IMG/VR virus record: IMGVR_UViG_3300027987_000273
Location: 1 to 52,215 of that record
Source: a virus
Length of the DNA: 52,215 nt
Reading direction: 5' to 3' (one strand)
Made by a program: the position numbers and the translations under genes. Below are positions 1 to 52,215 of the stretch, piece after piece. The first letter of the stretch is position 1. Every line of letters starts with the position of its first letter. The notes under the pieces are model-generated. The model saw nothing but the letters and a program-made list of their open reading frames with translations. It was not told the origin of the DNA and did not search any database.

Positions 1-144
1 ACTGGGCCTGGGCTGCGCGGTCGATGCCCGCGTAGACGCCAGTCGTGTCCAGCGGACCAGACGTGGAATACATACCCACGATCTGTTCGGCCGCACCTGC
101 GCCGGTCCAGAGATCGGCGTTGATGCCCTTCGCGAGACGTTCGA
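1..144. repeat. Terminal direct repeat, left copy
   Basis: The first 144 bases are identical to bases 52072-52215. The repeat lies inside the major capsid gene, so it marks where a circular or circularly permuted molecule was cut open; it is not a functional gene boundary. Joining the ends gives a 52,071-bp circle and restores one uninterrupted capsid reading frame. It could be an assembly overlap or a true terminal redundancy. Confidence 0.97.
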
Positions 145-499
145 CAGCGTCGCCCATCTCGTCGGCGAACAGGTTCTCGAGCTCCTGCGGGTTGCCTGTC
201 GCCATGGCCGCCGCGATGGCCTTACCGGTCATCGAGAACGGCGCGTCGTAGGTCCCGTAATCGAGATTTGCGGGAACCTTCGCGTCGTTCTTGAAGTCCG
301 CCGGGACCAGGTCGGCGCCATCGGCGCGGAAGCTGGAGACGTCGGTACCGAAGCGGGCAGACCATTGGAGGTTCTTGCCCTCTCCGGGTCCGACCTGGAG
401 CAGCTGCAAACCAACCGACGCGCGGTTGATCTGACTGGTGATCTGCTCCTCGAAGATGGTGGCCAGGGTGTTCGCAATGGCCGCGAGATCGACTGCCAT
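1..499 (-). CDS. Major capsid protein, N-terminal part
   Basis: This is the first 166 codons of a 348-residue major capsid protein whose remainder is at 51524-52071. The ATG at 499 is preceded by AAGGAG at good spacing. The reading frame runs off the window edge and continues in phase across the circular junction. The protein begins MAVDLAAIANTLATIFEEQI, an N-arm typical of capsid proteins. It lies just downstream of the scaffold gene (644-1489), the usual order in tailed phages. Length and context fit an HK97-fold capsid protein that builds the procapsid shell, although the fold itself is inferred from context rather than from a motif. Confidence 0.9.
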   Translation of the reverse strand, partial: MAVDLAAIANTLATIFEEQITSQINRASVGLQLLQVGPGEGKNLQWSARFGTDVSSFRADGADLVPADFKNDAKVPANLDYGTYDAPFSMTGKAIAAAMATGNPQELENLFADEMGDAVERLAKGINADLWTGAGAAEQIVGMYSTSGPLDTTGVYAGIDRAAQAQ

Positions 500-643
500 A
501 GAATGGGCTCCTTGTTAGCGCTGGAAACGAGTTGCGTTGTCCGCACTGTGCCGCCCAGTGCTAGGCGTGCGCCCCAGAGGAGCCCCCCTGGTCGTGACCT
601 CGAGTGGGCCACACCGCTGAACCGATGTCAAACGCGCTGGGCG
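500..643 (-). other. Gap between scaffold and capsid genes
   Basis: A 144-base untranslated gap in the minus-strand transcript. It carries the capsid Shine-Dalgarno (AAGGAG, about 505-514) and an imperfect hairpin with CCAG/CTGG arms around 571-590. A long leader before the capsid gene is common in phages. I see no reading frame in it that looks coding. Confidence 0.4.
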
Positions 644-1489
644 TTATTTGTCCTCGCCGCCGGTGATTTGCACCTGGCCGCCGCCGCCGATGAGCTGGGC
701 CGCAAGACTGGGGAGCTGGCGCCGTGCTTCGGCAATCCGCTCGGCCTTCGCCTGCTTCGGGTCGACCGGGCGCCCGCCTGGGCGTGGCCCGCCATGGGCC
801 GGGACGGTGCCCGAGCCACCGCCTCCGGGCTTCGGGGCGAGGTAGGCCTTCCCGACCTCGGTCTCCGCCCACTCCTTGACGCCCTCGGCCAGGGGGATCT
901 CCTCGTCGTAGCCCTTGGCCGTCGAGATGTAGACGTAGGAGCCGTCCTTCAGCTGGCGAACGTTCGCCATGACCTCGGCCATCGCGCCGCGGATGCGCCG
1001 TGGCTCGACTCCGGTGGAGTTCAGCGCGTCCTTGAGCGTCCCGTCGCGTTTCGCCTCGAGGCTCTTTTTCTCGTTGTCGAGTCGAATCTGTCGCTCCTGG
1101 TCGAGGGCCTTCTGGAGCCGCTTGACCTCCTCCGACTGGCCGCCCTGGTTCTGCCCCTGGGCGTCTCCTCCGCCGCTCTGCGAGCTTCCGCCGCCCTGGG
1201 CGCCGTCCTGGGTCCTGTGGACGCCCAGGCTCTCGAGGGTCGTTTTGATGGGGCTGAGGGCGGAGTCCAGCTTCCGCTCCATGTGGGTGGCGACCGCCGC
1301 GTTCACGATGCGCGCGATGGTCTTCTCCTGGTCGGCGCTGAAGGCTGAAGGCGACGGGGCCCCTCCTCCTCCGCCGTCTCCCCCGGCGCCACCGTCTCCC
1401 CCTCCAGCGGCGCCGCCTCCGCCTCCCCCGTCTGGGGTGTTGAGGTTAACAGCGTTAGCGAACGAGCGCAGCCATCCCAGTCGATTCAT
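644..1489 (-). CDS. Scaffolding protein
   Basis: A 281-residue protein located directly upstream of the capsid gene, the classical place for the internal scaffold that guides procapsid assembly. After a short N-terminus comes a glycine-rich low-complexity linker (about residues 20-45). A charged, helix-forming middle rich in E, K, R and Q follows, then a Gly/Pro-rich region and a short helical C-terminus, the part that usually contacts the capsid. The start chosen is the ATG at 1489 (MNRLGWLRSF), with AAGGAG upstream. An ATG-less extension to 1516 is possible but lacks a ribosome site. No protease catalytic motif is visible, so it is probably a pure scaffold. Confidence 0.82.
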   Translation of the reverse strand: MNRLGWLRSFANAVNLNTPDGGGGGGAAGGGDGGAGGDGGGGGAPSPSAFSADQEKTIARIVNAAVATHMERKLDSALSPIKTTLESLGVHRTQDGAQGGGSSQSGGGDAQGQNQGGQSEEVKRLQKALDQERQIRLDNEKKSLEAKRDGTLKDALNSTGVEPRRIRGAMAEVMANVRQLKDGSYVYISTAKGYDEEIPLAEGVKEWAETEVGKAYLAPKPGGGGSGTVPAHGGPRPGGRPVDPKQAKAERIAEARRQLPSLAAQLIGGGGQVQITGGEDK

Positions 1490-1558
1490 CCTGTGTCTCC
1501 TTGTCCCACACACCACATCGGGTGGGTTACAGGTCGGAGACTACCCCATCAGGTGGAA

Positions 1559-1753
1559 TCACGGAAGGCCGGCGCCCTCCGCGTCGATGGACGCCCGAAC
1601 GTTCCAGCGCTCTGAGAGCTTGATGAAGGCCTCCGGGTCGTCCTGGAGCATGGCCAGCATCTCCCACTCCTCGGATGTGATCTCGCGGTTCCGGCTCTCG
1701 TAGAACCGCTTCACGGCGCGGAGATCGTTTCTCTCAATAGAACCGATGTTCAT
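1559..1753 (-). CDS. Small conserved-context head-module protein (64 aa)
   Basis: A 64-residue acidic, mostly helical protein beginning MNIGSIERND. The ATG has AAAAGG seven bases upstream. It sits between the MuF-type protein and the scaffold, both co-transcribed with it. I do not recognise the family. Position suggests a minor head or assembly role, but that is inference only. Confidence 0.6.
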   Translation of the reverse strand: MNIGSIERNDLRAVKRFYESRNREITSEEWEMLAMLQDDPEAFIKLSERWNVRASIDAEGAGLP

Positions 1754-1768
1754 GTTGCTGTTTTCCTT

Positions 1769-3892
1769 TTACTTCTTGCCAGGTCTGAACGCCAGGTCGA
1801 ACAGAAGAGATGTAATTTTACCCTGGGCGTGGGTGAGTTCCACGTATTCCCCTTCGACCTTCTCGACCAGGCCCTTGCTGCGCCGGTCCAGGTTCTCGTC
1901 TCCGGTCGGAGGGAAGGACCGCGCGAACTCCGCGGAGATCTCGTTACCCCCCTCCATGGCCCGCCCGATGCGCTTGAACCTGTCGCTCGCCTCCTCGACG
2001 ATCTTCCGGGCCTTCGGCCTGCTGACCTTCCAGACCTTCGCTACCTCGTCGGTCAGGGGGTCGATGAATTCGGAGTAGCTGCCCCCGGTGGCGAAGTGTT
2101 GCGCCGGGACCCCGAACCGCTTCATCATGTCGCGTCGCGCCAGGACCTCGGTGGTTACCTCCTCGACGACCGCGCCCTGGAACCGGTAGCCCCTCATGAC
2201 CACCGGGCCGAACCCGTGGAAGGCCTCATGGTTCACGACCTTCGTGCCCCACACCCCCCGCTTGAGATCATAGTACCCCTTCGCCTTCAGCTGGGCGTGG
2301 ATGGCACTGCGCTCGGCGTCGAGGGTCTCGAATTCCGCCCACAGGGCCCGGTATTTTCGCGCCACCGCCTCGGAGACCGTCACCCCTTCGGGGACTGCGC
2401 CCACGCCGCTCCACTTCTCGAGTGTCAGCTGCTCCTGGAATGGGAGATCTATCGCCGACCGCTTCTCGATGTTCTTCACGACCGCCGCCTGGACCTTGTC
2501 CTGACGCTTGACGAGGGGTGCGGATTCCTTCCAGACCCGCTTCATCTCCGCCGGATTCGGAGCCCATTTTTCGGCGAACTCCTTGGCCATCTTCGCCACG
2601 CGGTTCGTGATGGAGATTGCCCCGTCCCAGTGATGGAGCCCCGCCGCGTCCCCCAGGCTGGGACGTACCCTCATAAGCCGTTTTTTTGCCTCGGTCTCGG
2701 ATGGCGCCCTCTTAATCTGGGCGAACCCCTGGCGGGACAGGTCGGCGTCTAGTACCTGGCGCGCCTTCGACCACTGGCCCTTCGCCAGGTGCGTCTCGTA
2801 GCCCGGTGGCGCCTTTTTCTTCGTCGCCCGGGGCTTCGTGGCCTTCGGCTTCGGCTGGTCCTTGGGCTTCGCCCTGGGCTTCCTGGGCGCGCGAACCGGT
2901 GCGTCCCACTCCGGGTGCCAGGCGACGACCACACACCTACAGTTCGGGTGCCTGGGAGGGTGCTGGACTCCGCCCGGGAACTCCGCCTTCTCGTCGACCA
3001 CGACCCCGTCCAGTTCGCGACACAGGGCACAGAGTCGGAAGTCCGCGCTCGCGTCCCACCGCTTCCTGAACGGGACGTCGCCCTCGGGGAGGTCGTCGTT
3101 CAGCTGCTCGATGGCGTCCAGGTGCTGGGCGTTATAGGCGTTCTGCATCTCCGTCCGGACCAGGCGCTCGCCCCAGTGCTGATATCTGCGGAACAGCCCC
3201 TCGGAGATGTCCTCGACGATGGCGCCGGGTTCGCCGACGACGCCGCGGAGGGCTACGAGCCCGCGCGGGCCGCCCAGGCGCCGGAGGCGACTCGTCATCT
3301 GGGCATAGGTCTCGCCCTTGGCCAGGCCGATCCCGAACTGGAGCCGGATGTCGTCCCGGATGTTCTGGACGTACCGGGCCGCAGACGTTCGGAACCTGGG
3401 CACGAGCTCGCGCTGTCCAGCAGCCACCAGGGCCGCCGTGTCGATCTGGGTGGGCATGATGGCCAGGTTCCCCGGGCCGCCGAACACGTGCGCCAGGCGC
3501 GCGACCTCGCGTTCCACGTGGAAACCGGCCATGATGCCCGCCTCGGTCGCGCCATCGATCATGGCCTCGCCGATGCCAGGCTGGGCCTCGCGGATGGTCC
3601 TGATGGCCGTGTTGACCGACGCGAGGGCCCGATTCATCTGGTAGGCCGTGAATCTCTCATTCCCGCCCGGGATTTGCTGGTACCACTGGAGGAGCCCCTG
3701 GCGGAGCTCGGCCTTCGCCCGGGACAGGACAGGGAGGAGCTTCCTCATGACCTTCGGGTCGAGCTCGGCGACCTCGCGGGCCATGTCCTCCATGACCCGG
3801 GCGACCCTGCGCGCCTTCGACCGCCCTGGGTTGATGGGCGCATGGCGGCCAGGCGGGTCCGCGTCCGTCGTGATGGGCGGGTCAGGGGGCAC
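1769..3892 (-). CDS. MuF/SPP1 gp7-type minor head protein fused to a HExxH metallopeptidase-like domain
   Basis: A 707-residue protein, far longer than the usual 250-400 residues of SPP1 gp7/Mu gpF proteins. Residues about 60-340 look like the minor head domain. They end in the diagnostic cysteine/histidine cluster (RTEMQNAYNAQ, then DFRLCALCRELDG, then HPPRHPNCRC) seen in this family. A Lys/Pro-rich linker follows (about 345-385). The C-terminal half contains NHEAFHGFG at 554-562, a zinc-metallopeptidase HExxHxxG motif, and EEVTTEVLAR at 577-586, which could give the third zinc ligand. MuF proteins are minor virion components, and their C-terminal fusions are often enzymes or toxins delivered with the DNA. 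The start is GTG 3892 with AGGAGG upstream, overlapping the previous gene by 11 bases. Confidence 0.85.
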   Translation of the reverse strand: MPPDPPITTDADPPGRHAPINPGRSKARRVARVMEDMAREVAELDPKVMRKLLPVLSRAKAELRQGLLQWYQQIPGGNERFTAYQMNRALASVNTAIRTIREAQPGIGEAMIDGATEAGIMAGFHVEREVARLAHVFGGPGNLAIMPTQIDTAALVAAGQRELVPRFRTSAARYVQNIRDDIRLQFGIGLAKGETYAQMTSRLRRLGGPRGLVALRGVVGEPGAIVEDISEGLFRRYQHWGERLVRTEMQNAYNAQHLDAIEQLNDDLPEGDVPFRKRWDASADFRLCALCRELDGVVVDEKAEFPGGVQHPPRHPNCRCVVVAWHPEWDAPVRAPRKPRAKPKDQPKPKATKPRATKKKAPPGYETHLAKGQWSKARQVLDADLSRQGFAQIKRAPSETEAKKRLMRVRPSLGDAAGLHHWDGAISITNRVAKMAKEFAEKWAPNPAEMKRVWKESAPLVKRQDKVQAAVVKNIEKRSAIDLPFQEQLTLEKWSGVGAVPEGVTVSEAVARKYRALWAEFETLDAERSAIHAQLKAKGYYDLKRGVWGTKVVNHEAFHGFGPVVMRGYRFQGAVVEEVTTEVLARRDMMKRFGVPAQHFATGGSYSEFIDPLTDEVAKVWKVSRPKARKIVEEASDRFKRIGRAMEGGNEISAEFARSFPPTGDENLDRRSKGLVEKVEGEYVELTHAQGKITSLLFDLAFRPGKK

Positions 3893-4067
3893 TGCCGATG
3901 GTCCTCCTGGTCGCCGACTGGCTGAACTCGACGACCTCGATCCAATCCCGCTTCGGGTCTACCGGGATGTGCCAGATGATCTCGCCATTCTGGCCCCACC
4001 CGTAATCAAACGCGCTCCACATGGTGTCCTGGCGCGCGAGTCTACCGTTCAGGAAGACCAGGCGCAT
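3882..4067 (-). CDS. Small head-module protein (61 aa)
   Basis: A 61-residue protein, MRLVFLNGRLARQDTMWSAF, with tryptophan-rich beta-like segments (WHIPVD, RDWIEVV). It begins just after the portal stop and overlaps the start of the MuF gene by 11 bases, so it is translationally coupled to both. No family is recognised. A structural accessory role is likely from position. Confidence 0.65.
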   Translation of the reverse strand: MRLVFLNGRLARQDTMWSAFDYGWGQNGEIIWHIPVDPKRDWIEVVEFSQSATRRTIGSAP

Positions 4068-4070
4068 CGC

Positions 4071-5885
4071 CTACCTGGAGGAGAAGACGCTACGCTGGCC
4101 CTGGGCGACCTGGCGCCGCTGTTCGGCGCGAGGGGGAGGTTCGTCCTCGTCCTCGTCGTCGTCCTCCTCCTCGCCCTCGCCCATGCGCTCGAGGCCCTGC
4201 ATGGCGACGCTCTCCGCCATGAGGATGGACTCCGCCGTGACCATCTCCGTGACCTCCTCGCGGATGGCCGCGCGGTCGTTCTCGGTGAGCTCCCCGCCCA
4301 GGAGCAGGGTGTAGACCTTGATCAGGTACTTCTGGAGGAACGTGTGCGACTTCATGGGGAGGCCGTTCAGGACCTCGACCGCCTCCTCGATGGCCGCCTT
4401 CACGTCGACGTCAGAGAAGTTCTCGGCGCCGCACACCTTCGCGTCGAGCTCCTTGCCCCTGGCCCTCTCGACCAGGACCTTCACGTCGTGGAGGCCTTCG
4501 CGACCGTAGACGCCCAGGGCCGCCAAAACCACGCGAGTGACCGCTTCGTCCGCCTTCTTGCTGTCGCCCGACCTGTTCAGGGCCTTGGAGTCCATATCCG
4601 CAGACAGCGCCATGGAATACATGACCCGAAACATCTCCTGCATGATCTGGGCTGCGGACTCTCGCGACTCCTTGAACGGGGCGACGTCCGGGCCGATGAA
4701 CCTGGCGTCGTCGTCCTTGCCTCGGACCTGGCTGTAGCCCTGGCCGCGAACCTGGGACAGGGCCCTGTTCTCGTCCTCCTGGGCCGCCGAGACTGGCATG
4801 GTGCCCACGTCGTCCTCGGGTCCCAGGAACTCGTAGAGGATGGCGAAAAGGCTCTTGTATTCGGCCCAGGCTGTCGCGCAGCGTTTGTTGAAGTGTTCCC
4901 GGGCCAGGCTCTCGAGCTTCCCCATGGCCCAAAGGCCCTCGGGGATCTCGACGCACACGAACGGTACCTTATTGAACGAATGGGGCCCCTCGGCGAGGAA
5001 CGCCACCGGGGTCTCGGGCTTCGGCGGTTCCTTCGGGTCGTAGGTGATCCGGTACTGGACCCAGCCCACTCGGTCGTAGAACGTGTAAGTGTTCGTCACC
5101 AGACCCCGCTTGTCGCGGAGGCTGTTCCGGCGCTGCTCGCTGTCGCAGATCAGGACCCACTCGAGCTCGCCATTGTTGTCCTTCTGCCAGTCGATGACGT
5201 ATTCGGCTTCCACGCGGACCGCGTAGGGGTCGAGGAGGCCCGCCTTCTCCTGGGCCAGGACGCTGTCGATGGTCACCCCGTCCTCGGGGGTCTGGGGGAG
5301 GTCGACCAGGATCCACGACCGACGACAGATCAGCGCCTCGCGGACGACCTCCATCATCAGGCGCTGGGCCGACTGTCGCTTCCCTTCTGGGGGCGAGACG
5401 TCCTCGAGGAAATCCTTCCACCACTCGTCCAGCGGAGGCGCGTCCTCGCCCTCGGCGTTCGAGCTGGGCTCGATGGTGAGGGGGTCGGAACCCAGGCCAG
5501 CTACCAGGTGATCGACGATGGTGCCCGCATAGGGGAAGTAGAACGCGCGGTCGCAGCGCTCGCGGTAGACCTCCGGCGCCTCGTTCCGGTGCTTCGGGAA
5601 CAGGCGCTTCATCAGTCCTTTATTGCGCAGGAGGCGCGGGCCGCCAGCGTAGAGGGCGCGGAGCTCGGCCCACAGGTCGCTGTCATATTCCGGATGCCGC
5701 TCCATGAACAGCTCGAACGGGACGCTCCGACCTTCGCGCTCGTCGTCGGACAGTGCGCCAGCCCGGACAGTGCCACCGGCCATCATGAGAGCCTGGCGGA
5801 GCTGGTACTTTCGGAGCCCCTCCTCGATGGCAGAACCCGCGAGCTCGCGGTCGACGAGGGTCTGGAGGTCCAGTTCGACGGGCAT
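4071..5885 (-). CDS. Portal protein
   Basis: A 604-residue protein between the terminase side and the MuF-type gene, the expected place and size for the dodecameric portal through which DNA enters and leaves the capsid. The N-terminal half contains residues such as FYFPYAGTIVDHLVAGLGSDP. The middle has beta-rich segments (NTYTFYDRVGWVQYRITYDP) and the C-terminal half has long helices, a pattern close to the DUF4055-like portal group. It ends with an acidic run of E and D followed by a basic, glutamine-rich tail. The start ATG at 5885 has AAGGAG within the end of the preceding gene. The assignment rests on length, layout and overall pattern; no catalytic motif exists for portals. Confidence 0.82.
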   Translation of the reverse strand: MPVELDLQTLVDRELAGSAIEEGLRKYQLRQALMMAGGTVRAGALSDDEREGRSVPFELFMERHPEYDSDLWAELRALYAGGPRLLRNKGLMKRLFPKHRNEAPEVYRERCDRAFYFPYAGTIVDHLVAGLGSDPLTIEPSSNAEGEDAPPLDEWWKDFLEDVSPPEGKRQSAQRLMMEVVREALICRRSWILVDLPQTPEDGVTIDSVLAQEKAGLLDPYAVRVEAEYVIDWQKDNNGELEWVLICDSEQRRNSLRDKRGLVTNTYTFYDRVGWVQYRITYDPKEPPKPETPVAFLAEGPHSFNKVPFVCVEIPEGLWAMGKLESLAREHFNKRCATAWAEYKSLFAILYEFLGPEDDVGTMPVSAAQEDENRALSQVRGQGYSQVRGKDDDARFIGPDVAPFKESRESAAQIMQEMFRVMYSMALSADMDSKALNRSGDSKKADEAVTRVVLAALGVYGREGLHDVKVLVERARGKELDAKVCGAENFSDVDVKAAIEEAVEVLNGLPMKSHTFLQKYLIKVYTLLLGGELTENDRAAIREEVTEMVTAESILMAESVAMQGLERMGEGEEEDDDEDEDEPPPRAEQRRQVAQGQRSVFSSR

Positions 5886-5888
5886 GGC

Positions 5889-6137
5889 CTACTCCTTCGG
5901 CGTCTGCTTCCGCTTCCGCCTGGTGTTCTTCTTGGATGTCTTCGGGGGGTCCGGTGGGGTCTCCACCAGGGCGTCTTCGGCCTCCGCCTGGGCCGCCAGG
6001 GGTGGCGCGTCAGTGCGGACCTCCGGCGCAGGTTGAGCGGGCCTGGCCGGAGGCTGAGGTCGAACGCGAGGAGCCCGCCGCGGCGATGGGGCTGTTACAC
6101 CGCCGAAAACAACCGTTTCACGCGGAGGGCGTCTCAT
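5889..6137 (-). CDS. Proline/lysine-rich small protein upstream of portal (82 aa)
   Basis: An 82-residue open frame, very rich in Pro, Arg, Ala and, at the C-terminus, Lys (KTSKKNTRRKRKQ). It contains the portal ribosome site at its end and so may be coupled to portal translation. No convincing Shine-Dalgarno precedes the ATG at 6137. The composition looks disordered and nucleic-acid binding. It may be real or a chance frame in GC-rich DNA. Confidence 0.45.
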   Translation of the reverse strand: MRRPPRETVVFGGVTAPSPRRAPRVRPQPPARPAQPAPEVRTDAPPLAAQAEAEDALVETPPDPPKTSKKNTRRKRKQTPKE

Positions 6138-6297
6138 GGCGCCAGACTATCACACCATCCGAGACCGGGACACGGACCCGGGTCGTCTTAGTGTGGACGC
6201 TAGTCGGCGCTGGGCGGGTCCGTCGGGGACCTCGCTCCCATTCAGCTCGGGCGGCCAGATGTGCCGCCCACCAGTCGTTCAGCGTTATCGCTTCCAT
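6118..6297 (-). CDS. Small protein at head of portal cluster (59 aa)
   Basis: A 59-residue frame beginning MEAITLNDWWAAHLAARAEW, with a protein-like composition in its first 25 residues. The ATG is seven bases after an AGGTG that could serve as ribosome site. It overlaps the next frame by 20 bases. No family is recognised. It would be the first gene of the portal-to-capsid transcript. Its ribosome site lies in one arm of an inverted repeat (6301-6310 with 6385-6394). Confidence 0.45.
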   Translation of the reverse strand: MEAITLNDWWAAHLAARAEWERGPRRTRPAPTSVHTKTTRVRVPVSDGVIVWRHETPSA

Positions 6298-6300
6298 GTG

Positions 6301-6394
6301 GGCACCTCACACGGGGGATGATGCCCAATCCGGAGACGCGCTGCAACGGGTTTCCGGTGACACAGAGGAAAATTCAGTCAACCGGTGAGGTGCC
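6301..6394 (-). promoter_or_regulatory. Inverted repeat that could mask a ribosome site
   Basis: GGCACCTCAC at 6301-6310 on the plus strand is perfectly matched by GTGAGGTGCC at 6385-6394. In minus-strand RNA the two 10-base arms can pair around a 74-base loop. The downstream arm contains the GAGGTG that precedes the ATG at 6297. Pairing would hide the ribosome site of the 59-residue gene. The regulatory role is inferred. Confidence 0.4.
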
Positions 6395-6560
6395 TTAACA
6401 GACGAACCGCGCCCCCTGGCCAGGCGTTGAATCGACCCAGTGTCTGGCGAAGATCGGGGCCGACGGGACGAGCGACCAGGGGACGCGGAACTTGAAGGAA
6501 CAGGGACCGCATGAATCCCCGCAGGACGCCCTATAACACACCTGGCGCACAGAATTGAGA

Positions 6561-6586
6561 CCCCGCCGCCACCATTGGCGACGGGG
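6561..6586 (-). terminator. Second GC hairpin downstream of the large terminase
   Basis: A 10-base stem (CCCCGTCGCC with GGCGGCGGGG, one G-T pair) around a 6-base loop on the minus strand. It has no clear T-tract after it. It could be a backup terminator or an RNA-protecting or DNA-structural element. Confidence 0.4.
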
Positions 6587-6623
6587 CCAGAGGCTTCGCC
6601 GTGGTGCTCCACCGATACAGATA

Positions 6624-6662
6624 CCATAAACCCCGCCCAGGAGGGGATCTTCCCGGGCGGGG
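6624..6662 (-). terminator. Hairpin terminator downstream of the large terminase
   Basis: On the minus strand, CCCCGCCCGGGA pairs with TCCTGGGCGGGG (12-base stem, one G-T pair, 8-base loop). It is followed by TTTAT. It lies 60 bases after the terminase stop. The T-tract is short, so termination may be partial. Confidence 0.6.
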
Positions 6663-6722
6663 CTAACAGTTAGGGGCCTTCGCTGGCCAGGCGGAGGGGT
6701 ACCATACCGCCGCTCTCGCGGT

Positions 6723-8156
6723 CTACCCGAAGGGATTAGAAGCGACGCCAGGACCTCGGCGTCGGGGCTTCCTGGCCTTGAACAGCGTATTGAAGGCGTG
6801 CGCGATGGCGTCCACCTGGTCGTCGACGTCGGCCTTCGGGGTGAAGGCCGTCAGCTCCGAGATCAGATCCTTCGCCCAGGGCGCATCGATGGGGACGTGG
6901 ATCCGACCTTCGCTCCAGGCCGACCCGACGTTCTGGGCCCGCTGCCATTTGTCCCCTTCGGGCTGAATCTCGAGGACCCGGAGGCGCCTGTCCTCCTTGC
7001 GGAGGAGCTGGGGCACCGACTTGAACGCGCCCACCGCCTCCACCGCTGTCGCCACGCCCCAATATTTCGTCTGCATCTGGAGCAGGACCTCGACCAGCCT
7101 GGGGATCTCCACCTGGTCGCGGAAGACCTCGAGGACCCAGCCCTCCATCTTCTCGGCGTAGCCCTTGGCCGCCATGACCAGGGCGACGCTGTAGTCCGCA
7201 GCCGTCGACTCCGTCGCCGCAGGGTCGCAGGCGATGACCAGGCGATGTCCGTCCAGCTTCCAGTCGGCCAATTTGAACCGCGAGGGGTAGTCGCTGAATA
7301 GCTGCTGGCCCTTCGTGATGGGCGCCTGCTGGTACAGCGAGGAGAACCCGTAAGGCCCCATGATGGAGCGAATTCCATGGAGCTTCTTGGCCGGCCACCT
7401 GTCGGGCCAGAGGGCCTCGCCTGGCTTGCGACCGAGGAGGTCGCCCTTCTCCGCCAGAGCAGGGAGCCGGATGCGCTCGAAGACTACCCTCTCGCCGGTC
7501 TCCGGGTCCTCGAACCCCTTCAGAAGGCGCCCGACCAGGTCGTCCTTGTGCCAGCGCGTCATGATGACGAGGACCGACGCAATCTCCTCCAGGCGGGACC
7601 AGAACGTGTCCGTGAACCAGTCCCAGATATTGTCCCGGATGAGCTTCGACTCCGCCTCCTTGCGGTTCTTGATGGGGTCGTCGACGACCGCCACACCGGT
7701 GATCCCCTTGCCAGTGAGAGGGCCCTCGACACCCGTGGCCAGGAAGCTCCCCCCGAACGTGTTCTCCCAGTGATGGACGTTCTCGGACGTGAGCTCGAGC
7801 CCGCCCTCCTTGACCAGGCGCCGCACTGCGCGCGACTTATTCAGCGACAGGGCGTCGGCATAGGTGATATAGGCGTGATGGAGTGCCGGGTCGAGCTCCA
7901 TGCGCCAGGCGAACCCGTGGATCGCGGTCGTCGTCTTCGCGTGTCTGGGTGGGAGCTCGATGATGGCCCGGACGGGCTCGTAGCGCGTCCGCTCCCAGAC
8001 GTCGATCAGGGGCTTCAGGTGCGGAGGAGGGGGGAGCCTGGGGTTCCGACGACGGATGAACGGGTCGAGGCCCTCGGCGTTCGCGTCGTAGGCGTACAGC
8101 TCGGCGAGACGCTGCTCGTCCTCGACACTGAACACGTCCTGGGCGAGTGCCACCAT
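6723..8156 (-). CDS. terL: Terminase large subunit
   Basis: A 477-residue packaging motor with ATPase and nuclease halves. The Walker A-like motif is PPRHAKT at 69-75 and Walker B is VAVVDDP at 154-160. A coupling-type motif TRWH lies at 199-202. The RNase H-like nuclease begins with VIACDPAATES (Asp 310), followed by later acidic residues including DVDDQVDAIAHAF near the C-terminus. These match the phage terminase/Terminase_6 type. It translocates DNA into the prohead and cuts the concatemer. The start ATG 8156 has GAGGA upstream. It sits two bases after the 131-residue gene, which does not look like a small terminase. Confidence 0.95.
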   Translation of the reverse strand: MVALAQDVFSVEDEQRLAELYAYDANAEGLDPFIRRRNPRLPPPPHLKPLIDVWERTRYEPVRAIIELPPRHAKTTTAIHGFAWRMELDPALHHAYITYADALSLNKSRAVRRLVKEGGLELTSENVHHWENTFGGSFLATGVEGPLTGKGITGVAVVDDPIKNRKEAESKLIRDNIWDWFTDTFWSRLEEIASVLVIMTRWHKDDLVGRLLKGFEDPETGERVVFERIRLPALAEKGDLLGRKPGEALWPDRWPAKKLHGIRSIMGPYGFSSLYQQAPITKGQQLFSDYPSRFKLADWKLDGHRLVIACDPAATESTAADYSVALVMAAKGYAEKMEGWVLEVFRDQVEIPRLVEVLLQMQTKYWGVATAVEAVGAFKSVPQLLRKEDRRLRVLEIQPEGDKWQRAQNVGSAWSEGRIHVPIDAPWAKDLISELTAFTPKADVDDQVDAIAHAFNTLFKARKPRRRGPGVASNPFG

Positions 8157-8157
8157 C

Positions 8158-8553
8158 TCAGTCCTCGTCGTCGTCGCGCGTCATCTCGACGCGAACAGGG
8201 AGCGACGGGGGCGTCTGGATGGTCGCGCCCTCGGGGCACTTGTGACCGAACAGGATGGTCCCATCAGGCTGGAGGTCGCAGGTGACGCCAGGGAGCCCGC
8301 CGTCCTTGAGCCCGACGCGGATGGCGTTCTCGATGCGCCGGAGGTTCGTGCGCGTGCCAGGGAGCCCCTCGAGAGGCTTCACGGCCTTCGACACGATGCG
8401 CGAGATATACCGACAGAGCCCCTCGTAGCTGTCGACGCCGTACAGGCGACACACCTCGGGGTTCTGGAAGTCGGGGACCGTTGAGACCAGGGGCGCAGGT
8501 GGAGCCGGTTCATCGTCTCGAACGAGTCGCAGAAATGGCGCATCTCCAGCCAC
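8158..8553 (-). CDS. Unrecognised protein preceding large terminase (131 aa)
   Basis: A 131-residue protein starting at GTG 8553, ending in the acidic tail TRDDDED. It contains a helical middle (YEGLCRYISRIVSKAVKPLEGL, about 43-64) and a C-terminal beta-like part. Its place just before the large terminase would suit a small terminase or a packaging accessory. No helix-turn-helix is evident, and a better small-terminase candidate lies at 17230. Function unknown. Confidence 0.65.
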   Translation of the reverse strand: MAGDAPFLRLVRDDEPAPPAPLVSTVPDFQNPEVCRLYGVDSYEGLCRYISRIVSKAVKPLEGLPGTRTNLRRIENAIRVGLKDGGLPGVTCDLQPDGTILFGHKCPEGATIQTPPSLPVRVEMTRDDDED

Positions 8554-8568
8554 AACGTGGCCAGCTTA

Positions 8569-8760
8569 TCACCTTTTGAAGCCCTGGGCCTCGAGGCCTG
8601 CGGCCATGCCCTCGAGGAGGCCGATCGCGCGGATGTATGCGCCGCGCTCGACACAGTCGAGGACCTCGCGCAGGTTCTCGGGCTGCTTGCATAGGAGCTG
8701 GTAGGCCTCCTCCAGTTTGTAGCGCGGAAGGTCGGAGAGCTGGGCCATCGTGGGCATCAT
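8569..8760 (-). CDS. Small helical protein (63 aa)
   Basis: A 63-residue protein (MMPTMAQLSDLPRYKLEEAY). It is leucine- and glutamate-rich, probably all helical, and ends LEAQGFKR. It starts at ATG 8760, two bases from the stop of the upstream gene. No family is recognised. Confidence 0.65.
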   Translation of the reverse strand: MMPTMAQLSDLPRYKLEEAYQLLCKQPENLREVLDCVERGAYIRAIGLLEGMAAGLEAQGFKR

Positions 8761-8761
8761 A

Positions 8762-9028
8762 TCACCGGCGCCGTCGGTGCTGGCCCGCCTGGGGGCACGT
8801 CCTGAAATGGACGACGTAGAGGCGCCCCTTCCGCTCGGCCTGGGGCACCACGCGCCCATACCAGGTGGAGCGGTCCAGCTTCCCTGGGCGCCGCTCGACG
8901 TTACCATCGGGGACAGGAACAGGGTCGAGAGGGGTCGGCGCCAGGCTGGGGACCATCTTCACCCAGAGGATGACCTGGCCGCAGGTGCGACACTTGCCCT
9001 CGCCCTCGGGATGGCGCTGGCGGGTCAT
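8762..9028 (-). CDS. Small Cys/His protein (88 aa)
   Basis: An 88-residue protein with an N-terminal CRTCG knuckle (residues 13-16) and a later HFRTC that could complete a zinc site. The C-terminus is basic (HRRRR). Its ATG overlaps the upstream stop as ATGA. Function unknown; nucleic-acid binding is a reasonable guess. Confidence 0.65.
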   Translation of the reverse strand: MTRQRHPEGEGKCRTCGQVILWVKMVPSLAPTPLDPVPVPDGNVERRPGKLDRSTWYGRVVPQAERKGRLYVVHFRTCPQAGQHRRRR

Positions 9029-9387
9029 CGGCCCCCCAGGAGAGGCGCCAGGGCTTCGGCATGGAACAGCGCGGCGTCTGCTCTGGCCAGGTCCTCGGCC
9101 AGGCCATCCAGAACAGGTCTATAGCCCATCAGGGCCATCGCCTTCCCGCAGACCACGACCGTCGCCACCCGGTCCTCGGCGAACAGGTGGAGGGCCGTCT
9201 GGTCTCCGGGAAAGTCCCGCTCCATGGTGTACTGAGACGCCCAGGTCGTCTCCTGGGCGATGAACATGGCGGGGTCGTTGGCGTAGGACAGGAGGAACGG
9301 AAGGTCGTGACGGGGAGGAGGTAGCTTCCTCCGTGCGATGCGCCCCTCGGCCTGGACGACCAGGGGCCGGTAGGGGTGGTCAGTCAC
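9025..9387 (-). CDS. Unrecognised protein (120 aa)
   Basis: A 120-residue protein, starting at GTG 9387 (VTDHPYRPLVVQAEGRI). A longer open frame extends upstream but without coding-like sequence or a ribosome site. It contains segments such as FLLSYANDPAMFIAQETTW and a hydrophobic stretch near VATVVVCGKAMALMGY. It overlaps both neighbours by a few bases. Not recognised. Confidence 0.6.
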   Translation of the reverse strand: MTDHPYRPLVVQAEGRIARRKLPPPRHDLPFLLSYANDPAMFIAQETTWASQYTMERDFPGDQTALHLFAEDRVATVVVCGKAMALMGYRPVLDGLAEDLARADAALFHAEALAPLLGGR

Positions 9388-9652
9388 CGCGTTCGTGCCT
9401 AACCGCTGGAGGGGTGTGGTCGTGGAGGGGTTCGGCCCGACAGTGACGGATCGCGAGCCCGTCGATGAGGTCACAGGGCCAGGGGATGTCCGTTTTCCGC
9501 CAGTTCCTGGACATGACCTCGTCTTCTGTGAACCGGTGGGCGCGGTCGAGCTCGCAGGTGTAGCCGGCGCGCCCCTCGGCCCACCACAGGACACAATTCC
9601 CGACGACCTGTCGCCGGTCCTGGACATAGAACATCTTCGCCATGGGGCCCAT
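9380..9652 (-). CDS. Small conserved-looking phage protein (90 aa)
   Basis: About 90 residues. The core KMFYVQDRRQVVGNCVLWWA, followed by GYTCELDRAHRFTEDE, resembles a type of small phage protein often found in early regions of phages with GC-rich hosts. The start is uncertain among clustered ATGs at 9661, 9652 and 9643; the one at 9652 has AGGTG at the best spacing. It is the first gene of the minus-strand run that ends with the large terminase. Function unknown. Confidence 0.65.
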   Translation of the reverse strand: MGPMAKMFYVQDRRQVVGNCVLWWAEGRAGYTCELDRAHRFTEDEVMSRNWRKTDIPWPCDLIDGLAIRHCRAEPLHDHTPPAVRHERGD

Positions 9653-9777
9653 GTAGCACACCTGGACCGCGGACAGGCGGGATCTCTCGACCCCGGTCCG
9701 GTCTTGGCCGCCCTTTCGGGCCTGGGCCTCGAGTCGGTGGGTGTCGAGAGCTCCTCAACGGGACCCGTCGGCCCCGC

Positions 9778-9789
9778 AATTGCGCAATT
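9778..9789. promoter_or_regulatory. Palindrome AATTGCGCAATT, possible operator
   Basis: A perfect 12-base palindrome, AT-rich at both ends in a GC-rich genome, in the divergent intergenic region about 55 bases upstream of the plus-strand -35 element. Such sites often bind dimeric regulators. No binding protein can be assigned, although the ribbon-helix-helix protein at 12126 is a candidate. Confidence 0.35.
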
Positions 9790-9845
9790 ACCCGTTACCC
9801 TACCTGTACCACACCGGAAATCGGTGAACGTCGGTCGCTTTGTCC

Positions 9846-9874
9846 TTGTGGACCTGTGTCTGAATTCGTATACT
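9846..9874 (+). promoter_or_regulatory. Sigma70-type promoter P1
   Basis: TTGTGG at 9846-9851, a 17-base spacer, then TATACT at 9869-9874, 25 bases before the first ATG of the plus-strand island. The spacer and -10 region (TGTGTCTGAATTC, then TATACTG) are almost identical to the second promoter at 10953-10981. An inverted pair, CCTGTGT at 9853-9859 and ACACAGG at 9884-9890, flanks the -10. Confidence 0.75.
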
Positions 9875-9898
9875 GAATGGGCAACACAGGAGGACGTC

Positions 9899-10090
9899 AT
9901 GGACCGAAACACCGCTATCACCGAGCTCCAGAACGACATCGCCGAGATGGAGGCCTTCATCGCCGAGGAGGGCGACGACTTCGGCCAGTGGACGCGCATC
10001 CTCGACGAGCAGCGCGCATACCTGGCCCGCCTGCTGGCCGGTGGCCCGGTTGAGTTCTTCTCCGGCGCGACGGTCGGGGGTGCGCTGTGA
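9899..10090 (+). CDS. First gene of plus-strand island, coiled-coil-like (63 aa)
   Basis: A 63-residue, strongly acidic, helical protein (MDRNTAITELQNDIAEMEAF) preceded by ACACAGGAGG, a very strong ribosome site. It overlaps the next gene by 4 bases (GTGA). Its composition (many E, D and Q in a heptad-like spacing) suggests a coiled coil. Being first behind a strong promoter suggests high early expression. No family is recognised. Confidence 0.7.
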   Translation: MDRNTAITELQNDIAEMEAFIAEEGDDFGQWTRILDEQRAYLARLLAGGPVEFFSGATVGGAL

Positions 10091-10443
10091 GTCGGCGCGC
10101 AGCCCCCGGCCCCTGGACGGGTCCGTCGTCGTTCTCGCTCTACCTCGGGGGCGCCACCGCTCCTGGGTGCGTCGTCGTCGAACACTGCCATCTGGAATGG
10201 ACCGGCGAGGAGACCCCGAAGGCGATCCGGGTGACCGGGAAGACCTACACCGGGAAAACGGTCGCCGCCTGGCTTCCGAAGCGTGCCATCGTGTCGGAGC
10301 GGGTCGACAAACTTGGATGTGCGGTCGCCGACGACCAGCCCGCGTTCGCCACGACCTACAGCCTGGCCCGCTGGTTCCGTCCGACCGGATGGACCGCGCG
10401 CTTCCTCGAGCTCACCTCGGACATCTCGGGGGTCTCAGCATGA
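10087..10443 (+). CDS. Unrecognised island protein (118 aa)
   Basis: A 118-residue mixed protein with beta-like segments (SSFSLYLGGATAPGCVVVEH) and a C-terminus rich in aromatic residues (ARWFRPTGWTARFLEL). It starts at GTG in a GTGA overlap with the previous stop and ends in an ATGA overlap with the SymE-like gene. Function unknown. Confidence 0.65.
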   Translation: MSRRAAPGPWTGPSSFSLYLGGATAPGCVVVEHCHLEWTGEETPKAIRVTGKTYTGKTVAAWLPKRAIVSERVDKLGCAVADDQPAFATTYSLARWFRPTGWTARFLELTSDISGVSA

Positions 10444-10874
10444 ACCGCGTCTCGGCCATCACCCTGGGTTCCCACCGCGGTCGCCCCCGCGTGTACATTC
10501 AGGGCCGCTACCTGCTCGACGCCGGGTTCGCCCCCGGCCAGCGCGTCTCCGCCTCGTTCGAGGACGGTCGCGTCGTCCTGGACCTGTCGGCCCAGGGCGA
10601 GCGTCGCGTCTCCCAGAAGCGGGGAGGGACGCCGGTCGTCGACATCAACTCGGCCGCTCTCGCCGAGGCCTTCGGCGACGCCCGCGACCTGGTCGTCCGG
10701 GTACCGTGGAGCAGGTGTGGGAGTGTATCGCCCAGGCGCCGACCGAGCCCCATCCAGCCTACGCCCTGGGCATGTCCCGGCTCTCCTGCGCCTTCTGCAT
10801 CCTCGCCAGCCGTCGGGACCTCCAGATCGCCGCAGAGCACAATCCCGAACTGCTGGCGGAGTATGTGCGCATAG
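10440..10874 (+). CDS. SymE-like (AbrB-fold) protein with an abnormal C-terminus
   Basis: A 144-residue frame. Residues about 1-90 look like the SymE-like/AbrB-fold family found on mobile elements (ITLGSHRGRPRVYIQGRYL, then AGFAPGQRVSASFEDGRVVL). After about residue 88 (VVRVPW) the frame becomes a low-quality Pro/Ser/Arg sequence that is antiphase to a better frame encoding a PAPS-reductase-like fragment. The natural family end is missing, so this is probably a recombination remnant, with translation running into out-of-frame sequence. SymE-like proteins may act as toxins or nucleic-acid binders; activity here is doubtful. Confidence 0.6.
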   Translation: MNRVSAITLGSHRGRPRVYIQGRYLLDAGFAPGQRVSASFEDGRVVLDLSAQGERRVSQKRGGTPVVDINSAALAEAFGDARDLVVRVPWSRCGSVSPRRRPSPIQPTPWACPGSPAPSASSPAVGTSRSPQSTIPNCWRSMCA

Positions 10875-10942
10875 AGGCGAAGATCGGCCACACCTTCCGC
10901 AAGGATGCCAGCATCGTCCAGCTCACCAGGCGCCCCCGGTGA
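10706..10942 (+). pseudogene. C-terminal fragment of a PAPS reductase-like protein
   Basis: Seventy-eight residues from GTG 10706. The segment HPAYALGMSRLSCAFCILAS, followed by NPELLAEYVRIE and IGHTFRKDAS, matches the C-terminal end of phage and mobile-element phosphoadenosine phosphosulfate reductase-type proteins, whose complete forms are several hundred residues with an N-terminal nucleotide-binding P-loop. That part is absent. The cysteine pair is kept. It overlaps the SymE-like frame. It is either a broken gene left by a deletion, with a junction near 10700, or a small domesticated protein. Confidence 0.65.
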
Positions 10943-10952
10943 ATTTTAGGCC

Positions 10953-10981
10953 TTGCGGTTCTGTGTCTGAATTCCTATACT
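10953..10981 (+). promoter_or_regulatory. Sigma70-type promoter P2
   Basis: TTGCGG at 10953-10958, a 17-base spacer, then TATACT at 10976-10981. The spacer shares TGTGTCTGAATTC with promoter P1. CTGTGT and ACACAG again flank the -10 as an inverted pair. It drives the genes from 11009 to 13249. Confidence 0.75.
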
Positions 10982-11008
10982 GGAGGAGAAGGAACACAGG
11001 AGGACAGC

Positions 11009-11431
11009 ATGAAACAGACCCATCCAGTAACCGCCGCCGCCCGCAACTCGAAAAAGGCCCTCCGGGCCCTCGGGTTCGGCGTCTCCGTCAGGTCGACCCG
11101 CAGCTACCACGGCGACCGCGTCATCGTTCGCGTGGACAGCATCCCGGCCAGGACCGAGGCCATCTGCCTCCGCGAGATGGACACGGCCGACGGTCTCATC
11201 ACCGAGCTCAAAGCCTGGCGGAATGCCGTCGGGTTCGTCGTCCAGGGCGTCATCGCCGACCTGGTCGGCGATGCCTCCATCACGGTCGACGTCCGGGCCG
11301 AGATGCCCGGCGAGGCCGAGGAGGCGCCCTGCTCGGTCTGCATCCTCGATGGCGCGCCCTGCGCCGATTGCGCGGACGCGGAAGCCCATCGCACGTTCGC
11401 CGCGTTCGCCGGCTACGCAGGGGGGCGCTGA
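11009..11431 (+). CDS. Unrecognised island protein with Cys cluster (140 aa)
   Basis: A 140-residue protein behind promoter P2 and an ACACAGGAGG ribosome site. The first 95 residues are mixed alpha/beta (NSKKALRALGFGVSVR, VDSIPARTEAICLREMDTAD). The end contains four clustered cysteines (CSVCILDGAPCADC), a probable small zinc site. The next gene starts on the last base of its stop. Function unknown. Confidence 0.7.
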   Translation: MKQTHPVTAAARNSKKALRALGFGVSVRSTRSYHGDRVIVRVDSIPARTEAICLREMDTADGLITELKAWRNAVGFVVQGVIADLVGDASITVDVRAEMPGEAEEAPCSVCILDGAPCADCADAEAHRTFAAFAGYAGGR

Positions 11432-11619
11432 TGAGGAAGCGAGACCCGCGCATCCCGCTGGTGGAGCAGGTCCGGGCGCTGGCCTACGAGCTGGCGCAGC
11501 CCGACGAGGAGCTGGACTTCTACGGGGCCGCCTTGGCCCTGGGCTGCGACGAGCAGAAGGCCGAGGAGCTCGACGAGGAGCTCACCATCCGTACCATGCG
11601 CGCCCGGGGTGCCCTGTGA
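11431..11619 (+). CDS. Small acidic helical protein (62 aa)
   Basis: A 62-residue protein, MRKRDPRIPLVEQVRALAYE, with an acidic helical C-terminal half. Its start overlaps the previous stop (TGATG) and its stop overlaps the next start (GTGA). Not recognised. Confidence 0.65.
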   Translation: MRKRDPRIPLVEQVRALAYELAQPDEELDFYGAALALGCDEQKAEELDEELTIRTMRARGAL

Positions 11620-11939
11620 CCCCGCGCCGTCGGTTCCGGTTCGAGGTCGAGTGGTACGAACAGCGCCGCGACATGGAGCCGGTCGTCCACGGAACCAACG
11701 ATGTCGCCGAGGCCTTCCAGTGGGCCCGCGAGATGGACGGGACCGTGTGGGACCGCGACCGCGCCGATCGCCATCACCGCAACGGTCGCGACTTCTCCGC
11801 CGATACCGCCTGCGCCGTGGACTCTGGCGACGTCCCCGGGCGCTGGTTCTGCGACTGCCTGGCCTGCGGCGAGTGGCAGTCGAACCGCGACCCCGACACC
11901 CAGCCCGCGCCCCCACAGGAGTGGCTCCTCGATGATTGA
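11616..11939 (+). CDS. Unrecognised Cys-containing protein (107 aa)
   Basis: A 107-residue protein from GTG 11616 (VTPRRRFRFEVEWYEQRRDM). The N-terminal part looks beta-rich. A CDCLACGEW cluster near residue 84 suggests metal binding. It is coupled at both ends. Function unknown. Confidence 0.65.
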   Translation: MTPRRRFRFEVEWYEQRRDMEPVVHGTNDVAEAFQWAREMDGTVWDRDRADRHHRNGRDFSADTACAVDSGDVPGRWFCDCLACGEWQSNRDPDTQPAPPQEWLLDD

Positions 11940-12129
11940 TCATGGAACCACCAGGGCGCACCGGATCCACCGGTCGCCCTCGCCCTCGGGCCTCAACTAC
12001 CTCGAGACGCGCTCCGAGCGTTACTGCGCGCACTGCGCGACCTGGGTCCCGGTTTACGGAGTGACCGGGGCCCTCCATTGGATGGCCACCCACAGGGATG
12101 GCGATTGCACACAGGAGAACAGCCGATGA
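11932..12129 (+). CDS. Small zinc-finger-like protein (65 aa)
   Basis: A 65-residue protein with CAHC (residues 32-35) followed by H49, H54 and C59, a plausible zinc finger. CAGGAG lies upstream of the ATG inside the previous gene. It ends with a 4-base overlap with the ribbon-helix-helix gene. Function unknown. Confidence 0.65.
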   Translation: MIDHGTTRAHRIHRSPSPSGLNYLETRSERYCAHCATWVPVYGVTGALHWMATHRDGDCTQENSR

Positions 12130-12332
12130 CATACAGCGAACAGCGGAACACCCGCTTCACCCCCGAACAGGCCGCCGAGGTCGACCGGGTCGCCGAGGAA
12201 GCAGGCCTCAGCGTCTCGGAGCTCGTCCGACTCGCGGTCCTCTCCGCGGTCGAGCGATGCCCCCTCTGCGGCGCCCACAGGGCCCACCACGGCCCGTCCG
12301 TCGCGGGCATGGCGGAAGGGGCCCGCCGATGA
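12126..12332 (+). CDS. Ribbon-helix-helix DNA-binding protein with zinc knuckle (68 aa)
   Basis: A 68-residue protein. Residues about 8-40 (RFTPEQAAEVDRVAEEAGLS, then VSELVRLAVL) match a CopG/Arc-type ribbon-helix-helix: one strand followed by two helices. A CPLCGAHRAHH sequence follows and could hold zinc. RHH proteins bind palindromic operators as dimers. It is the clearest transcription-regulator candidate in the island and might act at the promoters P1 and P2 or at the palindrome upstream. It starts at ATGA, overlapping the previous gene, with ACACAGGAG upstream. Confidence 0.75.
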   Translation: MTYSEQRNTRFTPEQAAEVDRVAEEAGLSVSELVRLAVLSAVERCPLCGAHRAHHGPSVAGMAEGARR

Positions 12333-12616
12333 ACGAGCTCGACAGGGGGCTCCTGAAGCGGGCCGACGAGGAGATCTCGAACACCGCCGGGTCGAGCTTC
12401 CTGGTGGTGCGCCATTGTCACTGGCAAGCCACCAGGGGCGCCATCTTCGCCCGGGACCTCCAGGGCAAGATCAACGGGCTAATCGGGACGCTCGCGGAGG
12501 AGACCCGCGAGGAGCTCCTGGACAGCCTGGCCCAGGTGGCCGACGTCCTCCGTGGGGTCATCCTCGCGACGGTCACCTACGAGGACGGGACCGACCGCAT
12601 GGGAGGAGACCGATGA
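12329..12616 (+). CDS. Unrecognised helical protein (95 aa)
   Basis: A 95-residue, mainly helical protein (MNELDRGLLKRADEEISNTA, then GLIGTLAEETREELLDSLAQ). It is coupled by short overlaps to the genes on both sides. No family is recognised. Confidence 0.65.
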   Translation: MNELDRGLLKRADEEISNTAGSSFLVVRHCHWQATRGAIFARDLQGKINGLIGTLAEETREELLDSLAQVADVLRGVILATVTYEDGTDRMGGDR

Positions 12617-12789
12617 CCCGGGCGGAGGCGAAGACCGTGGAGATGCTGGTCGACGACGCGACCCGGGCCCTCGAGGACGTTCTCCAGAAGCCCCACTCCA
12701 GCCCGGTCGGGGCCCTCGTTCGGAACGCGCTGGTCGCCCTGGGCCGCCTGGACCTGATCGCCCAGGTCGAGCTCCTGGAGGGCGACTGA
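12613..12789 (+). CDS. Small helical protein (58 aa)
   Basis: A 58-residue protein, MTRAEAKTVEMLVDDATRAL, with two amphipathic helices joined by a short Pro/Ser turn. GGAGGAG precedes the ATG within the upstream gene. Not recognised. Confidence 0.65.
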   Translation: MTRAEAKTVEMLVDDATRALEDVLQKPHSSPVGALVRNALVALGRLDLIAQVELLEGD

Positions 12790-13013
12790 TGGCTGAATAT
12801 GCAGAATACGGACGGACCCACTGTGAGTTCTGCTGCGCGAAGATCCAGGGGGAACACTGGTCCTGGTCTCAGTGCAACAATGGCGGGGTCGGAGTGACCC
12901 TCTGCGAGGGCTGCGCGAGGGCTGCGGAGCACCTTCCCCGAAGGCTGGTCTATGTTCTCCGCTGCGTCGGCGAGACCGCCTGGGAACTCCTACACGAGGA
13001 CCCGGACGTCTGA
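12789..13013 (+). CDS. Zinc-ribbon-like protein (74 aa)
   Basis: A 74-residue protein with CEFC (12-15) and CEGC (about 40-43), spaced as in a zinc ribbon, followed by a helix (LVYVLRCVGETAWELLHE). Its start uses TGATG, sharing a base with the previous stop. Function unknown. Confidence 0.65.
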   Translation: MAEYAEYGRTHCEFCCAKIQGEHWSWSQCNNGGVGVTLCEGCARAAEHLPRRLVYVLRCVGETAWELLHEDPDV

Positions 13014-13249
13014 TGGGCCTGAAGCCACGGAAGCCACCGGAGTCCTCCGACTGGGGGTTCGACCCGAAGAACCCGTTACGCGACCCCCAGGACCTCTACC
13101 GGGCCGCCCTGCGGTTCGCGGCGAAGGCCCTGGAATACACGGCCCAGGGCACGGGCGACCAGCTCCAGGCGATGCAGGACGCCCAGAAGGAACTCCGCCA
13201 TCAGGCCCACCGCTACGCCGGGGCCCGCCGCGGCGACTCTGGCATCTGA
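13013..13249 (+). CDS. Last gene of plus-strand island (78 aa)
   Basis: A 78-residue protein: a basic, Pro-rich start (MGLKPRKPPESSDWGFDPKN) and a helical C-terminal part rich in Ala and Gln. It overlaps, tail to tail, the 3' end of the minus-strand gene at 13213 by 37 bases. Not recognised. Confidence 0.6.
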   Translation: MGLKPRKPPESSDWGFDPKNPLRDPQDLYRAALRFAAKALEYTAQGTGDQLQAMQDAQKELRHQAHRYAGARRGDSGI

Positions 13250-13527
13250 ACCCCCTCCTCGCGGAGGGTGCGAGATAGCACACCCACGGACACGCCCAGC
13301 TCCTCAGCGATGAGGCGCATGGGCGTTGTCTCGTTTCGGAACCTGCGGACCAGGTCGGCCCTGGCCCGGTCGTTCAGGAGGCATCCACCATGGCAGGGAA
13401 GCAGGGACCCAGCGCAGGGCGCCCAGGGCTCGCCACACACCGGACACGGCCTGGTCCAGTGATAGCCGGGGCCCCAGGGTTCGGCGCGCAGGGGGAGCCG
13501 GAAGCTACTCTCGGTGCACCCTGGCAC
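13213..13527 (-). CDS. Zinc plus helix-turn-helix protein (104 aa)
   Basis: A 104-residue protein. Residues about 28-50 have CPVCGEPWAPC followed by CHGGC, a zinc-binding pattern. Residues about 57-92 (ARADLVRRFRNETTPMRLIA, EELGVSVGVLSRTLREEGV) form a good helix-turn-helix of the sigma-region-4/resolvase type. It is a candidate transcription regulator of the minus-strand early block. It is the last gene of that block and converges on the plus-strand island. Confidence 0.65.
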   Translation of the reverse strand: MPGCTESSFRLPLRAEPWGPGYHWTRPCPVCGEPWAPCAGSLLPCHGGCLLNDRARADLVRRFRNETTPMRLIAEELGVSVGVLSRTLREEGVQMPESPRRAPA

Positions 13528-13738
13528 GCGGCGCCCTCGGTCTGGTCATCCAGGCGAACCCATATCGCAGACCAGCCCCGACCAGGACGAATAGGAACAG
13601 GGGCCAGGCGATGACCGACGCGGCGCCCACGAACCCGTCCTCCTCCGCCTCGAGGAAGCGAGGCAGGACGAACAGGGCGAACGTGGCGCCGACCGCCCAG
13701 GCGATGCAGAGCCATCCGTGGAGGGGCATCTCACTCAT
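13505..13738 (-). CDS. Small membrane protein, two TM segments (77 aa)
   Basis: A 77-residue protein with two hydrophobic segments (about 8-25 and 38-59) and a basic C-terminus (TRPRAPRARVHR). The topology resembles class II holins, but it lies far from the endolysin and next to regulatory genes. An early membrane protein, for example one for superinfection control, is equally possible. Confidence 0.6.
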   Translation of the reverse strand: MSEMPLHGWLCIAWAVGATFALFVLPRFLEAEEDGFVGAASVIAWPLFLFVLVGAGLRYGFAWMTRPRAPRARVHRE

Positions 13739-13940
13739 GGTCGCCAGGGTACCCCAATCCGGTCTCGAGGACCTGGTCGAAGATCTCCTGGAGCTTTTCC
13801 TTCGTCAGGGGGGAGTTGTCGACCTTCATCCCGGCATAGGTGACCGGGTCGACCCCGCGGTCGATGCCCGCGTAGGACCCCGACTCCGCCCAGGCTCTCG
13901 CCCAGGCCCTCCGTCGCTTCCGGCGCTGGTGGGAGTTCAC
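13731..13940 (-). CDS. Small basic-start protein (69 aa)
   Basis: Sixty-nine residues from GTG 13940, starting MNSHQRRKRRRAWARAWAES. A similar start (MNAHQKRERSKK) occurs inside the gene at 14599, suggesting a shared N-terminal motif. The C-terminal half is acidic. Function unknown. Confidence 0.6.
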   Translation of the reverse strand: MNSHQRRKRRRAWARAWAESGSYAGIDRGVDPVTYAGMKVDNSPLTKEKLQEIFDQVLETGLGYPGDHE

Positions 13941-14182
13941 AGGGTGTCCATGGCCGCCTCGAACATGACCGTCGTCATGGTCCGCGCCTCAAGAGGGGGG
14001 ATGGCGTTGTCGACCCAGACCGGGACGCCCACCGCGCGAAGCAGGGGGATCGGCCCGAACTCGACGCCCGACTCCTCCGCCATGATCTGGGCTGTTTCGT
14101 AGGACATGGTCACGGCCGCAACGTCTCCGCCCTCGGCGCGAACCGACTCGATCAGCTTCTTGACCATCTCGACCTTGATCAC
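13937..14182 (-). CDS. Unrecognised protein (81 aa)
   Basis: Eighty-one residues from GTG 14182, which overlaps the previous stop as GTGA. It has alternating helices and strands (KVEMVKKLIESVRAEGGD, LLRAVGVPVWVDNAIPP). The ending resembles a short capsid-like or enzyme-fold fragment but cannot be assigned. Confidence 0.6.
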   Translation of the reverse strand: MIKVEMVKKLIESVRAEGGDVAAVTMSYETAQIMAEESGVEFGPIPLLRAVGVPVWVDNAIPPLEARTMTTVMFEAAMDTL

Positions 14183-14349
14183 AATCCGTGCTCCAGCTTC
14201 CCCTCTCGGTCCTCGAGGATACACGCCCCACACGTGTCTCCGATACAGGTCGGCCGGAGCGGACTCGCGCAGACGAAGCAGCGCCGCGAGTCGCGGAGCT
14301 CCTGGTAGGTCTGGCGCTGCTTGCGGGCCTTGAACCTAGACCCGGCCAC
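14179..14349 (-). CDS. Small Cys-rich protein (56 aa)
   Basis: Fifty-six residues from GTG 14349. The cysteines CFVC, then C35 and CGAC make a likely two-knuckle zinc site. The N-terminus is basic (AGSRFKARKQRQTYQELRD). It overlaps both neighbours (14 and 4 bases). Confidence 0.6.
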   Translation of the reverse strand: MAGSRFKARKQRQTYQELRDSRRCFVCASPLRPTCIGDTCGACILEDREGKLEHGL

Positions 14350-14602
14350 GGGGCTCCTCCTGGGCGATGCGAACCCAGATTGCAGTATCGAGCTCGCCCA
14401 GGTCGCGAGAATTGAGGAGGCGACCGTGGGCCCAGCGCAGGGCCTCGACGAACCCCTGGCGACGGGACCGTTCCCGCGCCGCGTCGATGGCCGCGTCGCG
14501 TCGCCGTTCGTGGTAGTCGAGGGTCGTCCCGCCGCCCTTGCGGCGACAGGCCTGGTCGACCTGGGCGCCGCAGGAGGGGCATGGGAACTTGATGGGGCTC
14601 AC
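14336..14602 (-). CDS. Phage zinc-finger protein (88 aa)
   Basis: Eighty-eight residues from GTG 14602. CPSCGAQVDQACRRKGGG, then a histidine in YHERRRDA, fits a small zinc-finger type seen in many phages (two CxxC-like cysteines, a third Cys and a His before a basic helix). A helical C-terminal half follows. A similar pattern occurs in the protein at 16181. Function is unknown; nucleic-acid binding is likely. Confidence 0.65.
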   Translation of the reverse strand: MSPIKFPCPSCGAQVDQACRRKGGGTTLDYHERRRDAAIDAARERSRRQGFVEALRWAHGRLLNSRDLGELDTAIWVRIAQEEPRGRV

Positions 14603-14811
14603 GGCCTGATCTCCTCGTCGCCGATGATCTTCCGGCACTGGACCCAGAAACAGTCCCAATCCCAGCCCGCGGTGTAGACGGCCATGAAGCGATTGAAGCC
14701 TCCCACCATCAGGAAGATGAACACGACCAGGACGAGCGACCCGATGGCGTTGCGAGCCTTCTTGGAGCGCTCGCGCTTCTGGTGCGCGTTCATGACAGGG
14801 TCGATGGACAC
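14599..14811 (-). CDS. Single-pass membrane protein (70 aa)
   Basis: Seventy residues if the GTG at 14811 is used (GGGAG upstream), or 64 from the ATG at 14793. After a basic start (NAHQKRERSKKARN) comes a strong transmembrane segment (IGSLVLVVFIFLMVGGFN), then a Trp-rich region. Probably an inner-membrane protein. Role unknown. Confidence 0.6.
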   Translation of the reverse strand: MSIDPVMNAHQKRERSKKARNAIGSLVLVVFIFLMVGGFNRFMAVYTAGWDWDCFWVQCRKIIGDEEIRP

Positions 14812-14812
14812 G

Positions 14813-15784
14813 TCAGCTCCCCTCGTGGTCGTCGGCCCAGTCGCCCTGGCAGTAGACGACGGGACCCGGGTTGAACTCCTTGACCTTCGCCAGCCCGGTC
14901 GAGGGACTGCCATCGGCCTCGGCCATCTCTCCGCCGTTCATGACGGGGCAGGGCTCGAACTCGGGGACGGAGACGGTGCCCTTGATCGTCACCATATCTA
15001 CCGGTGGCGGTAGCCAAGCCCGCTCACGCGCACGCTTCGCCATGGATTCCCTGAACTGATCGGAGATCTCCACCGCGAGCTTCTCTCTGACCAGACCTTT
15101 AACGTCCTCCAGCTGCTTCTCCATGGCCTGGGCGCGGTCGGTCACCGAGATCACGGTGGCGACCTCGGTCTCGAGCTCCTTCTCGAGGCGCTTGACTGTC
15201 CGGTTCGCGGCCATCAGGTCGCGCCCCCGCTGCTCGTAGCTGTTCGCGAGAGCGTCGAACCGCTTCTGGAGCGTCCCTCCGCCAGCCTGCGCCGCGGCGA
15301 GGACCTTCCCGGAGATTCGGCCTTCCATCGAGAACGACATCTCGTCGCTGTACGGGGAGCCGCGCTCGACAGTGACGCTGTCGACCTGGAGTCCCGAGCT
15401 CTCCGCAAGTTCTCGGACAGTGGCCCAGGGGCTCGGTCGCCGCGCGCCCTGGTACCGCGGACCCTTCTCTCGCGACAGGCTGAAGACGAACCGGTCGGGG
15501 TCGTCGTCGGGGTATTGGAGGACCTGGGGGCCGAATCTGCGGGCCATGTCGTCGAGATCGGTGTCCGTATAGAAGACGCTCCCATCCGGGTGTTCAGACA
15601 TCAGACGCTGGTCGATCCACTCCTCCGAGACCGCGTCGCGACGCCCGCAGGCGAAGCACACGGTCCAGAGGTCGCCACCGAACCGGACCGACTCGACGCC
15701 ACAATCTGGATCGTCGCACCCAGTCCGGAAGCGCGCGATCTCGACCGCGATGGTGGCGTGGGCTCTCTTACTTTGTCGGTTCAT
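14813..15784 (-). CDS. Large early-region protein with zinc knuckles and coiled coil (323 aa)
   Basis: A 323-residue protein, the largest of the unknown minus-strand block. Residues about 22-48 contain CDDPDC and CFACG, a plausible zinc site. Residues about 165-240 form a long charged coiled-coil segment (YEQRGRDLMAANRTVKRLEK). The C-terminal part is Pro-rich and acidic. AAGGAG precedes the ATG, which overlaps the upstream gene by 17 bases. Function unknown. Confidence 0.65.
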   Translation of the reverse strand: MNRQSKRAHATIAVEIARFRTGCDDPDCGVESVRFGGDLWTVCFACGRRDAVSEEWIDQRLMSEHPDGSVFYTDTDLDDMARRFGPQVLQYPDDDPDRFVFSLSREKGPRYQGARRPSPWATVRELAESSGLQVDSVTVERGSPYSDEMSFSMEGRISGKVLAAAQAGGGTLQKRFDALANSYEQRGRDLMAANRTVKRLEKELETEVATVISVTDRAQAMEKQLEDVKGLVREKLAVEISDQFRESMAKRARERAWLPPPVDMVTIKGTVSVPEFEPCPVMNGGEMAEADGSPSTGLAKVKEFNPGPVVYCQGDWADDHEGS

Positions 15785-16184
15785 CGGAGGTCTCCTTGAT
15801 CTGGCGCGCGACCCAGGCGCGCATCCACTGCCAGCGCTTCTCCGGGTCGGAGATGTCGTCGTTGAGGAAGGCTATCTCGCGGGCCATGGACTCCGCAATG
15901 TTGAACGCCTTGGCCACCGCTCGGGGGTCCTCGGGGTCCAGGGTGCGCATGTCGACGCCGCGACGCTGTCCCACTGCGCCCATCGCACAGACCTCGCCCT
16001 GGGGCGTCTCGAGCTCGTGCGCGATCAGTCGCTTCTCTGGCATGGCGTCGAGGGCCTCCAGGAGCTCGCGGAGGAACTGCTGACCGCGGCGCCCACCCAG
16101 GGCGCGGTCGACCGACGCGCGATAGAGGTTGAACAGCTGGGGCTCGTCGTAGGCGTAATCGTCGCAGTAGCCGGATCGACTCAT
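15768..16184 (-). CDS. Phage protein of unknown function, recognisable family (138 aa)
   Basis: A 138-residue protein. The segment FLRELLEALDAMPEKRLIAH, followed by EVCAMGAVGQRRGVDM and, at the end, WQWMRAWVARQI, matches a protein type common in phages and prophages of Proteobacteria. Its role is not known to me. Its start overlaps the upstream stop as ATGA. The pattern gives the only taxonomic hint in this block, toward a proteobacterial host. Confidence 0.7.
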   Translation of the reverse strand: MSRSGYCDDYAYDEPQLFNLYRASVDRALGGRRGQQFLRELLEALDAMPEKRLIAHELETPQGEVCAMGAVGQRRGVDMRTLDPEDPRAVAKAFNIAESMAREIAFLNDDISDPEKRWQWMRAWVARQIKETSDEPTK

Positions 16185-16537
16185 GGGGTCTCCTGGTCCA
16201 GGGGTAGAAGGTCGCGCGTGTCGATGTCGATGGCGACCAGGGGCTTCTCACGCTTCAGGCGCAGTCTGAACTCGTCGGTCCGTCGCTTCCAGTGCACCGA
16301 GCTCGACCAGTAAACGCCCTTTTCAGAGCGACACGGGACGCCTACGGGCATCTTGCACACGGGGCACTCCTGGAACAATACCGAGCCATCGGTGCGCACC
16401 CAGGCGCCGGAGCGGTCGGGATGGGGAACGAACGCGATCAGCGCGCCCCCTGGTCGGGTCCGCAGAAGGAACCCCTTGTAGCACCGCCGACCACGTCGGC
16501 GCATTTTGACCGGGACATGATACGGATCGACCGTCAC
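16181..16537 (-). CDS. Zinc-finger protein (118 aa)
   Basis: A 118-residue protein from GTG 16537, which overlaps the previous stop as GTGA, with CAGGAG upstream. A basic start is followed by CPVCKMPVGVPCRSEKG and SSVHWKRRTDEF, the same finger pattern as the protein at 14336. The C-terminus is acidic. Probably nucleic-acid binding. Confidence 0.65.
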   Translation of the reverse strand: MTVDPYHVPVKMRRRGRRCYKGFLLRTRPGGALIAFVPHPDRSGAWVRTDGSVLFQECPVCKMPVGVPCRSEKGVYWSSSVHWKRRTDEFRLRLKREKPLVAIDIDTRDLLPLDQETP

Positions 16538-16695
16538 CGCTTCACTCCTGCGGCCCTACGGATGAACAGCAGGACCTGACGGAACACGTCGGTCACGGTC
16601 TCGGCCTCGAAGACCTTGTCGCCGTCGATGATATGGCACGCCCACCCGTGGGGGGTCCGGTGGACGGTCATCGAGAACAGGTTACGGCTCGCCAT
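16534..16695 (-). CDS. Small unrecognised protein (53 aa)
   Basis: Fifty-three residues (MASRNLFSMTVHRTPHGWAC). A beta-rich start and a helical, hydrophobic middle (TVTDVFRQVLLFIRRAAG) are visible. GGAGG lies nine bases before the ATG. It overlaps both neighbours, which supports coding. Confidence 0.6.
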   Translation of the reverse strand: MASRNLFSMTVHRTPHGWACHIIDGDKVFEAETVTDVFRQVLLFIRRAAGVKR

Positions 16696-17107
16696 CGTTG
16701 GCCGCCTCCTCGATCCAGCGCTCGGTCTCGGCGCGCCGGGCTTCCGCTTGGACGTCCTCGGCCTGCTGGCGCTCCTTCGCCTCCTCCTCGGCCTTCCAGA
16801 GGGCCTGGACCATGCGCATCTGTCGGATGTCCTTCGCCTGGAGCTCCAGCATGGTCTCGGCGTATTTCAGGGCCTTCTCGAACCGAGGACCGAAGTCGCC
16901 CGACATGGCCAGGCGCTCGGCGTGTTTAACTGAGAGCCCGCCGATGGCCTGATTGTAAACGGCGCCCCTCTGGCAGTCGCACTCCTTCTCGTGTTCCGTG
17001 CACCATAGTGGGGTCGGACGGAGAACCTGGGCGAGGCCCTCGGAGACGCGCTGCATCTCCGGTGGGCACTCCTCGTGTTTCCGCGGTTGCAGATCTTCGC
17101 CTTCCAT
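16682..17107 (-). CDS. Helical Cys-containing protein (141 aa)
   Basis: About 141 residues from ATG 17107, or 147 from a GTG at 17125. It contains a Cys/His patch (WCTEHEKECDC) and a long charged helix (MLELQAKDIRQMRMVQALWK, then EEEAKERQQAEDVQAEARRA) that could form a coiled coil. Function unknown. Confidence 0.65.
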   Translation of the reverse strand: MEGEDLQPRKHEECPPEMQRVSEGLAQVLRPTPLWCTEHEKECDCQRGAVYNQAIGGLSVKHAERLAMSGDFGPRFEKALKYAETMLELQAKDIRQMRMVQALWKAEEEAKERQQAEDVQAEARRAETERWIEEAANDGEP

Positions 17108-17125
17108 GTCCGCATCCCCTACCAC

Positions 17126-17229
17126 CTGGGGGATGACCAGGTCGAGCAGAATCCGGAGGGTGAGCCGAAGTTACCGACAACTCCTTGACACGTGGTCGGC
17201 ACGGGGGATGCTATCGCGCGGTGTCGCGA
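17126..17229. other. Short intergenic gap
   Basis: About 100 bases between the terminase-small-subunit-like gene and the 141-residue gene, with no open frame of interest. It contains a CGCG-rich imperfect palindrome near 17214-17232. Confidence 0.35.
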
Positions 17230-17706
17230 TCACTCGTCGTCGGAACCCGTGGACAGGTGCCCAGCGACGTCGACGACCGGAAGGCGCCCCAGAGCCGCCT
17301 CGCGCTTCGCCTGGAGCCTGTCGATCTCGGCCTGGCGTTCCAGCGGGGTCATCGCCCGGACGTCCACATGACCTGATACCGTGTGCTCCACCTTCGTGGG
17401 GCTGTCGAGCCCGTCGAACTTCTGCCAGGTCTGGAGGACCGTGGCCGCCGCCCGGTAGTCTCCAGCGTCGAGCGACTGGTTCCAGCTGTATTGGAGGCGC
17501 TGGCGATGCTGGGCGCGCCTCTCGGGCCGGTAGCGCTCCTCCTCGGTGGCCCACTGCTTGCGGACCAGGGTGGCCCATTCCCGGACCGTGTACCGCGAGA
17601 TCCCGAACTCCTCGGCGACCTCGCGCCAGAAGTCGGTGACCCGCTCGCCCCGGATTAGCCGGAGCTCCACCGCCCTGAACGCGAGGGGGTCTCGGGGCTT
17701 CCGCAT
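17230..17706 (-). CDS. Terminase small subunit-like HTH protein
   Basis: A 158-residue protein. Residues about 14-48 (ELRLIRGERVTDFWREVAEE, FGISRYTVREWATLV) form a helix-turn-helix typical of small terminases. The middle helices (DYRAAATVLQTWQKFDGLDS) and the tail (LERQAEIDRLQAKREAAL) are also like small terminase sequences. Such proteins recognise the packaging site and feed DNA to the large subunit. It lies about 9 kb from the large terminase and in a different transcript, which is unusual, so a transcription-regulator role remains possible. The ATG is preceded by TATACT at 17713-17718. Confidence 0.6.
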   Translation of the reverse strand: MRKPRDPLAFRAVELRLIRGERVTDFWREVAEEFGISRYTVREWATLVRKQWATEEERYRPERRAQHRQRLQYSWNQSLDAGDYRAAATVLQTWQKFDGLDSPTKVEHTVSGHVDVRAMTPLERQAEIDRLQAKREAALGRLPVVDVAGHLSTGSDDE

Positions 17707-17712
17707 GGTCTC

Positions 17713-17735
17713 AGTATACCCCCGGACAGCGACCT
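17713..17735 (-). promoter_or_regulatory. Possible promoter or -10 element
   Basis: TATACT lies on the minus strand at 17713-17718, seven bases before the ATG of the HTH gene, so a transcript would be almost leaderless. The -35 region is poor. ACACAGG repeats, the same short motif seen next to P1 and P2, occur about 20 and 40 bases further upstream. Weak evidence. Confidence 0.3.
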
Positions 17736-17800
17736 GTGTTCACCTGAATCTCCTCCTGTGTCATAGTGCTGCGTTAGGCCACCTATGAAACGGTGTTTCC

Positions 17801-17819
17801 GCGTTTCACAGCGTTTCAC
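17801..17819. repeat. Two copies of GCGTTTCAC
   Basis: GCGTTTCAC occurs at 17801-17809 and 17811-17819 (10-base period), next to a GAAACGG at 17787. The same motif occurs at 22433 at the edge of the iteron-like array in the replication gene. It could be a binding site of the replication initiator. Confidence 0.4.
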
Positions 17820-17997
17820 TCCGTTGCGCCATTCGGAGGGTCTCCAGGGTCACGTTCTGGTCGAGACATCTGGTGGAGCAGCACCAGCCCTCGGGGTAGG
17901 CCGCGTAACCGCCTCGCAGGGTGAGGCGCTTACAGACTCTGCATCGGATGGCCGCCCGTGAGAGGACGCGACAGAGCGTCAGGGCGAGGTCTGGCAC
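17806..17997 (-). CDS. Small Cys-rich protein (63 aa)
   Basis: Sixty-three residues from GTG 17997. CRVC (19-22) and CCSTRC (39-44) suggest a zinc knuckle. The C-terminal codons overlap the GCGTTTCAC repeat pair. Function unknown. Confidence 0.55.
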   Translation of the reverse strand: MPDLALTLCRVLSRAAIRCRVCKRLTLRGGYAAYPEGWCCSTRCLDQNVTLETLRMAQRSETL

Positions 17998-18000
17998 TGG

Positions 18001-18270
18001 TCACTCCGCCGGAGCTTCAACACAGGAGCCTGGGCCGTGGTCGTCCACAGATTGCACAGGTAATCCACAGAGGCCGCACCGCTGGAGGCGCTGGACCCGG
18101 AGCTTCGGGGGACAGACCATGTAGCCCCCGCCCTTGATGGACAGGTGCGGAGCCTTCATCCACTCGCGTCGGACGACGTCGGCGACCTCGACCACCGCCT
18201 CGTCCCAGGGGTGAATCTTCAGGATGTCGCCGGGGACCACGTCGTCGGCGCTGCATTCTTGCCAGTTCAT
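18001..18270 (-). CDS. Unrecognised protein (89 aa)
   Basis: Eighty-nine residues from ATG 18270, in a 4-base overlap with the previous stop and with GGAGGAAG upstream. An N-terminal beta-like segment (DVVPGDILKIHPWDEAVVEV) and a C-terminal CGLC with a later Cys are visible. Function unknown. Confidence 0.6.
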   Translation of the reverse strand: MNWQECSADDVVPGDILKIHPWDEAVVEVADVVRREWMKAPHLSIKGGGYMVCPPKLRVQRLQRCGLCGLPVQSVDDHGPGSCVEAPAE

Positions 18271-18449
18271 TCGCTTCCTCCTCGCCATCGGCCACGCCAC
18301 CAGAACCGCGGGCCTTGCTTCATGGGGTTCGAGATGGGCCCTCTGGCCCGAGCCTTCATCAGGCAGATGCGACAGTAGTCCTCGCCCTCGACGTACAGCG
18401 TCATCGGGCGCCGACAGATGGCGCATCGCTTAACCGGTGTGTCGTTCAC
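18267..18449 (-). CDS. Small zinc-knuckle protein (60 aa)
   Basis: Sixty residues from GTG 18449 (AGGAGGAG upstream). CAIC (9-12) and CRIC (about 27-30) make a four-cysteine zinc site. The C-terminus is basic and aromatic (RFWWRGRWRGG). Possibly nucleic-acid binding. Confidence 0.6.
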   Translation of the reverse strand: MNDTPVKRCAICRRPMTLYVEGEDYCRICLMKARARGPISNPMKQGPRFWWRGRWRGGSE

Positions 18450-18768
18450 GGGTCTCCTCCTGGGCCCCGATACCGATGACGAGCCACGACCAGCGACCAT
18501 CGCGCTGGCGCGCCATGAGGCGCACCTTCCGCCCCTGGAGCGGGCCGGTCTCGGTGATGGTCTCGGTGTGGATGGGGCCTTCGTGGTAGTTGCACTCTGG
18601 ATGGGGACAGGGCCGCCCAGGGACACAGTCGGCGCACGGGGGGCCATGCGCGAACTCCTGGACGTCGGCGCGCTGGAGGGCGTGGCATCGGGAACACCGC
18701 CACCAGGGCGCGCCCAGGAGCTCGACCAGGGCCCACTCCGGGTGGAGGCACTGATTAGCGGCGTTCAT
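18430..18768 (-). CDS. Cys-rich protein (112 aa)
   Basis: A 112-residue protein from ATG 18768. CSRCHALQ, then CADCVPGRPCPHPEC, gives a dense cluster of possible zinc ligands. The C-terminal third is beta-like (GRKVRLMARQRDGRWSWLVI). It overlaps the next gene by 20 bases. Function unknown. Confidence 0.6.
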   Translation of the reverse strand: MNAANQCLHPEWALVELLGAPWWRCSRCHALQRADVQEFAHGPPCADCVPGRPCPHPECNYHEGPIHTETITETGPLQGRKVRLMARQRDGRWSWLVIGIGAQEETRERHTG

Positions 18769-18925
18769 CGTGCTCCTGGAGCCATTCGCGGAGGCGATGG
18801 ACGAAGCCCTCCAGCCATTTCGACTGGAGCCACTGCTTCGCCAGGACGCCGTATACCTCGCGGGCCTCGTCGATGGACAGGTCAACGATCAGGCGGTTGG
18901 ATCGTCCGTTGCGGAACTTTCGCAT
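18755..18925 (-). CDS. Small helical protein (56 aa)
   Basis: Fifty-six residues, MRKFRNGRSNRLIVDLSIDE, then an amphipathic Trp-rich helix (LAKQWLQSKWLEGFVHRLRE). AAGGAG lies five bases before the ATG. It overlaps both neighbours. Not recognised. Confidence 0.6.
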   Translation of the reverse strand: MRKFRNGRSNRLIVDLSIDEAREVYGVLAKQWLQSKWLEGFVHRLREWLQEHDERR

Positions 18926-19215
18926 ATAGGCTCCTTGGCCGCAGCCATGGCGCGGAGTGAGAGTAACAGTTCACGGGCCTGGATCTCCGACTCGAGCTGT
19001 CCGACCGTGGCGATGATGTCGATGAGGAGCTGCTTGTAGGCGTCGTGGCATCGGCCACACAGGAGCGTCCACTCCCCGAAGGTGCGCGCGGGGAGCCGGA
19101 ACCCCCGCAGCCAGGGATCAGGAACCGGGCCGGAGAGGATGGCGTCTCCGCCGCAACGGTCACACCGGTGGCCGCAGAGCTGCTCGGCGACCGCGCGTCG
19201 TTCGTCCTGGGTCAT
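18889..19215 (-). CDS. Zinc-ribbon-like protein (108 aa)
   Basis: A 108-residue protein with CDRCGGD (18-24) and CGRCHDAYK (53-61), spaced as in HNH-associated or ribbon-type zinc folds, followed by a long helix. An HNH catalytic His-Asn pattern is not evident. Its start overlaps the upstream stop as ATGA. Confidence 0.6.
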   Translation of the reverse strand: MTQDERRAVAEQLCGHRCDRCGGDAILSGPVPDPWLRGFRLPARTFGEWTLLCGRCHDAYKQLLIDIIATVGQLESEIQARELLLSLRAMAAAKEPICESSATDDPTA

Positions 19216-19460
19216 GTCCTGCTCCCCATGTAGGTGACACAGACGAACAGCTTCGCCGTTCGCCTGGTCTGGTACCGTCGACCCAGGCGCCGACCGAGGC
19301 CCCCAGCAGCGCCGCGGACCGTCGCCCGCGCGACGTAGCCCTCTGCGAGGAAGCAGATGGTCTCGCCGATGTCCATGTCCAGGATGATGGCGGAGCGTCC
19401 GTGCTCCTTGGTTAGGTGTTCGGGTTCAATTACTCGTCGGCCGTGCAGAGGACAGAGCAT
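19212..19460 (-). CDS. Unrecognised basic protein (82 aa)
   Basis: Eighty-two residues, MLCPLHGRRVIEPEHLTKEH. CCAGGAGA lies five bases before the ATG, which supports the start although it lies 35 bases inside the upstream gene. The C-terminal half is basic (GLGRRLGRRYQTRRTAK). Possibly nucleic-acid binding. Confidence 0.6.
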   Translation of the reverse strand: MLCPLHGRRVIEPEHLTKEHGRSAIILDMDIGETICFLAEGYVARATVRGAAGGLGRRLGRRYQTRRTAKLFVCVTYMGSRT

Positions 19461-19926
19461 GGAGTCTCCTGGCTTGTTCTTTGTTCAGGGCCGCGAGCTG
19501 CTCGTGGAGCTCCTCGCGGGCCTTCCGTTGCGCTGGCGCGGGGAGTGCCGCCAGCCATTTCTCGAGCTTGTCGCGCCCCTCCTGGATGACCATTTTGTCG
19601 CCCTTCGGGTGCTTCACGAGCTCGATGGGGACGTTCGCGCGGAAGGCCTTCTCCCACTTCTCGGCCGCGTATTTCGCCCGCACGTACAGCCTGATCAGTT
19701 CCGTGTCCTGCTTGCGACGTCGAGGGGTTCTCGAATCTTTAGGCGCAGGGCTCGACTCGACCCCCAGAACAGGCGCAGGCGACTCCGCTGGAGCTTCAGC
19801 AGTGCCACCAGCTCCCTGGTCTCCTGGTCGAGTTGTCGGTTCGTCGCCCAGGGCTTGGCCGCCTTGAGCTTTCGGCGGAATCTCCGCCTCGCGAGTGGTC
19901 CCATCGTCTGTTCCTTCGTTTTTCAT
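19426..19926 (-). CDS. Helical protein, disordered N-terminus (166 aa)
   Basis: A 166-residue protein from ATG 19926 in an ATGA overlap. The first 80 residues are rich in Glu, Pro, Ala and Gly and look disordered. The rest is helical and charged (LIRLYVRAKYAAEKWEKAF, LEKWLAALPAPAQRKAREEL). Function unknown. Confidence 0.6.
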   Translation of the reverse strand: MKNEGTDDGTTREAEIPPKAQGGQALGDEPTTRPGDQGAGGTAEAPAESPAPVLGVESSPAPKDSRTPRRRKQDTELIRLYVRAKYAAEKWEKAFRANVPIELVKHPKGDKMVIQEGRDKLEKWLAALPAPAQRKAREELHEQLAALNKEQARRLHALSSARPTSN

Positions 19927-20228
19927 TTGCACACGACCCTAACCCAGCGGACCGGGGTCCCGAGAGGGACCGACCGCAGCCACTGGGGGCCGAGGTCGAT
20001 CCGACGGGTCCGCCGGTTCCACAGGTGCACCATAGCGGCGCTGTCCGTCACCCAGCCGATCTCGGCCCAGGTGCAAAATTTCGGCGACCCGACACAGACC
20101 ACGTCCCCACCCAGGCACTGGTCGATGATGCCCAGTCGGCCGACCGCCGCCTCCTTCCCCTTCATCGAGCGCTCGTCGACGTGGTGGGGCTTGAGCGGGC
20201 TCCAGTCGAGCTCGCCGAACTGTGTCAC
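19923..20228 (-). CDS. Unrecognised protein downstream of methyltransferase (101 aa)
   Basis: A 101-residue protein from GTG 20228, which overlaps the methyltransferase stop, with AGGAGG upstream. It contains GRLGIIDQCLGGDVVCVGSP and a Trp/Arg-rich C-terminal part. Its coupling to the methyltransferase may reflect a shared role, but nothing specific can be seen. Confidence 0.6.
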   Translation of the reverse strand: MTQFGELDWSPLKPHHVDERSMKGKEAAVGRLGIIDQCLGGDVVCVGSPKFCTWAEIGWVTDSAAMVHLWNRRTRRIDLGPQWLRSVPLGTPVRWVRVVCK

Positions 20229-20962
20229 AGGAGATCCTCCTGTTTCGCCTTCGCCCCCTGGGGGAGCTCGAGCTCGGCCTGCTCGCTGATATCCGCGATG
20301 CGCCGGTTCGCCGCCTTGGCCCACTCGGGGTTCAGCTCCACGCCCAGGCCCTCACGCCCCCATCGTTTCGCCGCGGCGATGGTGGTGCCCGAACCCGCGA
20401 ACGGGTCCAGGATACGGTCGCCCCGCTCCGTGAAGTCGCGGACCAGGGCCTCCATCAGCTCGAGGGGCTTCTGGGTGGAGTGGATGGCATCGCGGACGAC
20501 CCGGGCCTTCCAGACCGCGGGACGACCGCCGCCGTTCCAGCGCATCCGTCCCGACTCCCTGGGCGCATGGCCGATCACAATGCACTCGTGCCCAATCCCG
20601 GGCCGGTCGCCGGTGAACTGCGGGGTCCCCGCCTCCTTCAGCCAGATCCCACACCGGACATACTCGATGTCCCTGAACGAGAACTCGCGCATCCACTCCG
20701 TGACGCTTTCGGCGTCGCAGAACACGATGATCCACCGCTTCGCGATGCGCGCGAACTCGCGCGTCACGTCCGAGCGGATCTTCGGGGTGATGGGCTCGTA
20801 GCCGAAGTCCTTCATCTCCGAGACCGCGTTCTTCGACCCCTTCCGGCTGTTCCGGTGGACGATGGGCCGATAGGGCGGATCGGTGATCACGTGGTCGATG
20901 GCCCGGTCGGGGATCTTCGCCATGAATTCCCGACAGTCGCCGGCGTACACTCGACAGGTCAC
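20225..20962 (-). CDS. Beta-class DNA methyltransferase (N4-cytosine or N6-adenine)
   Basis: A 245-residue S-adenosylmethionine-dependent methyltransferase. The catalytic motif IV, TDPPY (27-31), precedes motif I, LDPFAGSGTT (185-194), and HSTQKPLEL lies at 161-169. This order defines the beta class (CcrM/DpnM-like organisation), which methylates the amino group of adenine or cytosine in short duplex sites. No cognate restriction gene is adjacent, so it is probably an orphan enzyme, for example to escape host restriction. The start is GTG 20962 with AGGAGG upstream, in a 4-base overlap with the DnaC-like gene. A longer frame upstream reads through the neighbour and is not real. Confidence 0.9.
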   Translation of the reverse strand: MTCRVYAGDCREFMAKIPDRAIDHVITDPPYRPIVHRNSRKGSKNAVSEMKDFGYEPITPKIRSDVTREFARIAKRWIIVFCDAESVTEWMREFSFRDIEYVRCGIWLKEAGTPQFTGDRPGIGHECIVIGHAPRESGRMRWNGGGRPAVWKARVVRDAIHSTQKPLELMEALVRDFTERGDRILDPFAGSGTTIAAAKRWGREGLGVELNPEWAKAANRRIADISEQAELELPQGAKAKQEDLL

Positions 20963-21636
20963 AGGGCCCTCCTCATGTCGGGATCGGCAATCTGGCGGAA
21001 TTCGCCGTGTTGGCGGAGCCGCGAGATGATGCGCGCCCCGTAGCGCTGGCGGAGCTGGTCGGGGGTGAGGTTCGTCGTGACGATGAGACAGGCCATCCGG
21101 GTCGCGTAGATGTCGAACAGCTCGTCGAGGTCGGCCAGGATGTTCCCCTTCCCGTCGGCGTATTCGGCGCCCAGGTCGTCGAGGACCAGGGCGGAGCAGG
21201 TCTGCCAGCGCTCGCGGAGGCGCCGGTCGTAGCGGCCCGCCGCCTCGAAGGCGTGGGCGCGCATGAAGAACGGGCTCGAGCCCCCGTGGTCGCCAATCCA
21301 CCGGACCGCCGCCCAGGTCTTCCCGGAACCGACCCCGCCCGCGATGATCCGGATGTTCTTCTCGGCGCCGCAGGTGCCCAGGCCCACCAGCGCTCTGAGA
21401 GCCCCTGTGTCGCGTTTGAATTCTGGGGCGTAAATGCTGCGGACTATCTTCTCGGGGGCCTCTCCGGCCAGGAGAACGGCTCTCCGTTCACGCTGGCGCT
21501 TCTCCTCCTCTCGGTCCACGTCGTCGATGAACTTGGCCTTCACCTGGGCATCGTGGGCCGCGCAGGCTTCGGGGTCGTCCAGGTCTACGCCCTGGTTCTC
21601 TAGTATCTTCGCGAATTCATTACCTAACCGTTTCAC
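20959..21636 (-). CDS. DnaC-like helicase loader (AAA+ ATPase)
   Basis: A 225-residue protein. Walker A is GGVGSGKT (100-107) and Walker B is LVLDDLG (150-156). A sensor-like TTN and the DnaC-type C-terminal pattern DQLRQRYGARIISRLRQHGE follow. Such proteins load the replicative helicase onto single-stranded DNA at the origin. No replicative helicase is encoded here, so it would recruit the host DnaB. It starts at GTG 21636, in a GTGA overlap with the replication initiator gene, the usual initiator-loader pairing. Confidence 0.9.
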   Translation of the reverse strand: MKRLGNEFAKILENQGVDLDDPEACAAHDAQVKAKFIDDVDREEEKRQRERRAVLLAGEAPEKIVRSIYAPEFKRDTGALRALVGLGTCGAEKNIRIIAGGVGSGKTWAAVRWIGDHGGSSPFFMRAHAFEAAGRYDRRLRERWQTCSALVLDDLGAEYADGKGNILADLDELFDIYATRMACLIVTTNLTPDQLRQRYGARIISRLRQHGEFRQIADPDMRRAL

Positions 21637-22880
21637 AGCTTCACCTCGCCCTCGACTTCTGGGCGCTCTTGGGGTTCGACACGGCCGAACCGGACATCAC
21701 TCTCGGGGGTTCCAATCTGCCCCAGGATGCGAAGAAAATTCTCCTCGCGCCAGTGGCTCACCCCGTTGAACCAGCGGGCCTGGCCAGCATCGCGCCGCAC
21801 ACGGTCGGCGATGTGGTCCAGGACGTCGAAGGCGCGCTCCTTGCCATAGGCGCGAATGCAATCCGCGACCCGGGCCAGGGCCTCGGCCTTCGGCTTCAGA
21901 CGCCTCGAGGTCGGGATGATTGCCGCCCGGAGGCTCTCCTGGTAGGCCCAGACCTCGGTCGCCTCGTCGCCCAGCTCCTCCAGGGCCTTCTCGATGCGCG
22001 TCTGCTTCTGGGTCACACACCGGAGCCCGACGACCAGGTCCACGCCCTCGGGGGCGCCGCCGACCCACTCGCCCCGGACGACCACCACGCGGATGTCCGC
22101 CTCGGACTCCTGGAGCTTCGTGACGGCCTTCCCCGTTGGGGTGCGGTTGGAGAACTCCACCGCGACACGGACGCCATCACGGACAGCCAGGGCGCCCAGG
22201 CGCCCGCCGTAGCCGTCCCCCCTGTCGGCGACGGGGATCTGGGTCTCGACCTCGAAGCCCGCCGCCTCCAGCGCACGGACGACCGCAGCCTTCGCCGCTG
22301 TCGCTGTGTCCGCGACCGAACCCTGGAGCCCCTCGAGGACGGCCTGGAGGTCGGTGGCGCCCCCGCCACCCTGGCGGGGGTTAGGGGGTAGGGCTTCTCC
22401 TCTCTTCTCTTCTCCTCTCTTCTCCTCTATGTGCGTTTCACCGTTCCGGGTCGTTCCGTTGCGTTTCGTCCCGTTTCGTACCGTTTCATCCGGTGGGTCT
22501 AAGTCGCCTGATCGCTTACGCTCGCGACACTTCCTGACTCGATCTGTGGATAAGTCCTTCGACAAGGACCATTCAGGTCCCCATCCAGTGATCGAGAAAT
22601 AAGCCCCTTCACGCGCGAGTAAACCCGACCGCTCGGCCCGGTCGAGCGAAAATTCCATGACCTCCTCGGGGGAGATCTTCAGGATGTCGGCCTCGCGGGC
22701 CAGTCCGGTGACCTGGGCCAGGTATGCCGGGTTCGCGTAGCCCACCGGTATCAGCCCGCCGTGGTCGTTGAACCGGTTGATCAGGAGGAGGTCGATGAAG
22801 GTGTTCGTCGCGAAGTAGCCCGCCTGGAGACACTTCGGGTTCTGTCGAATGGATGCGCCTATCTTCTGCCAGCTTGCCAC
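21633..22880 (-). CDS. Replication initiator/organiser protein with a nuclease-like insert
   Basis: A 415-residue protein. Residues about 1-110 resemble phage replisome-organiser N-terminal domains (winged-helix-like: LLINRFNDHGGLIPVGYANP, then LAREADILKISPEEVMEFSL). Residues 131-162 are a low-complexity linker with three RNG repeats. Residues about 197-286 look like a PD-(D/E)XK-type fold (GALAVRDGVRVAVEFSNRTP, then IRVVVVRG). The C-terminal 120 residues are helical. It is coupled to the DnaC-like gene, which supports an origin-binding role. The linker DNA holds a 10-base repeat array that could be the origin. The start is GTG 22880. Whether the nuclease-like part is catalytic is uncertain. 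Confidence 0.75.
   Translation of the reverse strand: MASWQKIGASIRQNPKCLQAGYFATNTFIDLLLINRFNDHGGLIPVGYANPAYLAQVTGLAREADILKISPEEVMEFSLDRAERSGLLAREGAYFSITGWGPEWSLSKDLSTDRVRKCRERKRSGDLDPPDETVRNGTKRNGTTRNGETHIEEKRGEEKRGEALPPNPRQGGGGATDLQAVLEGLQGSVADTATAAKAAVVRALEAAGFEVETQIPVADRGDGYGGRLGALAVRDGVRVAVEFSNRTPTGKAVTKLQESEADIRVVVVRGEWVGGAPEGVDLVVGLRCVTQKQTRIEKALEELGDEATEVWAYQESLRAAIIPTSRRLKPKAEALARVADCIRAYGKERAFDVLDHIADRVRRDAGQARWFNGVSHWREENFLRILGQIGTPESDVRFGRVEPQERPEVEGEVKL
22393..22492. repeat. Iteron-like 10-base repeats with adjacent polypyrimidine tract (candidate replication origin)
   Basis: Within the replication gene, the hexamers GTTCCG/GTTTCG/GTTTCA start at 22443, 22453, 22463, 22473 and 22483, exactly 10 bases apart, with a further GTTTCA at 22435. 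Next to them, 22393-22429 is an almost pure pyrimidine tract (purine on the minus strand). Ten bases is about one helical turn, as in origin iterons. Phage lambda likewise has its origin inside its initiator gene. The origin role is inferred. Confidence 0.55.
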
Positions 22881-22993
22881 CTGGGCCCTCCCTGTTCGGA
22901 CTCCGGACTAACGCGAACTCCGGAAGGATGTCCAGGTGGTTGAAACTGTTATTTTTCCCATCCACAGGGTGTGCACAGATTGTGCACACAATC

Positions 22994-23218
22994 TCAAGGG
23001 GCCCGATCGCACTGGGCCGCGTCGATAAGCTCCTCGAGCTCCTGGGCTTCCGCCTCGGTGAGGTTCTCCGCGGCCCTCTCGAGCCACTCGCGAACTTTTT
23101 TCGAGGCCTCGTTCCCGTCGGCGAGACGGTAGAGGAGGTCCTTCAGGGCGCGCAGCTGCTCGACGTGGTAGCCGGTCGGGGTATCGCCCCACTCGAGCTC
23201 GAGGGTAATCTTCGCCAT
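22994..23218 (-). CDS. Small acidic helical protein (74 aa)
   Basis: Seventy-four residues, starting MAKITLELEWGDTPTGYHVE with strand-like sequence, then charged helices (KVREWLERAAENLTEAEAQE). It lies between the terminator after the recombination genes and the replication initiator. No family is recognised. Confidence 0.65.
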   Translation of the reverse strand: MAKITLELEWGDTPTGYHVEQLRALKDLLYRLADGNEASKKVREWLERAAENLTEAEAQELEELIDAAQCDRAP

Positions 23219-23257
23219 GGGCGGAACCTATCCACAGGGAGGAGGGTTCGTCACCCG

Positions 23258-23297
23258 AAAAATGCAAGGCCCCACCGCCGGGGGGGACGGTGGGGCC
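23258..23297 (-). terminator. Rho-independent terminator after the annealing-protein gene
   Basis: On the minus strand, GGCCCCACCG pairs perfectly with CGGTGGGGCC (10-base stem, 10-base loop). CATTTTTC with a run of five T follows. It lies 46 bases after the stop of the annealing-protein gene. This is the best terminator of the genome and separates the lysis/recombination transcript from the replication block. Confidence 0.8.
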
Positions 23298-23343
23298 TCA
23301 GAGGATGCAGCGACCCACTCGGAGAGGCGCCGCTGACAGTCTA

Positions 23344-24504
23344 TCAGGAGGAGCCTTCGCGCATCCAGTCAGGGAGGTCCTCGTCGTCGAACACCTCGCC
23401 AGTATTGGGATCGTGCGCAGGCTCCTCGGGGTCCTGGGCCTCCTGGGCTTCCGCCTCGGCGCGCTCCTGGGCGAGGATGGCCGCCTGCTCCTCCTCAGTC
23501 GGAGGGCTGGGCGCCTGCTGGTCGGCCTTCTTCTTGGCCGCCTTCTTCTTCTTGACCGCCTTGGCCTTCTCGCCCAGGCGCTCCGTGACCTTCGGCGTCT
23601 TCTGGGCGAGCTTGTCCTTCACCGCCTGGGCGCCGACGTTGGGCTTCTTGTCGTCCTCGGCCGGGGCTTCCTTCGCGTTGTCCATCACCGCCGCCCAGGA
23701 GGTCTCGCCGTCCCGGATGGCCGCGTAGATCTCGCGCAGGGTCACCAGCTGGGCCGGGCTGCACTTCCCGACCTCATGGCCGAGATACTGCTTCAGGTCG
23801 CCCGGGGTCACGTTCAGCGCGGAGAAGGCGTCGACGATCTTCCGGGCCTCGGCGTCGGGGTCCTTGGCCGCCCTCGAGTGTTTCGTGGCGTCGATGGCAC
23901 GTTCGGACTCTTCCTGGAGCCACCCGGGGATCAGTCGGAGCCCGCAGGTGCGGACAGCCTTCGAGACCAGGGCCGCCTCCTTGTTCAGGATCTCGTCGTC
24001 GGTGGCCTCGACGATGTGGACCAGGTCGCCGTAGCTGTTCCGGCGCGACCCGAGCGACTTCTGGTCCTTCTTGAGGTACCGACGCTCGACGGTCTTCTTG
24101 ACGGTGATCTGCTTGCGATGGCAGACGTTGCGCTGGTAGTCGGTCACCGACACCTCGACGATGCGCTTCTCGTTGTCGTCGTAGATGGTGATCGCCTGGG
24201 TGTCGACGTTCCCCATGGCCTGGAGGGCCTGCTCGACGTACCGGATCGACAGGCCCGAGACGCCGTCGCCGATGGGGAGATGGTACTTCGCGACCTCGGC
24301 GAATGATGGCCGCTGGCACTCGCGGAGCAGGGAGGCGCGGACGTCCTCCATGTCCCGCGGAGCCCGCAGGGCCACAATCCACCGGGCCTCGATGGAGGCC
24401 TTCGCCTGGGCCGCGACAGCGACCGAGCTGGTCTCTTGAACGGTGGCCAGCTGGTGGCCCCCGAAGTGTTCCTGGCGCACCAGGGCGCCGCTTCCGTTTT
24501 CCAT
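23344..24504 (-). CDS. Probable single-strand annealing (recombination) protein
   Basis: A 386-residue protein from ATG 24504 with AGGAG six bases upstream. An in-frame ATG at 24522 overlaps the previous stop and is the alternative. Residues about 40-260 resemble phage RecT-like or Erf-like annealing proteins (ALRAPRDMEDVRASLLRECQ, RYVEQALQAMGNVDTQAITI, ALVSKAVRTCGLRLIPGWLQ). The C-terminus is a Lys-rich and then acidic disordered tail. The gene lies beside a YqaJ-type exonuclease, the usual partner in phage two-component recombination, where the exonuclease makes single strands for the annealing protein. The family call is by pattern and context. Confidence 0.7.
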   Translation of the reverse strand: MENGSGALVRQEHFGGHQLATVQETSSVAVAAQAKASIEARWIVALRAPRDMEDVRASLLRECQRPSFAEVAKYHLPIGDGVSGLSIRYVEQALQAMGNVDTQAITIYDDNEKRIVEVSVTDYQRNVCHRKQITVKKTVERRYLKKDQKSLGSRRNSYGDLVHIVEATDDEILNKEAALVSKAVRTCGLRLIPGWLQEESERAIDATKHSRAAKDPDAEARKIVDAFSALNVTPGDLKQYLGHEVGKCSPAQLVTLREIYAAIRDGETSWAAVMDNAKEAPAEDDKKPNVGAQAVKDKLAQKTPKVTERLGEKAKAVKKKKAAKKKADQQAPSPPTEEEQAAILAQERAEAEAQEAQDPEEPAHDPNTGEVFDDEDLPDWMREGSS

Positions 24505-24518
24505 GCGTGTCTCCTGTG

Positions 24519-24677
24519 TCATGACGGGGGACGTGTAGCACGGGCCGGTGACTGGCGCATACCACGGATCGCGGAGTGGTGGACGTGGTGATAGCACCAG
24601 CCACAAAGGAGTCGATTGCACGCCTGGCACCGCCTCCGCCTTCGGCAATCTTCCCCGCAGTCGTCGCAGGGCTTCAT
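24519..24677 (-). CDS. Small zinc-finger protein between recombination genes (52 aa)
   Basis: Fifty-two residues. CDDCGEDC, CQACNRLLCGWCYHH and a following HH give a RING/LIM-like dense set of zinc ligands. Its ATG overlaps the exonuclease stop (ATGA), and its stop overlaps the alternative start of the annealing protein. This coupling suggests a role in the same recombination system, for example as a DNA-binding accessory. That role is inferred. Confidence 0.7.
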   Translation of the reverse strand: MKPCDDCGEDCRRRRRCQACNRLLCGWCYHHVHHSAIRGMRQSPARATRPPS

Positions 24678-25738
24678 TTCGACCAGGTCCTGGGCACACA
24701 GAACCGCCGCGACCCGGGCTTCTTGGTGGTGCTGAGGCTCACGATATGATTGCACCAGCCCTCGGTCGTCTTCACGTGGTCGTCCGCGTCGGGGAACTGC
24801 GAGACCGCGTTCAGCAGCTGGCCGCGGTACAGCTGCGCGACCTCCTTCCAGTCGACCTTCTGCGAGTCCTTCGACCGACGCCAGGTGATCTCCCCCAGGG
24901 AGCTGGTCACCGCGTCGGCGCCACCGATGAACCCTTTGATCCGCTGTTCCAGTTCGGCCTCGCGCTTCTCGAGCTCCTTTTTCTCCGCGCGCACCTCGCG
25001 GAGCTCGGCGATGTTCTCCTCGATGTCGGGGGTCGCCTCGATGGCCTCCGGTCTCGGATTCGGGAACCTGGAGGCCAGATATTCGGTGTAGAACTTCGAC
25101 CCGTCGGGCTCGGGCTCGACGTTCGCCACCACGTGATTGAACCAGAAGTCGCGACCGACCTCGACCAGCTGGCCCTCGAGCTCCTCGTCTCGGTGGATGG
25201 TGTAGTCGTGGGTCACGTTGTCCATCCACACACAGAGGTCCCAGCGCTCCAGGGGGACGCCGTAGACCGACCGGGCGACGTAGATGTTCCAGGCGCACTG
25301 GATGATCTCCCAGGGCGGGACGTCGTCGGTCCCCTGCTCGCCGTACAGGTGATCCATCCACCCGGTGTGGGTCTTAATCTCGAGACCGCGACAGGGGAGC
25401 TCGGCCTTCATGATGAGGTCTGGCCGGTGCGCGATGGCCAGGGCCTCGAAGCAGATGCCATCGGGTGTGGCGATGGCCCAGGGCTGCTCGCGGTGTCGCA
25501 GGCTCCCAGGGACGTCGACCAGGAGCTCGAACCGCCGCTGGTATCGGTTGCGGATGTAGGGCTCGAGGAGGTCACCGATCTCGCGCCGCTCGTTGTCCTC
25601 CTCGTCGGGGAACTCGAGCCCCTTTTTCAGGCGCCAGACGTTGATCGCCCCCTTGTAGGGCGAGACGCCGCAGATGGCCGCCATGTCAGTCGCAGTGATC
25701 CCGCCTCGCCGAAAGGCGAGCTGTTCCTGTGTCAGCAT
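24674..25738 (-). CDS. YqaJ-type exonuclease (lambda Exo-like)
   Basis: A 354-residue nuclease of the YqaJ/lambda exonuclease group (PD-(D/E)XK fold). Motifs visible are the N-terminal GGITATDMAAICGVSPYK, GDLLEP (55-60), ATPDGI (90-95; catalytic Asp 93) and LEIKT (119-123; Glu 120 and Lys 122). A coiled-coil-like helix follows (AELREVRAEKKELEKREAEL). Such enzymes degrade the 5' strand of duplex ends for recombination or concatemer processing. It pairs with the annealing protein downstream. Confidence 0.88.
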   Translation of the reverse strand: MLTQEQLAFRRGGITATDMAAICGVSPYKGAINVWRLKKGLEFPDEEDNERREIGDLLEPYIRNRYQRRFELLVDVPGSLRHREQPWAIATPDGICFEALAIAHRPDLIMKAELPCRGLEIKTHTGWMDHLYGEQGTDDVPPWEIIQCAWNIYVARSVYGVPLERWDLCVWMDNVTHDYTIHRDEELEGQLVEVGRDFWFNHVVANVEPEPDGSKFYTEYLASRFPNPRPEAIEATPDIEENIAELREVRAEKKELEKREAELEQRIKGFIGGADAVTSSLGEITWRRSKDSQKVDWKEVAQLYRGQLLNAVSQFPDADDHVKTTEGWCNHIVSLSTTKKPGSRRFCVPRTWSK

Positions 25739-25747
25739 CGGGGGACG

Positions 25748-25822
25748 CTAACAGACACGGGCCAGGACGACGAGCAGGAACAGAACGGCCGACCACACAG
25801 CGAGCGATCGTTCGGTTCTCAC
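25748..25822 (-). CDS. Tiny hydrophobic protein after endolysin (24 aa)
   Basis: A 24-residue frame starting at a GTG that overlaps the endolysin stop (GTGA): VRTERSLAVWSAVLFLLVVL, then ARVC. It has a basic start and one membrane-spanning segment. The position and the overlap support translation, but it is very short. It could be a holin-modulating or other small lysis peptide. Confidence 0.4.
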   Translation of the reverse strand: MRTERSLAVWSAVLFLLVVLARVC

Positions 25823-26340
25823 ACCAGCCCCGTACAGGGGGAGGGCGCCGCCGACGGTGGCCGGTCGTACCGGGCGAACCCGAGGAACTTCGGCTCTTTT
25901 TCTACGTCGTGAGATAGCTGTCGCACCTTGTCGGCCTTTCCGATGTTGCCCTCGATGGTGTGGACCAGGTCGCCGTCCCACTGGACGACGAGCCCGATAT
26001 GTCTCCACCACCAGGTCTTCGGGTCCAGAGGCTTACTCCGATCCCAGAGGGCTACGTCCCCAGGTAGGACGACCGACGGGTCCTTCCCGAGGAACTGACC
26101 GTGTTTCCCCATGCGCCGGAACAGCTTCCGGGCGCCACCGGTGCGCAGCGTCCACTCCACGCCGAAGCTATGGGCCGCCTCCTCGTAGGCGAACGAGACA
26201 AAATGCGCGCACCAGCTCGCGCCCTGGGGGGCGCCGATGAGCTCGATAAAGGGTCCGCGATTGTTGCCAGCGGACGCGAGTCCACCATCGCCCTCGTATC
26301 CCAGGGCGATGTCGACAGCGCGCGGACCCAGGGCTACCAC
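25819..26340 (-). CDS. CHAP-type endolysin
   Basis: A 173-residue peptidoglycan hydrolase with a single CHAP/NlpC-type cysteine peptidase-amidase domain. Cys44 lies in ASWCAHFVSF, His114 in WWRHIGLVVQ, and Glu130/Asn132 in TIEGN, the expected catalytic order. No signal peptide and no cell-wall-binding domain are visible, so it should need a holin to reach the wall. It lies directly downstream of the holin candidate and the spanin genes. The start is GTG 26340. Confidence 0.88.
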   Translation of the reverse strand: MVALGPRAVDIALGYEGDGGLASAGNNRGPFIELIGAPQGASWCAHFVSFAYEEAAHSFGVEWTLRTGGARKLFRRMGKHGQFLGKDPSVVLPGDVALWDRSKPLDPKTWWWRHIGLVVQWDGDLVHTIEGNIGKADKVRQLSHDVEKEPKFLGFARYDRPPSAAPSPCTGLV

Positions 26341-26347
26341 GAGGAGA

Positions 26348-26908
26348 TCACTCCTCCTGGAGGTCGCTGGGGAACAGTAGCTTCTTGAACACGAGGAACA
26401 CGCCCCCCGCCTCGAAGGCCACCGTCACACCACCGGCCACCAGCTTCGCGCTGAGGGGTGAGCTCGAGAACAGCGCAGTCACCAGCCCGCCCGCGGTAGC
26501 GAGCAGCAGGAGCAGCGTCGCGCCTCCTCTGTCCGATGCCCAGAAGCCTGTCGCCTTCGACTTGCGGAACCAGTTCACGCCGAACATGACCAGCAGGAGA
26601 ACGCCCGCCGCTGCATGGCGCCAGTTCCCTGTCGTGATGTCCTGGATGAGCTTTCCGCCGACGCCCAGGGGGTCGATGGTCTCCGCGTTCGGGGGAGTGC
26701 CCAGATCGGGCTCTGTCGCTGTATCAGCGACAGGAACCGCGACAGCATCGCCAGCGCTTTCCGTGGGCTGATTTTCGCCGTCTGGCGACCCCGCGTCGCG
26801 AGCTTCCTCCTGGGCCGCGTAGGCGACGCCGTCGCCTTCAATAGGCCAAAGATCAGCGGGGGTAGCGAGAGCGGACAATAACAGCAGAGCTGGGAATAGG
26901 TGCTTCAT
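26348..26908 (-). CDS. Membrane protein, probable holin
   Basis: A 186-residue protein from ATG 26908 with GGAGGAAG upstream. It begins with a signal-like segment (MKHLFPALLLLSALATPADL), then an acidic, Pro-rich extracytoplasmic stretch (residues about 25-85). Three hydrophobic segments follow (AAAGVLLLVMFGVNWF, GGATLLLLLATAGGLVTALF, LVAGGVTVAFEAGGVFLVF). Its place between the spanin genes and the endolysin makes it the best holin candidate, although it is larger than typical holins. It overlaps the Rz1-like gene by 56 bases. Confidence 0.65.
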   Translation of the reverse strand: MKHLFPALLLLSALATPADLWPIEGDGVAYAAQEEARDAGSPDGENQPTESAGDAVAVPVADTATEPDLGTPPNAETIDPLGVGGKLIQDITTGNWRHAAAGVLLLVMFGVNWFRKSKATGFWASDRGGATLLLLLATAGGLVTALFSSSPLSAKLVAGGVTVAFEAGGVFLVFKKLLFPSDLQEE

Positions 26909-27266
26909 GGTCTTCCTCCGTGGTCTCGAGCTTACACCGGGTCTCGGCGTCACGCGCCCAGCGCTGCAACGATTCGAGATACCGGTTCAATTTTGCCGTA
27001 TTAGTGGAATCCAGGCAGACCTCCCACTCGCAGTCCTGGAACTCAATCCAGGCGGGTGGGTTCGGCACTGGGCCGACCGTGTCCAGACAACCGACCTGGA
27101 CCCGCTCAACCTTCAAGAGCTGTCGTTTTGGACAGCAGGCGCTCGAGGCGAGCCCGACGAGCCCCAGGGCTAGCACAGTCGCCCAGGTCGTCCTCGAGCG
27201 ACTCGATGTCGGCCTTGAGGTCTGAGATCTGCTTCCGGGTTCGCTTCTTGTAGGCGATGAATTCAC
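26853..27266 (-). CDS. Outer-membrane spanin (Rz1-like lipoprotein), overlapping Rz
   Basis: A 137-residue lipoprotein candidate. A hydrophobic segment (TVLALGLVGLASSAC) ends in a lipobox-like cysteine. A CAGGAGA lies seven bases before the GTG at 27266, inside the i-spanin gene, which sets the start. An unusually long basic/Ser-rich N-terminal part precedes the hydrophobic segment. The C-terminal periplasmic part contains several cysteines. It begins inside the i-spanin gene in another frame and extends past its end, the classic overlapping Rz/Rz1 arrangement. The pair fuses inner and outer membranes at lysis, implying a Gram-negative host. Confidence 0.75.
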   Translation of the reverse strand: MNSSPTRSEPGSRSQTSRPTSSRSRTTWATVLALGLVGLASSACCPKRQLLKVERVQVGCLDTVGPVPNPPAWIEFQDCEWEVCLDSTNTAKLNRYLESLQRWARDAETRCKLETTEEDHEAPIPSSAVIVRSRYPR

Positions 27267-27408
27267 GGGATGTCTCCTGGAGCTGCTTCTCGGCGTTGTG
27301 GCGTGCACAGTCGGCCTCGTGGGCATCTTCCCGAGCCCGGTGCCAGAGGATGGCCACGACGATGGTACAGAGCCCGGACAGCGCCGTCGCGATGGCCAGA
27401 AACATCAC
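27106..27408 (-). CDS. Inner-membrane spanin (Rz-like)
   Basis: A 100-residue protein with an N-terminal membrane anchor (MFLAIATALSGLCTIVVAIL) followed by a long charged coiled coil (KQLQETSREFIAYKKRTRKQ, ISDLKADIESLEDDL). It starts at GTG 27408 overlapping the upstream stop, or at the adjacent ATG. The anchor-plus-coiled-coil plan and the embedded Rz1-like lipoprotein gene mark it as an i-spanin. Confidence 0.78.
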   Translation of the reverse strand: MMFLAIATALSGLCTIVVAILWHRAREDAHEADCARHNAEKQLQETSREFIAYKKRTRKQISDLKADIESLEDDLGDCASPGARRARLERLLSKTTALEG

Positions 27409-27806
27409 TGGAAGTTCACCGGCGCCTTGACGATGAAGTCGCTCGGCGGGATGGCGTGGTAGCGCTGGCCGCTGGTGAGGGTCACCACCACGTCGTAGCG
27501 GAAGACCCCGACGTTGTCGGGTGCTACCGGCCAGTCCGGGTTCGTCGCCGTGGTGTCGCCAGAGTCGATGGTGATGTCCGCTACGCCCAGGTCATCGCCC
27601 GCCTGGACCCGTTTCACGATGCCCCCCAGGAGGTCCTTGTGGATGAACGCGGGGTCGGCGTCGCCGTCGGCCTTCTTGACCTCGAACTCGATGGCTGTCA
27701 CGTCGGTGTCCAGGTCCAGGGGGAGCCCTGTGGATTGCGAGATGAACTTCACCGCGAGGACCTTCGTGTTGCCCTGGAAAACGGTTGTAGGTTGTTCACA
27801 CGACAT
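27405..27806 (-). CDS. Beta-rich tail accessory protein (133 aa)
   Basis: A 133-residue protein. QGNTKVLAVKFISQSTGLPL, then LDTDVTAIEFEVKKADGDAD, resembles N-terminal domains of small baseplate or receptor-binding accessory proteins (BppU-like pattern). It lies at the end of the tail-fibre gene run and just before the lysis genes. Exact role unknown. Confidence 0.6.
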   Translation of the reverse strand: MSCEQPTTVFQGNTKVLAVKFISQSTGLPLDLDTDVTAIEFEVKKADGDADPAFIHKDLLGGIVKRVQAGDDLGVADITIDSGDTTATNPDWPVAPDNVGVFRYDVVVTLTSGQRYHAIPPSDFIVKAPVNFQ

Positions 27807-27808
27807 AG

Positions 27809-28261
27809 TCAGCAGTCCTCCACAAGGGCGTCGACGCCCACCGGCGAGTCTTCCACGAACCCAGACACGCTGTCGTCCGCTACGAGGGCCGAAATGGCCT
27901 GAGGCGCACTGATGACGCCGTCCACCGCGAGGTCGTTCAGGACGCCGGAGACGCCCTGGGCGACGTCCTGGATCTGCCCCACCAGGCCCTCGATCACGAT
28001 GGTGGTGTCCTCGATGGCCGGGTCCCGGTAGAACGCCTGGAGGGTGTCCGAGCCCCAGGGCCCCGACCTGGGCACACAGTCGGGGTCGGTGATGTCGAAG
28101 TCGCCCGCCCCCGGGTCGGTCTCCGAGAACGACGAGAACGGAATCAGCTGGCCGTTCAGGTACACGGCCAGGGTCCCAGGGGCATAGGGGACCGAGGTCG
28201 TGAAGGTCGTGTTCACGCCGTCGATCGTCCCTGTGGGCACCTCGAACCGGTAGAAGCTCAT
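27809..28261 (-). CDS. Tail accessory protein with DGVN-type beta domain (150 aa)
   Basis: A 150-residue protein. Residues about 10-45 (GTIDGVNTTFTTSVPYAPGT, LAVYLNGQLI) form a small beta domain often found in phage tail or fibre proteins. It is followed by residues with a helix-rich end (ISALVADDSVSGF). The neighbouring gene carries a related domain. ATGA overlap with the upstream gene. Probably virion- or fibre-associated. Confidence 0.65.
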   Translation of the reverse strand: MSFYRFEVPTGTIDGVNTTFTTSVPYAPGTLAVYLNGQLIPFSSFSETDPGAGDFDITDPDCVPRSGPWGSDTLQAFYRDPAIEDTTIVIEGLVGQIQDVAQGVSGVLNDLAVDGVISAPQAISALVADDSVSGFVEDSPVGVDALVEDC

Positions 28262-28473
28262 ACGATGGTCACATAGTACACGGACACGCGCCCCGGAGCC
28301 TTCGGGGGCGCCTGGAGCCGGAACAGCTTCCCACCGAGCTCGGTGGTCCCGAGCTGGGCGATCCCGTTGATGTAGGCCACGACGGTCCCGGCGCTGTAGT
28401 CCTGGGTGGTCTGGAAGGTGTCATTCACGCCGTCGACGACCCCGACCGCCTCCTCCTTGCGGACCTTCGCCAA
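28258..28473 (-). CDS. Small protein with DGVN-type beta domain (71 aa)
   Basis: A 71-residue protein starting at TTG 28473. GVVDGVNDTFQTTQDYSAGT, then VVAYINGIAQ, aligns by eye with the neighbouring 150-residue protein, so the two share one domain. Likely a small fibre-associated protein. Confidence 0.65.
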   Translation of the reverse strand: MAKVRKEEAVGVVDGVNDTFQTTQDYSAGTVVAYINGIAQLGTTELGGKLFRLQAPPKAPGRVSVYYVTIV

Positions 28474-28674
28474 TCACCACCACCAGTGCCCCGACAGGAG
28501 CCCGAAGATGTAGCAGATGACCATGATCAGGGGCATGTATTTCTTACCCCACTTACGGAGGACCTCGGAGTAGGTGTCGCCCTTCCGCCGGTTCAGGGCC
28601 AGGCCCAGGTCGATGATCAGGTAGACCAGGGGGAGCCCCAGCATCGCCAGCATAACCCACTCCATGTGGCTCAC
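28474..28674 (-). CDS. Small membrane protein in tail-fibre region (66 aa)
   Basis: Sixty-six residues from GTG 28674 (overlapping the previous stop), or 63 from ATG 28665. It has two hydrophobic segments (WVMLAMLGLPLVYLIIDLGL and YMPLIMVICYIFGLLSGHWW) separated by a basic loop. Size and topology fit a small class II holin, so it is an alternative to the larger holin candidate at 26348. Confidence 0.6.
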   Translation of the reverse strand: MSHMEWVMLAMLGLPLVYLIIDLGLALNRRKGDTYSEVLRKWGKKYMPLIMVICYIFGLLSGHWWW

Positions 28675-29504
28675 GTGGTCACCGCCCGCGCGAGATTCAG
28701 GTACCAGGCGCACTGGAGGAGGGCGTTCCCGCTGTCGCTGGAGACCTTCGTCCACCAGGTCCACCGGGGATAGATCTTCCGGTCGACGGAGTTCGGGTCG
28801 ATGTAATGTTCGCCCTCGCCCAGCATAGGGGCGCCGCGGACCCAGTGGACCAGGGTGGTCTCGTTCTCGAGGATATGCCAGCCCGCCGCCCCAGGTGCGC
28901 CAGCCGTGACAGTGCCCAGCCCCGTGTCCGCGTCGGCATAGTCCCAGTAGCCGTCCTTATTGGGCGCAGGGACGATCGAGCAGGTCGCCAGGTCGATGTC
29001 GTGGGAGCCGTCTCCAGCGGCTGGGACGACGACGCCGCTCACGACGTTGCAGTTCCCGGCGCCTGGGTTCGGCGTAAGGGTCGGAGCCTTCGCGGAGAGC
29101 CACATGTCGATCCGGTCGCCGATGGTCGCCCCCTTCCACATGAGACCGCCTGCGGCGATGCGAACAGTGTCCAGGAACCCGAACTCGATGGTCTGCGGGG
29201 TCAGTGCCCCGTCGACCTCGAAAGCTGGCCCCTGGCCCCTCAGCTGGTTCGCCAGGTCGTCGCCGACTCCACAGATGTAGGGGTCGATCCCCCTCTCGAA
29301 CTTCGACGGGGTCACGATGGGGCGCCCGTCGGACAGGGTCGGCGCCGCGTCGCCAGCGCGCTCGACGATGGAGGTCAGCGCCGTGTCGATGGTGTGTGCG
29401 CCGTTCGAGGGACACAAGGTCGGGACCGTGTCCTCAGGGAGCCACACGAACTCCCAGACGTTGTCCGTGGTACAGCGGACGCGATACTTCGCGATTATGG
29501 TCAT
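28671..29504 (-). CDS. Tail fibre-region protein (277 aa)
   Basis: A 277-residue beta-rich protein with many Gly, Asp and Thr (for example TALTSIVERAGDAAPTLSDG, GCNVV-like cysteine segments, GYWDYADADTGLGTVTAGAP). AAGGAG precedes its ATG. It lies in a run of fibre-like genes and is probably virion-associated. No specific family is recognised. Confidence 0.6.
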   Translation of the reverse strand: MTIIAKYRVRCTTDNVWEFVWLPEDTVPTLCPSNGAHTIDTALTSIVERAGDAAPTLSDGRPIVTPSKFERGIDPYICGVGDDLANQLRGQGPAFEVDGALTPQTIEFGFLDTVRIAAGGLMWKGATIGDRIDMWLSAKAPTLTPNPGAGNCNVVSGVVVPAAGDGSHDIDLATCSIVPAPNKDGYWDYADADTGLGTVTAGAPGAAGWHILENETTLVHWVRGAPMLGEGEHYIDPNSVDRKIYPRWTWWTKVSSDSGNALLQCAWYLNLARAVTT

Positions 29505-30253
29505 GATGAGCTCCTTAGTGCCATCGCCGTGACGTGGACGGTCACCGGTGGCCCCGAGGGGCGCTTCGTCTGAAGCTCCCAGATCGCAGCGCCGGTGGGA
29601 ACGTTGCTGATTGTGCCCAGGTTCTGGATGGTCGGGACCTCGTCCGTGATCCCGGTCAGCTCGGCGATGACCAGGCTGTTCGTCACGTCGAAGATTCGGA
29701 CGTCCTGGGGCTTGCCCGCGTCCTCGGTCCAGGCGATGACCTGGATCAGGTCCGGGGTCCCCCAGTCGTCGGAGCCCCCGTAGACGAACTCCTGGAGAGC
29801 CTCGTAGGTGGCTGACGAGCTGGTATCCGTAGCCGGTGGGAACTGCATGATATCAGCGACCGAGCTGGTCCCGACGGGCTGGGCCTCCCACTGGCCTGTC
29901 CCCGCGTTATAGCGGAGGCCGTCGCCATCGTTCGGAGAGATGGCCGCGTCGACCAGGCCGCCGCGAATCTTCGCGACCGTCGGCGAGGGGTACGAGCCCG
30001 CCAGGTCGCCGCTCGCGGCACCATTCGGAGGCCTCGAGCTCGAGGAGTCGTCCAGCGTTGCGTCGGAGACCTTCGTGTTCAGCTGGGCCAGGGTCCCGGC
30101 GCGCATCGTGGCGACAGCTGGCGCCATGTCGAAGACCCCGACGCTGTCCTGGCCTTTGATGACCCCGCCATTCAGGCGAATCTGTCCGACCGCCGCCGGT
30201 GCGTCGTCTTCCTCGAGCTCGATGTTGCCCTGAATGGGGTCCTTGGTTCCCAA
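29501..30253 (-). CDS. Tail fibre-like protein with SYPSPTV motif (250 aa)
   Basis: A 250-residue protein starting at TTG 30253. Residues about 73-100 (PPNGAASGDLAGSYPSPTVA, KIRGG) carry the G-DL-G-YP-PTV motif recurrent in tail fibre and lectin-like phage proteins. The C-terminal half is a beta-rich domain (VYGGSDDWGTPDLIQVIAWT). Probable distal fibre or baseplate-attached adhesin. Confidence 0.65.
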   Translation of the reverse strand: MGTKDPIQGNIELEEDDAPAAVGQIRLNGGVIKGQDSVGVFDMAPAVATMRAGTLAQLNTKVSDATLDDSSSSRPPNGAASGDLAGSYPSPTVAKIRGGLVDAAISPNDGDGLRYNAGTGQWEAQPVGTSSVADIMQFPPATDTSSSATYEALQEFVYGGSDDWGTPDLIQVIAWTEDAGKPQDVRIFDVTNSLVIAELTGITDEVPTIQNLGTISNVPTGAAIWELQTKRPSGPPVTVHVTAMALRSSS

Positions 30254-30775
30254 CTAGGTCGCCTTCCGCTCTGCTGTCTTCTTCTTCCTGGGCGCCGCCT
30301 TCTTCTTCTTGAGGGCGTTTTTCTTCTGGGGCGACTTCCTGGGCGCCGCCTTCCGCTCCTCCTCCAGGCGCGCCTCCTGCTCCTCTCGCTGGCGGATGAT
30401 GCCCCGGTGGACCGCCGCCCCTGCGGAGAGTCGCTTCGCCTCGGCCTTATAGACCCGGACCTCCGCCTCCTTGTCGAGGGCGTCCTTCGCCACGTCCCGG
30501 GCCAGGGCCGTGATGTCGTTCAGGACCAGGATCATGGCCTTCGCTGCGCATTTCTTGCCCGCCAGCTTCTCCTCGTCGTTGAGCTCGGAGCCGTCGATCT
30601 CCTCCTGGATGGCCGTGGACAGCGGAGTGAACCGCTGGCGGAGTCGCTCGAGGATTTCGCGCTTCGCAAGGAGCCGCCCGGTCTCGGCTTCGCAGGCAGC
30701 AGCGCGCGAGAGCTGTTCTGCTGCCTGCTCGTCGAGGGTCCGGGCGACTATCTCCTGGGTCTGGCTGGGGTTCAT
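30254..30775 (-). CDS. Coiled-coil protein with Lys-rich tail (173 aa)
   Basis: A 173-residue protein. The first 135 residues are helical and charged (AEQLSRAAACEAETGRLLAK, VRVYKAEAKRLSAGAAVHRG). The end is an Ala/Lys/Pro histone-like tail (KKNALKKKKAAPRKKK). It may be a virion accessory or DNA-binding protein. Not recognised. Confidence 0.55.
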   Translation of the reverse strand: MNPSQTQEIVARTLDEQAAEQLSRAAACEAETGRLLAKREILERLRQRFTPLSTAIQEEIDGSELNDEEKLAGKKCAAKAMILVLNDITALARDVAKDALDKEAEVRVYKAEAKRLSAGAAVHRGIIRQREEQEARLEEERKAAPRKSPQKKNALKKKKAAPRKKKTAERKAT

Positions 30776-30793
30776 GGCCCGAGCCTATCGGCT

Positions 30794-32362
30794 TTATGCG
30801 ATGTAGTCGACCACCGCGAGGATGTCGCCTGTTTTGAGCTTCCGGTTGAACCGGAGCTGGCCGTTCGCCAGCGAGGTCCCCGGATACACGTCGCCGGTGC
30901 CCGCGTCGGCCGCGTCCAGCTTCAGGTATTGGCCGTTATGGTAGACGTCGTAATCGTCGACGAACGTGCCACCGGACAGGTCGCCCAGGTTCGTGTCCAG
31001 GTTGTTGTCGTTGGCCGGGCCAGACACGTCGACGTCCTCGGCCAGGTCGGCCGTGACGATGGCGAACACGCGCCGACGGTGCGCCGCGTTGTAGGCCTGG
31101 ACCAGGGCGTTGAACAGCGAGACCTCGCCCCCGAACGTGGTCTCGTAGGCCGCGACCTCCGCCGTCGTCTCGGACACCTTGACTCCGGGGCCGGTCCACG
31201 TGCCCTCGTTGATCATGTTGGAGTCTTCGAGGATGAGCTCTCCGGCGCCGGTCGCGGACACGCGCAGGTCTGATGCCCGCTGGATGACCCCTGCGGTCGT
31301 GGCGCCGATGTCGATGCCAGTGGAGCCGCTGTCGACGGTGATACCGTTCAGGAAGTCGACCACCACCGCGTCGATGTCGAACTCGTCGACGTCTGCGGCG
31401 ATGTTCACCTGGCTGGTGCCGCCTGCGGAGCCCTCCACGATGGAGAACAGGGTGGCCTCGAGGTCGTCGCGGATGGCCCACACGAGACCCGCGCCCTCGA
31501 GGTCGAGGGTCGCGTTCGTGAGGAGGTCGACCGGGGTGGTCCCCTGATTGTCGTAGCCCACCTGACGGGTCACGACGGACCCGGCGGGGAGGTCGACGAT
31601 GGCGCCGGTCAGGAAGTCGAACTCGGACAGGTCCTCGAGACGGACGCGCTCGCGAGTACAGTAGTTGATCACTGCGTTCTCGATGTCGGCAACCGGAACC
31701 GCCTCGAGGTCGTCGCCGGTGGCCGTGAGGCGCACGAACGAGATCTGGACCCGCGTGGTGGTCGTGTCGGTGATGGTGCCGCCGTCGACCAGGCCGCTCT
31801 CGCCCTGAAGGAGACCGTAGACCTGGCGCCCGCCCGAGAGAATCGGGTCTCGGGATGCGCCGTCGACGATCAGCATCAGGTTAAGGGGGGAGATGGCGTT
31901 CGGTCCCGACACCTCGGAGAGGGCGTGGGTCCCGAAGGTGCCGCCGTGGGCCGCGACGACCGTGCCCAGGGTCGTGACAGCGCCGACCGCCGCCGTGGTC
32001 TGGGTGGGGAGCTCGCCCGTGCCCAGGATGACGAAGTTGTTCCCAGCGCCGACGGTAACGTCCACGAGACTGTGAACGTCGCGGAGAACGCGCTTCTTTT
32101 CGACCGCGTGGAGCGCGGTGTTCAGGTCGTTCACGCCGCGCTGGATGCCCGTCTCGAGCGTCGACGGGACGATCAGGTCATCGAACCAGGAGCCCGCCTG
32201 GTCCTGAAGAAGGTTGTTCAGCTGAGACCTGATGTTGTTCAGGTCATCGAGCAGCGAGACGGGGTTCGTCTCGAAGTTCGCCTCCGACGGGGCGACGTTG
32301 TCGAGGATGTCGGCGACGAGCGATCGGCGAATTTGCGTTTCTTGCTGGAGCAGCGAACCCAT
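30794..32362 (-). CDS. Large tail fibre or virion adhesion protein (522 aa)
   Basis: A 522-residue protein. The N-terminal 90 residues are helical (DDLNNIRSQLNNLLQDQAGS). The rest is beta-rich with Thr/Gly/Val patterns (TLGTVVAAHGGTFGTHALSE, FDIDAVVVDFLNGITVDSG) like phage fibre shafts. It ends with a compact domain (YDVYHNGQYLKLDAADAGTG). The fibre role is inferred from composition and from its place after the baseplate genes. Confidence 0.65.
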   Translation of the reverse strand: MGSLLQQETQIRRSLVADILDNVAPSEANFETNPVSLLDDLNNIRSQLNNLLQDQAGSWFDDLIVPSTLETGIQRGVNDLNTALHAVEKKRVLRDVHSLVDVTVGAGNNFVILGTGELPTQTTAAVGAVTTLGTVVAAHGGTFGTHALSEVSGPNAISPLNLMLIVDGASRDPILSGGRQVYGLLQGESGLVDGGTITDTTTTRVQISFVRLTATGDDLEAVPVADIENAVINYCTRERVRLEDLSEFDFLTGAIVDLPAGSVVTRQVGYDNQGTTPVDLLTNATLDLEGAGLVWAIRDDLEATLFSIVEGSAGGTSQVNIAADVDEFDIDAVVVDFLNGITVDSGSTGIDIGATTAGVIQRASDLRVSATGAGELILEDSNMINEGTWTGPGVKVSETTAEVAAYETTFGGEVSLFNALVQAYNAAHRRRVFAIVTADLAEDVDVSGPANDNNLDTNLGDLSGGTFVDDYDVYHNGQYLKLDAADAGTGDVYPGTSLANGQLRFNRKLKTGDILAVVDYIA

Positions 32363-32435
32363 GAGAGCAGTCCTCCCCCTTCAGAGGTCAGTTCCTCCAG
32401 TGCCCTGACGGGGTCACTGTAGCATCGAACAGCCC

Positions 32436-32942
32436 TCAGCGACGAGAACGGTCGCGCAATTTTCTCCGAGCTTCTCGGAGCTCCTCCTTGAGGTCGTCGA
32501 CCTGCTCCTTCTTGAGCTGCTCGATGCCCTGGGCAATCTTCCGCTGCTGGGCCTCGACCGTGTCGACCTGCTGGCGAATCTGTCGCACCTCCTTGACCGC
32601 CGCGGTGTGCATAGGTAGGGATTCGTGGACCTCGAGCTCGTGGGCGTGTTCCTTCATCGTGTCGTGGACGACCAGGGCCCACGACCCGAGGGCCGCCAGA
32701 CAGCCCAGGACGCCCCAGAACAGGAGTTTTGTCCAGGCGCCGCCGTCCAGGCCGAGGAATGTCTTCGGCGGTTCTCCGCCGCCTCCGCCGCTCTGCTTGG
32801 GTGCCCTGCGGGCCAGCTCGAACGCCAGCTTGTCCAGGAACTCGTCCGGGGAGACGTCAGCGCCGTTCTGGGCGACCGCGTGGAGCTCGATGACAGCCCC
32901 CTCGGTCGTGACCCGCTTCGGCCTGGCGTGGACCTCGGACAT
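32436..32942 (-). CDS. Membrane-anchored coiled-coil protein (168 aa)
   Basis: A 168-residue protein. A soluble N-terminal part and Gly-rich linker lead to one transmembrane segment (about 69-91, TKLLFWGVLGCLAALGSWAL) and then a long coiled coil (VRQIRQQVDTVEAQQRKIAQ, GIEQLKKEQVDDLKEELREA). A tail gene position makes a virion-associated or lysis-related protein possible. Not recognised. Confidence 0.55.
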   Translation of the reverse strand: MSEVHARPKRVTTEGAVIELHAVAQNGADVSPDEFLDKLAFELARRAPKQSGGGGGEPPKTFLGLDGGAWTKLLFWGVLGCLAALGSWALVVHDTMKEHAHELEVHESLPMHTAAVKEVRQIRQQVDTVEAQQRKIAQGIEQLKKEQVDDLKEELREARRKLRDRSRR

Positions 32943-32951
32943 GGCTCCAGT

Positions 32952-34211
32952 TTACACGCCGCCCCACCAGGCCAGCCAGGTCGCGAAGATGGTGGAAGGC
33001 CCCCCCGCCGTCGCAGACGTGAATTGCGCTTGCAGGACCGCGGGATAACCGTATTGATCTGGGGAGGAGGTGCTTCCGGTGGCTCTCATTGCCGGCGACC
33101 GGAGACCGTTCGCCCAGATTGGGGGGAAGATTCGGCTCGCGAGAGGGGGATCGCCGTTCTGACCCAGCCCAGGGTCGTCGTCTTCGACCAGGGCTGTCGT
33201 GTTACCGATGATAGACGACAGATCGACTAGGTGGGTGTTGTCGTCGGCGCGATTGAACAGCTGCCACGAGTTGAGGGCGAGGATTTGCCCCGTTGGGGCT
33301 CCGGTGGCCTCTAGCCGGAACCAGGCGAGACGTCGATGGTCCTCGTGCGCGAACTGATCGGGCGCTCCGAAATGGAAGTTTACATGTCCGATGTGCATGG
33401 GGAAACACGCCGCCTGGCGACTCACTCCGGCATCCGTCAGGCGCCAGTTCGTCGCGTCGATGGTCCAGTCTCCGTCCTGGTAAAGCCAGTCCTTCGCCGT
33501 CACCTGTGCCCACTGGTACCCCCAGCCCTTCCGCCAATCCCAGACATCTCGCTGGAGGAGCGCTGTCGAGGTCGGTGGAATTTGGACCGAGCAGAGCTTG
33601 AACCAGCCCGCGTCCGGTGTGGGCTCGTTTGTCACGTCGTCGGCGTCGTTCGCTGTCGCCAGGAGCGCGCTCTGCTTGACCTGGAGCTCGAGCTCGAGAT
33701 TCGAGCGCTTCAGAAGGTTCTGAGACGACAGGGCGCCGGTCACCGCGTCCTTGAAGTCCCGGGGAACGGTCGCTTCGTCGACAGACACGAGACGCGCCTG
33801 GACCATGTCTCGCCGGTATTGCGTCGCGTCCGCCGCCGCGAAGTCCACCGACTGCCCGGGGACGAACGTCACGTGGTGTTCAGGCACCAGTGAGGCGTCG
33901 GACAGGAGCGTCGAGTTGTTGCGCTGGAAGACCACTCCGGCGTCGAATTTGATGTTCAGCGTCGGATTGTTCGTGTCGTCGACCCTGGCGCAGAGGGCGT
34001 TCTTCAGGCACCGGAAGGACGCCGTCGCAGCGCTCCCCAGGGGTGCGGTACCGGTCGAATGGCGAATAGGGACGTCGTTCGGAGCGGCCAGGTGCGAGAC
34101 GATCTCGTCGAACGTGAAGCGACGGAGGAAGTCTTGGAGCCCCTCGATGTCCGTGTCGACGAGTCCTTCGCCGTCGTTGAATCTGTATCTGCTGCTGTGG
34201 CCCGCCATCAT
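32952..34211 (-). CDS. Virion structural protein, probable fibre/baseplate-attached (419 aa)
   Basis: A 419-residue protein beginning MMAGHSSRYRFNDGEGLVDT. It is rich in Trp, Asp and beta patterns (GYQWAQVTAKDWLYQDGDWT). It sits right after the gpI-position gene. Probably attached to the baseplate periphery. Confidence 0.6.
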   Translation of the reverse strand: MMAGHSSRYRFNDGEGLVDTDIEGLQDFLRRFTFDEIVSHLAAPNDVPIRHSTGTAPLGSAATASFRCLKNALCARVDDTNNPTLNIKFDAGVVFQRNNSTLLSDASLVPEHHVTFVPGQSVDFAAADATQYRRDMVQARLVSVDEATVPRDFKDAVTGALSSQNLLKRSNLELELQVKQSALLATANDADDVTNEPTPDAGWFKLCSVQIPPTSTALLQRDVWDWRKGWGYQWAQVTAKDWLYQDGDWTIDATNWRLTDAGVSRQAACFPMHIGHVNFHFGAPDQFAHEDHRRLAWFRLEATGAPTGQILALNSWQLFNRADDNTHLVDLSSIIGNTTALVEDDDPGLGQNGDPPLASRIFPPIWANGLRSPAMRATGSTSSPDQYGYPAVLQAQFTSATAGGPSTIFATWLAWWGGV

Positions 34212-34217
34212 GTCTCC

Positions 34218-35126
34218 TTATGGGTTCAGTCGGCACTCGATGATCCCGAGGACCCCTGCGCCCTTCTTCTGGCGCAGCATCTCACGGACTGAGGCCTCTG
34301 TTCCTGGGGTGCAACCGAAAGGCAGGATCAGGATCAGCTTGCTGGGCCTACTGGAGGCCATTCGGTCGCCCCGGTTGAAGTAGCTATCCTGGAACCCGTC
34401 GAGGAGGTTCCCGTCCCTGTCGAACTTCTGGACGGTCCAGGTGGCGCCAGCGTCGGCCGCCCCCGACCCGGCCGGGTTCTGGTATTCCACCGCGTCTCCG
34501 ACCATGCCCGTGATGGGGAATGTCCCGTCGTTGTTCGCGTCCGCGGCGCCCGAGATGACCAGCTTCGTGTCGACGCGCTCCTCGACCGTCGGGGCCTTGA
34601 AGGGCGGGACGACAACGCCACCGGGACCCAGGGCGAAGCCCGCGTCGGGGACGAAGGTCATGTTCCCGTCGACGTCGGGCGCCGTGAACGTGCCCCCGGT
34701 GCCAGTATCGGAGGTCGAGGTCCTGAAGAACGCCCGGTCGCGGGGGAGCTCGACCATGGCCACGGTCCCTGGGATGGCCTCGGCGTCGATGATGGCCTGG
34801 GCTGCGGCGATGATGGTGTCCCTGGTCAGGGCGTCGGGCACGCTGCGAATCCGAGCCCGGAGGGCGACGTCCAGCTCCCCGTCCTGGCGCGAGGTCCCGC
34901 GGTCGACCGCGTGCTGGTTCAGCCAGTCCGGATCGTTCCCGGTCGGACCGACCGCCGTGGTGATCAGGGTGTTCTTGAACCAGTCGTCGTGCTGCTGGAT
35001 GACCCCGTCGGTCATGACCGCGACCGCCGACAGGTACTCCTGGATCCGCTCGTCGCTGGTGAACCATGAGGGGAGCACCGCGCGGGCAAAATTCAGGAGT
35101 CTCGTCTGTTCCGGTGTGAGAGCCAT
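34218..35126 (-). CDS. Baseplate protein in the gpI/XkdU position (302 aa)
   Basis: A 302-residue protein directly downstream of the gpJ-like gene, where P2 gpI or PBSX XkdU-type proteins occur. The N-terminal half is helical (LNFARAVLPSWFTSDERIQE). Residues about 187-218 carry a beta module (SGAADANNDGTFPITGMVGD) also found in the proteins at 38112 and 39505. The end is helical. The gpI-like role is positional inference. Confidence 0.65.
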   Translation of the reverse strand: MALTPEQTRLLNFARAVLPSWFTSDERIQEYLSAVAVMTDGVIQQHDDWFKNTLITTAVGPTGNDPDWLNQHAVDRGTSRQDGELDVALRARIRSVPDALTRDTIIAAAQAIIDAEAIPGTVAMVELPRDRAFFRTSTSDTGTGGTFTAPDVDGNMTFVPDAGFALGPGGVVVPPFKAPTVEERVDTKLVISGAADANNDGTFPITGMVGDAVEYQNPAGSGAADAGATWTVQKFDRDGNLLDGFQDSYFNRGDRMASSRPSKLILILPFGCTPGTEASVREMLRQKKGAGVLGIIECRLNP

Positions 35127-35129
35127 GGT

Positions 35130-36251
35130 CTAGACCGTGAACGTGAAGGCGTCTCCTCGGATGACCTGGCTGGACGTCGGAACCAGGTCGGCGATGGGCT
35201 GGGCCCCGCCCGGGTTCGTGGTGATGGTGTCGAACGTGACCTCCAGGATGTCGTCCGGGGCCACCGCGATGATCGCGGCGATGACGCTGTCGAGATACAT
35301 GGTCTCGCCGACCTTGAGCTTCGACAGGCGGTTCGTCACAGCGTCGGAGAGCAGGCTGGAGAAGGCCGCCACGTCGTAGCCCTCGCGGACCACCAGGGTA
35401 AAGTCCATCGAGACAGCGAGCTGGACGCCGCCGACGACCACGACGGTCGACCCGGCACACCGCCAGTCCTCGAGCTCGGCCACGACGTCGGAGATCATCT
35501 GGAGGGTGGAGTTACCATCCTCATCGGACACGCGGACCGTAGCGATCCCCGAGATGACGTCCTCGACCGCCTTGGCCACCCGGACGCTGTCCACCGTGAG
35601 GGCGCCGAACTCCAGCGATGCCAGGGTTCCCCGGCGCAGGGTGAGGAAAAAGTTACGCGCCCTCGTCCGGAGGGCCTCGTCGCTCTCCTCGTCGTTGCCA
35701 CCGCCAGCCCTGGCGGGATTGGTTACCGCGAAGGTCGAGTCGAATCCCGGGACGTCCAGGATCTGGACGATGGAGTCGGCCTCCACGTTCCCGTCGCGCC
35801 CCTCGAGGACCGCTGTCACCTGGACGGTCTTCGGCCCGAGCTCGCCCAGGCCCCAGACGACGTCCGCGTCCGTCGTGAACTGAATCTGCTCGCCATCGGC
35901 GTCGAAGTCGGTGGCGACGATGGTCCCGGTCGGGATGACGCCAGCGGGTTCCCCGCCGCCCTGGGATGGCCGGGTGAACTCGACCTGGGCCTGGGCCTGG
36001 GTCGCCGGGTTGCGCTGGATGTTGTAGTGGTCGTCCACCAGGGTGGTGAGCTCGTCGCCCACTGCGCCGTCGATGAACGTGGCCTTGAAGGCCTGGGCGG
36101 AGAACCGGATGGCCGCGTCGTTCATGGCTGCGGCGCCGTGAATCTGGGCCTGGGCGATGTCGCCGTCGAAGAACTGGAGGCGCGGTCGGAGAGCCTGGGC
36201 CTGAGCGATGCCCTGGTCGACTAGGTCCTCGAATGATGGTGCGACTGGCAT
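35130..36251 (-). CDS. Baseplate wedge protein, gpJ/XkdT-like
   Basis: A 373-residue protein following a gp25-like gene, the conserved order in contractile tails. Typical baseplate-J features are a central beta-rich domain (VQVTAVLEGRDGNVEADSIV, QILDVPGF), the following NPARAGGGNDEESDEALRTR motif, and the C-terminal alpha/beta domain. The DEE-ES-D-LR-R pattern is characteristic of this family. It forms the outer part of the baseplate wedge. Confidence 0.88.
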   Translation of the reverse strand: MPVAPSFEDLVDQGIAQAQALRPRLQFFDGDIAQAQIHGAAAMNDAAIRFSAQAFKATFIDGAVGDELTTLVDDHYNIQRNPATQAQAQVEFTRPSQGGGEPAGVIPTGTIVATDFDADGEQIQFTTDADVVWGLGELGPKTVQVTAVLEGRDGNVEADSIVQILDVPGFDSTFAVTNPARAGGGNDEESDEALRTRARNFFLTLRRGTLASLEFGALTVDSVRVAKAVEDVISGIATVRVSDEDGNSTLQMISDVVAELEDWRCAGSTVVVVGGVQLAVSMDFTLVVREGYDVAAFSSLLSDAVTNRLSKLKVGETMYLDSVIAAIIAVAPDDILEVTFDTITTNPGGAQPIADLVPTSSQVIRGDAFTFTV

Positions 36252-36731
36252 CTAACTCACCTCCACGGCCGCCCTCACGGCCTCGTGTTGCAGTTCCCGC
36301 CCGGTCGGGATGACTGTCACCGCGATGCGCACGGAGTCGGACAGGATCTCGACGAACACCTCCTTGACGTCCTCGATCCTGGGGTCGCGCAGGAGCTGCC
36401 CCCGGATGCGCTCCTTGAGCTCGTCGCGGGCCGACGCTGTGTTCCTGTTCTTCACGAACAGGCGCGCACCGACGCCGTAATCGGGCAGGGTGGCCCATTC
36501 GCCTGGGTCCGTGATGATGGTGCGGATGATCCACTGGCGCAGCGCCACGAACCCCTCGGCGACCTTCCAGTCCCCCGCCGGGGTGACCACGTAATCCGCG
36601 CCATCGCCCTGGACCACGTCGAACCAGATGTCGAGGCCTCGGAGCCGGTCGATCTGGAGCTGGGCCTCCGAGCCACCAGCGACCGAGCCACCGACGGAGG
36701 GGGAGATGGTCCACGGCCCGAGGGAACTCAT
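36252..36731 (-). CDS. Baseplate wedge subunit, gpW/gp25-like
   Basis: A 159-residue protein with the gp25/lysozyme-like wedge pattern (VALRQWIIRTIITDPGEWAT, LPDYGVGARLFVKNRNTASA, RIRGQLLRDPRIEDVKEVFV). It is part of the baseplate that contacts the end of the sheath. It precedes gpJ and overlaps the upstream LamG gene as ATGA. Confidence 0.88.
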   Translation of the reverse strand: MSSLGPWTISPSVGGSVAGGSEAQLQIDRLRGLDIWFDVVQGDGADYVVTPAGDWKVAEGFVALRQWIIRTIITDPGEWATLPDYGVGARLFVKNRNTASARDELKERIRGQLLRDPRIEDVKEVFVEILSDSVRIAVTVIPTGRELQHEAVRAAVEVS

Positions 36732-38110
36732 GGCAGGGCCCCCAGGTTCCCGTTATCGTCGAGCTTGTACACGAAGATCTCCTCCACCGTTGCGGGCCAT
36801 CCTCCCACAGGGACCACCGAGAACGCGAACCCGTTAGCGATCGGGTTCTTGCCACTCGAGGGGCTGTCGAACGGGGCGACGAACTTGGACCCGTCGTGGA
36901 CGACCAGGGTCTGGCCGGAGTAGGGGATCCCGTAGCGGAGGGTCACGATGACCATCTGAACGCCTGGGTCGACGTCGACGACGTCGAACGTGATGGGCGT
37001 GTCCTGGGCGATGACCCCGGGGAACGCGGGGGAGACGTTCTGGACGACCGGAGGATTCGTGTCCAGGGCAATCCCGGTGAGCCCCAGGGACAGGACCTCG
37101 ATGGAGTCCACCGGCGCGTCGGCCTTCGCGCTGTAGACGCTGAGACCGTCCAGGAAGACCTCCACAGGGTCGCTCTCGACGAACGCCTGGGCTGTCGGGT
37201 TGACCACTGCGCTCTCCGCGAACGCCTCCACGGGGTCGCTCTCGATGAACGCCTGGGCGCTGGGGTTCACCGCCGGAGCGTCGGTGTAGGCCTCGCCGCT
37301 GTCGGGATTGTCGACGTGGTCGGTCCCGAAAAACGTGTAGCCCTGGGGGAACAGCTCGAGCTCGCGGACCGTGTCCTCGCTGTCCGTGAGCCCCGTGGGG
37401 AGCGGCGCGTCGTTGTTGTTCGACGTTCGGTCCAGGACGGTCGCCCCCGAGGCCGAAGGGAACAGGCGCTGGCCTGGCCGCCCTGTCAGCCAGTTCCCGA
37501 CCAGGTTGGCCGCGGTTGGGTCCTGCTCGACGAGATAGTTATTGGCAATCTCCGTGCCAGTTCGCAGGTCCGACCAGAGGCGCACGTCGGCCAGGGCGTA
37601 GCCCTTGAGCTCCTCGACCCCGGTGGCATCGTTGAGCCCGCCGAGGACCAGGTCGCCGTCGCTGTCGAACGTCCCGGCCAGGAGGTTCTCGGTGATGGCT
37701 GAACCGTTCCCCTGGGACACGCTGTCGAGGAACAGCTCCATCTGGGTCCCTGCGGCGCCAGCGGAGCCGTCGAACGTGATGGCGACGTGGTGCCACTCGT
37801 CGGCGTTGTCGGTCGTGAGACCCGTCCACTCGCGCTCGTGGAACGTCCCGCCGCTGGTCTCGTACACTGCCAGCTTGATGGAGTCGCCGTTCGTCTCGTT
37901 GAACCGGACGAGCCACTGGAAGTTCGTCGAGTGGTCCTTCCCGACGATGACCCGGTCCGTGTTGCCACTGTGGGAGCCCACCTTCCGCAGCCAGAACTCG
38001 ACCGTGAAGTCCCCGGTCAGGCTGATGGACGCCGCGTCGGGCACACGTGGAGCCCTCGGATCCGTCGGATCCTGCTGGTCGTTCGGGTATAGGAGGCTCC
38101 ACTGGGACAT
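36728..38110 (-). CDS. LamG-domain virion protein with tandem repeats (460 aa)
   Basis: A 460-residue protein. Residues about 28-180 look like a LamG/concanavalin-type jelly roll (SISLTGDFTVEFWLRK, NADEWHHVAITFDGS, YALADVRLWSDLRTG), a carbohydrate- or protein-binding fold. Residues 281-302 and 303-324 are two copies of a 22-residue repeat (VNPSAQAFIESDPVEAF and VNPTAQAFVESDPVEVF). The C-terminal domain (NVSPAFPGVIAQDTPITFDV) resembles a beta-sandwich. It is inserted among baseplate genes, which suggests an adhesin or decoration near the baseplate. Confidence 0.7.
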   Translation of the reverse strand: MSQWSLLYPNDQQDPTDPRAPRVPDAASISLTGDFTVEFWLRKVGSHSGNTDRVIVGKDHSTNFQWLVRFNETNGDSIKLAVYETSGGTFHEREWTGLTTDNADEWHHVAITFDGSAGAAGTQMELFLDSVSQGNGSAITENLLAGTFDSDGDLVLGGLNDATGVEELKGYALADVRLWSDLRTGTEIANNYLVEQDPTAANLVGNWLTGRPGQRLFPSASGATVLDRTSNNNDAPLPTGLTDSEDTVRELELFPQGYTFFGTDHVDNPDSGEAYTDAPAVNPSAQAFIESDPVEAFAESAVVNPTAQAFVESDPVEVFLDGLSVYSAKADAPVDSIEVLSLGLTGIALDTNPPVVQNVSPAFPGVIAQDTPITFDVVDVDPGVQMVIVTLRYGIPYSGQTLVVHDGSKFVAPFDSPSSGKNPIANGFAFSVVPVGGWPATVEEIFVYKLDDNGNLGALP

Positions 38111-38111
38111 G

Positions 38112-39503
38112 TCAGAAGTCGAACTCGGGGACCGAGGCGCCGTCCCAGGGGACGATAACGTCGCCGAAGCAGATGAACTGTTTCGAGCCGTCCTCGGGGA
38201 ACGTGGTCCCGTGCTGGACGCCGTCGTGGGTAAACCAGATATCTTTCAGCTCCCCGATGCGCGCCTGGGCCAGGGGGAGCGCTGTGTCGATCTGAAGACC
38301 GATCCGATAGAGGGGCTGATTCCCGGTGACGGAGTTCCGTTGTGGGACGTTCTGGCCGCTCGCCGCAGAGATGAACCCCTCCGCTGTCCAGTAGGCCTGG
38401 GCCAGCTGCCAGGGCCTTGTCGGGAACCGGGTCGAGTTGACCTCTGGAACCCGCGCCGCGCGTACGTCGTTCAGGTTCCCGAACTGCGGAACCGGAGCCG
38501 TAAGGCTCTGGGCACTCATGACCCCGGCGACGTAGGGGTATGAGCCCAGGCCGACGGGGTTCTTGACCTCCTCGTCGAACAGGAAAAACTGTGTGATCCC
38601 GTTCGTCCCCATGAACAGGCGGGTGTGCTTCCCATCGCTCGACATCATGAGATGGAGGATGCTGTTTCTGAGGGGCTGGCTCTGGGCCTCGTTCGTGTAC
38701 CAGTACTGACCACCGGAGAGTCGCCCTTCTTCGTCACCGAACCCGAACGTCTGGGCGTCGGTCCCGTCTGGCCGGATGTAGTTCGGCGTAAACGGGACGT
38801 CGGTCTGGGCCTGAAGATTCGCGCGGAGCGCTGGGGTGAGGATGCCGCTCGGGATCACTCGGACCTGCATCCGGTCCGCGCGAGAGGACGTGCTCTCACC
38901 GCGGAACACGAACGTCGTCCCAGTCACCGGGTTGCGGAGAACCTTACAGAACGGGCTGTCATCTGTGGTCTGGCCGAAGTCCAGGTTCGCGGTGTCCGAC
39001 AGGTCAGTGATTCGGTCTACTCCGTCGTCCGCCGCCGCCGCTCCTGCGCTGCGATAGTCCGTGTAAGCCGTGACCCAAGGGTTCGAGAACCCAGCGAACC
39101 CGATGACCTTGACCGAGCCCGCCATCGCCTCGGCCGCTGCGCTGGCGTTGACATAGTGGAGCTCATAGACGCCGCCACCGGAGTCGACCTGGTCGGTGAT
39201 GGCGAAGTCGCCATTATTGGCCGCCGTCGTGGAGCCGCGCAGCTGGATAGTCTTCCCGACGAGGTTTCCGACCTTCGTGGGGTCCAGTGACGTGTCTCCG
39301 GGGTTGAACGAGTAGGTCGACCCGGAGACGTTCGCGATGGTGCCAGTGCCGAAGGAGTGGGTCCCAGGGACCACGTCCTCTAGCAGCTGGAACATGCGGA
39401 CCAGGAGGTTCGCGATCGACTCGCCCAGGTTCGTCACCCCGACGCTCGGCACGTTGACAGCGAATTCCCAAGTCTTCTCTAGTGTCGGCAGTACACTCGG
39501 CAT
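38112..39503 (-). CDS. Virion protein, tandem paralog A (463 aa)
   Basis: A 463-residue protein related along its length to its neighbour at 39505. Both have LEKTW near the N-terminus. Each carries a module with NNGDFAIT/GNDGYFPIT at about residues 85-120, a core with SSDGKHTRLFMG, and a C-terminal IGELKDIW then TFPEDGSKQF then PWDG. No known family is recognised. Its position between the spike and the baseplate wedge suggests a baseplate-attached structure. Confidence 0.65.
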   Translation of the reverse strand: MPSVLPTLEKTWEFAVNVPSVGVTNLGESIANLLVRMFQLLEDVVPGTHSFGTGTIANVSGSTYSFNPGDTSLDPTKVGNLVGKTIQLRGSTTAANNGDFAITDQVDSGGGVYELHYVNASAAAEAMAGSVKVIGFAGFSNPWVTAYTDYRSAGAAAADDGVDRITDLSDTANLDFGQTTDDSPFCKVLRNPVTGTTFVFRGESTSSRADRMQVRVIPSGILTPALRANLQAQTDVPFTPNYIRPDGTDAQTFGFGDEEGRLSGGQYWYTNEAQSQPLRNSILHLMMSSDGKHTRLFMGTNGITQFFLFDEEVKNPVGLGSYPYVAGVMSAQSLTAPVPQFGNLNDVRAARVPEVNSTRFPTRPWQLAQAYWTAEGFISAASGQNVPQRNSVTGNQPLYRIGLQIDTALPLAQARIGELKDIWFTHDGVQHGTTFPEDGSKQFICFGDVIVPWDGASVPEFDF

Positions 39504-39504
39504 A

Positions 39505-40857
39505 TCAGTCTCCGTCCCTCTGTCTGTATCGAGTCCCGTCCCATGGGAGGGCCATGGCGTTCAATTTGACCCACTGCTTCGAGCCGTCGGCCGGGAAAGT
39601 CGCTCCGTTCACGACCGGCATATTGCTCTGATCGGTCACCCACCAGAAGTCCGCCAGGCGCCCGATCCGCCCCTTTACCTGCGAGCCGTTCACGAAAAGG
39701 CTGTTCGGATAGAAGGCGTATTCCCCCGACGGAACGTCGGGCAGGAGGTAAAGCTGGCCCATGGCCGACGAAACCGCGAACGGTGCCGTGAGATAGGCGC
39801 GCTCCAAGAACGGACCCCCTGCCACCGCGCCCAGGTCGAAGGCGTGACAGAGCCGATTAATATCGTTCCAGGACCCGTGAGAGAATGGCGTGTCGAAACT
39901 CGTGGCCGCCCACAGCATGACTTGGAGCGTCCCATCCATCGGGTAGGTTCCGTCTGTGTCGTCCACCGGATCGACAATCTCCTTGTCGATGAAGCACCAT
40001 TCTAGAATCCCTTCGCGTCCGCCCCAGAAATGCGTGTCCTTGCCATCCGTCGAGATTTGCAGATGGAGAAACCACTCCGTCAGGGCATAGACGACCGTTG
40101 ACGAACTCCACGTGTTTGCCGTGTCTGCCAGGAATAGGGTCTCGGTCGGGGCTGTGGGGCGAACGTTGAGAGCGCCACCGGTAAAACCGCCGTTAACGCT
40201 GAAGTAGAGTAAATTGCGAACGTGCTGCTGAGCGCTGTCGTTCGAGTTGAAGTACATGAGGAACTGTGTCCCCGTGACCTCGTTTTCCCAGACAACCCAG
40301 CCATCTGTGAACGTGTGGGTGATGTCGCTCTCGACCACCAGCCTGTCGATGAGGTCGCCCGCTGTCCCGACGCCCTTGGTAGACGTCGCGCAGTAGCTGA
40401 CGCGCCACGGGCTCCGGCCGTTCGGGCAGTTCGGAAACGAGCCCTTGAGAAGGCGCATCGAGCCCGCGTGGGCCTCAGCGACGCCCGAGCCGTTCGTGTA
40501 CTCACACCAGAGGCCCGACGGGTCCACCGCCGTGATGGGGAAGTATCCGTCGTTTCCGCCGCTGGTGGCGCCCTGGAAGTTTATGGTCCGCCCGACGTCG
40601 GCCGGGATGAACAGACCATTGCGGAACTCGGTCCAGTTCCGGTTCGCCACGGGCTGCGCCGCGCTGAGGGTGTACCGGAACGTCCCCCCGCCCTGGTCGG
40701 TGAAGGTGCCCTGATAGTCCCCGAGGACCTTGTCCTGGAGGATGTAGTGGAAGGCCAGCTGGAGCTCCCTGGCCGCGAGCTCCTGGTTCGAGCTGGTGAG
40801 GTACACCAGGTTATTCACTGCATGGTCCCAGGTCTTCTCAAGGGCTGGCACGGTCAT
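39505..40857 (-). CDS. Virion protein, tandem paralog B (450 aa)
   Basis: A 450-residue protein paralogous to the one at 38112. Shared features are ALEKTWDHAVN at the start, GATSGGNDGYFPITAV (about 96-111), STDGKDTHFWGGREGILEWC in the core and IGRLADFWWV, TFPADGSKQW and LPWDG at the end. The DNA and most residues have diverged, so the duplication is old. Function unknown; virion location inferred. Confidence 0.65.
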   Translation of the reverse strand: MTVPALEKTWDHAVNNLVYLTSSNQELAARELQLAFHYILQDKVLGDYQGTFTDQGGGTFRYTLSAAQPVANRNWTEFRNGLFIPADVGRTINFQGATSGGNDGYFPITAVDPSGLWCEYTNGSGVAEAHAGSMRLLKGSFPNCPNGRSPWRVSYCATSTKGVGTAGDLIDRLVVESDITHTFTDGWVVWENEVTGTQFLMYFNSNDSAQQHVRNLLYFSVNGGFTGGALNVRPTAPTETLFLADTANTWSSSTVVYALTEWFLHLQISTDGKDTHFWGGREGILEWCFIDKEIVDPVDDTDGTYPMDGTLQVMLWAATSFDTPFSHGSWNDINRLCHAFDLGAVAGGPFLERAYLTAPFAVSSAMGQLYLLPDVPSGEYAFYPNSLFVNGSQVKGRIGRLADFWWVTDQSNMPVVNGATFPADGSKQWVKLNAMALPWDGTRYRQRDGD

Positions 40858-40888
40858 CGGTGGCTCCTACAGTATCCGGTTCGTCGAT

Positions 40889-41446
40889 TCATTTCGCCTC
40901 CAGGACGGTCGTTCCTGTGATGGCCGCGTTCGGGGTCGTGGTGACGCCGCCACCGCCTGGCGCCGTGTGGACATGCGCCTCGAACTCGCTTTTCTTGACC
41001 AGGGGCTCCGTCCCTCCGTCGCCATCGTGGACCAGGACCTTCCCGTCGGCGATGACGGTCACGTTCTCGGCCAGGCCCGCAGGGACCTCGCCCGTCGAGC
41101 AGACCGCGACGATGATGGGCATCCAGTCGATCTCGCCATCCGGGACCACCACCGCGACCTCGTCCCCCGGATTGGGGATGGTCCAGGCGCCCCGCTTCGC
41201 TCCCCCAGTGCCGCCCAGGCGACAGGTCACGTCGAAGTCCCTGGGCTCGAGGAGCACGTCCACCAGGATGTCGATGGAGCCGTTCTCGCTGATAATCTCG
41301 AAGTGTTTCGAGGCCCCCTCGGGGACATAGACCCGGCCGAACCTGGTGAACAGCCGAGAGTCCTGGAGGACCGCCCGGAGGTCAGTCAGGTCGAGGCGCT
41401 TCGCCCCGCCGCGTCTCCGGCGCAATGGACGGCTGATCTGGGTCAT
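40889..41446 (-). CDS. Baseplate spike, gpV/gp5-like OB-fold protein
   Basis: A 185-residue protein. GRVYVPEGASKHFEIISENG and a segment ending in WTIPNPGDEVAVVVPDGEID-type residues resemble the OB-fold of contractile-tail spikes (P2 gpV). C-terminal residues KSEFEAHVHTAPGGG, with a His-X-His, match the spike tip pattern that may bind metal. It overlaps the hub gene as ATGA, the usual hub-spike order. It punctures the outer membrane. Confidence 0.8.
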   Translation of the reverse strand: MTQISRPLRRRRGGAKRLDLTDLRAVLQDSRLFTRFGRVYVPEGASKHFEIISENGSIDILVDVLLEPRDFDVTCRLGGTGGAKRGAWTIPNPGDEVAVVVPDGEIDWMPIIVAVCSTGEVPAGLAENVTVIADGKVLVHDGDGGTEPLVKKSEFEAHVHTAPGGGGVTTTPNAAITGTTVLEAK

Positions 41447-43083
41447 GCGCCGCCTCCGTGCTGCTTGCGGAAGGCCTCCTCCTGGGCCTTAGACGGGCCC
41501 AGCTGGGTCCCGTCCTTCTTCGTCTTCCGCTTCTCCTTCCGGGCCTTCTTCGAGGTCGCGTCCCGCTGGTCGCCGATGACCACGAAGTCGAGGGCCTGGA
41601 GCTCGATGGACACGCCGCTGTCCACGTCGTAGTCGTAGGTCGCGTCCCGGACGCGGAGAGGGCGTTTCAGGGCCTGGAGCTGCTTGTACTTCTCGGCGAT
41701 GACCCGGGCGATGGTGGACCCGTAGCCCCTCGAGACCAGGTGATTGTATTTCTCCTCCACGCCGATGTCGTCGTCGGAGAGGAGCGCGCGGTCGATGTTG
41801 AACTCCTTGAAGTCGATGGACAGCGAGTCGCCTGCGCGGACGTCCATCAGGTCGCGGTCGTCGATGTCGGACAGGTCCTCGGTCGACACGGTCACCGTGC
41901 GCTCGGCCTTCCCGAACTGATTGTGGAGCTGCTCGGCGATGTTCTGGAGGACTGCGCGATCGGTCACCCCGAACACCGGGATGATCATATACTCCTCCTG
42001 CTTGCGGATGTTTTGGGCCTTGTCGGCCTTCTTCTTCCGCTTCGGCTTCGTGCTGAACCGTGTGGTCGTGGTGTCCTTCTTCTTGTTCCGGGCGTTGATC
42101 TGCTTGATGCCCTCGTAGGTGCCCCGGGGGTAATCGACCGTGATGGGCTCGCGGAGGCCTGGGTCGTAGGCGCGGACCACGATCTTCGGCGCCGACTCCT
42201 TGCCCATGTGGCGCGTCATCTGGAGGGCCGCGACGTTCTTCCCGACGACCAGGGTCCGGGCCCGTCGCTCCCTGTTCTCGCCCAGGTTCTGCGCCCTGGT
42301 CAGGACGACGCTCAATCCGCGCACGAACAGGATGAACCCGTAGCGGGTCGCGAGCTTGTAGAGGACGTCCCAGTAGCTGGTGTCCTCCTCGATGGGGATG
42401 CCCCGCTTGTTGTTCCGTCGCTCGCGGACGATGGGCATGTCCGCTTTACTCACGTTCTCGAGGACCAGCTTCAGACGCCCCGTCTCGTCGGCCTCGTCGA
42501 GGATGGACGCGAGGAGCTCGTCGAGCTTGCGGCCCACTGGGATGCGCCTGGCGCGCCCTCTGGACGTCGGAGGCCACTGGCGTTGCATGAGGAGCGCGGT
42601 GTAGTCCTGGCCGGAGATGGTCACCCAGCGACCGCCCTCGTCCGCGGAGAGATCGATGTCGTCGATGAGCCCCGCCACCATGGGCTCATTGCCCTGGGTG
42701 AACCGCTCAATCGACCCGGCGCCCGCCTCCTCGAGGACCGCCTGGGTCGCCGACCGGTCGACCTGCTCCGGTGGGGCGTCGAGGGTCGCGAACTGCTTGT
42801 CGATGAGCCTGTCGTCGGTGGGGAGCCCCTTCTGCGACGCGAACAGGAAGATCTCCGCCGCCCCCGCCCGGATGAGGGCTGGGTCGATGGGGAGGTCCTC
42901 GCCGTCGAACGTCATCTCCCAGGAGTCGGCCTGATTGTAGGCGTTCAGATGAACCGTGAGGCTCCTGGGGAGAACCGGAAACACCTGGGGGGGCGTGTCG
43001 GTCTCGGGCCCGCCGAACCCGTCGAAGACCAGGGAGACGATGGCCCTGGCCTGGGGGTAATACATGCGCCCATCGGGGGCCAT
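41443..43083 (-). CDS. Baseplate hub protein (gpD/gp27/XkdQ-like)
   Basis: A 546-residue protein preceding the spike. The N-terminal beta domain (VHLNAYNQADSWEMTFDGED) and the region ISGQDYTALLMQRQW, followed by a helix and a second beta-barrel part (DTSYWDVLYKLATRYGFILF), fit late-control gpD-type hubs. A C-terminal Lys-rich extension follows. It caps the tail tube and connects to the spike. The call rests on position and partial pattern. Confidence 0.75.
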   Translation of the reverse strand: MAPDGRMYYPQARAIVSLVFDGFGGPETDTPPQVFPVLPRSLTVHLNAYNQADSWEMTFDGEDLPIDPALIRAGAAEIFLFASQKGLPTDDRLIDKQFATLDAPPEQVDRSATQAVLEEAGAGSIERFTQGNEPMVAGLIDDIDLSADEGGRWVTISGQDYTALLMQRQWPPTSRGRARRIPVGRKLDELLASILDEADETGRLKLVLENVSKADMPIVRERRNNKRGIPIEEDTSYWDVLYKLATRYGFILFVRGLSVVLTRAQNLGENRERRARTLVVGKNVAALQMTRHMGKESAPKIVVRAYDPGLREPITVDYPRGTYEGIKQINARNKKKDTTTTRFSTKPKRKKKADKAQNIRKQEEYMIIPVFGVTDRAVLQNIAEQLHNQFGKAERTVTVSTEDLSDIDDRDLMDVRAGDSLSIDFKEFNIDRALLSDDDIGVEEKYNHLVSRGYGSTIARVIAEKYKQLQALKRPLRVRDATYDYDVDSGVSIELQALDFVVIGDQRDATSKKARKEKRKTKKDGTQLGPSKAQEEAFRKQHGGGA

Positions 43084-44211
43084 CTAGCCGGTCCCCTTCT
43101 CCGGGATGATGAGGAGCTCGTTCCCGGTGAGCTCGAAGCTGGTGAGGTTGTTGCGGTCGTAGATGAGCCCCCAGCTGTGGGGCGTGCCATAGAACCGCCT
43201 CGAGATCTGGTACAGGCTCTCGCCCGCCTGGGGACGGTAGAGGCGCCGCGCGTCGGGCTTCGCGCGCTCGTCCATGCCATCGCCCGCAGCCTTTCCGATG
43301 CCCGTCAGGAGCCGCCCCTGGAACCGGAGGGTCCGAGACCAGTCCTCGAAGTCGAGGACGGAGAGGGCCGTCTTCACGCCCAGGGAGACGTCGGAGCGGA
43401 CCATGATCAGCTTATCGACGATGTCGAAGGCGCCGTTCCCCACGGTCCTGAACTGTGTGGCCAGGCGCTGAAACGGCGACACAGACGACAGGGCGCCGTC
43501 CACGACCCCGAGCTCCTGCTGGTCCAGCGTGTCGCCCAGGTTGTCCCGGGACTGCGACAGGGCCGCGAGGAGGGCCTTCGTCTCGTCCAGCGCAGGGTCC
43601 GACATCGAGTGTTCCAGCATCCCGGCCGACTTGAGCTTGACCTCCGCCGTCTCCAGGGCCGCCTCGATGATGTCGTTAATCTTATCGAACTGCTCCGACG
43701 GGGTCGGCGTCGTCTCCGGCGACCGTGTGCGCAGGTTGAAGGCGTTCGTCCGGTCGAAGACCTCGCAGACGAACTCATAATCGATATGCCAGCGCCGACG
43801 GTAGGGGAAGTCCCAGTCGACGATCAGGGCCTCGAAGGTCTGCTCCTGGAAGGCGATCCGGACCAGGTTCCCCCGGAAGCACATCTCCTCGAACCGGCGC
43901 ATCTCCTGGACCGCGTAGCCCCCGAAGTTGTAGCGGTCGTCCCAGCGCCCTCGGAACCGGTGCTGCTTGTGTTTCGGGCCCAGGACCTGGATGGAGGGGG
44001 TCTTCGCCCCCATGTAATCCGTCCGCTTGTGGCGCATCTCGCCGCCCATGGTCCAGGCGCCCTTCGGCGTCGCCCTGGCGCCCCCGAGCTCGCTGATGGC
44101 AGTCGGATTGCTGGTCCACTCGAACCGCGCAGGGGTGCCGCCATCGGGCCGCTCGGTGGTCCTGGCGCCGATGCGCCCGAGCTCCTGGATGGTGAACGTC
44201 CCCTCGGCCAT
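43084..44211 (-). CDS. LysM-domain tail/baseplate protein (XkdP-like)
   Basis: A 375-residue protein. The C-terminal residues about 330-372 (PQAGESLYQISRRFYGTPHS, WGLIYDRNNL, GNELLIIP) form a LysM-type domain, present in PBSX XkdP and T4 gp53-like baseplate proteins. The N-terminal half is beta-rich. Located between tape measure and hub as in PBSX-type myoviruses. It probably joins tube and baseplate. Confidence 0.78.
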   Translation of the reverse strand: MAEGTFTIQELGRIGARTTERPDGGTPARFEWTSNPTAISELGGARATPKGAWTMGGEMRHKRTDYMGAKTPSIQVLGPKHKQHRFRGRWDDRYNFGGYAVQEMRRFEEMCFRGNLVRIAFQEQTFEALIVDWDFPYRRRWHIDYEFVCEVFDRTNAFNLRTRSPETTPTPSEQFDKINDIIEAALETAEVKLKSAGMLEHSMSDPALDETKALLAALSQSRDNLGDTLDQQELGVVDGALSSVSPFQRLATQFRTVGNGAFDIVDKLIMVRSDVSLGVKTALSVLDFEDWSRTLRFQGRLLTGIGKAAGDGMDERAKPDARRLYRPQAGESLYQISRRFYGTPHSWGLIYDRNNLTSFELTGNELLIIPEKGTG

Positions 44212-46008
44212 CTATGCCATACCTCCTCCGGCCAGGCCTCGGCGGAGCCGGTGGGCGCTGGTGGGATTGCGCGCGACGCGACCCACCGCGCTCTGCATGT
44301 CGAAGACCCACCGGTCGGGATCGTTGGACTGGACCTCGATCCGGTTGATGGTGACGTTGACCTTCGGGCTCTTGGTGGCGTTGTCGCCTGGGCCGACGCC
44401 GTCCAGCATGGGCGCCGTCGGGATGACCCCCGCCGCCTGGAGGGCCGAGATCATGGTCTGCTCCATTGAGGCCGCCAGCTTGTTCGCGGCGACCAGACCC
44501 TTCTCCTGTTCGCGGAGAGACAGCGCCCTGGTCTTCAGGAGAGCCTGTTCAATGCGGAGAATCTCCTGGAAGTCGGAGACGTTGAGGCCTGTACCAGCGA
44601 CGACGTTATAGACCTCATTCCCTCGGGCCCGTCGGAACTCCTCGAGCTTGCTCTGCGACGTGCCGAAGGCCCCCGCCAGCCCGGTGATCTTCCCGCCCGC
44701 CTGCTTGATGCCCGCCTGCTCGGCGAAGAACCCGAGGTCGCGGACGTTCCGGGCGCGCATCTTCCGCCGTAGGGCGACGTCGCCCCCTGGGCCGCCGGTC
44801 ACGGCCTCCTGCTGTTTCGACAGCATGTTTACCGTGCTCACCCTGGCCGCCCGGTCGCGGAGCGTCGCCGTGTCGACCTGACGCTGGATGGTCTTCTCCT
44901 GGTCGGCCAGGATCTTGTCGGCAATCTTCTGGGCCGCGAACGCGAACGCGGCCAGGGCCACCGCCGCGAGGTTCAGCTTCATGGCCAGCCCGACCCCCTC
45001 CTTCTGGATCTGGGCGAACAGGGTTCCCAGGTTGGCCGCGCCCTCGAGCCCCTTCTGGGCCAGCTTGAACGCGACGAACGCCTTGATCAGCTGGAGGATG
45101 GTCTCGCGGTGTCGGACGATGAAGGAGACCGTCGACTTCACGAACTGGAACCCCGACATGATGGCCTCCTTGAAGTTCTGGGCCCACTGTCGGAGGGTGT
45201 CCTGGTTCTTGTCGATCCATTGGTTCCAGCTGCGGATCTCGTCGGTGATGGCCTTGAACAGGGGAAGACCGACGCCTCCGAGGAAGATCTGGAGATTGTC
45301 CTGGAGGGTGGAGAAGACGCCCGAGAAGGAGTTCTCCTGGGCGTTCGCCATGTTGCGGATCGCGTCGCTGGTCAGGGCCGCCTTGAGCTGGGCCGCCCTG
45401 GCCGCCGCCCCCATCTCGTTGAAGCGACGCCTCCCCTCGTCGCCGACGAAGCCCAGGGGCTCGAGGAGGTTCCTGGCGAACCTGTCAACGCTCCTCAGCT
45501 GCCCCATGAGGGCCGACTCGATATCCCGGGCCGCCATGCCCGCCTCAATTCCCATCGCCCTGGAGGCCACGACAGCGCCCACAGTGAAGTCCTCCAGGTC
45601 CTTCATCCCGAGACCCGCTGCGAGGACGGGCCTGGTGATTCGGGTCGACATGTCGACCATGTCCTGGGTGGTGCCGACCGAGGCCTTCGCGCGCTGCTGG
45701 AGACGTCCTACCAGGTCGCCCGCCTCTCGGAGCGATTGCTGCCAATCGCCCTTCGTGGTGAGCTGGATCATCCCGCCCATGGTGATCCGGGCCTGCTCCA
45801 TGGTGGCATTGAACCCGACCAGGGCCTTCGCCCCAGCCCTGGCGCCGAACACTCCGCCCAGGGCGAGCCCCAGGCGGGTGAACGTACCCCCGAGCAGCCC
45901 GCTCGACTTCGACAGCCGAACCATGCGCCGCTCGAGGTTCTTCGTCCCGCTGCTAGCCTTGTCGTCTAGCGAATACTGGAGGCGAATGTCGTAGATCGTG
46001 GATGGCAC
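44212..46008 (-). CDS. Tail tape measure protein
   Basis: A 598-residue, mostly helical, Ala/Gln/Lys-rich protein located after the tail assembly chaperone. It has a hydrophobic segment (LNLAAVALAAFAFAAQKIAD) and N-terminal residues with Gly/Ala-rich helical patterns (LGGTFTRLGLALGGVFGARA). The start is GTG 46008, four bases after the stop of the frameshifted chaperone. Using the usual rule of about 0.15 nm per residue it predicts a tail of roughly 90 nm. Confidence 0.85.
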   Translation of the reverse strand: MPSTIYDIRLQYSLDDKASSGTKNLERRMVRLSKSSGLLGGTFTRLGLALGGVFGARAGAKALVGFNATMEQARITMGGMIQLTTKGDWQQSLREAGDLVGRLQQRAKASVGTTQDMVDMSTRITRPVLAAGLGMKDLEDFTVGAVVASRAMGIEAGMAARDIESALMGQLRSVDRFARNLLEPLGFVGDEGRRRFNEMGAAARAAQLKAALTSDAIRNMANAQENSFSGVFSTLQDNLQIFLGGVGLPLFKAITDEIRSWNQWIDKNQDTLRQWAQNFKEAIMSGFQFVKSTVSFIVRHRETILQLIKAFVAFKLAQKGLEGAANLGTLFAQIQKEGVGLAMKLNLAAVALAAFAFAAQKIADKILADQEKTIQRQVDTATLRDRAARVSTVNMLSKQQEAVTGGPGGDVALRRKMRARNVRDLGFFAEQAGIKQAGGKITGLAGAFGTSQSKLEEFRRARGNEVYNVVAGTGLNVSDFQEILRIEQALLKTRALSLREQEKGLVAANKLAASMEQTMISALQAAGVIPTAPMLDGVGPGDNATKSPKVNVTINRIEVQSNDPDRWVFDMQSAVGRVARNPTSAHRLRRGLAGGGMA

Positions 46009-46011
46009 TGT

Positions 46012-46658
46012 TCAGCGTCTCAGGTCCTTGGGTTTAGTCGGGATGTCGGCGTTTGTGACCCGGACCAGCTCCGTGATCTCGCCGTGGATTGCGATGGTCT
46101 CCGCGATGCTGAATTCCAGGTAGTCCTCGTAGCCCAGGCCGCCCACGTGCCAGGCGACCCGGACCCACTCCTGGACGAGCTGCGTTCTTATCCGGCGGTA
46201 GCTGCTACGTCCTCCACGTCCTCCTCGCGCGGGCTCTGGTTCGGGGTCCAGATCGTCCCCGCCCGCACTGCCTTTTTTACGTCCTCCTCCTCCACGCCGT
46301 TCATGTCGTCGAAGAACGCCTGGATGTAGCGCATGGTCGCCAGGTCCCAGTCGTCCATCTCGCCGTAGGGGCGCCCGTCCTGGTTCACAGGGTGGCCGTC
46401 GACCTGGACCAGGCTGTAGCGCATGGCCTCGAACTGCTCGGCCTCGAGCTGGGCCTTCAGGTCTGTCTTGTCGACCCGTCGAAGGTCGACCCAGAGGCCG
46501 ATCTCGAGCTTGTCGCGGTTGCGGAGCTCCTTCATGACCACGCTCCGACAGCCGAAGGGTCGCCCGGTCTGAGGGTTCTGCTCGGGCAGACGATACTCGC
46601 GCATCATGCGCGGACGCTCGCTACCGTTCGCGAGCTCTCGGATTCTACGTTGCGCCAT
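46012..46658 (-). CDS. Tail assembly chaperone, -1 frameshift fusion (215 aa)
   Basis: After the slippery heptamer at 46272-46278, the -1 frame stays open to a TGA at 46012-46014. It encodes 86 further residues: a Gly/Asp/Pro-rich linker and then a clearly protein-like domain (LVQEWVRVAWHVGGLGYEDY, LEFSIAETIAIHGEITELVR). The total is 215 residues. The long form corresponds to lambda gpGT. The extension has no ribosome site or start of its own and ends just before the tape measure gene. Confidence 0.82.
46188..46658 (-). CDS. Tail assembly chaperone, short form
   Basis: A 156-residue protein between the tube and tape measure genes (the gpG/XkdN position). It ends VEDVAATAG. Its 3' part contains a slippery A-AAA-AAG, which allows a longer fusion. 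Short and long forms coat the tape measure during tail assembly. Confidence 0.82.
   Translation of the reverse strand: MAQRRIRELANGSERPRMMREYRLPEQNPQTGRPFGCRSVVMKELRNRDKLEIGLWVDLRRVDKTDLKAQLEAEQFEAMRYSLVQVDGHPVNQDGRPYGEMDDWDLATMRYIQAFFDDMNGVEEEDVKKAVRAGTIWTPNQSPREEDVEDVAATAG
46272..46278 (-). promoter_or_regulatory. -1 frameshift slippery site A AAA AAG
   Basis: The minus strand reads GT A-AAA-AAG GC, in phase so that the AAA and AAG codons can slip back by one base. It is the most efficient heptamer type known in bacteria. It lies in the tail chaperone gene, 85 bases before the zero-frame stop. Confidence 0.85.
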
Positions 46659-46723
46659 TCTCTTCTCTCCTGTGTCGGGGTTTTACGGATGGGGGCCGGC
46701 CTCGTGCCGACCCCCTCTGTGGG

Positions 46724-47167
46724 CTAGGCCTGAAGCTGCGAGCGCTTCTTACACTTGCCCTCGAAGCTGGTGGTCACATACTCCTTGCGACCGCCGAAGC
46801 CCATCTCGTTCACCTTGAGGAAAACGTCGTGATAGACCTCGACCTGGTCGTTCCCGAGACCGCCTCGGTAGGCGTAGAAAACGGTCATCGTGATGTCCGG
46901 GTGCGCCTGCTGGTTCTGCTCTCGGGCCACGATGGTCGAGAGGAAGTTCAGCGCCAGCTCGTCGAGGTTGTGGATGGTGAACGCGAAGTCGAACCCGTGG
47001 TGTTGCGGGTCGATGTCGTCCTCGAGCTCGCCCAGGAAGCCCTCCTCGTTGAGGTCGGTCCTCGGAGTGATGGTGAACTCGGAGACCTTGACGAACGACC
47101 CCGCGAGCGTCTGGCCATCTACCGAGAACCGGAGAGTGATCTCCTGACCTCTGATTCTTTGTGACAT
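46724..47167 (-). CDS. Tail tube protein
   Basis: A 147-residue protein right after the sheath gene, as in P2, Mu and PBSX. It is beta-rich (EITLRFSVDGQTLAGSFVKV, KVSEFTITPRTDLNEEGFLG, FAFTIHNLDELALNF), matching the XkdM-like tube fold. It polymerises into the inner tail tube. Confidence 0.87.
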   Translation of the reverse strand: MSQRIRGQEITLRFSVDGQTLAGSFVKVSEFTITPRTDLNEEGFLGELEDDIDPQHHGFDFAFTIHNLDELALNFLSTIVAREQNQQAHPDITMTVFYAYRGGLGNDQVEVYHDVFLKVNEMGFGGRKEYVTTSFEGKCKKRSQLQA

Positions 47168-47214
47168 GGTGCTTTCCGTCCTTGTGGATGTTCTGGTTCT
47201 GGTTCAGGCCCTCG

Positions 47215-48789
47215 CTATGCCGCGACCGACTCGATGACCACACCGGTCCCGATCTCGGTCTCCAGCTGGAGGTAGAGGATGTGGCCGATGAGCTTGACCC
47301 TCCAGAGGATGCGCTCGATGCCCTGGGCGCGGTCGGCCGCGCTGTTCACGCCGTCCTGGACGATCTCGAACTCCTCGATGATGCGCCCCTGGTCGCGCAG
47401 GGACTGTGAGAAGCCCACCAGCTGGCCCGCGATGAGGGCGCGCCGCTCGACCGTGTTCTTCGCCTTGACGTGCTCTCGGAGCTTGTCCCCGGCGGAGATT
47501 TGCAGGAAGTCGGCCGACCGACGACGGGTGATCTCGGTCTTCCCGGTGGTGAGGTCGGTGGTGACCCCGGACCGGAACTGGAAGGCGCCCGAGACCTTCT
47601 CCATCGTACAGATGCCCGCGTCGCGGAGGGCCTTCAGGTCGGCCCTGGTCAGCGACTCGTTGGCCAGGCGACGGATCCCCGCCGTCTGGGCCGTGGTCTG
47701 GCGAGACCCCGGGTGGATGTCGACGTCGTTGTTCTGGAGGATGGAGTTCATCCACTCGTGAACCGGACGCTGGACCTCCAGCCCCGTCTCCGGGTCCAGG
47801 GTGTAGGCGCTATTAAAGCACCAGATGATCCGGTCGGAACGGGTCGTGATGTCCGTTCCGATGTTGGTGATCTCGGTGGCCACGACCTGGCCGTGTGTGC
47901 CAGACCAGGTGGTGAACACGCGGTCGAACGCCAGGGCCGCCTCGGTGACGATGGTCCCGTTCAGGCCGTTCTGGTCGACGCTGGAGCCGGCCATGGAGAC
48001 GATCCCGACGCCGTCGGTGTTCGCCAGGTCGGTCAGCGCCGTGTTGTAGTCCGCGGCGACCGCCGTGCCATCGTTGCCCACCGTGGTGGTGTAGGCGCCC
48101 AGGGCGAGCCCCAGGTTGATGGAGTCGTCGGCGTTCTTGGCCGCCAGGAAGCCCGCCTCCGTGATGGTGGCGAAGTTCTCGGGCCGACCCAGGGCCAGGA
48201 CCGTACAGGTCACCAGGCGCGCCACGTCGTCGCCGATGATGGCGTCGAGGGCCGCCTGGGCCTCCGCCACGGTCGACCAGTTCGTGGTGTCGATGTTCTC
48301 GTAGGTGAGCCCCTTGCCCAGGTACGAGACGAACAGGTTCCAGTGGTCCGCGTCGCCGTCGGAGGCGTCTTCCACGCGGATGGAGACGCCCTGGCCCCAG
48401 AACCCCTCAGAGCTGGCCGCGATGGTGACCAGCTCGGTCCCAGCGCCGTCGACGCCCGTCTCGACGTTCATCGAGGACGTGATGGCATCGGCCGCCACGA
48501 CGCGCCGAACCCGGAGCTCCCCGATGGGCTTGTTCAGCAGGGACGCCCAGATCTGATTCACCAGGGCGCCGCCGCTGCCATAGTCGCGCCCGCCGTAGAC
48601 CTCGAGGAACCGGGACGCGGAGAAGATGGACTGGACCGTGGTCGGGCCGCGGACGGTCACGCCGCCGATGCCCAGGACCGACAGGTCGGCGCCGCGAATC
48701 TGTCCCGGAGGGTTCCTCTCGCTGATGTAGAGGCCCTCGAGGGCGACGACCTCGGCCGGATTCGTGGTGAAAAAGATATCAGATGCCAT
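47215..48789 (-). CDS. Tail sheath protein
   Basis: A 524-residue contractile sheath protein (XkdK-like). It begins FTTNPAEVVALEGLYISERN. An insertion region follows (about 60-330), and the conserved C-terminal domain has residues like FQFRSGVTTDLTTGKTEI followed by a helix and a beta strand at the end (IGHILYLQLETEIGTG). Its presence establishes a contractile tail. ATG 48789 has AGGAG upstream. Confidence 0.92.
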   Translation of the reverse strand: MASDIFFTTNPAEVVALEGLYISERNPPGQIRGADLSVLGIGGVTVRGPTTVQSIFSASRFLEVYGGRDYGSGGALVNQIWASLLNKPIGELRVRRVVAADAITSSMNVETGVDGAGTELVTIAASSEGFWGQGVSIRVEDASDGDADHWNLFVSYLGKGLTYENIDTTNWSTVAEAQAALDAIIGDDVARLVTCTVLALGRPENFATITEAGFLAAKNADDSINLGLALGAYTTTVGNDGTAVAADYNTALTDLANTDGVGIVSMAGSSVDQNGLNGTIVTEAALAFDRVFTTWSGTHGQVVATEITNIGTDITTRSDRIIWCFNSAYTLDPETGLEVQRPVHEWMNSILQNNDVDIHPGSRQTTAQTAGIRRLANESLTRADLKALRDAGICTMEKVSGAFQFRSGVTTDLTTGKTEITRRRSADFLQISAGDKLREHVKAKNTVERRALIAGQLVGFSQSLRDQGRIIEEFEIVQDGVNSAADRAQGIERILWRVKLIGHILYLQLETEIGTGVVIESVAA

Positions 48790-48801
48790 GGTGTTCTCCT
48801 G

Positions 48802-49419
48802 CTAGGGCGCCGGGCCGAGAGTCCCGTCCTGGTTGATGGTCACGAGCTCCACCTGCGGATCCGTGATCGCCGGTGGGTCCCCCTCGGTCGAAAAGTCGAG
48901 ACCGAGCTGGAGCTTTGTGATGTCGTAGACGCCGCGTCGCGTCACGAGGGCCGGAATGATGGCCGCGAGAGTGATCTGGCTGTAGAACTGCGCATCGAAC
49001 GCGCCCTCGTCCCTCCACTCGTCGTCCTCGAACTCCCAGGCCGCCGTGAACGGGCCCAGGTTCTCGCAGGCCGTGACCTGTGAGAACAGGACGCCAGGAT
49101 GGAGCGGTGTCTCCAGGAACAGGTCGATGAGGAGCTGCTCGAGGCGTGCGCGCTGGTAGAGGGACGTCGCACCGAGACGGAGATGGAGTTCCCCCTCGTG
49201 TCGCCCGACGTTGAACACAACGCACCCAGGGCCCGGAGAGAAGGACTCGTCGGCCTGGTCCGGGTGATAGACGAACTTCCGGGGGAGCAGCGTTAGGCTC
49301 GGGAACTCGAGCTCGTGAGGCGAGGTAGCCTGGCCGACACAGATCCGCCCCTTGAGCTCGGGGATGCGACAGAGGATTAGGGCCTCGAGCTGGCGCAGTG
49401 CTTCCAGTCGGACGATCAC
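48802..49419 (-). CDS. Neck or tail completion protein (205 aa)
   Basis: A 205-residue protein between the gp10-like and sheath genes, the place of the tail terminator. The segment HEGELHLRLGATSLYQRARL and the following helix, then ITLAAIIPALVTRRGVYDIT, are mixed alpha/beta. The GTG start overlaps the previous stop region, with AAGGAGG upstream. Terminator identity is positional inference. Confidence 0.65.
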   Translation of the reverse strand: MIVRLEALRQLEALILCRIPELKGRICVGQATSPHELEFPSLTLLPRKFVYHPDQADESFSPGPGCVVFNVGRHEGELHLRLGATSLYQRARLEQLLIDLFLETPLHPGVLFSQVTACENLGPFTAAWEFEDDEWRDEGAFDAQFYSQITLAAIIPALVTRRGVYDITKLQLGLDFSTEGDPPAITDPQVELVTINQDGTLGPAP

Positions 49420-49998
49420 TTACCTGTCCTCCTTGAGCTTGCGGTTCGCCCGCTTCTTGATCTCGGCCACGATGAGCTCGAACGCCAGTTTCTGGATCTC
49501 CGGGATGGCATCGCGGACGAACCAGGTGGCCGTCTGTCCCTCCCTGCGGAGCTTGTGGACGATGCCCCAGGTGATCTCGCTGTAGACCGGGTCCAGGTCC
49601 CCCGCCTCGTTCCGGGACGGTGCGCGCTGCATCCGTCCCCCTGGGCTGGTCGTGAACCCGAAGTGTCGGCGAACCCACTCGTAGATCGCCATCCAGCCCT
49701 CCTGGTTCACCCTGTGAGGACGTGCCCCGCCCTCGACGATGCCAGCGTGGGGCGCGTCGTTGATGTTCTCGGCGACCATGCCAGTCCCGACCCGGGCTCC
49801 CCCCGACGGCTTGTGGAGCTTCAGCTTCCAGGAGGCCTTCAGCTGGCCCTGGTCGACCGGAGTCTTCCGTACCAGGATCGTGCGACCCCTGGCCGCCGCC
49901 CGGTTGATACCGATGCGAGCCCCCGCCAGGGCAGACCGGTTGCGGGCCCGCACCTGCTTGGGGAGCTTCTTGGCCGTGGTAGGAACGCGCAGGGCCAT
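49420..49998 (-). CDS. HK97 gp10-like neck protein
   Basis: A 192-residue, basic protein. VRKTPVDQGQLKASWKLKLH, followed by DAPHAGIVEGGARPHRVNQ, is the typical pattern of HK97 gp10-type head-tail joining proteins. The rest is an Arg/Lys-rich helix. It helps join tail to head. Confidence 0.82.
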   Translation of the reverse strand: MALRVPTTAKKLPKQVRARNRSALAGARIGINRAAARGRTILVRKTPVDQGQLKASWKLKLHKPSGGARVGTGMVAENINDAPHAGIVEGGARPHRVNQEGWMAIYEWVRRHFGFTTSPGGRMQRAPSRNEAGDLDPVYSEITWGIVHKLRREGQTATWFVRDAIPEIQKLAFELIVAEIKKRANRKLKEDR

Positions 49999-50472
49999 TC
50001 ACTTCACCGGCCTCACCCAGACCACCCAGCCCATGTTCTTCTCGCGGTCGATGAACGGTGGTCGATTGTGGACAGTCTCGAAGTCCCGCGACGCCTGGCC
50101 GTGGGCCTCCCCGATGCGAATGAACCACGCCTGGTTCTTGCCCAGGGGGCCGCCGTCGACCTCCGCCTGGGTGTAGGTGAGGCTCCACTCGATGAGCCTG
50201 ATCTCGCCGATCTCGTCGAGCCCGCAGTTCTTCAGGTCCAGGCGGAGAGAATCCCCCCATTCCAGGACCTTCGGCTGGGGTCGAATCTCGGACACGACCT
50301 CGGAGACCGCGCCCTCGCCGACGACTTTCCCGCTCCAGGTCTGCTTCACCGTGTAGACGCGATAGGCCCGCACCCCGAACTGCGGGTGGAGCTCCTCGCG
50401 GAGTCCGTCGATGACGTCGGTCACCAGGGAGTCGACGATGACATCGGGGTCGAGAATTGCACTTCCCGGCAC
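49999..50472 (-). CDS. Neck/head-tail joining protein candidate (157 aa)
   Basis: A 157-residue protein from GTG 50472. It has beta-like segments (FGVRAYRVYTVKQTWSGKVV, SLRLDLKNCGLDEIGEIRLI). It lies between head completion genes. Family not recognised; a stopper or connector role is possible. Confidence 0.6.
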   Translation of the reverse strand: MPGSAILDPDVIVDSLVTDVIDGLREELHPQFGVRAYRVYTVKQTWSGKVVGEGAVSEVVSEIRPQPKVLEWGDSLRLDLKNCGLDEIGEIRLIEWSLTYTQAEVDGGPLGKNQAWFIRIGEAHGQASRDFETVHNRPPFIDREKNMGWVVWVRPVK

Positions 50473-50579
50473 CTATCGCCCCCCCTTCTGGTATCCTGGG
50501 AACGTCCAGGCCGGGCCGGGGCCGGAGTGACACTGGAGTAGTAAAGCCCCAGCCCACGGCCCGTCCTGGCGAAAATTCG
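50473..50579. other. Gap in the neck module
   Basis: About 107 bases with a GGCCGGGCCGGGGCC tract. No convincing gene. It carries the ribosome site (AAGGGGGG) of the next gene. Confidence 0.4.
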
Positions 50580-50993
50580 TCATCCGTGCACCTGGTAGTT
50601 CCCCAGGCGCGAGGAACGGACAGTGGGAAGGGTTCCGTCCCACACGTTGTGGATGACCTCGACTCCGAGGGTCCGCGCCATGCGAGACGTGATCCGCTTG
50701 CCCTCCTTGTACAGCTGTTTCGCTTCGCGCCGGTTCAGCTTGATAGACCCGACGACGTCGGCCTTCAGGCGACCATGGGCCGCCAGGATCTTCGCGTCGA
50801 TGTCGCGCAGAACCGCCAGGAAGCCCGGGGGAGACCCAGCGAGGGGGTTCTGGAACAGTGCCAGGGTGTCCGCCTTCGCCGGGTCGTCCAGGGCGTTCAT
50901 GGCCCCTTCCAGCTCGTTGTCGAACTGGTGGAACCGCGCGCTCCATCCCAGATACATGCGGATCTCGGCGCGCTCTGTTTCGGTCAGGGCCAT
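50580..50993 (-). CDS. Head completion/adaptor protein candidate (137 aa)
   Basis: A 137-residue helical protein, MALTETERAEIRMYLGWSAR, with helices (FLAVLRDIDAKILAAHGRL, REAKQLYKEGKRITSRMART) typical of small adaptors that dock under the portal. It is downstream of the capsid and the 138-residue gene. Positional inference. Confidence 0.65.
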   Translation of the reverse strand: MALTETERAEIRMYLGWSARFHQFDNELEGAMNALDDPAKADTLALFQNPLAGSPPGFLAVLRDIDAKILAAHGRLKADVVGSIKLNRREAKQLYKEGKRITSRMARTLGVEVIHNVWDGTLPTVRSSRLGNYQVHG

Positions 50994-51009
50994 TGACTAC
51001 CGGCCCCCC

Positions 51010-51426
51010 TTATTCCTTCTTGCCCTTGCTGGCCTTGCTTCCGCTTCCGCTTCCGCCGCCGGTCATCAGCTTCGCGCGGAGAGCTGCGTTCTCCGCCTCG
51101 AGGGCTGCGAGATGTTCGGCCGGAGTCTTCTCCTTGGCCGCCGCCGCCGCCTTGAGCTGCCTGTAACGGGCCTCGCCTTCCTTCTGCTCGGCCTTCGGGA
51201 CCAGGGTCGGGATTCCATCCCTCATGGTCTTCCGGGTGAGGATGGGGAGGAGGGGCTCCTTCCCTGCGCCGCGCACGGGGCGACAGTACCCCGCGGGGAA
51301 CTCGCCGACCTCGCCGGGCTTCAGCGTCACCTTGTGGGCGCCGCGGTTCGGGCCGACCGCGATGGACACGACGACATCATGGTCAGACACGTTGACCATC
51401 TTCGCCATTGGGATCTCTTGCTGCAT
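51010..51426 (-). CDS. Head-module protein downstream of capsid (138 aa)
   Basis: A 138-residue protein. It starts MQQEIPMAKMVNVSDHDVVV (a start at the second ATG, 51408, is possible). A small beta domain (SIAVGPNRGAHKVTLKPGEV) is followed by a charged helix (EGEARYRQLKAAAAAKEKTP), a coiled coil (ALEAENAALRAKL) and a Gly/Ser/Lys tail. It could be a capsid decoration or a minor head protein. Confidence 0.6.
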   Translation of the reverse strand: MQQEIPMAKMVNVSDHDVVVSIAVGPNRGAHKVTLKPGEVGEFPAGYCRPVRGAGKEPLLPILTRKTMRDGIPTLVPKAEQKEGEARYRQLKAAAAAKEKTPAEHLAALEAENAALRAKLMTGGGSGSGSKASKGKKE

Positions 51427-51523
51427 CGAATCTCTTCTCCTATGTCTGAACGGCGGAAGGAAAGCTGGACCGTGGGCCCGGTGGCGCTTCCGCCTACGTC
51501 ACCGGACCCACGATGGAGACGCC
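51427..51523. other. Gap downstream of capsid gene
   Basis: About 97 bases. GGGCCCACGGTCCAGC and GGACCCACG-type segments could pair to form a weak hairpin after the capsid stop. It carries the ribosome site AGGAGA of the 138-residue gene. Confidence 0.35.
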
Positions 51524-52215
51524 TTACAGCGTGGCGTCGAGGTCGACGAGGGACCCCTGGGCGTTGCAGCGACGGACCTTGAGCTGCGGGTACAGGATCA
51601 GCTGGAACCGGTAGCTGTCGCCATTGCGACCCAGCGGGTTGATCCTGGCCACCAGGCCGGTCATCTGCGGACCCATGTCCATCTCGGGGGTGCCTTGCAC
51701 GCCGATCATGCCCATGGACTGGTTCACCTCGGAGATCCGGTCGGGCATCTGGCACATCTTGATGTGCCGCGTCGCGAGGAAGGACATCGCCGTCGACGGA
51801 TGGTCGACGTCGCGAACGACGGGGATCCCGTCGAACTCGAGGGCGTTGTGACCACCCTGGAGGGTGATCCGACGTCCGCGGATGGTCACGTCCTGCTGCC
51901 ATCGCCGCTCGTTGCCGAACAGCTTCGAGAACTTCGACCACAGGGCCGGGCCCGTCACGATCAGGTCGGTGTTCTCACCAGACGCGGTGTAGATCGCGTC
52001 CAGGGTGTCGCGCATGAGGTCGAACGTCAGGGCGCGCGGGACGCCGCCGTTCGCCAGCTCATTGGACGCCCACTGGGCCTGGGCTGCGCGGTCGATGCCC
52101 GCGTAGACGCCAGTCGTGTCCAGCGGACCAGACGTGGAATACATACCCACGATCTGTTCGGCCGCACCTGCGCCGGTCCAGAGATCGGCGTTGATGCCCT
52201 TCGCGAGACGTTCGA
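51524..52215 (-). CDS. Major capsid protein, C-terminal part
   Basis: Continuation of the capsid gene that starts at 499; the last 144 bases of this interval duplicate the window start. Residues 141-348 are encoded here, ending at a TAA at 51524. The C-terminal part has beta-rich stretches, for example around the residues NALEFDGIPVVRDVDHP, and an ending compatible with an HK97-like A and P domain. The next gene downstream is the 138-residue head-associated protein at 51010. Confidence 0.9.
   Translation of the reverse strand, partial: ERLAKGINADLWTGAGAAEQIVGMYSTSGPLDTTGVYAGIDRAAQAQWASNELANGGVPRALTFDLMRDTLDAIYTASGENTDLIVTGPALWSKFSKLFGNERRWQQDVTIRGRRITLQGGHNALEFDGIPVVRDVDHPSTAMSFLATRHIKMCQMPDRISEVNQSMGMIGVQGTPEMDMGPQMTGLVARINPLGRNGDSYRFQLILYPQLKVRRCNAQGSLVDLDATL
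52072..52215. repeat. Terminal direct repeat, right copy
   Basis: Exact copy of bases 1-144. It should be removed once when the genome is circularised. Confidence 0.97.

Follow-up and report, generated by a model that had tools for sequence, protein, structure and literature searches.

The window, i.e., the whole stretch of 52,215 nucleotides analysed here, is bounded by an exact direct terminal repeat of 144 bases (1..144, assigned to no strand and identical to 52072-52215). The genome thus looks complete with 52,071 unique bases, and its head module can be followed across the ends. In this order, the module holds on the minus strand the genes of the terminase large subunit (6723..8156; PF17289 at E 1.2e-12, phrog_38 at E 5e-81), the portal protein (4071..5885; phrog_145 at E 2.3e-26), a MuF-zincin fusion protein (1769..3892, GTG start), a 64-aa ORF (1559..1753) and a scaffold-like protein (644..1516; phrog_206 at E 4.9e-4, homologues in L004, L005, L006, L007 and L010), followed by the capsid gene. 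The major capsid protein candidate is named by place and length, without a family search; its N-terminal part covers 2..499 (minus strand) and the remainder, across the terminal repeat, 51524-52213.

The 707-aa MuF protein, encoded directly 3' of the portal gene, matches PF04233 (Phage_Mu_F) with 47.5 bits vs. a cut-off of 29.6 (E 3.5e-12, Pfam) and is also hit by PHROG minor-head families, best at E 1.8e-20. The Pfam extent of the MuF core comprises residues 182-322 (2927..3349, minus strand like all features of this gene). A Lys/Pro/Ala-rich linker of about residues 335-379 (2756..2890), read from sequence, separates it from the tail. That is, the MuF core with C-terminal extension of the preliminary description lies within a real ORF (minus strand, 3892..1769), and both this extension and the position after the portal gene are traits by which MuF polymorphic toxins are recognised.

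The tail was modelled as a zincin-like domain of residues 380-707 (1772..2755). It carries, as described beforehand, HEAFH at residues 555-559 (bases 2230-2216), with H555 and H559 as predicted zinc ligands and E556 as predicted general base, and EEVTTE at residues 577-582 (bases 2164-2147), where Glu412 of C. abyssi DPP III suggests, by analogy, E578 as the more probable third ligand. Further elements are Tyr606 (2075..2077), a strand region with Gly424 (residues 418-428, 2609..2641; based on Gly conservation and short strands in the model) and, between this strand and the HExxH helix, a long helical insert of about residues 447-539 (2276..2554; model helices 68-100, 106-114 and 129-158). HExxH occurs in 5/505 stop-to-stop ORFs of at least 60 aa of the window, and EExxxE is absent after it in the other four (up to 29 following residues inspected). 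Judged by sequence, HExxH by itself is no more than chance; it is family membership that lifts the tail above chance, because an HMM of 38 other members, built after removal of both the window and L007 from the joint alignment, recovers the tail of the window at E 1.3e-39 and that of L007 at E 1.3e-41.

Altogether, 40 distinct family members were collected. The patterns behind most of them demanded HExxH and EExTTE (or close forms), such that the invariance of these motifs is no evidence. Five domains were found via the portal or the partner gene instead of the motif (L007, L081, L085 and both of L090), and all five keep HExxH and EExxxE, such that the loss of HExxH in relatives, named beforehand as an argument against a zincin-like tail on the MuF core, is not observed. 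Outside all search patterns, Tyr606 is present in 40/40 aligned members (replaced by Phe in the second L090 domain, which was found later than the 40) and Gly424 in 37/40. Gly424 and His555 are 130 residues apart in the window; for the 39 remaining aligned members, with rows trimmed to start 125 residues before HExxH, the corresponding distance is 28-87.

A Pfam MuF match is found in 21 of 34 scanned members (the scan left out L027, L035, L038, L042, L048 and L054), and two members are portal fusions. The set results from merging duplicates of L007 (L011, L018, L020, L092) and of L021 (L022, L023, L047, L055, L058) as well as L024 = L016, L025 = L015, L026 = L014, L049 = L045 and L064 = L028. 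Dropped were ORFs without resemblance (L012, L017, L019), an unrelated protein (L013), off-frame rows (L036, L039, L051, L061, L063, L068, L069, L071, L075), an acidic repeat (L065) and a 136-aa ORF with HMM E 0.022 (L074).

The window tail has no match in Pfam, PHROG or NCBIfam, and the best single-member matches reach E 0.0018 (Pfam), 0.005 (PHROG, 6 domains tried) and 0.0011 (NCBIfam). On sequence grounds, this is a zincin-like family without an entry in any library searched. Short peptide patterns from the tail found no relatives in virus contigs or bacterial genomes, patterns from alignment A5 gave 30 stretches in bacterial genomes with none confirmed, and the L007 domain as query matched itself only. 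A tblastn of the tail or member domains against phages and plasmids gave nothing convincing (E 0.1-0.3 for three rows of Sulfolobus viruses).

AlphaFold2 with 40 sequences models residues 380-707 at a pLDDT of 82.2 and a pTM of 0.78 (residues 380-394 under 50), vs. a pLDDT of 41 for the tail alone. In the predicted structure, HExxH lies on helix 161-180 and the EE motif on the successive helix 192-214 (block pLDDT 90-96), i.e., the arrangement of HExxH and a conserved Glu on the following helix expected of zincins. Foldseek against PDB and BFVD returned nothing at E 0.001. Its top row is PcsB, which is no zincin (E 0.82), and the best zincin row is 3nqx (E 1.2, probability 0.54; described there as M4); rows 4k89, 9h0x and 1ezm are presumably M4 members as well. 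Most of the Foldseek VIA rows shown reflect long helices, with the helical insert as the dominant contributor.

With regard to sequence, the best match among solved enzymes, a weak one, is M49 dipeptidyl-peptidase III. The pentapeptide subgroup of M49 (PDB 5zum, 6eom) shares HExxHGxGP, which holds the first two ligands, and (I/V)EExxx(D/E), which holds the third, with the tail; the M49 motifs compared are HELMHGLGP..IEEAKAD and HEISHGLGP..IEECKAD. In M49 the ligand is the second Glu of EExxx(D/E), and by sequence comparison the tail has the HExx(G)H and EExxx(D/E) motifs, too. An hhalign of the 40-member profile with the M49 pair yields a probability of 78.8% (E 1.6e-5 for one comparison) over 24 columns of the HExxH region only, longer M49 segments yield 75.3% with a match that is no longer, and a phage M78-like pair yields 2.7%. 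A PDB profile search reached E 0.16 only, and PF03571 (M49) has no match in the window, where the positive control matched in 1/14 genomes. In contrast to M49, the spacing between the two motifs is 17 residues in the window (15-23 across the family) vs. 27, and the zincin domain has about 300 residues vs. M49 chains of 537-566.

Zincins of polyvalent proteins, among them MPTase-PolyVal (PF18818), likewise show an HExxH helix with a Glu on the next one, and are located on injected or virion proteins with some multi-domain members (Iyer et al. 2017, PMC5512222). PF18818 matches 1/40 members (domain E 0.0018; L031 full length with 17.3 bits vs. a cut-off of 27.5). It does not match the window tail, nor anything in a genome search whose control genomes gave no match either.

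The 64-aa gene, a member of the ERND...LQDDP family, begins some 15 bases beyond the stop codon of the zincin gene. Considering zincin genes with at least 300 downstream bases as testable, which leaves out L031, L034 and L044, the partner ORF lies beside 19/37, i.e., 18 directly downstream (5 of them assigned in later HMM rounds only) and one convergent copy. For the other 18 it is not recognisable: 4 have a Pfam MuF (L028, L057, L062, L067), 9 have none (two of these being portal fusions) and 5 were not scanned for MuF. In a partner-only scan, the zincin accompanies the partner in 9/9 true loci, which belong to 7 phages, 4 of them already known. The remaining 12 of its 21 stretches, without a partner HMM match, were set aside as chance (L077-L080, L082-L084, L086-L089, L091), and none of these matches the zincin at E ≤ 0.05. 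Partner and zincin distances correlate with r 0.50 (0/5000 permutations), a value confounded by shared descent. No partner match below E 0.06 was found in PHROG (4 partners tried), and tblastn of the L066 partner against phages found none. A small ORF directly downstream, a candidate immunity gene, is another trait of MuF polymorphic toxins. As far as sequence linkage goes, the 64-aa ORF as a zincin-linked partner is new here and absent from the preliminary description of the fusion gene, and its product is a candidate immunity protein or inhibitor of the zincin.

We also compared the nine portal-gene relatives of the window. Their MuF cores share 32-55% identity with that of the window, and 6/9 loci encode a homologous capsid protein. 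Only L007 carries the zincin. The tail of L005 is an ADPrib_exo_Tox (E 3.9e-11), that of L006 is PI3/PI4-kinase-like (E 4.8e-5, below its Pfam cut-off), and those of L003 and L004 are GNAT-like by eye, without a Pfam match. L008-L010 have a MuF without tail and L002 ends inside the core at a contig end. Such C-terminal exchange is also known for MuF polymorphic toxins and, from these sequences, the zincin domain is an exchangeable cassette on the MuF carrier. A short ORF follows every tailed MuF visible (window, L004, L005, L006, L007) and 0/3 tail-less ones. The 46-aa ORF downstream in L005 shares bases with the scaffold frame and is possibly spurious; L002, with its cut MuF, and L003, with 93 bases downstream, cannot reveal a downstream gene. 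Within its locus, L009 shows neither a scaffold nor a capsid relative, and L008 no scaffold relative.

Given these observations, we favour with moderate confidence a MuF-type polymorphic effector with a zinc-peptidase tail that is delivered to the next host, plus a dedicated 64-aa inhibitor. That is, the head protein is probably a packed protein weapon that has a dedicated antidote, and not a protease for particle assembly, because related phages swap the protease for other enzymes and the tiny gene travels with the protease. The effector role on a MuF carrier, raised already in the preliminary description, is hence the likeliest reading. SPP1 gp7 docks on the portal, and few copies enter the procapsid. 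By analogy, the N-terminal MuF core may dock on the portal and bring few protein copies into the procapsid. Based on motif, family conservation and predicted structure, zinc would be held by H555 and H559, most likely with E578, and E556 would activate water. Released with the DNA into the next host, the peptidase would cleave a host protein, and the 64-aa product, given its linkage, would be the cognate inhibitor that protects the producer cell or the virion under assembly. The cassette itself is exchangeable: on related carriers its place is taken by an ADP-ribosyltransferase, a GNAT-like or a kinase-like domain, or is left empty. The MuF effectors thereby gain a peptidase-partner pair that is defined by sequence and open to testing, and a single type of head carrier is seen to serve at least four kinds of payload as a dock. 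Should the 64-aa protein act as an inhibitor, the way it binds would reveal how the phage keeps a protease harmless during particle building, and the host protein cut by the predicted peptidase would point out where bacterial defence or physiology is vulnerable.

Fusions of MuF with metallopeptidases are already known as a class from Jamet et al. 2017 (PMC5576092), and the window's family may be among the metallopeptidases listed there. The MuF polymorphic toxins of that work share with the window a core gene after the portal gene, a variable enzymatic C-terminus and a small ORF next to it. The published toxins sit in temperate phages, whereas three integrase/recombinase families (PF00589, PF00239, PF07508) have no match in the window genome, a point against effector plus immunity; for a non-integrating phage, the need for immunity is less obvious. 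The Apk2/IapK system (PMC12226406) likewise combines a MuF carrier, an enzymatic tail and a gene directly downstream, which encodes the inhibitor IapK there and a candidate here. IapK acts by blocking the active site of Apk2, and its sequence is poorly conserved from one pair to the next. In contrast to Apk2, an adenosine 3'-pyrophosphokinase, the window tail is a predicted peptidase and its partner lacks a PHROG match at the threshold given above. More speculatively, and with more doubt than trust, we consider a new virion toxin-immunity pair: an M49-like payload would travel in the head and the tiny inhibitor would be left behind, such that the next host gets an uninhibited protease, with the ART, GNAT-like and kinase-like payloads of the relatives each paired with a small following gene, all in a phage without recognised integrase.

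The preliminary description had also suggested that the zincin does the head maturation work, as no other protease was seen in the head module. The latter holds as far as Peptidase_S78, S49 and CLP protease are concerned: none of these three families, which the search covered, matches in the genome, head module included. The gene does sit in the head module, and phrog_595 (E 2.6e-17) and phrog_16493 (E 1.1e-4), like some MuF proteins of annotated phages, are labelled 'head maturation protease'; both, however, match the MuF core and not the zincin. We regard such a role as highly improbable, because the tail differs or is missing in relatives whose portal, MuF core and capsid protein are homologous: no zincin was found in the records (possibly fragments) of L004 and L006, with 75-78% capsid identity to the window, or of the more distant L008 and L010. 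Furthermore, the zincin occurs in portal fusions and elsewhere off the MuF carrier, and the module has a scaffold-like gene; SPP1 procapsids form from gp6, gp11 and gp13 alone, i.e., without gp7 (PMC6316719). Somewhat better placed, but still unlikely, is a self-processing peptidase that cuts the MuF protein or, in longer members, releases the effector domains next to it, either ahead of packaging or once delivered. This has been proposed for zincin-like peptidases of polyvalent proteins (PMC5512222) and for P1 DdrB and fits members within multi-enzyme proteins, e.g., L081 (MuF, zincin and, by eye, GNAT-like and ART-like domains), L030 (also NUDIX and GNAT) and L046 (radical SAM and NUDIX). 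In the window, however, the zincin is the last domain with little beyond itself to free, tail-swapped relatives keep the carrier without it, and self-processing alone leaves the dedicated partner gene unexplained. That the fold serves as a binding module without peptidase activity would agree with the weak fold searches and the fast divergence of the zincin core (31% identity to L066 over the aligned core vs. 51% by BLAST for the MuF part). We consider this very unlikely, too: members sharing only 11-28% identity with the window retain the predicted ligands and general base (a motif partly forced by the searches) as well as, with one domain excepted, Tyr606, and the domains found without the motif retain them too.

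Within the favoured reading of a delivered peptidase with a cognate inhibitor, the 64-aa partner might instead be a chaperone, an adaptor or a small head protein, to which we assign a minor but appreciable chance. In L016 and L059, the partner lies beside a zincin without recognised MuF, which also fits a loading adaptor. A small head protein is unlikely, as the partner was not found in the head modules of L004, L005, L006, L008, L009 and L010, which have another tail or none. Finally, one phage (L090) holds two zincin domains and two partner ORFs, which fits a stoichiometric binder.

The MuF-zincin gene of the window runs from 3892 to 1769 on the minus strand and encodes 707 aa. Residues 182-322 of its product match the Pfam MuF family above cut-off (E 3.5e-12), and a Lys/Pro/Ala-rich linker (residues ~335-379) leads into a tail of ~330 residues, in which HEAFH occupies positions 555-559 and EEVTTE positions 577-582. 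That is, the preliminary description was right to propose a MuF core with a C-terminal extension carrying HExxH. Screening the 333-residue tail against Pfam gave zero family matches even at E 10. The portal gene (4071-5885) is located directly upstream and is itself preceded by the large terminase gene (6723-8156), while a 64-aa ORF (1559-1753), in the following called the partner, and a scaffold-like gene (644-1516) follow downstream. Bases 1-144 are repeated exactly at 52072-52215. This direct terminal repeat of 144 bases suggests that the genome is complete at 52,071 bases, such that the probable capsid protein gene, which leaves the left end and resumes at the right end, spans the ends.

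Within the window, HExxH by itself is no more than chance: of the 505 ORFs that measure 60 aa or more from stop to stop, 5 contain it, and EExxxE is absent from the residues (up to 29) that follow HExxH in the other four. A search with the portal gene yielded nine virus loci, and in every one of them the gene after the portal encodes a MuF relative. Among these, locus L007, which was thus reached without use of the motif, has a tail with HEATH...EEVTTEVAARR that matches the window tail (tblastn E 2e-11, search of the nine loci). Further loci came from a small alignment and from DNA patterns that encode the two motifs, resulting in 40 distinct aligned members. When the window and L007 were taken out of the joint alignment, an HMM of the other 38 members matched them at E 1.3e-39 and 1.3e-41, respectively. 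Since the search patterns impose HExxH and EExTTE on most members, we checked conservation on relatives found without the motif. All five such domains (L007, L081, L085 and both of L090) keep HExxH and EExxxE, with variation at the two Thr positions of EExTTE; the loss of HExxH in relatives, named in the preliminary description as an argument against a zincin, is not seen. Outside every search pattern, Gly424 is kept in 37/40 members and Tyr606 in all 40.

Using the 40-row alignment, AlphaFold2 reached a mean pLDDT of 82.2 (pTM 0.78) vs. 41 for the single sequence. In the model, three short strands and a helical insert precede the helices with HExxH (161-180, model numbering) and EEVTTE (192-214). 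The window's insert is the longest of the 40, i.e., 130 residues between Gly424 and His555 vs. 28-87 in the others. Foldseek found nothing at E 0.001 in the PDB or in BFVD. PcsB heads the PDB list (E 0.82), and many unrelated helical rows surround the thermolysin-like enzymes (E 1.2 to 5.8) and a DPP III (6eom, E 5.1); second-look alignments lie mostly on the helical insert. On the profile level, the top PDB sequence match of the 40 members is DPP III 5zum (E 0.16). DPP III shows HELMHGLGP...IEEAKAD (5zum) and HEISHGLGP...IEECKAD (6eom), and in the family the third residue past HExxH is Ser/Gly in 36/40 and the fourth Pro in 22/40 members. An hhalign comparison of the family profile with two M49 segments gave a probability of 78.8% (E 1.6e-5, 24 columns), longer M49 segments gave 75.3%, and a phage M78-like pair 2.7%. 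The M49 family PF03571 itself showed no match. We call the domain M49-like at its active site, as judged from sequence, but do not class it as an M49 member. Because the zinc ligands of C. abyssi DPP III are described in PMC5805324 as His379, His383 and Glu412, the last being the motif's second Glu, E578 is by analogy the predicted third ligand of the window zincin.

Fusions of MuF with metallopeptidases are an already known kind. A Pfam MuF match at E 0.01 or better was found for 21/34 scanned members, with three of these (L014, L045, L050) under the curated cut-off. The zincin is also fused to portals without MuF (L040:7666-9702, PF06381 E 1.8e-40; L070:5913-9722, PF06074 E 2.6e-15) and occurs in long multi-enzyme proteins (L030 with NUDIX and GNAT, L046 with radical SAM and NUDIX, L060 with PAPS reductase). 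The best library matches of single members are MPTase-PolyVal (Pfam, E 0.0018, 1/40), PRK15026 dipeptidase (NCBIfam, E 0.0011, 1/40) and phrog_35295 (E 0.005, 1/6 domains tried). One MuF-zincin protein (L033:718-3822) shows a weak intein-splicing match between its domains (PF14890 E 0.0012, under cut-off).

The preliminary description had also considered that the zincin does the head maturation work, and two PHROGs matching the MuF core are indeed labelled head maturation protease. Such database labels are the only evidence against regarding the zincin as an exchangeable cassette that head assembly can do without. However, relatives with homologous portal and capsid swap or omit the tail. With identities to the window given as MuF core/capsid, the tail is GNAT-like in L004 (55%/75%; by eye, no Pfam match), PI3/PI4-kinase-like in L006 (51%/78%; E 4.8e-5, under cut-off), an ADP-ribosyltransferase in L005 (41%/59%; PF03496, E 3.9e-11) and a zincin in L007 (37%/43%), while L010 (32%/51%), L008 (41%/42%) and L009 (37%, capsid relative not found) have no tail. 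Scaffold relatives are present in L004, L005, L006, L007 and L010 and were not found in L008 and L009. No zincin match was obtained in the records of L004, L006, L008 and L010, which may be fragments. Among zincin carriers from the motif scans, the MuF parts of L076, L066, L037 and L056 are 48-53% identical to the window's. Given other tails or none on related MuF cores, the zincin is an exchangeable cassette on MuF carriers and does not seem to be needed for head assembly in the window's lineage; a maturation protease is thus unlikely.

A 1052-aa ORF (L081:2522-5677) combines MuF and zincin with GNAT-like and ART-like parts, both recognised by eye, i.e., it unites payload kinds elsewhere found singly on related carriers. 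About 1 kb past the tail-less MuF genes of L008 and L009, separate small HExxH ORFs are located (L008:9624-10085, M78-like, E 1.2e-5; L009:5273-5752, SprT-like under cut-off), for which no profile similarity to the window zincin was found.

PMC6316719 describes gp7 of SPP1, a MuF protein that has been studied in detail: the portal brings few copies of it into the procapsid, assembly does not need it, and it aids the onset of infection. Toxin-tailed MuF proteins have been proposed to enter the host at infection, and PMC12226406 reports that the active site of the MuF toxin Apk2 is blocked by the adjacent IapK protein. What the window encodes is consistent with this scheme, and neither its peptidase family nor its partner family turned up in the libraries that were searched. 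Its protein would be packaged via the MuF carrier and delivered at infection, where the tail may bind zinc and act as a peptidase on some target, and the partner would inhibit it. The window differs from the published MuF toxin set in that none of three integrase, resolvase and recombinase families searched matched its genome. Among the papers listed in literature searches on MuF with metallopeptidases, metalloproteases or polymorphic toxins, no title or abstract opening describes the zincin or its partner.

The partner is linked to the zincin. Comparing it with the ORFs after other zincins (phmmer) gave E 9e-16 (L066), 8e-14 (L037), 3e-13 (L076), 8e-10 (L056) and weaker values for others. The iterated HMM covers 18 loci, five of them (L014, L033, L050, L054, L073) gained in later rounds only; in these 18 the partner begins between -37 and +42 bases relative to the zincin stop. 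This corresponds to 18 of the 37 members whose downstream sequence extends 300 bases or more, or 19/37 when counting L032. In the latter, a partner-like ORF (2670-3182, minus strand, E 2e-7) is convergent on the zincin gene, an order differing from the other loci. Besides duplicates and this copy, no other partner below E 0.5 was present in the loci then gathered, and none was found in L004, L005, L006, L008, L009 and L010. Short ORFs also follow the other tailed MuF genes (L004 63 aa, L005 46 aa, L006 89 aa) without matching the partner HMM, and none lies behind the three tail-less ones. They are candidate immunity genes for the GNAT-like, ART and kinase-like payloads, doubtful for L005, whose ORF overlaps the scaffold frame and is possibly spurious.

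Partner and zincin distances are correlated over 18 loci (r 0.50, reached by 0/5000 permutations), which common descent would also produce. As a check that does not depend on the zincin motif, a DNA pattern built only on the partner was run over virus contigs. Of the 21 resulting stretches, nine, from 7 distinct phages, contain a true partner, and a zincin domain is present in 9/9 of these (E 1.1e-30 or better) vs. 0/12 chance stretches. Three of the loci are new (L081, L085, L090). In L081 the partner lies ~940 bases past the long ORF, while L090 encodes a MuF-like protein (1180-3855) in which two zincin domains stand in tandem; on either side it is flanked by a partner ORF (within 417-1241 and 3606-4031), and the two partners differ.

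Follow-up and report, generated by a model that had tools for sequence, protein, structure and literature searches.

The phage represented by IMGVR_UViG_3300027987_000273, a complete virus record whose 52,215 bp were analysed as a whole (the window), very probably carries its replication origin inside the gene of its own initiator, in the part that encodes a linker, where a phased array of short repeats is combined with a purine tract and with the adjoining gene for a helicase loader. Computation places the array beside the purine tract and a hairpin, in that order, in a gene that adjoins the loader gene, and finds phased arrays again in the linkers of related initiators. We infer from these features that replication starts at the array at 22.4 kb. 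The initial annotation had proposed iterons and an origin within the initiator gene, and this reading is supported by the conservation of the phase in relatives and, weakly, by GC skew.

Genome context

A direct terminal repeat of 144 bp (1-144 = 52072-52215) marks the record as either a complete circle or a terminally redundant genome, and given this repeat the length of the circle is 52,071 bp. The identified genes are carried on the minus strand. Those for terminase, portal and head lie at 1.8-8.2 kb, and at 20.9-25.7 kb there is a replication/recombination block that comprises a DnaC-like loader, the gene for a 415-aa protein and a RecE-like nuclease. The loader gene (20959..21636, minus strand) matches PHROG 50, DnaC-like helicase loader, with an E value of 3.2e-21, is also an IstB/DnaC-type ATPase by Pfam with a score just under the cut-off, and shares 4 nt with the end of the initiator gene. 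Searches of IMG/VR with exact peptide patterns returned no close relatives of the loader or of the neighbouring 451-aa protein.

The skew change anticipated near the array was found in part. After detrending, cumulative GC skew shows a broad trough at ~22-28 kb, a minimum at 26.7 kb and a maximum at 49.4 kb, with an amplitude that reaches p = 0.02 by block permutation. This is compatible with an origin near 22.4 kb and gives it weak support, but the minimum lies 4 kb off the array, which is therefore not pinpointed by skew.

The array and its flanking elements

The iteron-like array occupies 22433..22492 on the minus strand and reads TGAAACGGTA CGAAACGGGA CGAAACGCAA CGGAACGACC CGGAACGGTG AAACGCACA on the coding strand. 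As initially annotated, hexamers of the form GTTYCG/GTTTCA start at 22443, 22453, 22463, 22473 and 22483, with one more at 22435, and all of them fall within the replication gene, the minus-strand open reading frame of 415 aa at 21633-22880. The recurrence of GCGTTTCAC at 17801 and 17811 was likewise found, its only other occurrence being at 22433. On the coding strand, RAACG repeats at 10-nt steps through 22433-22492, and the units (~CGAAACGSNA) are direct 5/10-bp repeats without a palindrome. The finer period is 5, with ACG filling 8 of 12 slots spaced 5 nt apart, as compared with at most ~5 slots elsewhere in the window and at most 5 in 40 random genomes.

Read in the coding direction, the elements follow one another in the order DnaA box (22553-22545), array (22492-22433), purine tract (22428-22394), and CCCCCTAACCCCC with its hairpin (22388-22360). 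The DnaA box, TTATCCACA (22545..22553, minus strand), is perfect and lies 52 bp upstream of the array; it is the sole exact match in the 52-kb window, and none occurs in 20 random genomes. The pyrimidine tract that had been reported beside the array is present, but its uninterrupted length is 35 nt (22394..22428) rather than 37. On the minus strand it is an uninterrupted purine tract and a putative unwinding element. No other tract in the window comes near it in length (next best score 18); it was never matched in 300 synonymous shuffles of the gene, and forms the least stable 40-bp stretch of the region, in the top 0.07% of all 40-bp windows, although at 49% G+C it is not A+T-rich in absolute terms. 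Beyond it, CCCCCTAACCCCC is followed by a perfect 9-bp G+C hairpin (22360-22380; the whole element spans 22360..22388, minus strand), which at -12.5 kcal/mol as single-stranded DNA is the second-best short hairpin in the window. The element consists of a double C-run and a G-run, and alternative pairing is possible, as there are two C-runs per G-run.

A second cluster of the repeat unit

The array unit forms a second, intergenic cluster at 17774..17830 (minus strand), which reads CGCAACGGAG TGAAACGCTG TGAAACGCGG AAACACC and is adjoined by an inverted TGAAACGG. By the weight matrix built from relatives (see below), this is the window's second-best three-unit chain, with a score of 22.9 that was reached by 1 of 300 random genomes, and no unwinding tract is evident there. 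The cluster is possibly a second binding site, comparable to oriR of SPP1. A DnaA box with one mismatch lies near the cluster, at 18061.

Such a cluster raises the question of whether the initiator binds the repeats less to start replication than for autoregulation, incompatibility or copy control. In favour of this are the intergenic cluster and the second block found inside the N-terminal domain sequence of about half of the relatives, which imply that not every cluster can be a melting site. Against it, the 22.4-kb array comes together with an unwinding-type tract, a hairpin and a DnaA box, a combination to be expected at an origin, and a pure operator needs none of the three; a mainly regulatory role is unlikely.

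Phased repeats in related initiators

Two scans of viral contigs with the DNA unit yielded both plain simple repeats and arrays in initiator linkers; many of the hits were plain intergenic simple repeats and were not counted as support. The proteins whose linkers hold the arrays have matches to several PHROG families of replication initiators. The N-terminal domains of two of these initiators, without the linker, were used as queries for further initiators, and an alignment of ten domains gave 80 viral and 58 bacterial-genome loci chosen by protein alone, or 112 genes after removal of near-duplicates. Their annotations include replisome organizer, replication protein O and primosomal protein I. 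Since the seed of the alignment (L030) was chosen for having an array, shared descent contributes to the recurrence, and the synonymous-shuffle test is independent of that.

The 10-base phase is conserved in this set of phage and prophage genes. In 107 of the 112, many of which encode proteins only ~35-50% identical to the query, the linker contains 6-mers exactly 10 nt apart. Altogether, the linkers hold 770 identical 6-mer pairs at 10 nt, compared with 37.7 expected from synonymous shuffling (~20-fold), and spacings of 20, 30/31 and 40 are also raised. In contrast, the C-terminal parts of the same 112 genes show no 10-nt excess (12 pairs versus 10.9 expected). The typical unit of the family, ~NGNNACGCAA, is close to that of the window, and in the window as in the relatives the ACG-core units stand exactly 10 nt apart in a linker that follows an RxRxxRERxR tail. 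A weight matrix built from the relatives only, with the window's gene left out, ranked the array at 22433..22492 first in the window, with a chain score of 37.1 against 22.1 for the best of 300 random genomes.

The flanking elements recur less regularly: at least about half of the relatives lack the purine tract, and likewise the hairpin. At least 27 purines in a 30-nt window are found in 55 of 112 genes, where 14% would be expected, and the most purine-rich window precedes the array in 36 of 103. C-run/G-run hairpins are present in 23 of 112 (6.0 expected), and the double C-runs lie mostly 33-60 nt past the last unit, as they do in the window.

Arrays of this kind could in principle arise as functionless products of simple-sequence slippage, or could serve as packaging (pac) or partition sites, and outside initiators there are indeed pure arrays of (ACGGA)n and (GAAAC)n, also in a terminase small-subunit gene. 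The units in the window, by contrast, are imperfect yet phased and fit the consensus of diverged relatives in the same linker, and the 415-aa gene adjoins a helicase loader, not a terminase. We consider this explanation very unlikely.

Several further observations were made among the relatives. About half of them (~60/112) have a second 10-nt-phased block inside the sequence for the N-terminal domain, for example at ~nt 105-150 in L056. A double C-run/G-run hairpin recurs after the purine tract in L087, L100, L112 and L169, phages of unrelated hosts, and the counterpart in L112 of the element formed by CCCCCTAACCCCC and the hairpin, again after the array, is CCCCCTAACCCCCGCCAGCGGGGG. In L005 and L017, GAAAC-type arrays occupy the linker of the terminase small subunit and could be a packaging site of like build. 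By eye, a TAGA seemed to be conserved between array and tract, but only 27 of 107 relatives have it, and it was dropped. A loader next door was likewise rejected as a rule of the family: in the DNA examined, a downstream Walker-A gene was seen for 19 of 109 relatives only.

Constraint at the level of DNA

The regularity of the array in the window was compared with synonymous recodings of the linker, in which the protein is kept and the codons are redrawn from the phage's own usage. Five RAACG at 10-nt steps did not arise in any of 20,000 recodings, nor in any of 40 random genomes, and the codons of the array are rare for this phage (e.g. GTA 3%, AAA 8%, GGA 8% and ATA 1%). Because of both results we conclude that the regularity was selected as DNA, not as protein; that is, computation shows a DNA-level constraint on the array. 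The initial claim that the 10-base period goes beyond an amino-acid repeat thus holds for the 10-nt phase, whereas part of the 5-nt regularity follows from the encoded RNG repeat. It is hardly credible that the repeat exists at the protein level only, with the DNA regularity as a by-product of selection on a flexible, hydrophilic RNGT/EEKRG linker: although the linker does include VRNGTKRNGTTRNGET and EEKRGEEKRGE, and the 5-nt ACG count is matched in 0.6% of the recodings, the 10-nt phase never is, rare codons run throughout, and the ~20-fold excess over synonymous shuffling in the relatives falls at 10, 20 and 40, none of which is a multiple of three.

The putative initiator

The translation of 21633..22880 (minus strand) gives a 415-aa protein made up of an N-terminal part ending in STDRVRKCRERKR, the linker encoded by the array DNA, and a separate C-terminal domain. 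The protein has no match in Pfam, and lambda O-like families gave none in Pfam or PHROG. PHROG 1347, a family of unknown function, matches residues 174-290 only (E 6.5e-13), and no family was matched by the N-terminal domain. Close relatives were found neither in IMG/VR by exact peptide patterns nor among phage records by tblastn at E values up to 10, and single-sequence structure prediction gave a mean pLDDT of 38, which is too poor for use. When the N-terminal domain was compared with those of the relatives by hhalign, the RERxR tail alone was aligned, and weakly (probability 11.5%, E 0.0026). We infer the role of an initiator from the position of the gene, from the DNA of the linker and from an RVRxxRERxR tail that is common, at a weak level, with replisome organizers; the proposed link to the relatives similarly rests on the DNA unit, its position within the gene and the RERxR tail. 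In the domain after the linker, residues 174-290 (21978-22360) contain a beta-rich stretch with GVRVAVEFSNRT that may be reminiscent of nuclease-like folds.

Proposed mechanism and significance

With the origin placed in the linker-coding DNA, the N-terminal domain of the 415-aa protein would bind the helically phased ACG-core iterons as an array, and this binding would strain and open the adjacent purine tract, the presumed start of melting. The DnaC-like loader encoded by the next gene would then put the host DnaB helicase on the opened strand. The C-run hairpin may mark the place of loading or keep the melted strand from closing. Host DnaA may contribute by way of the neighbouring DnaA box, and the 415-aa protein would use the 17.8-kb cluster as an auxiliary site.

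A broader proposal, to which we give somewhat less than even confidence, is that a compact dual-coding cassette of 10-bp-phased ACG iterons, a purine tract and a double C-run hairpin is common to initiators of unrelated protein families. Conservation would then be stronger in the DNA cassette than in the protein encoded with it, and the C-run hairpin could be an undescribed functional part at which, for example, the helicase or primosome is loaded.

That an origin may lie inside a phage initiator gene is already known. Among open-licence papers, we found no report of this repeat unit, or of phage initiators that combine iterons with a purine tract, nor a description of the variant seen here, in which short helically phased units recur across diverged initiators, accompanied by a purine tract and a C-run hairpin. 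Replication origins are hardly ever mapped in uncultured phages, and a 10-nt phase that survives synonymous shuffling would allow origins to be found from sequence in many phages and prophages. It would also explain the odd low-complexity linkers of phage replication proteins (RNxT, KDKD, EEKRR, PPNPPxGG) as DNA signals that are translated through. The claim is directly testable through synonymous recoding.

Comparison with known origins

A close anatomical parallel is the lambda origin, in which iterons inside gene O, beside P, precede a melting region that has nearly all its purines on one strand (PMC5043065, PMC7466680). The window resembles the origins of lambda and the Stx phages in having its origin candidate within the initiator gene, iterons and then a one-strand purine tract, and the loader gene next (PMC5043065, PMC7466680): the repeats lie inside the putative initiator gene, upstream of the helicase-loader gene and adjacent to an easily melted purine tract. 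In lambda, however, O dimers bind iterons that are inverted repeats of 19 bp, whereas the window has 5/10-bp direct repeats and no 18-19-bp iterons with internal dyad symmetry, and it has in addition a C-run hairpin after the purine tract. The comparison with lambda made at the outset therefore holds for anatomy but not for protein homology, as the 415-aa protein does not match the lambda O families.

BstA/aba, a DNA signal that overlaps a gene, was also considered and set aside, as it has no sequence or layout in common with the array. Iteron plasmids such as P1, RK2 and R6K have helix-phased direct repeats, an unwinding element and a DnaA box (PMC5043065), all of which have counterparts here; the window differs from them in that its repeats have about half the length and are located inside a coding region, and the 415-aa gene is no plasmid Rep by any match. 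SPP1, with oriL, oriR and gp38, has direct repeats and an unwinding element in its initiator gene 38, where oriL lies, and a second cluster elsewhere (PMC6316719), but its repeat is a different one, no relation between the proteins was detected, and the 17.8-kb cluster of the window differs in the lack of an evident unwinding tract. Francisella phage KIRK has other repeats and an AT-rich genome, and its putative origin, known from prediction only, is likewise lambda-like, with the repeats inside a replication gene (PMC7924643).
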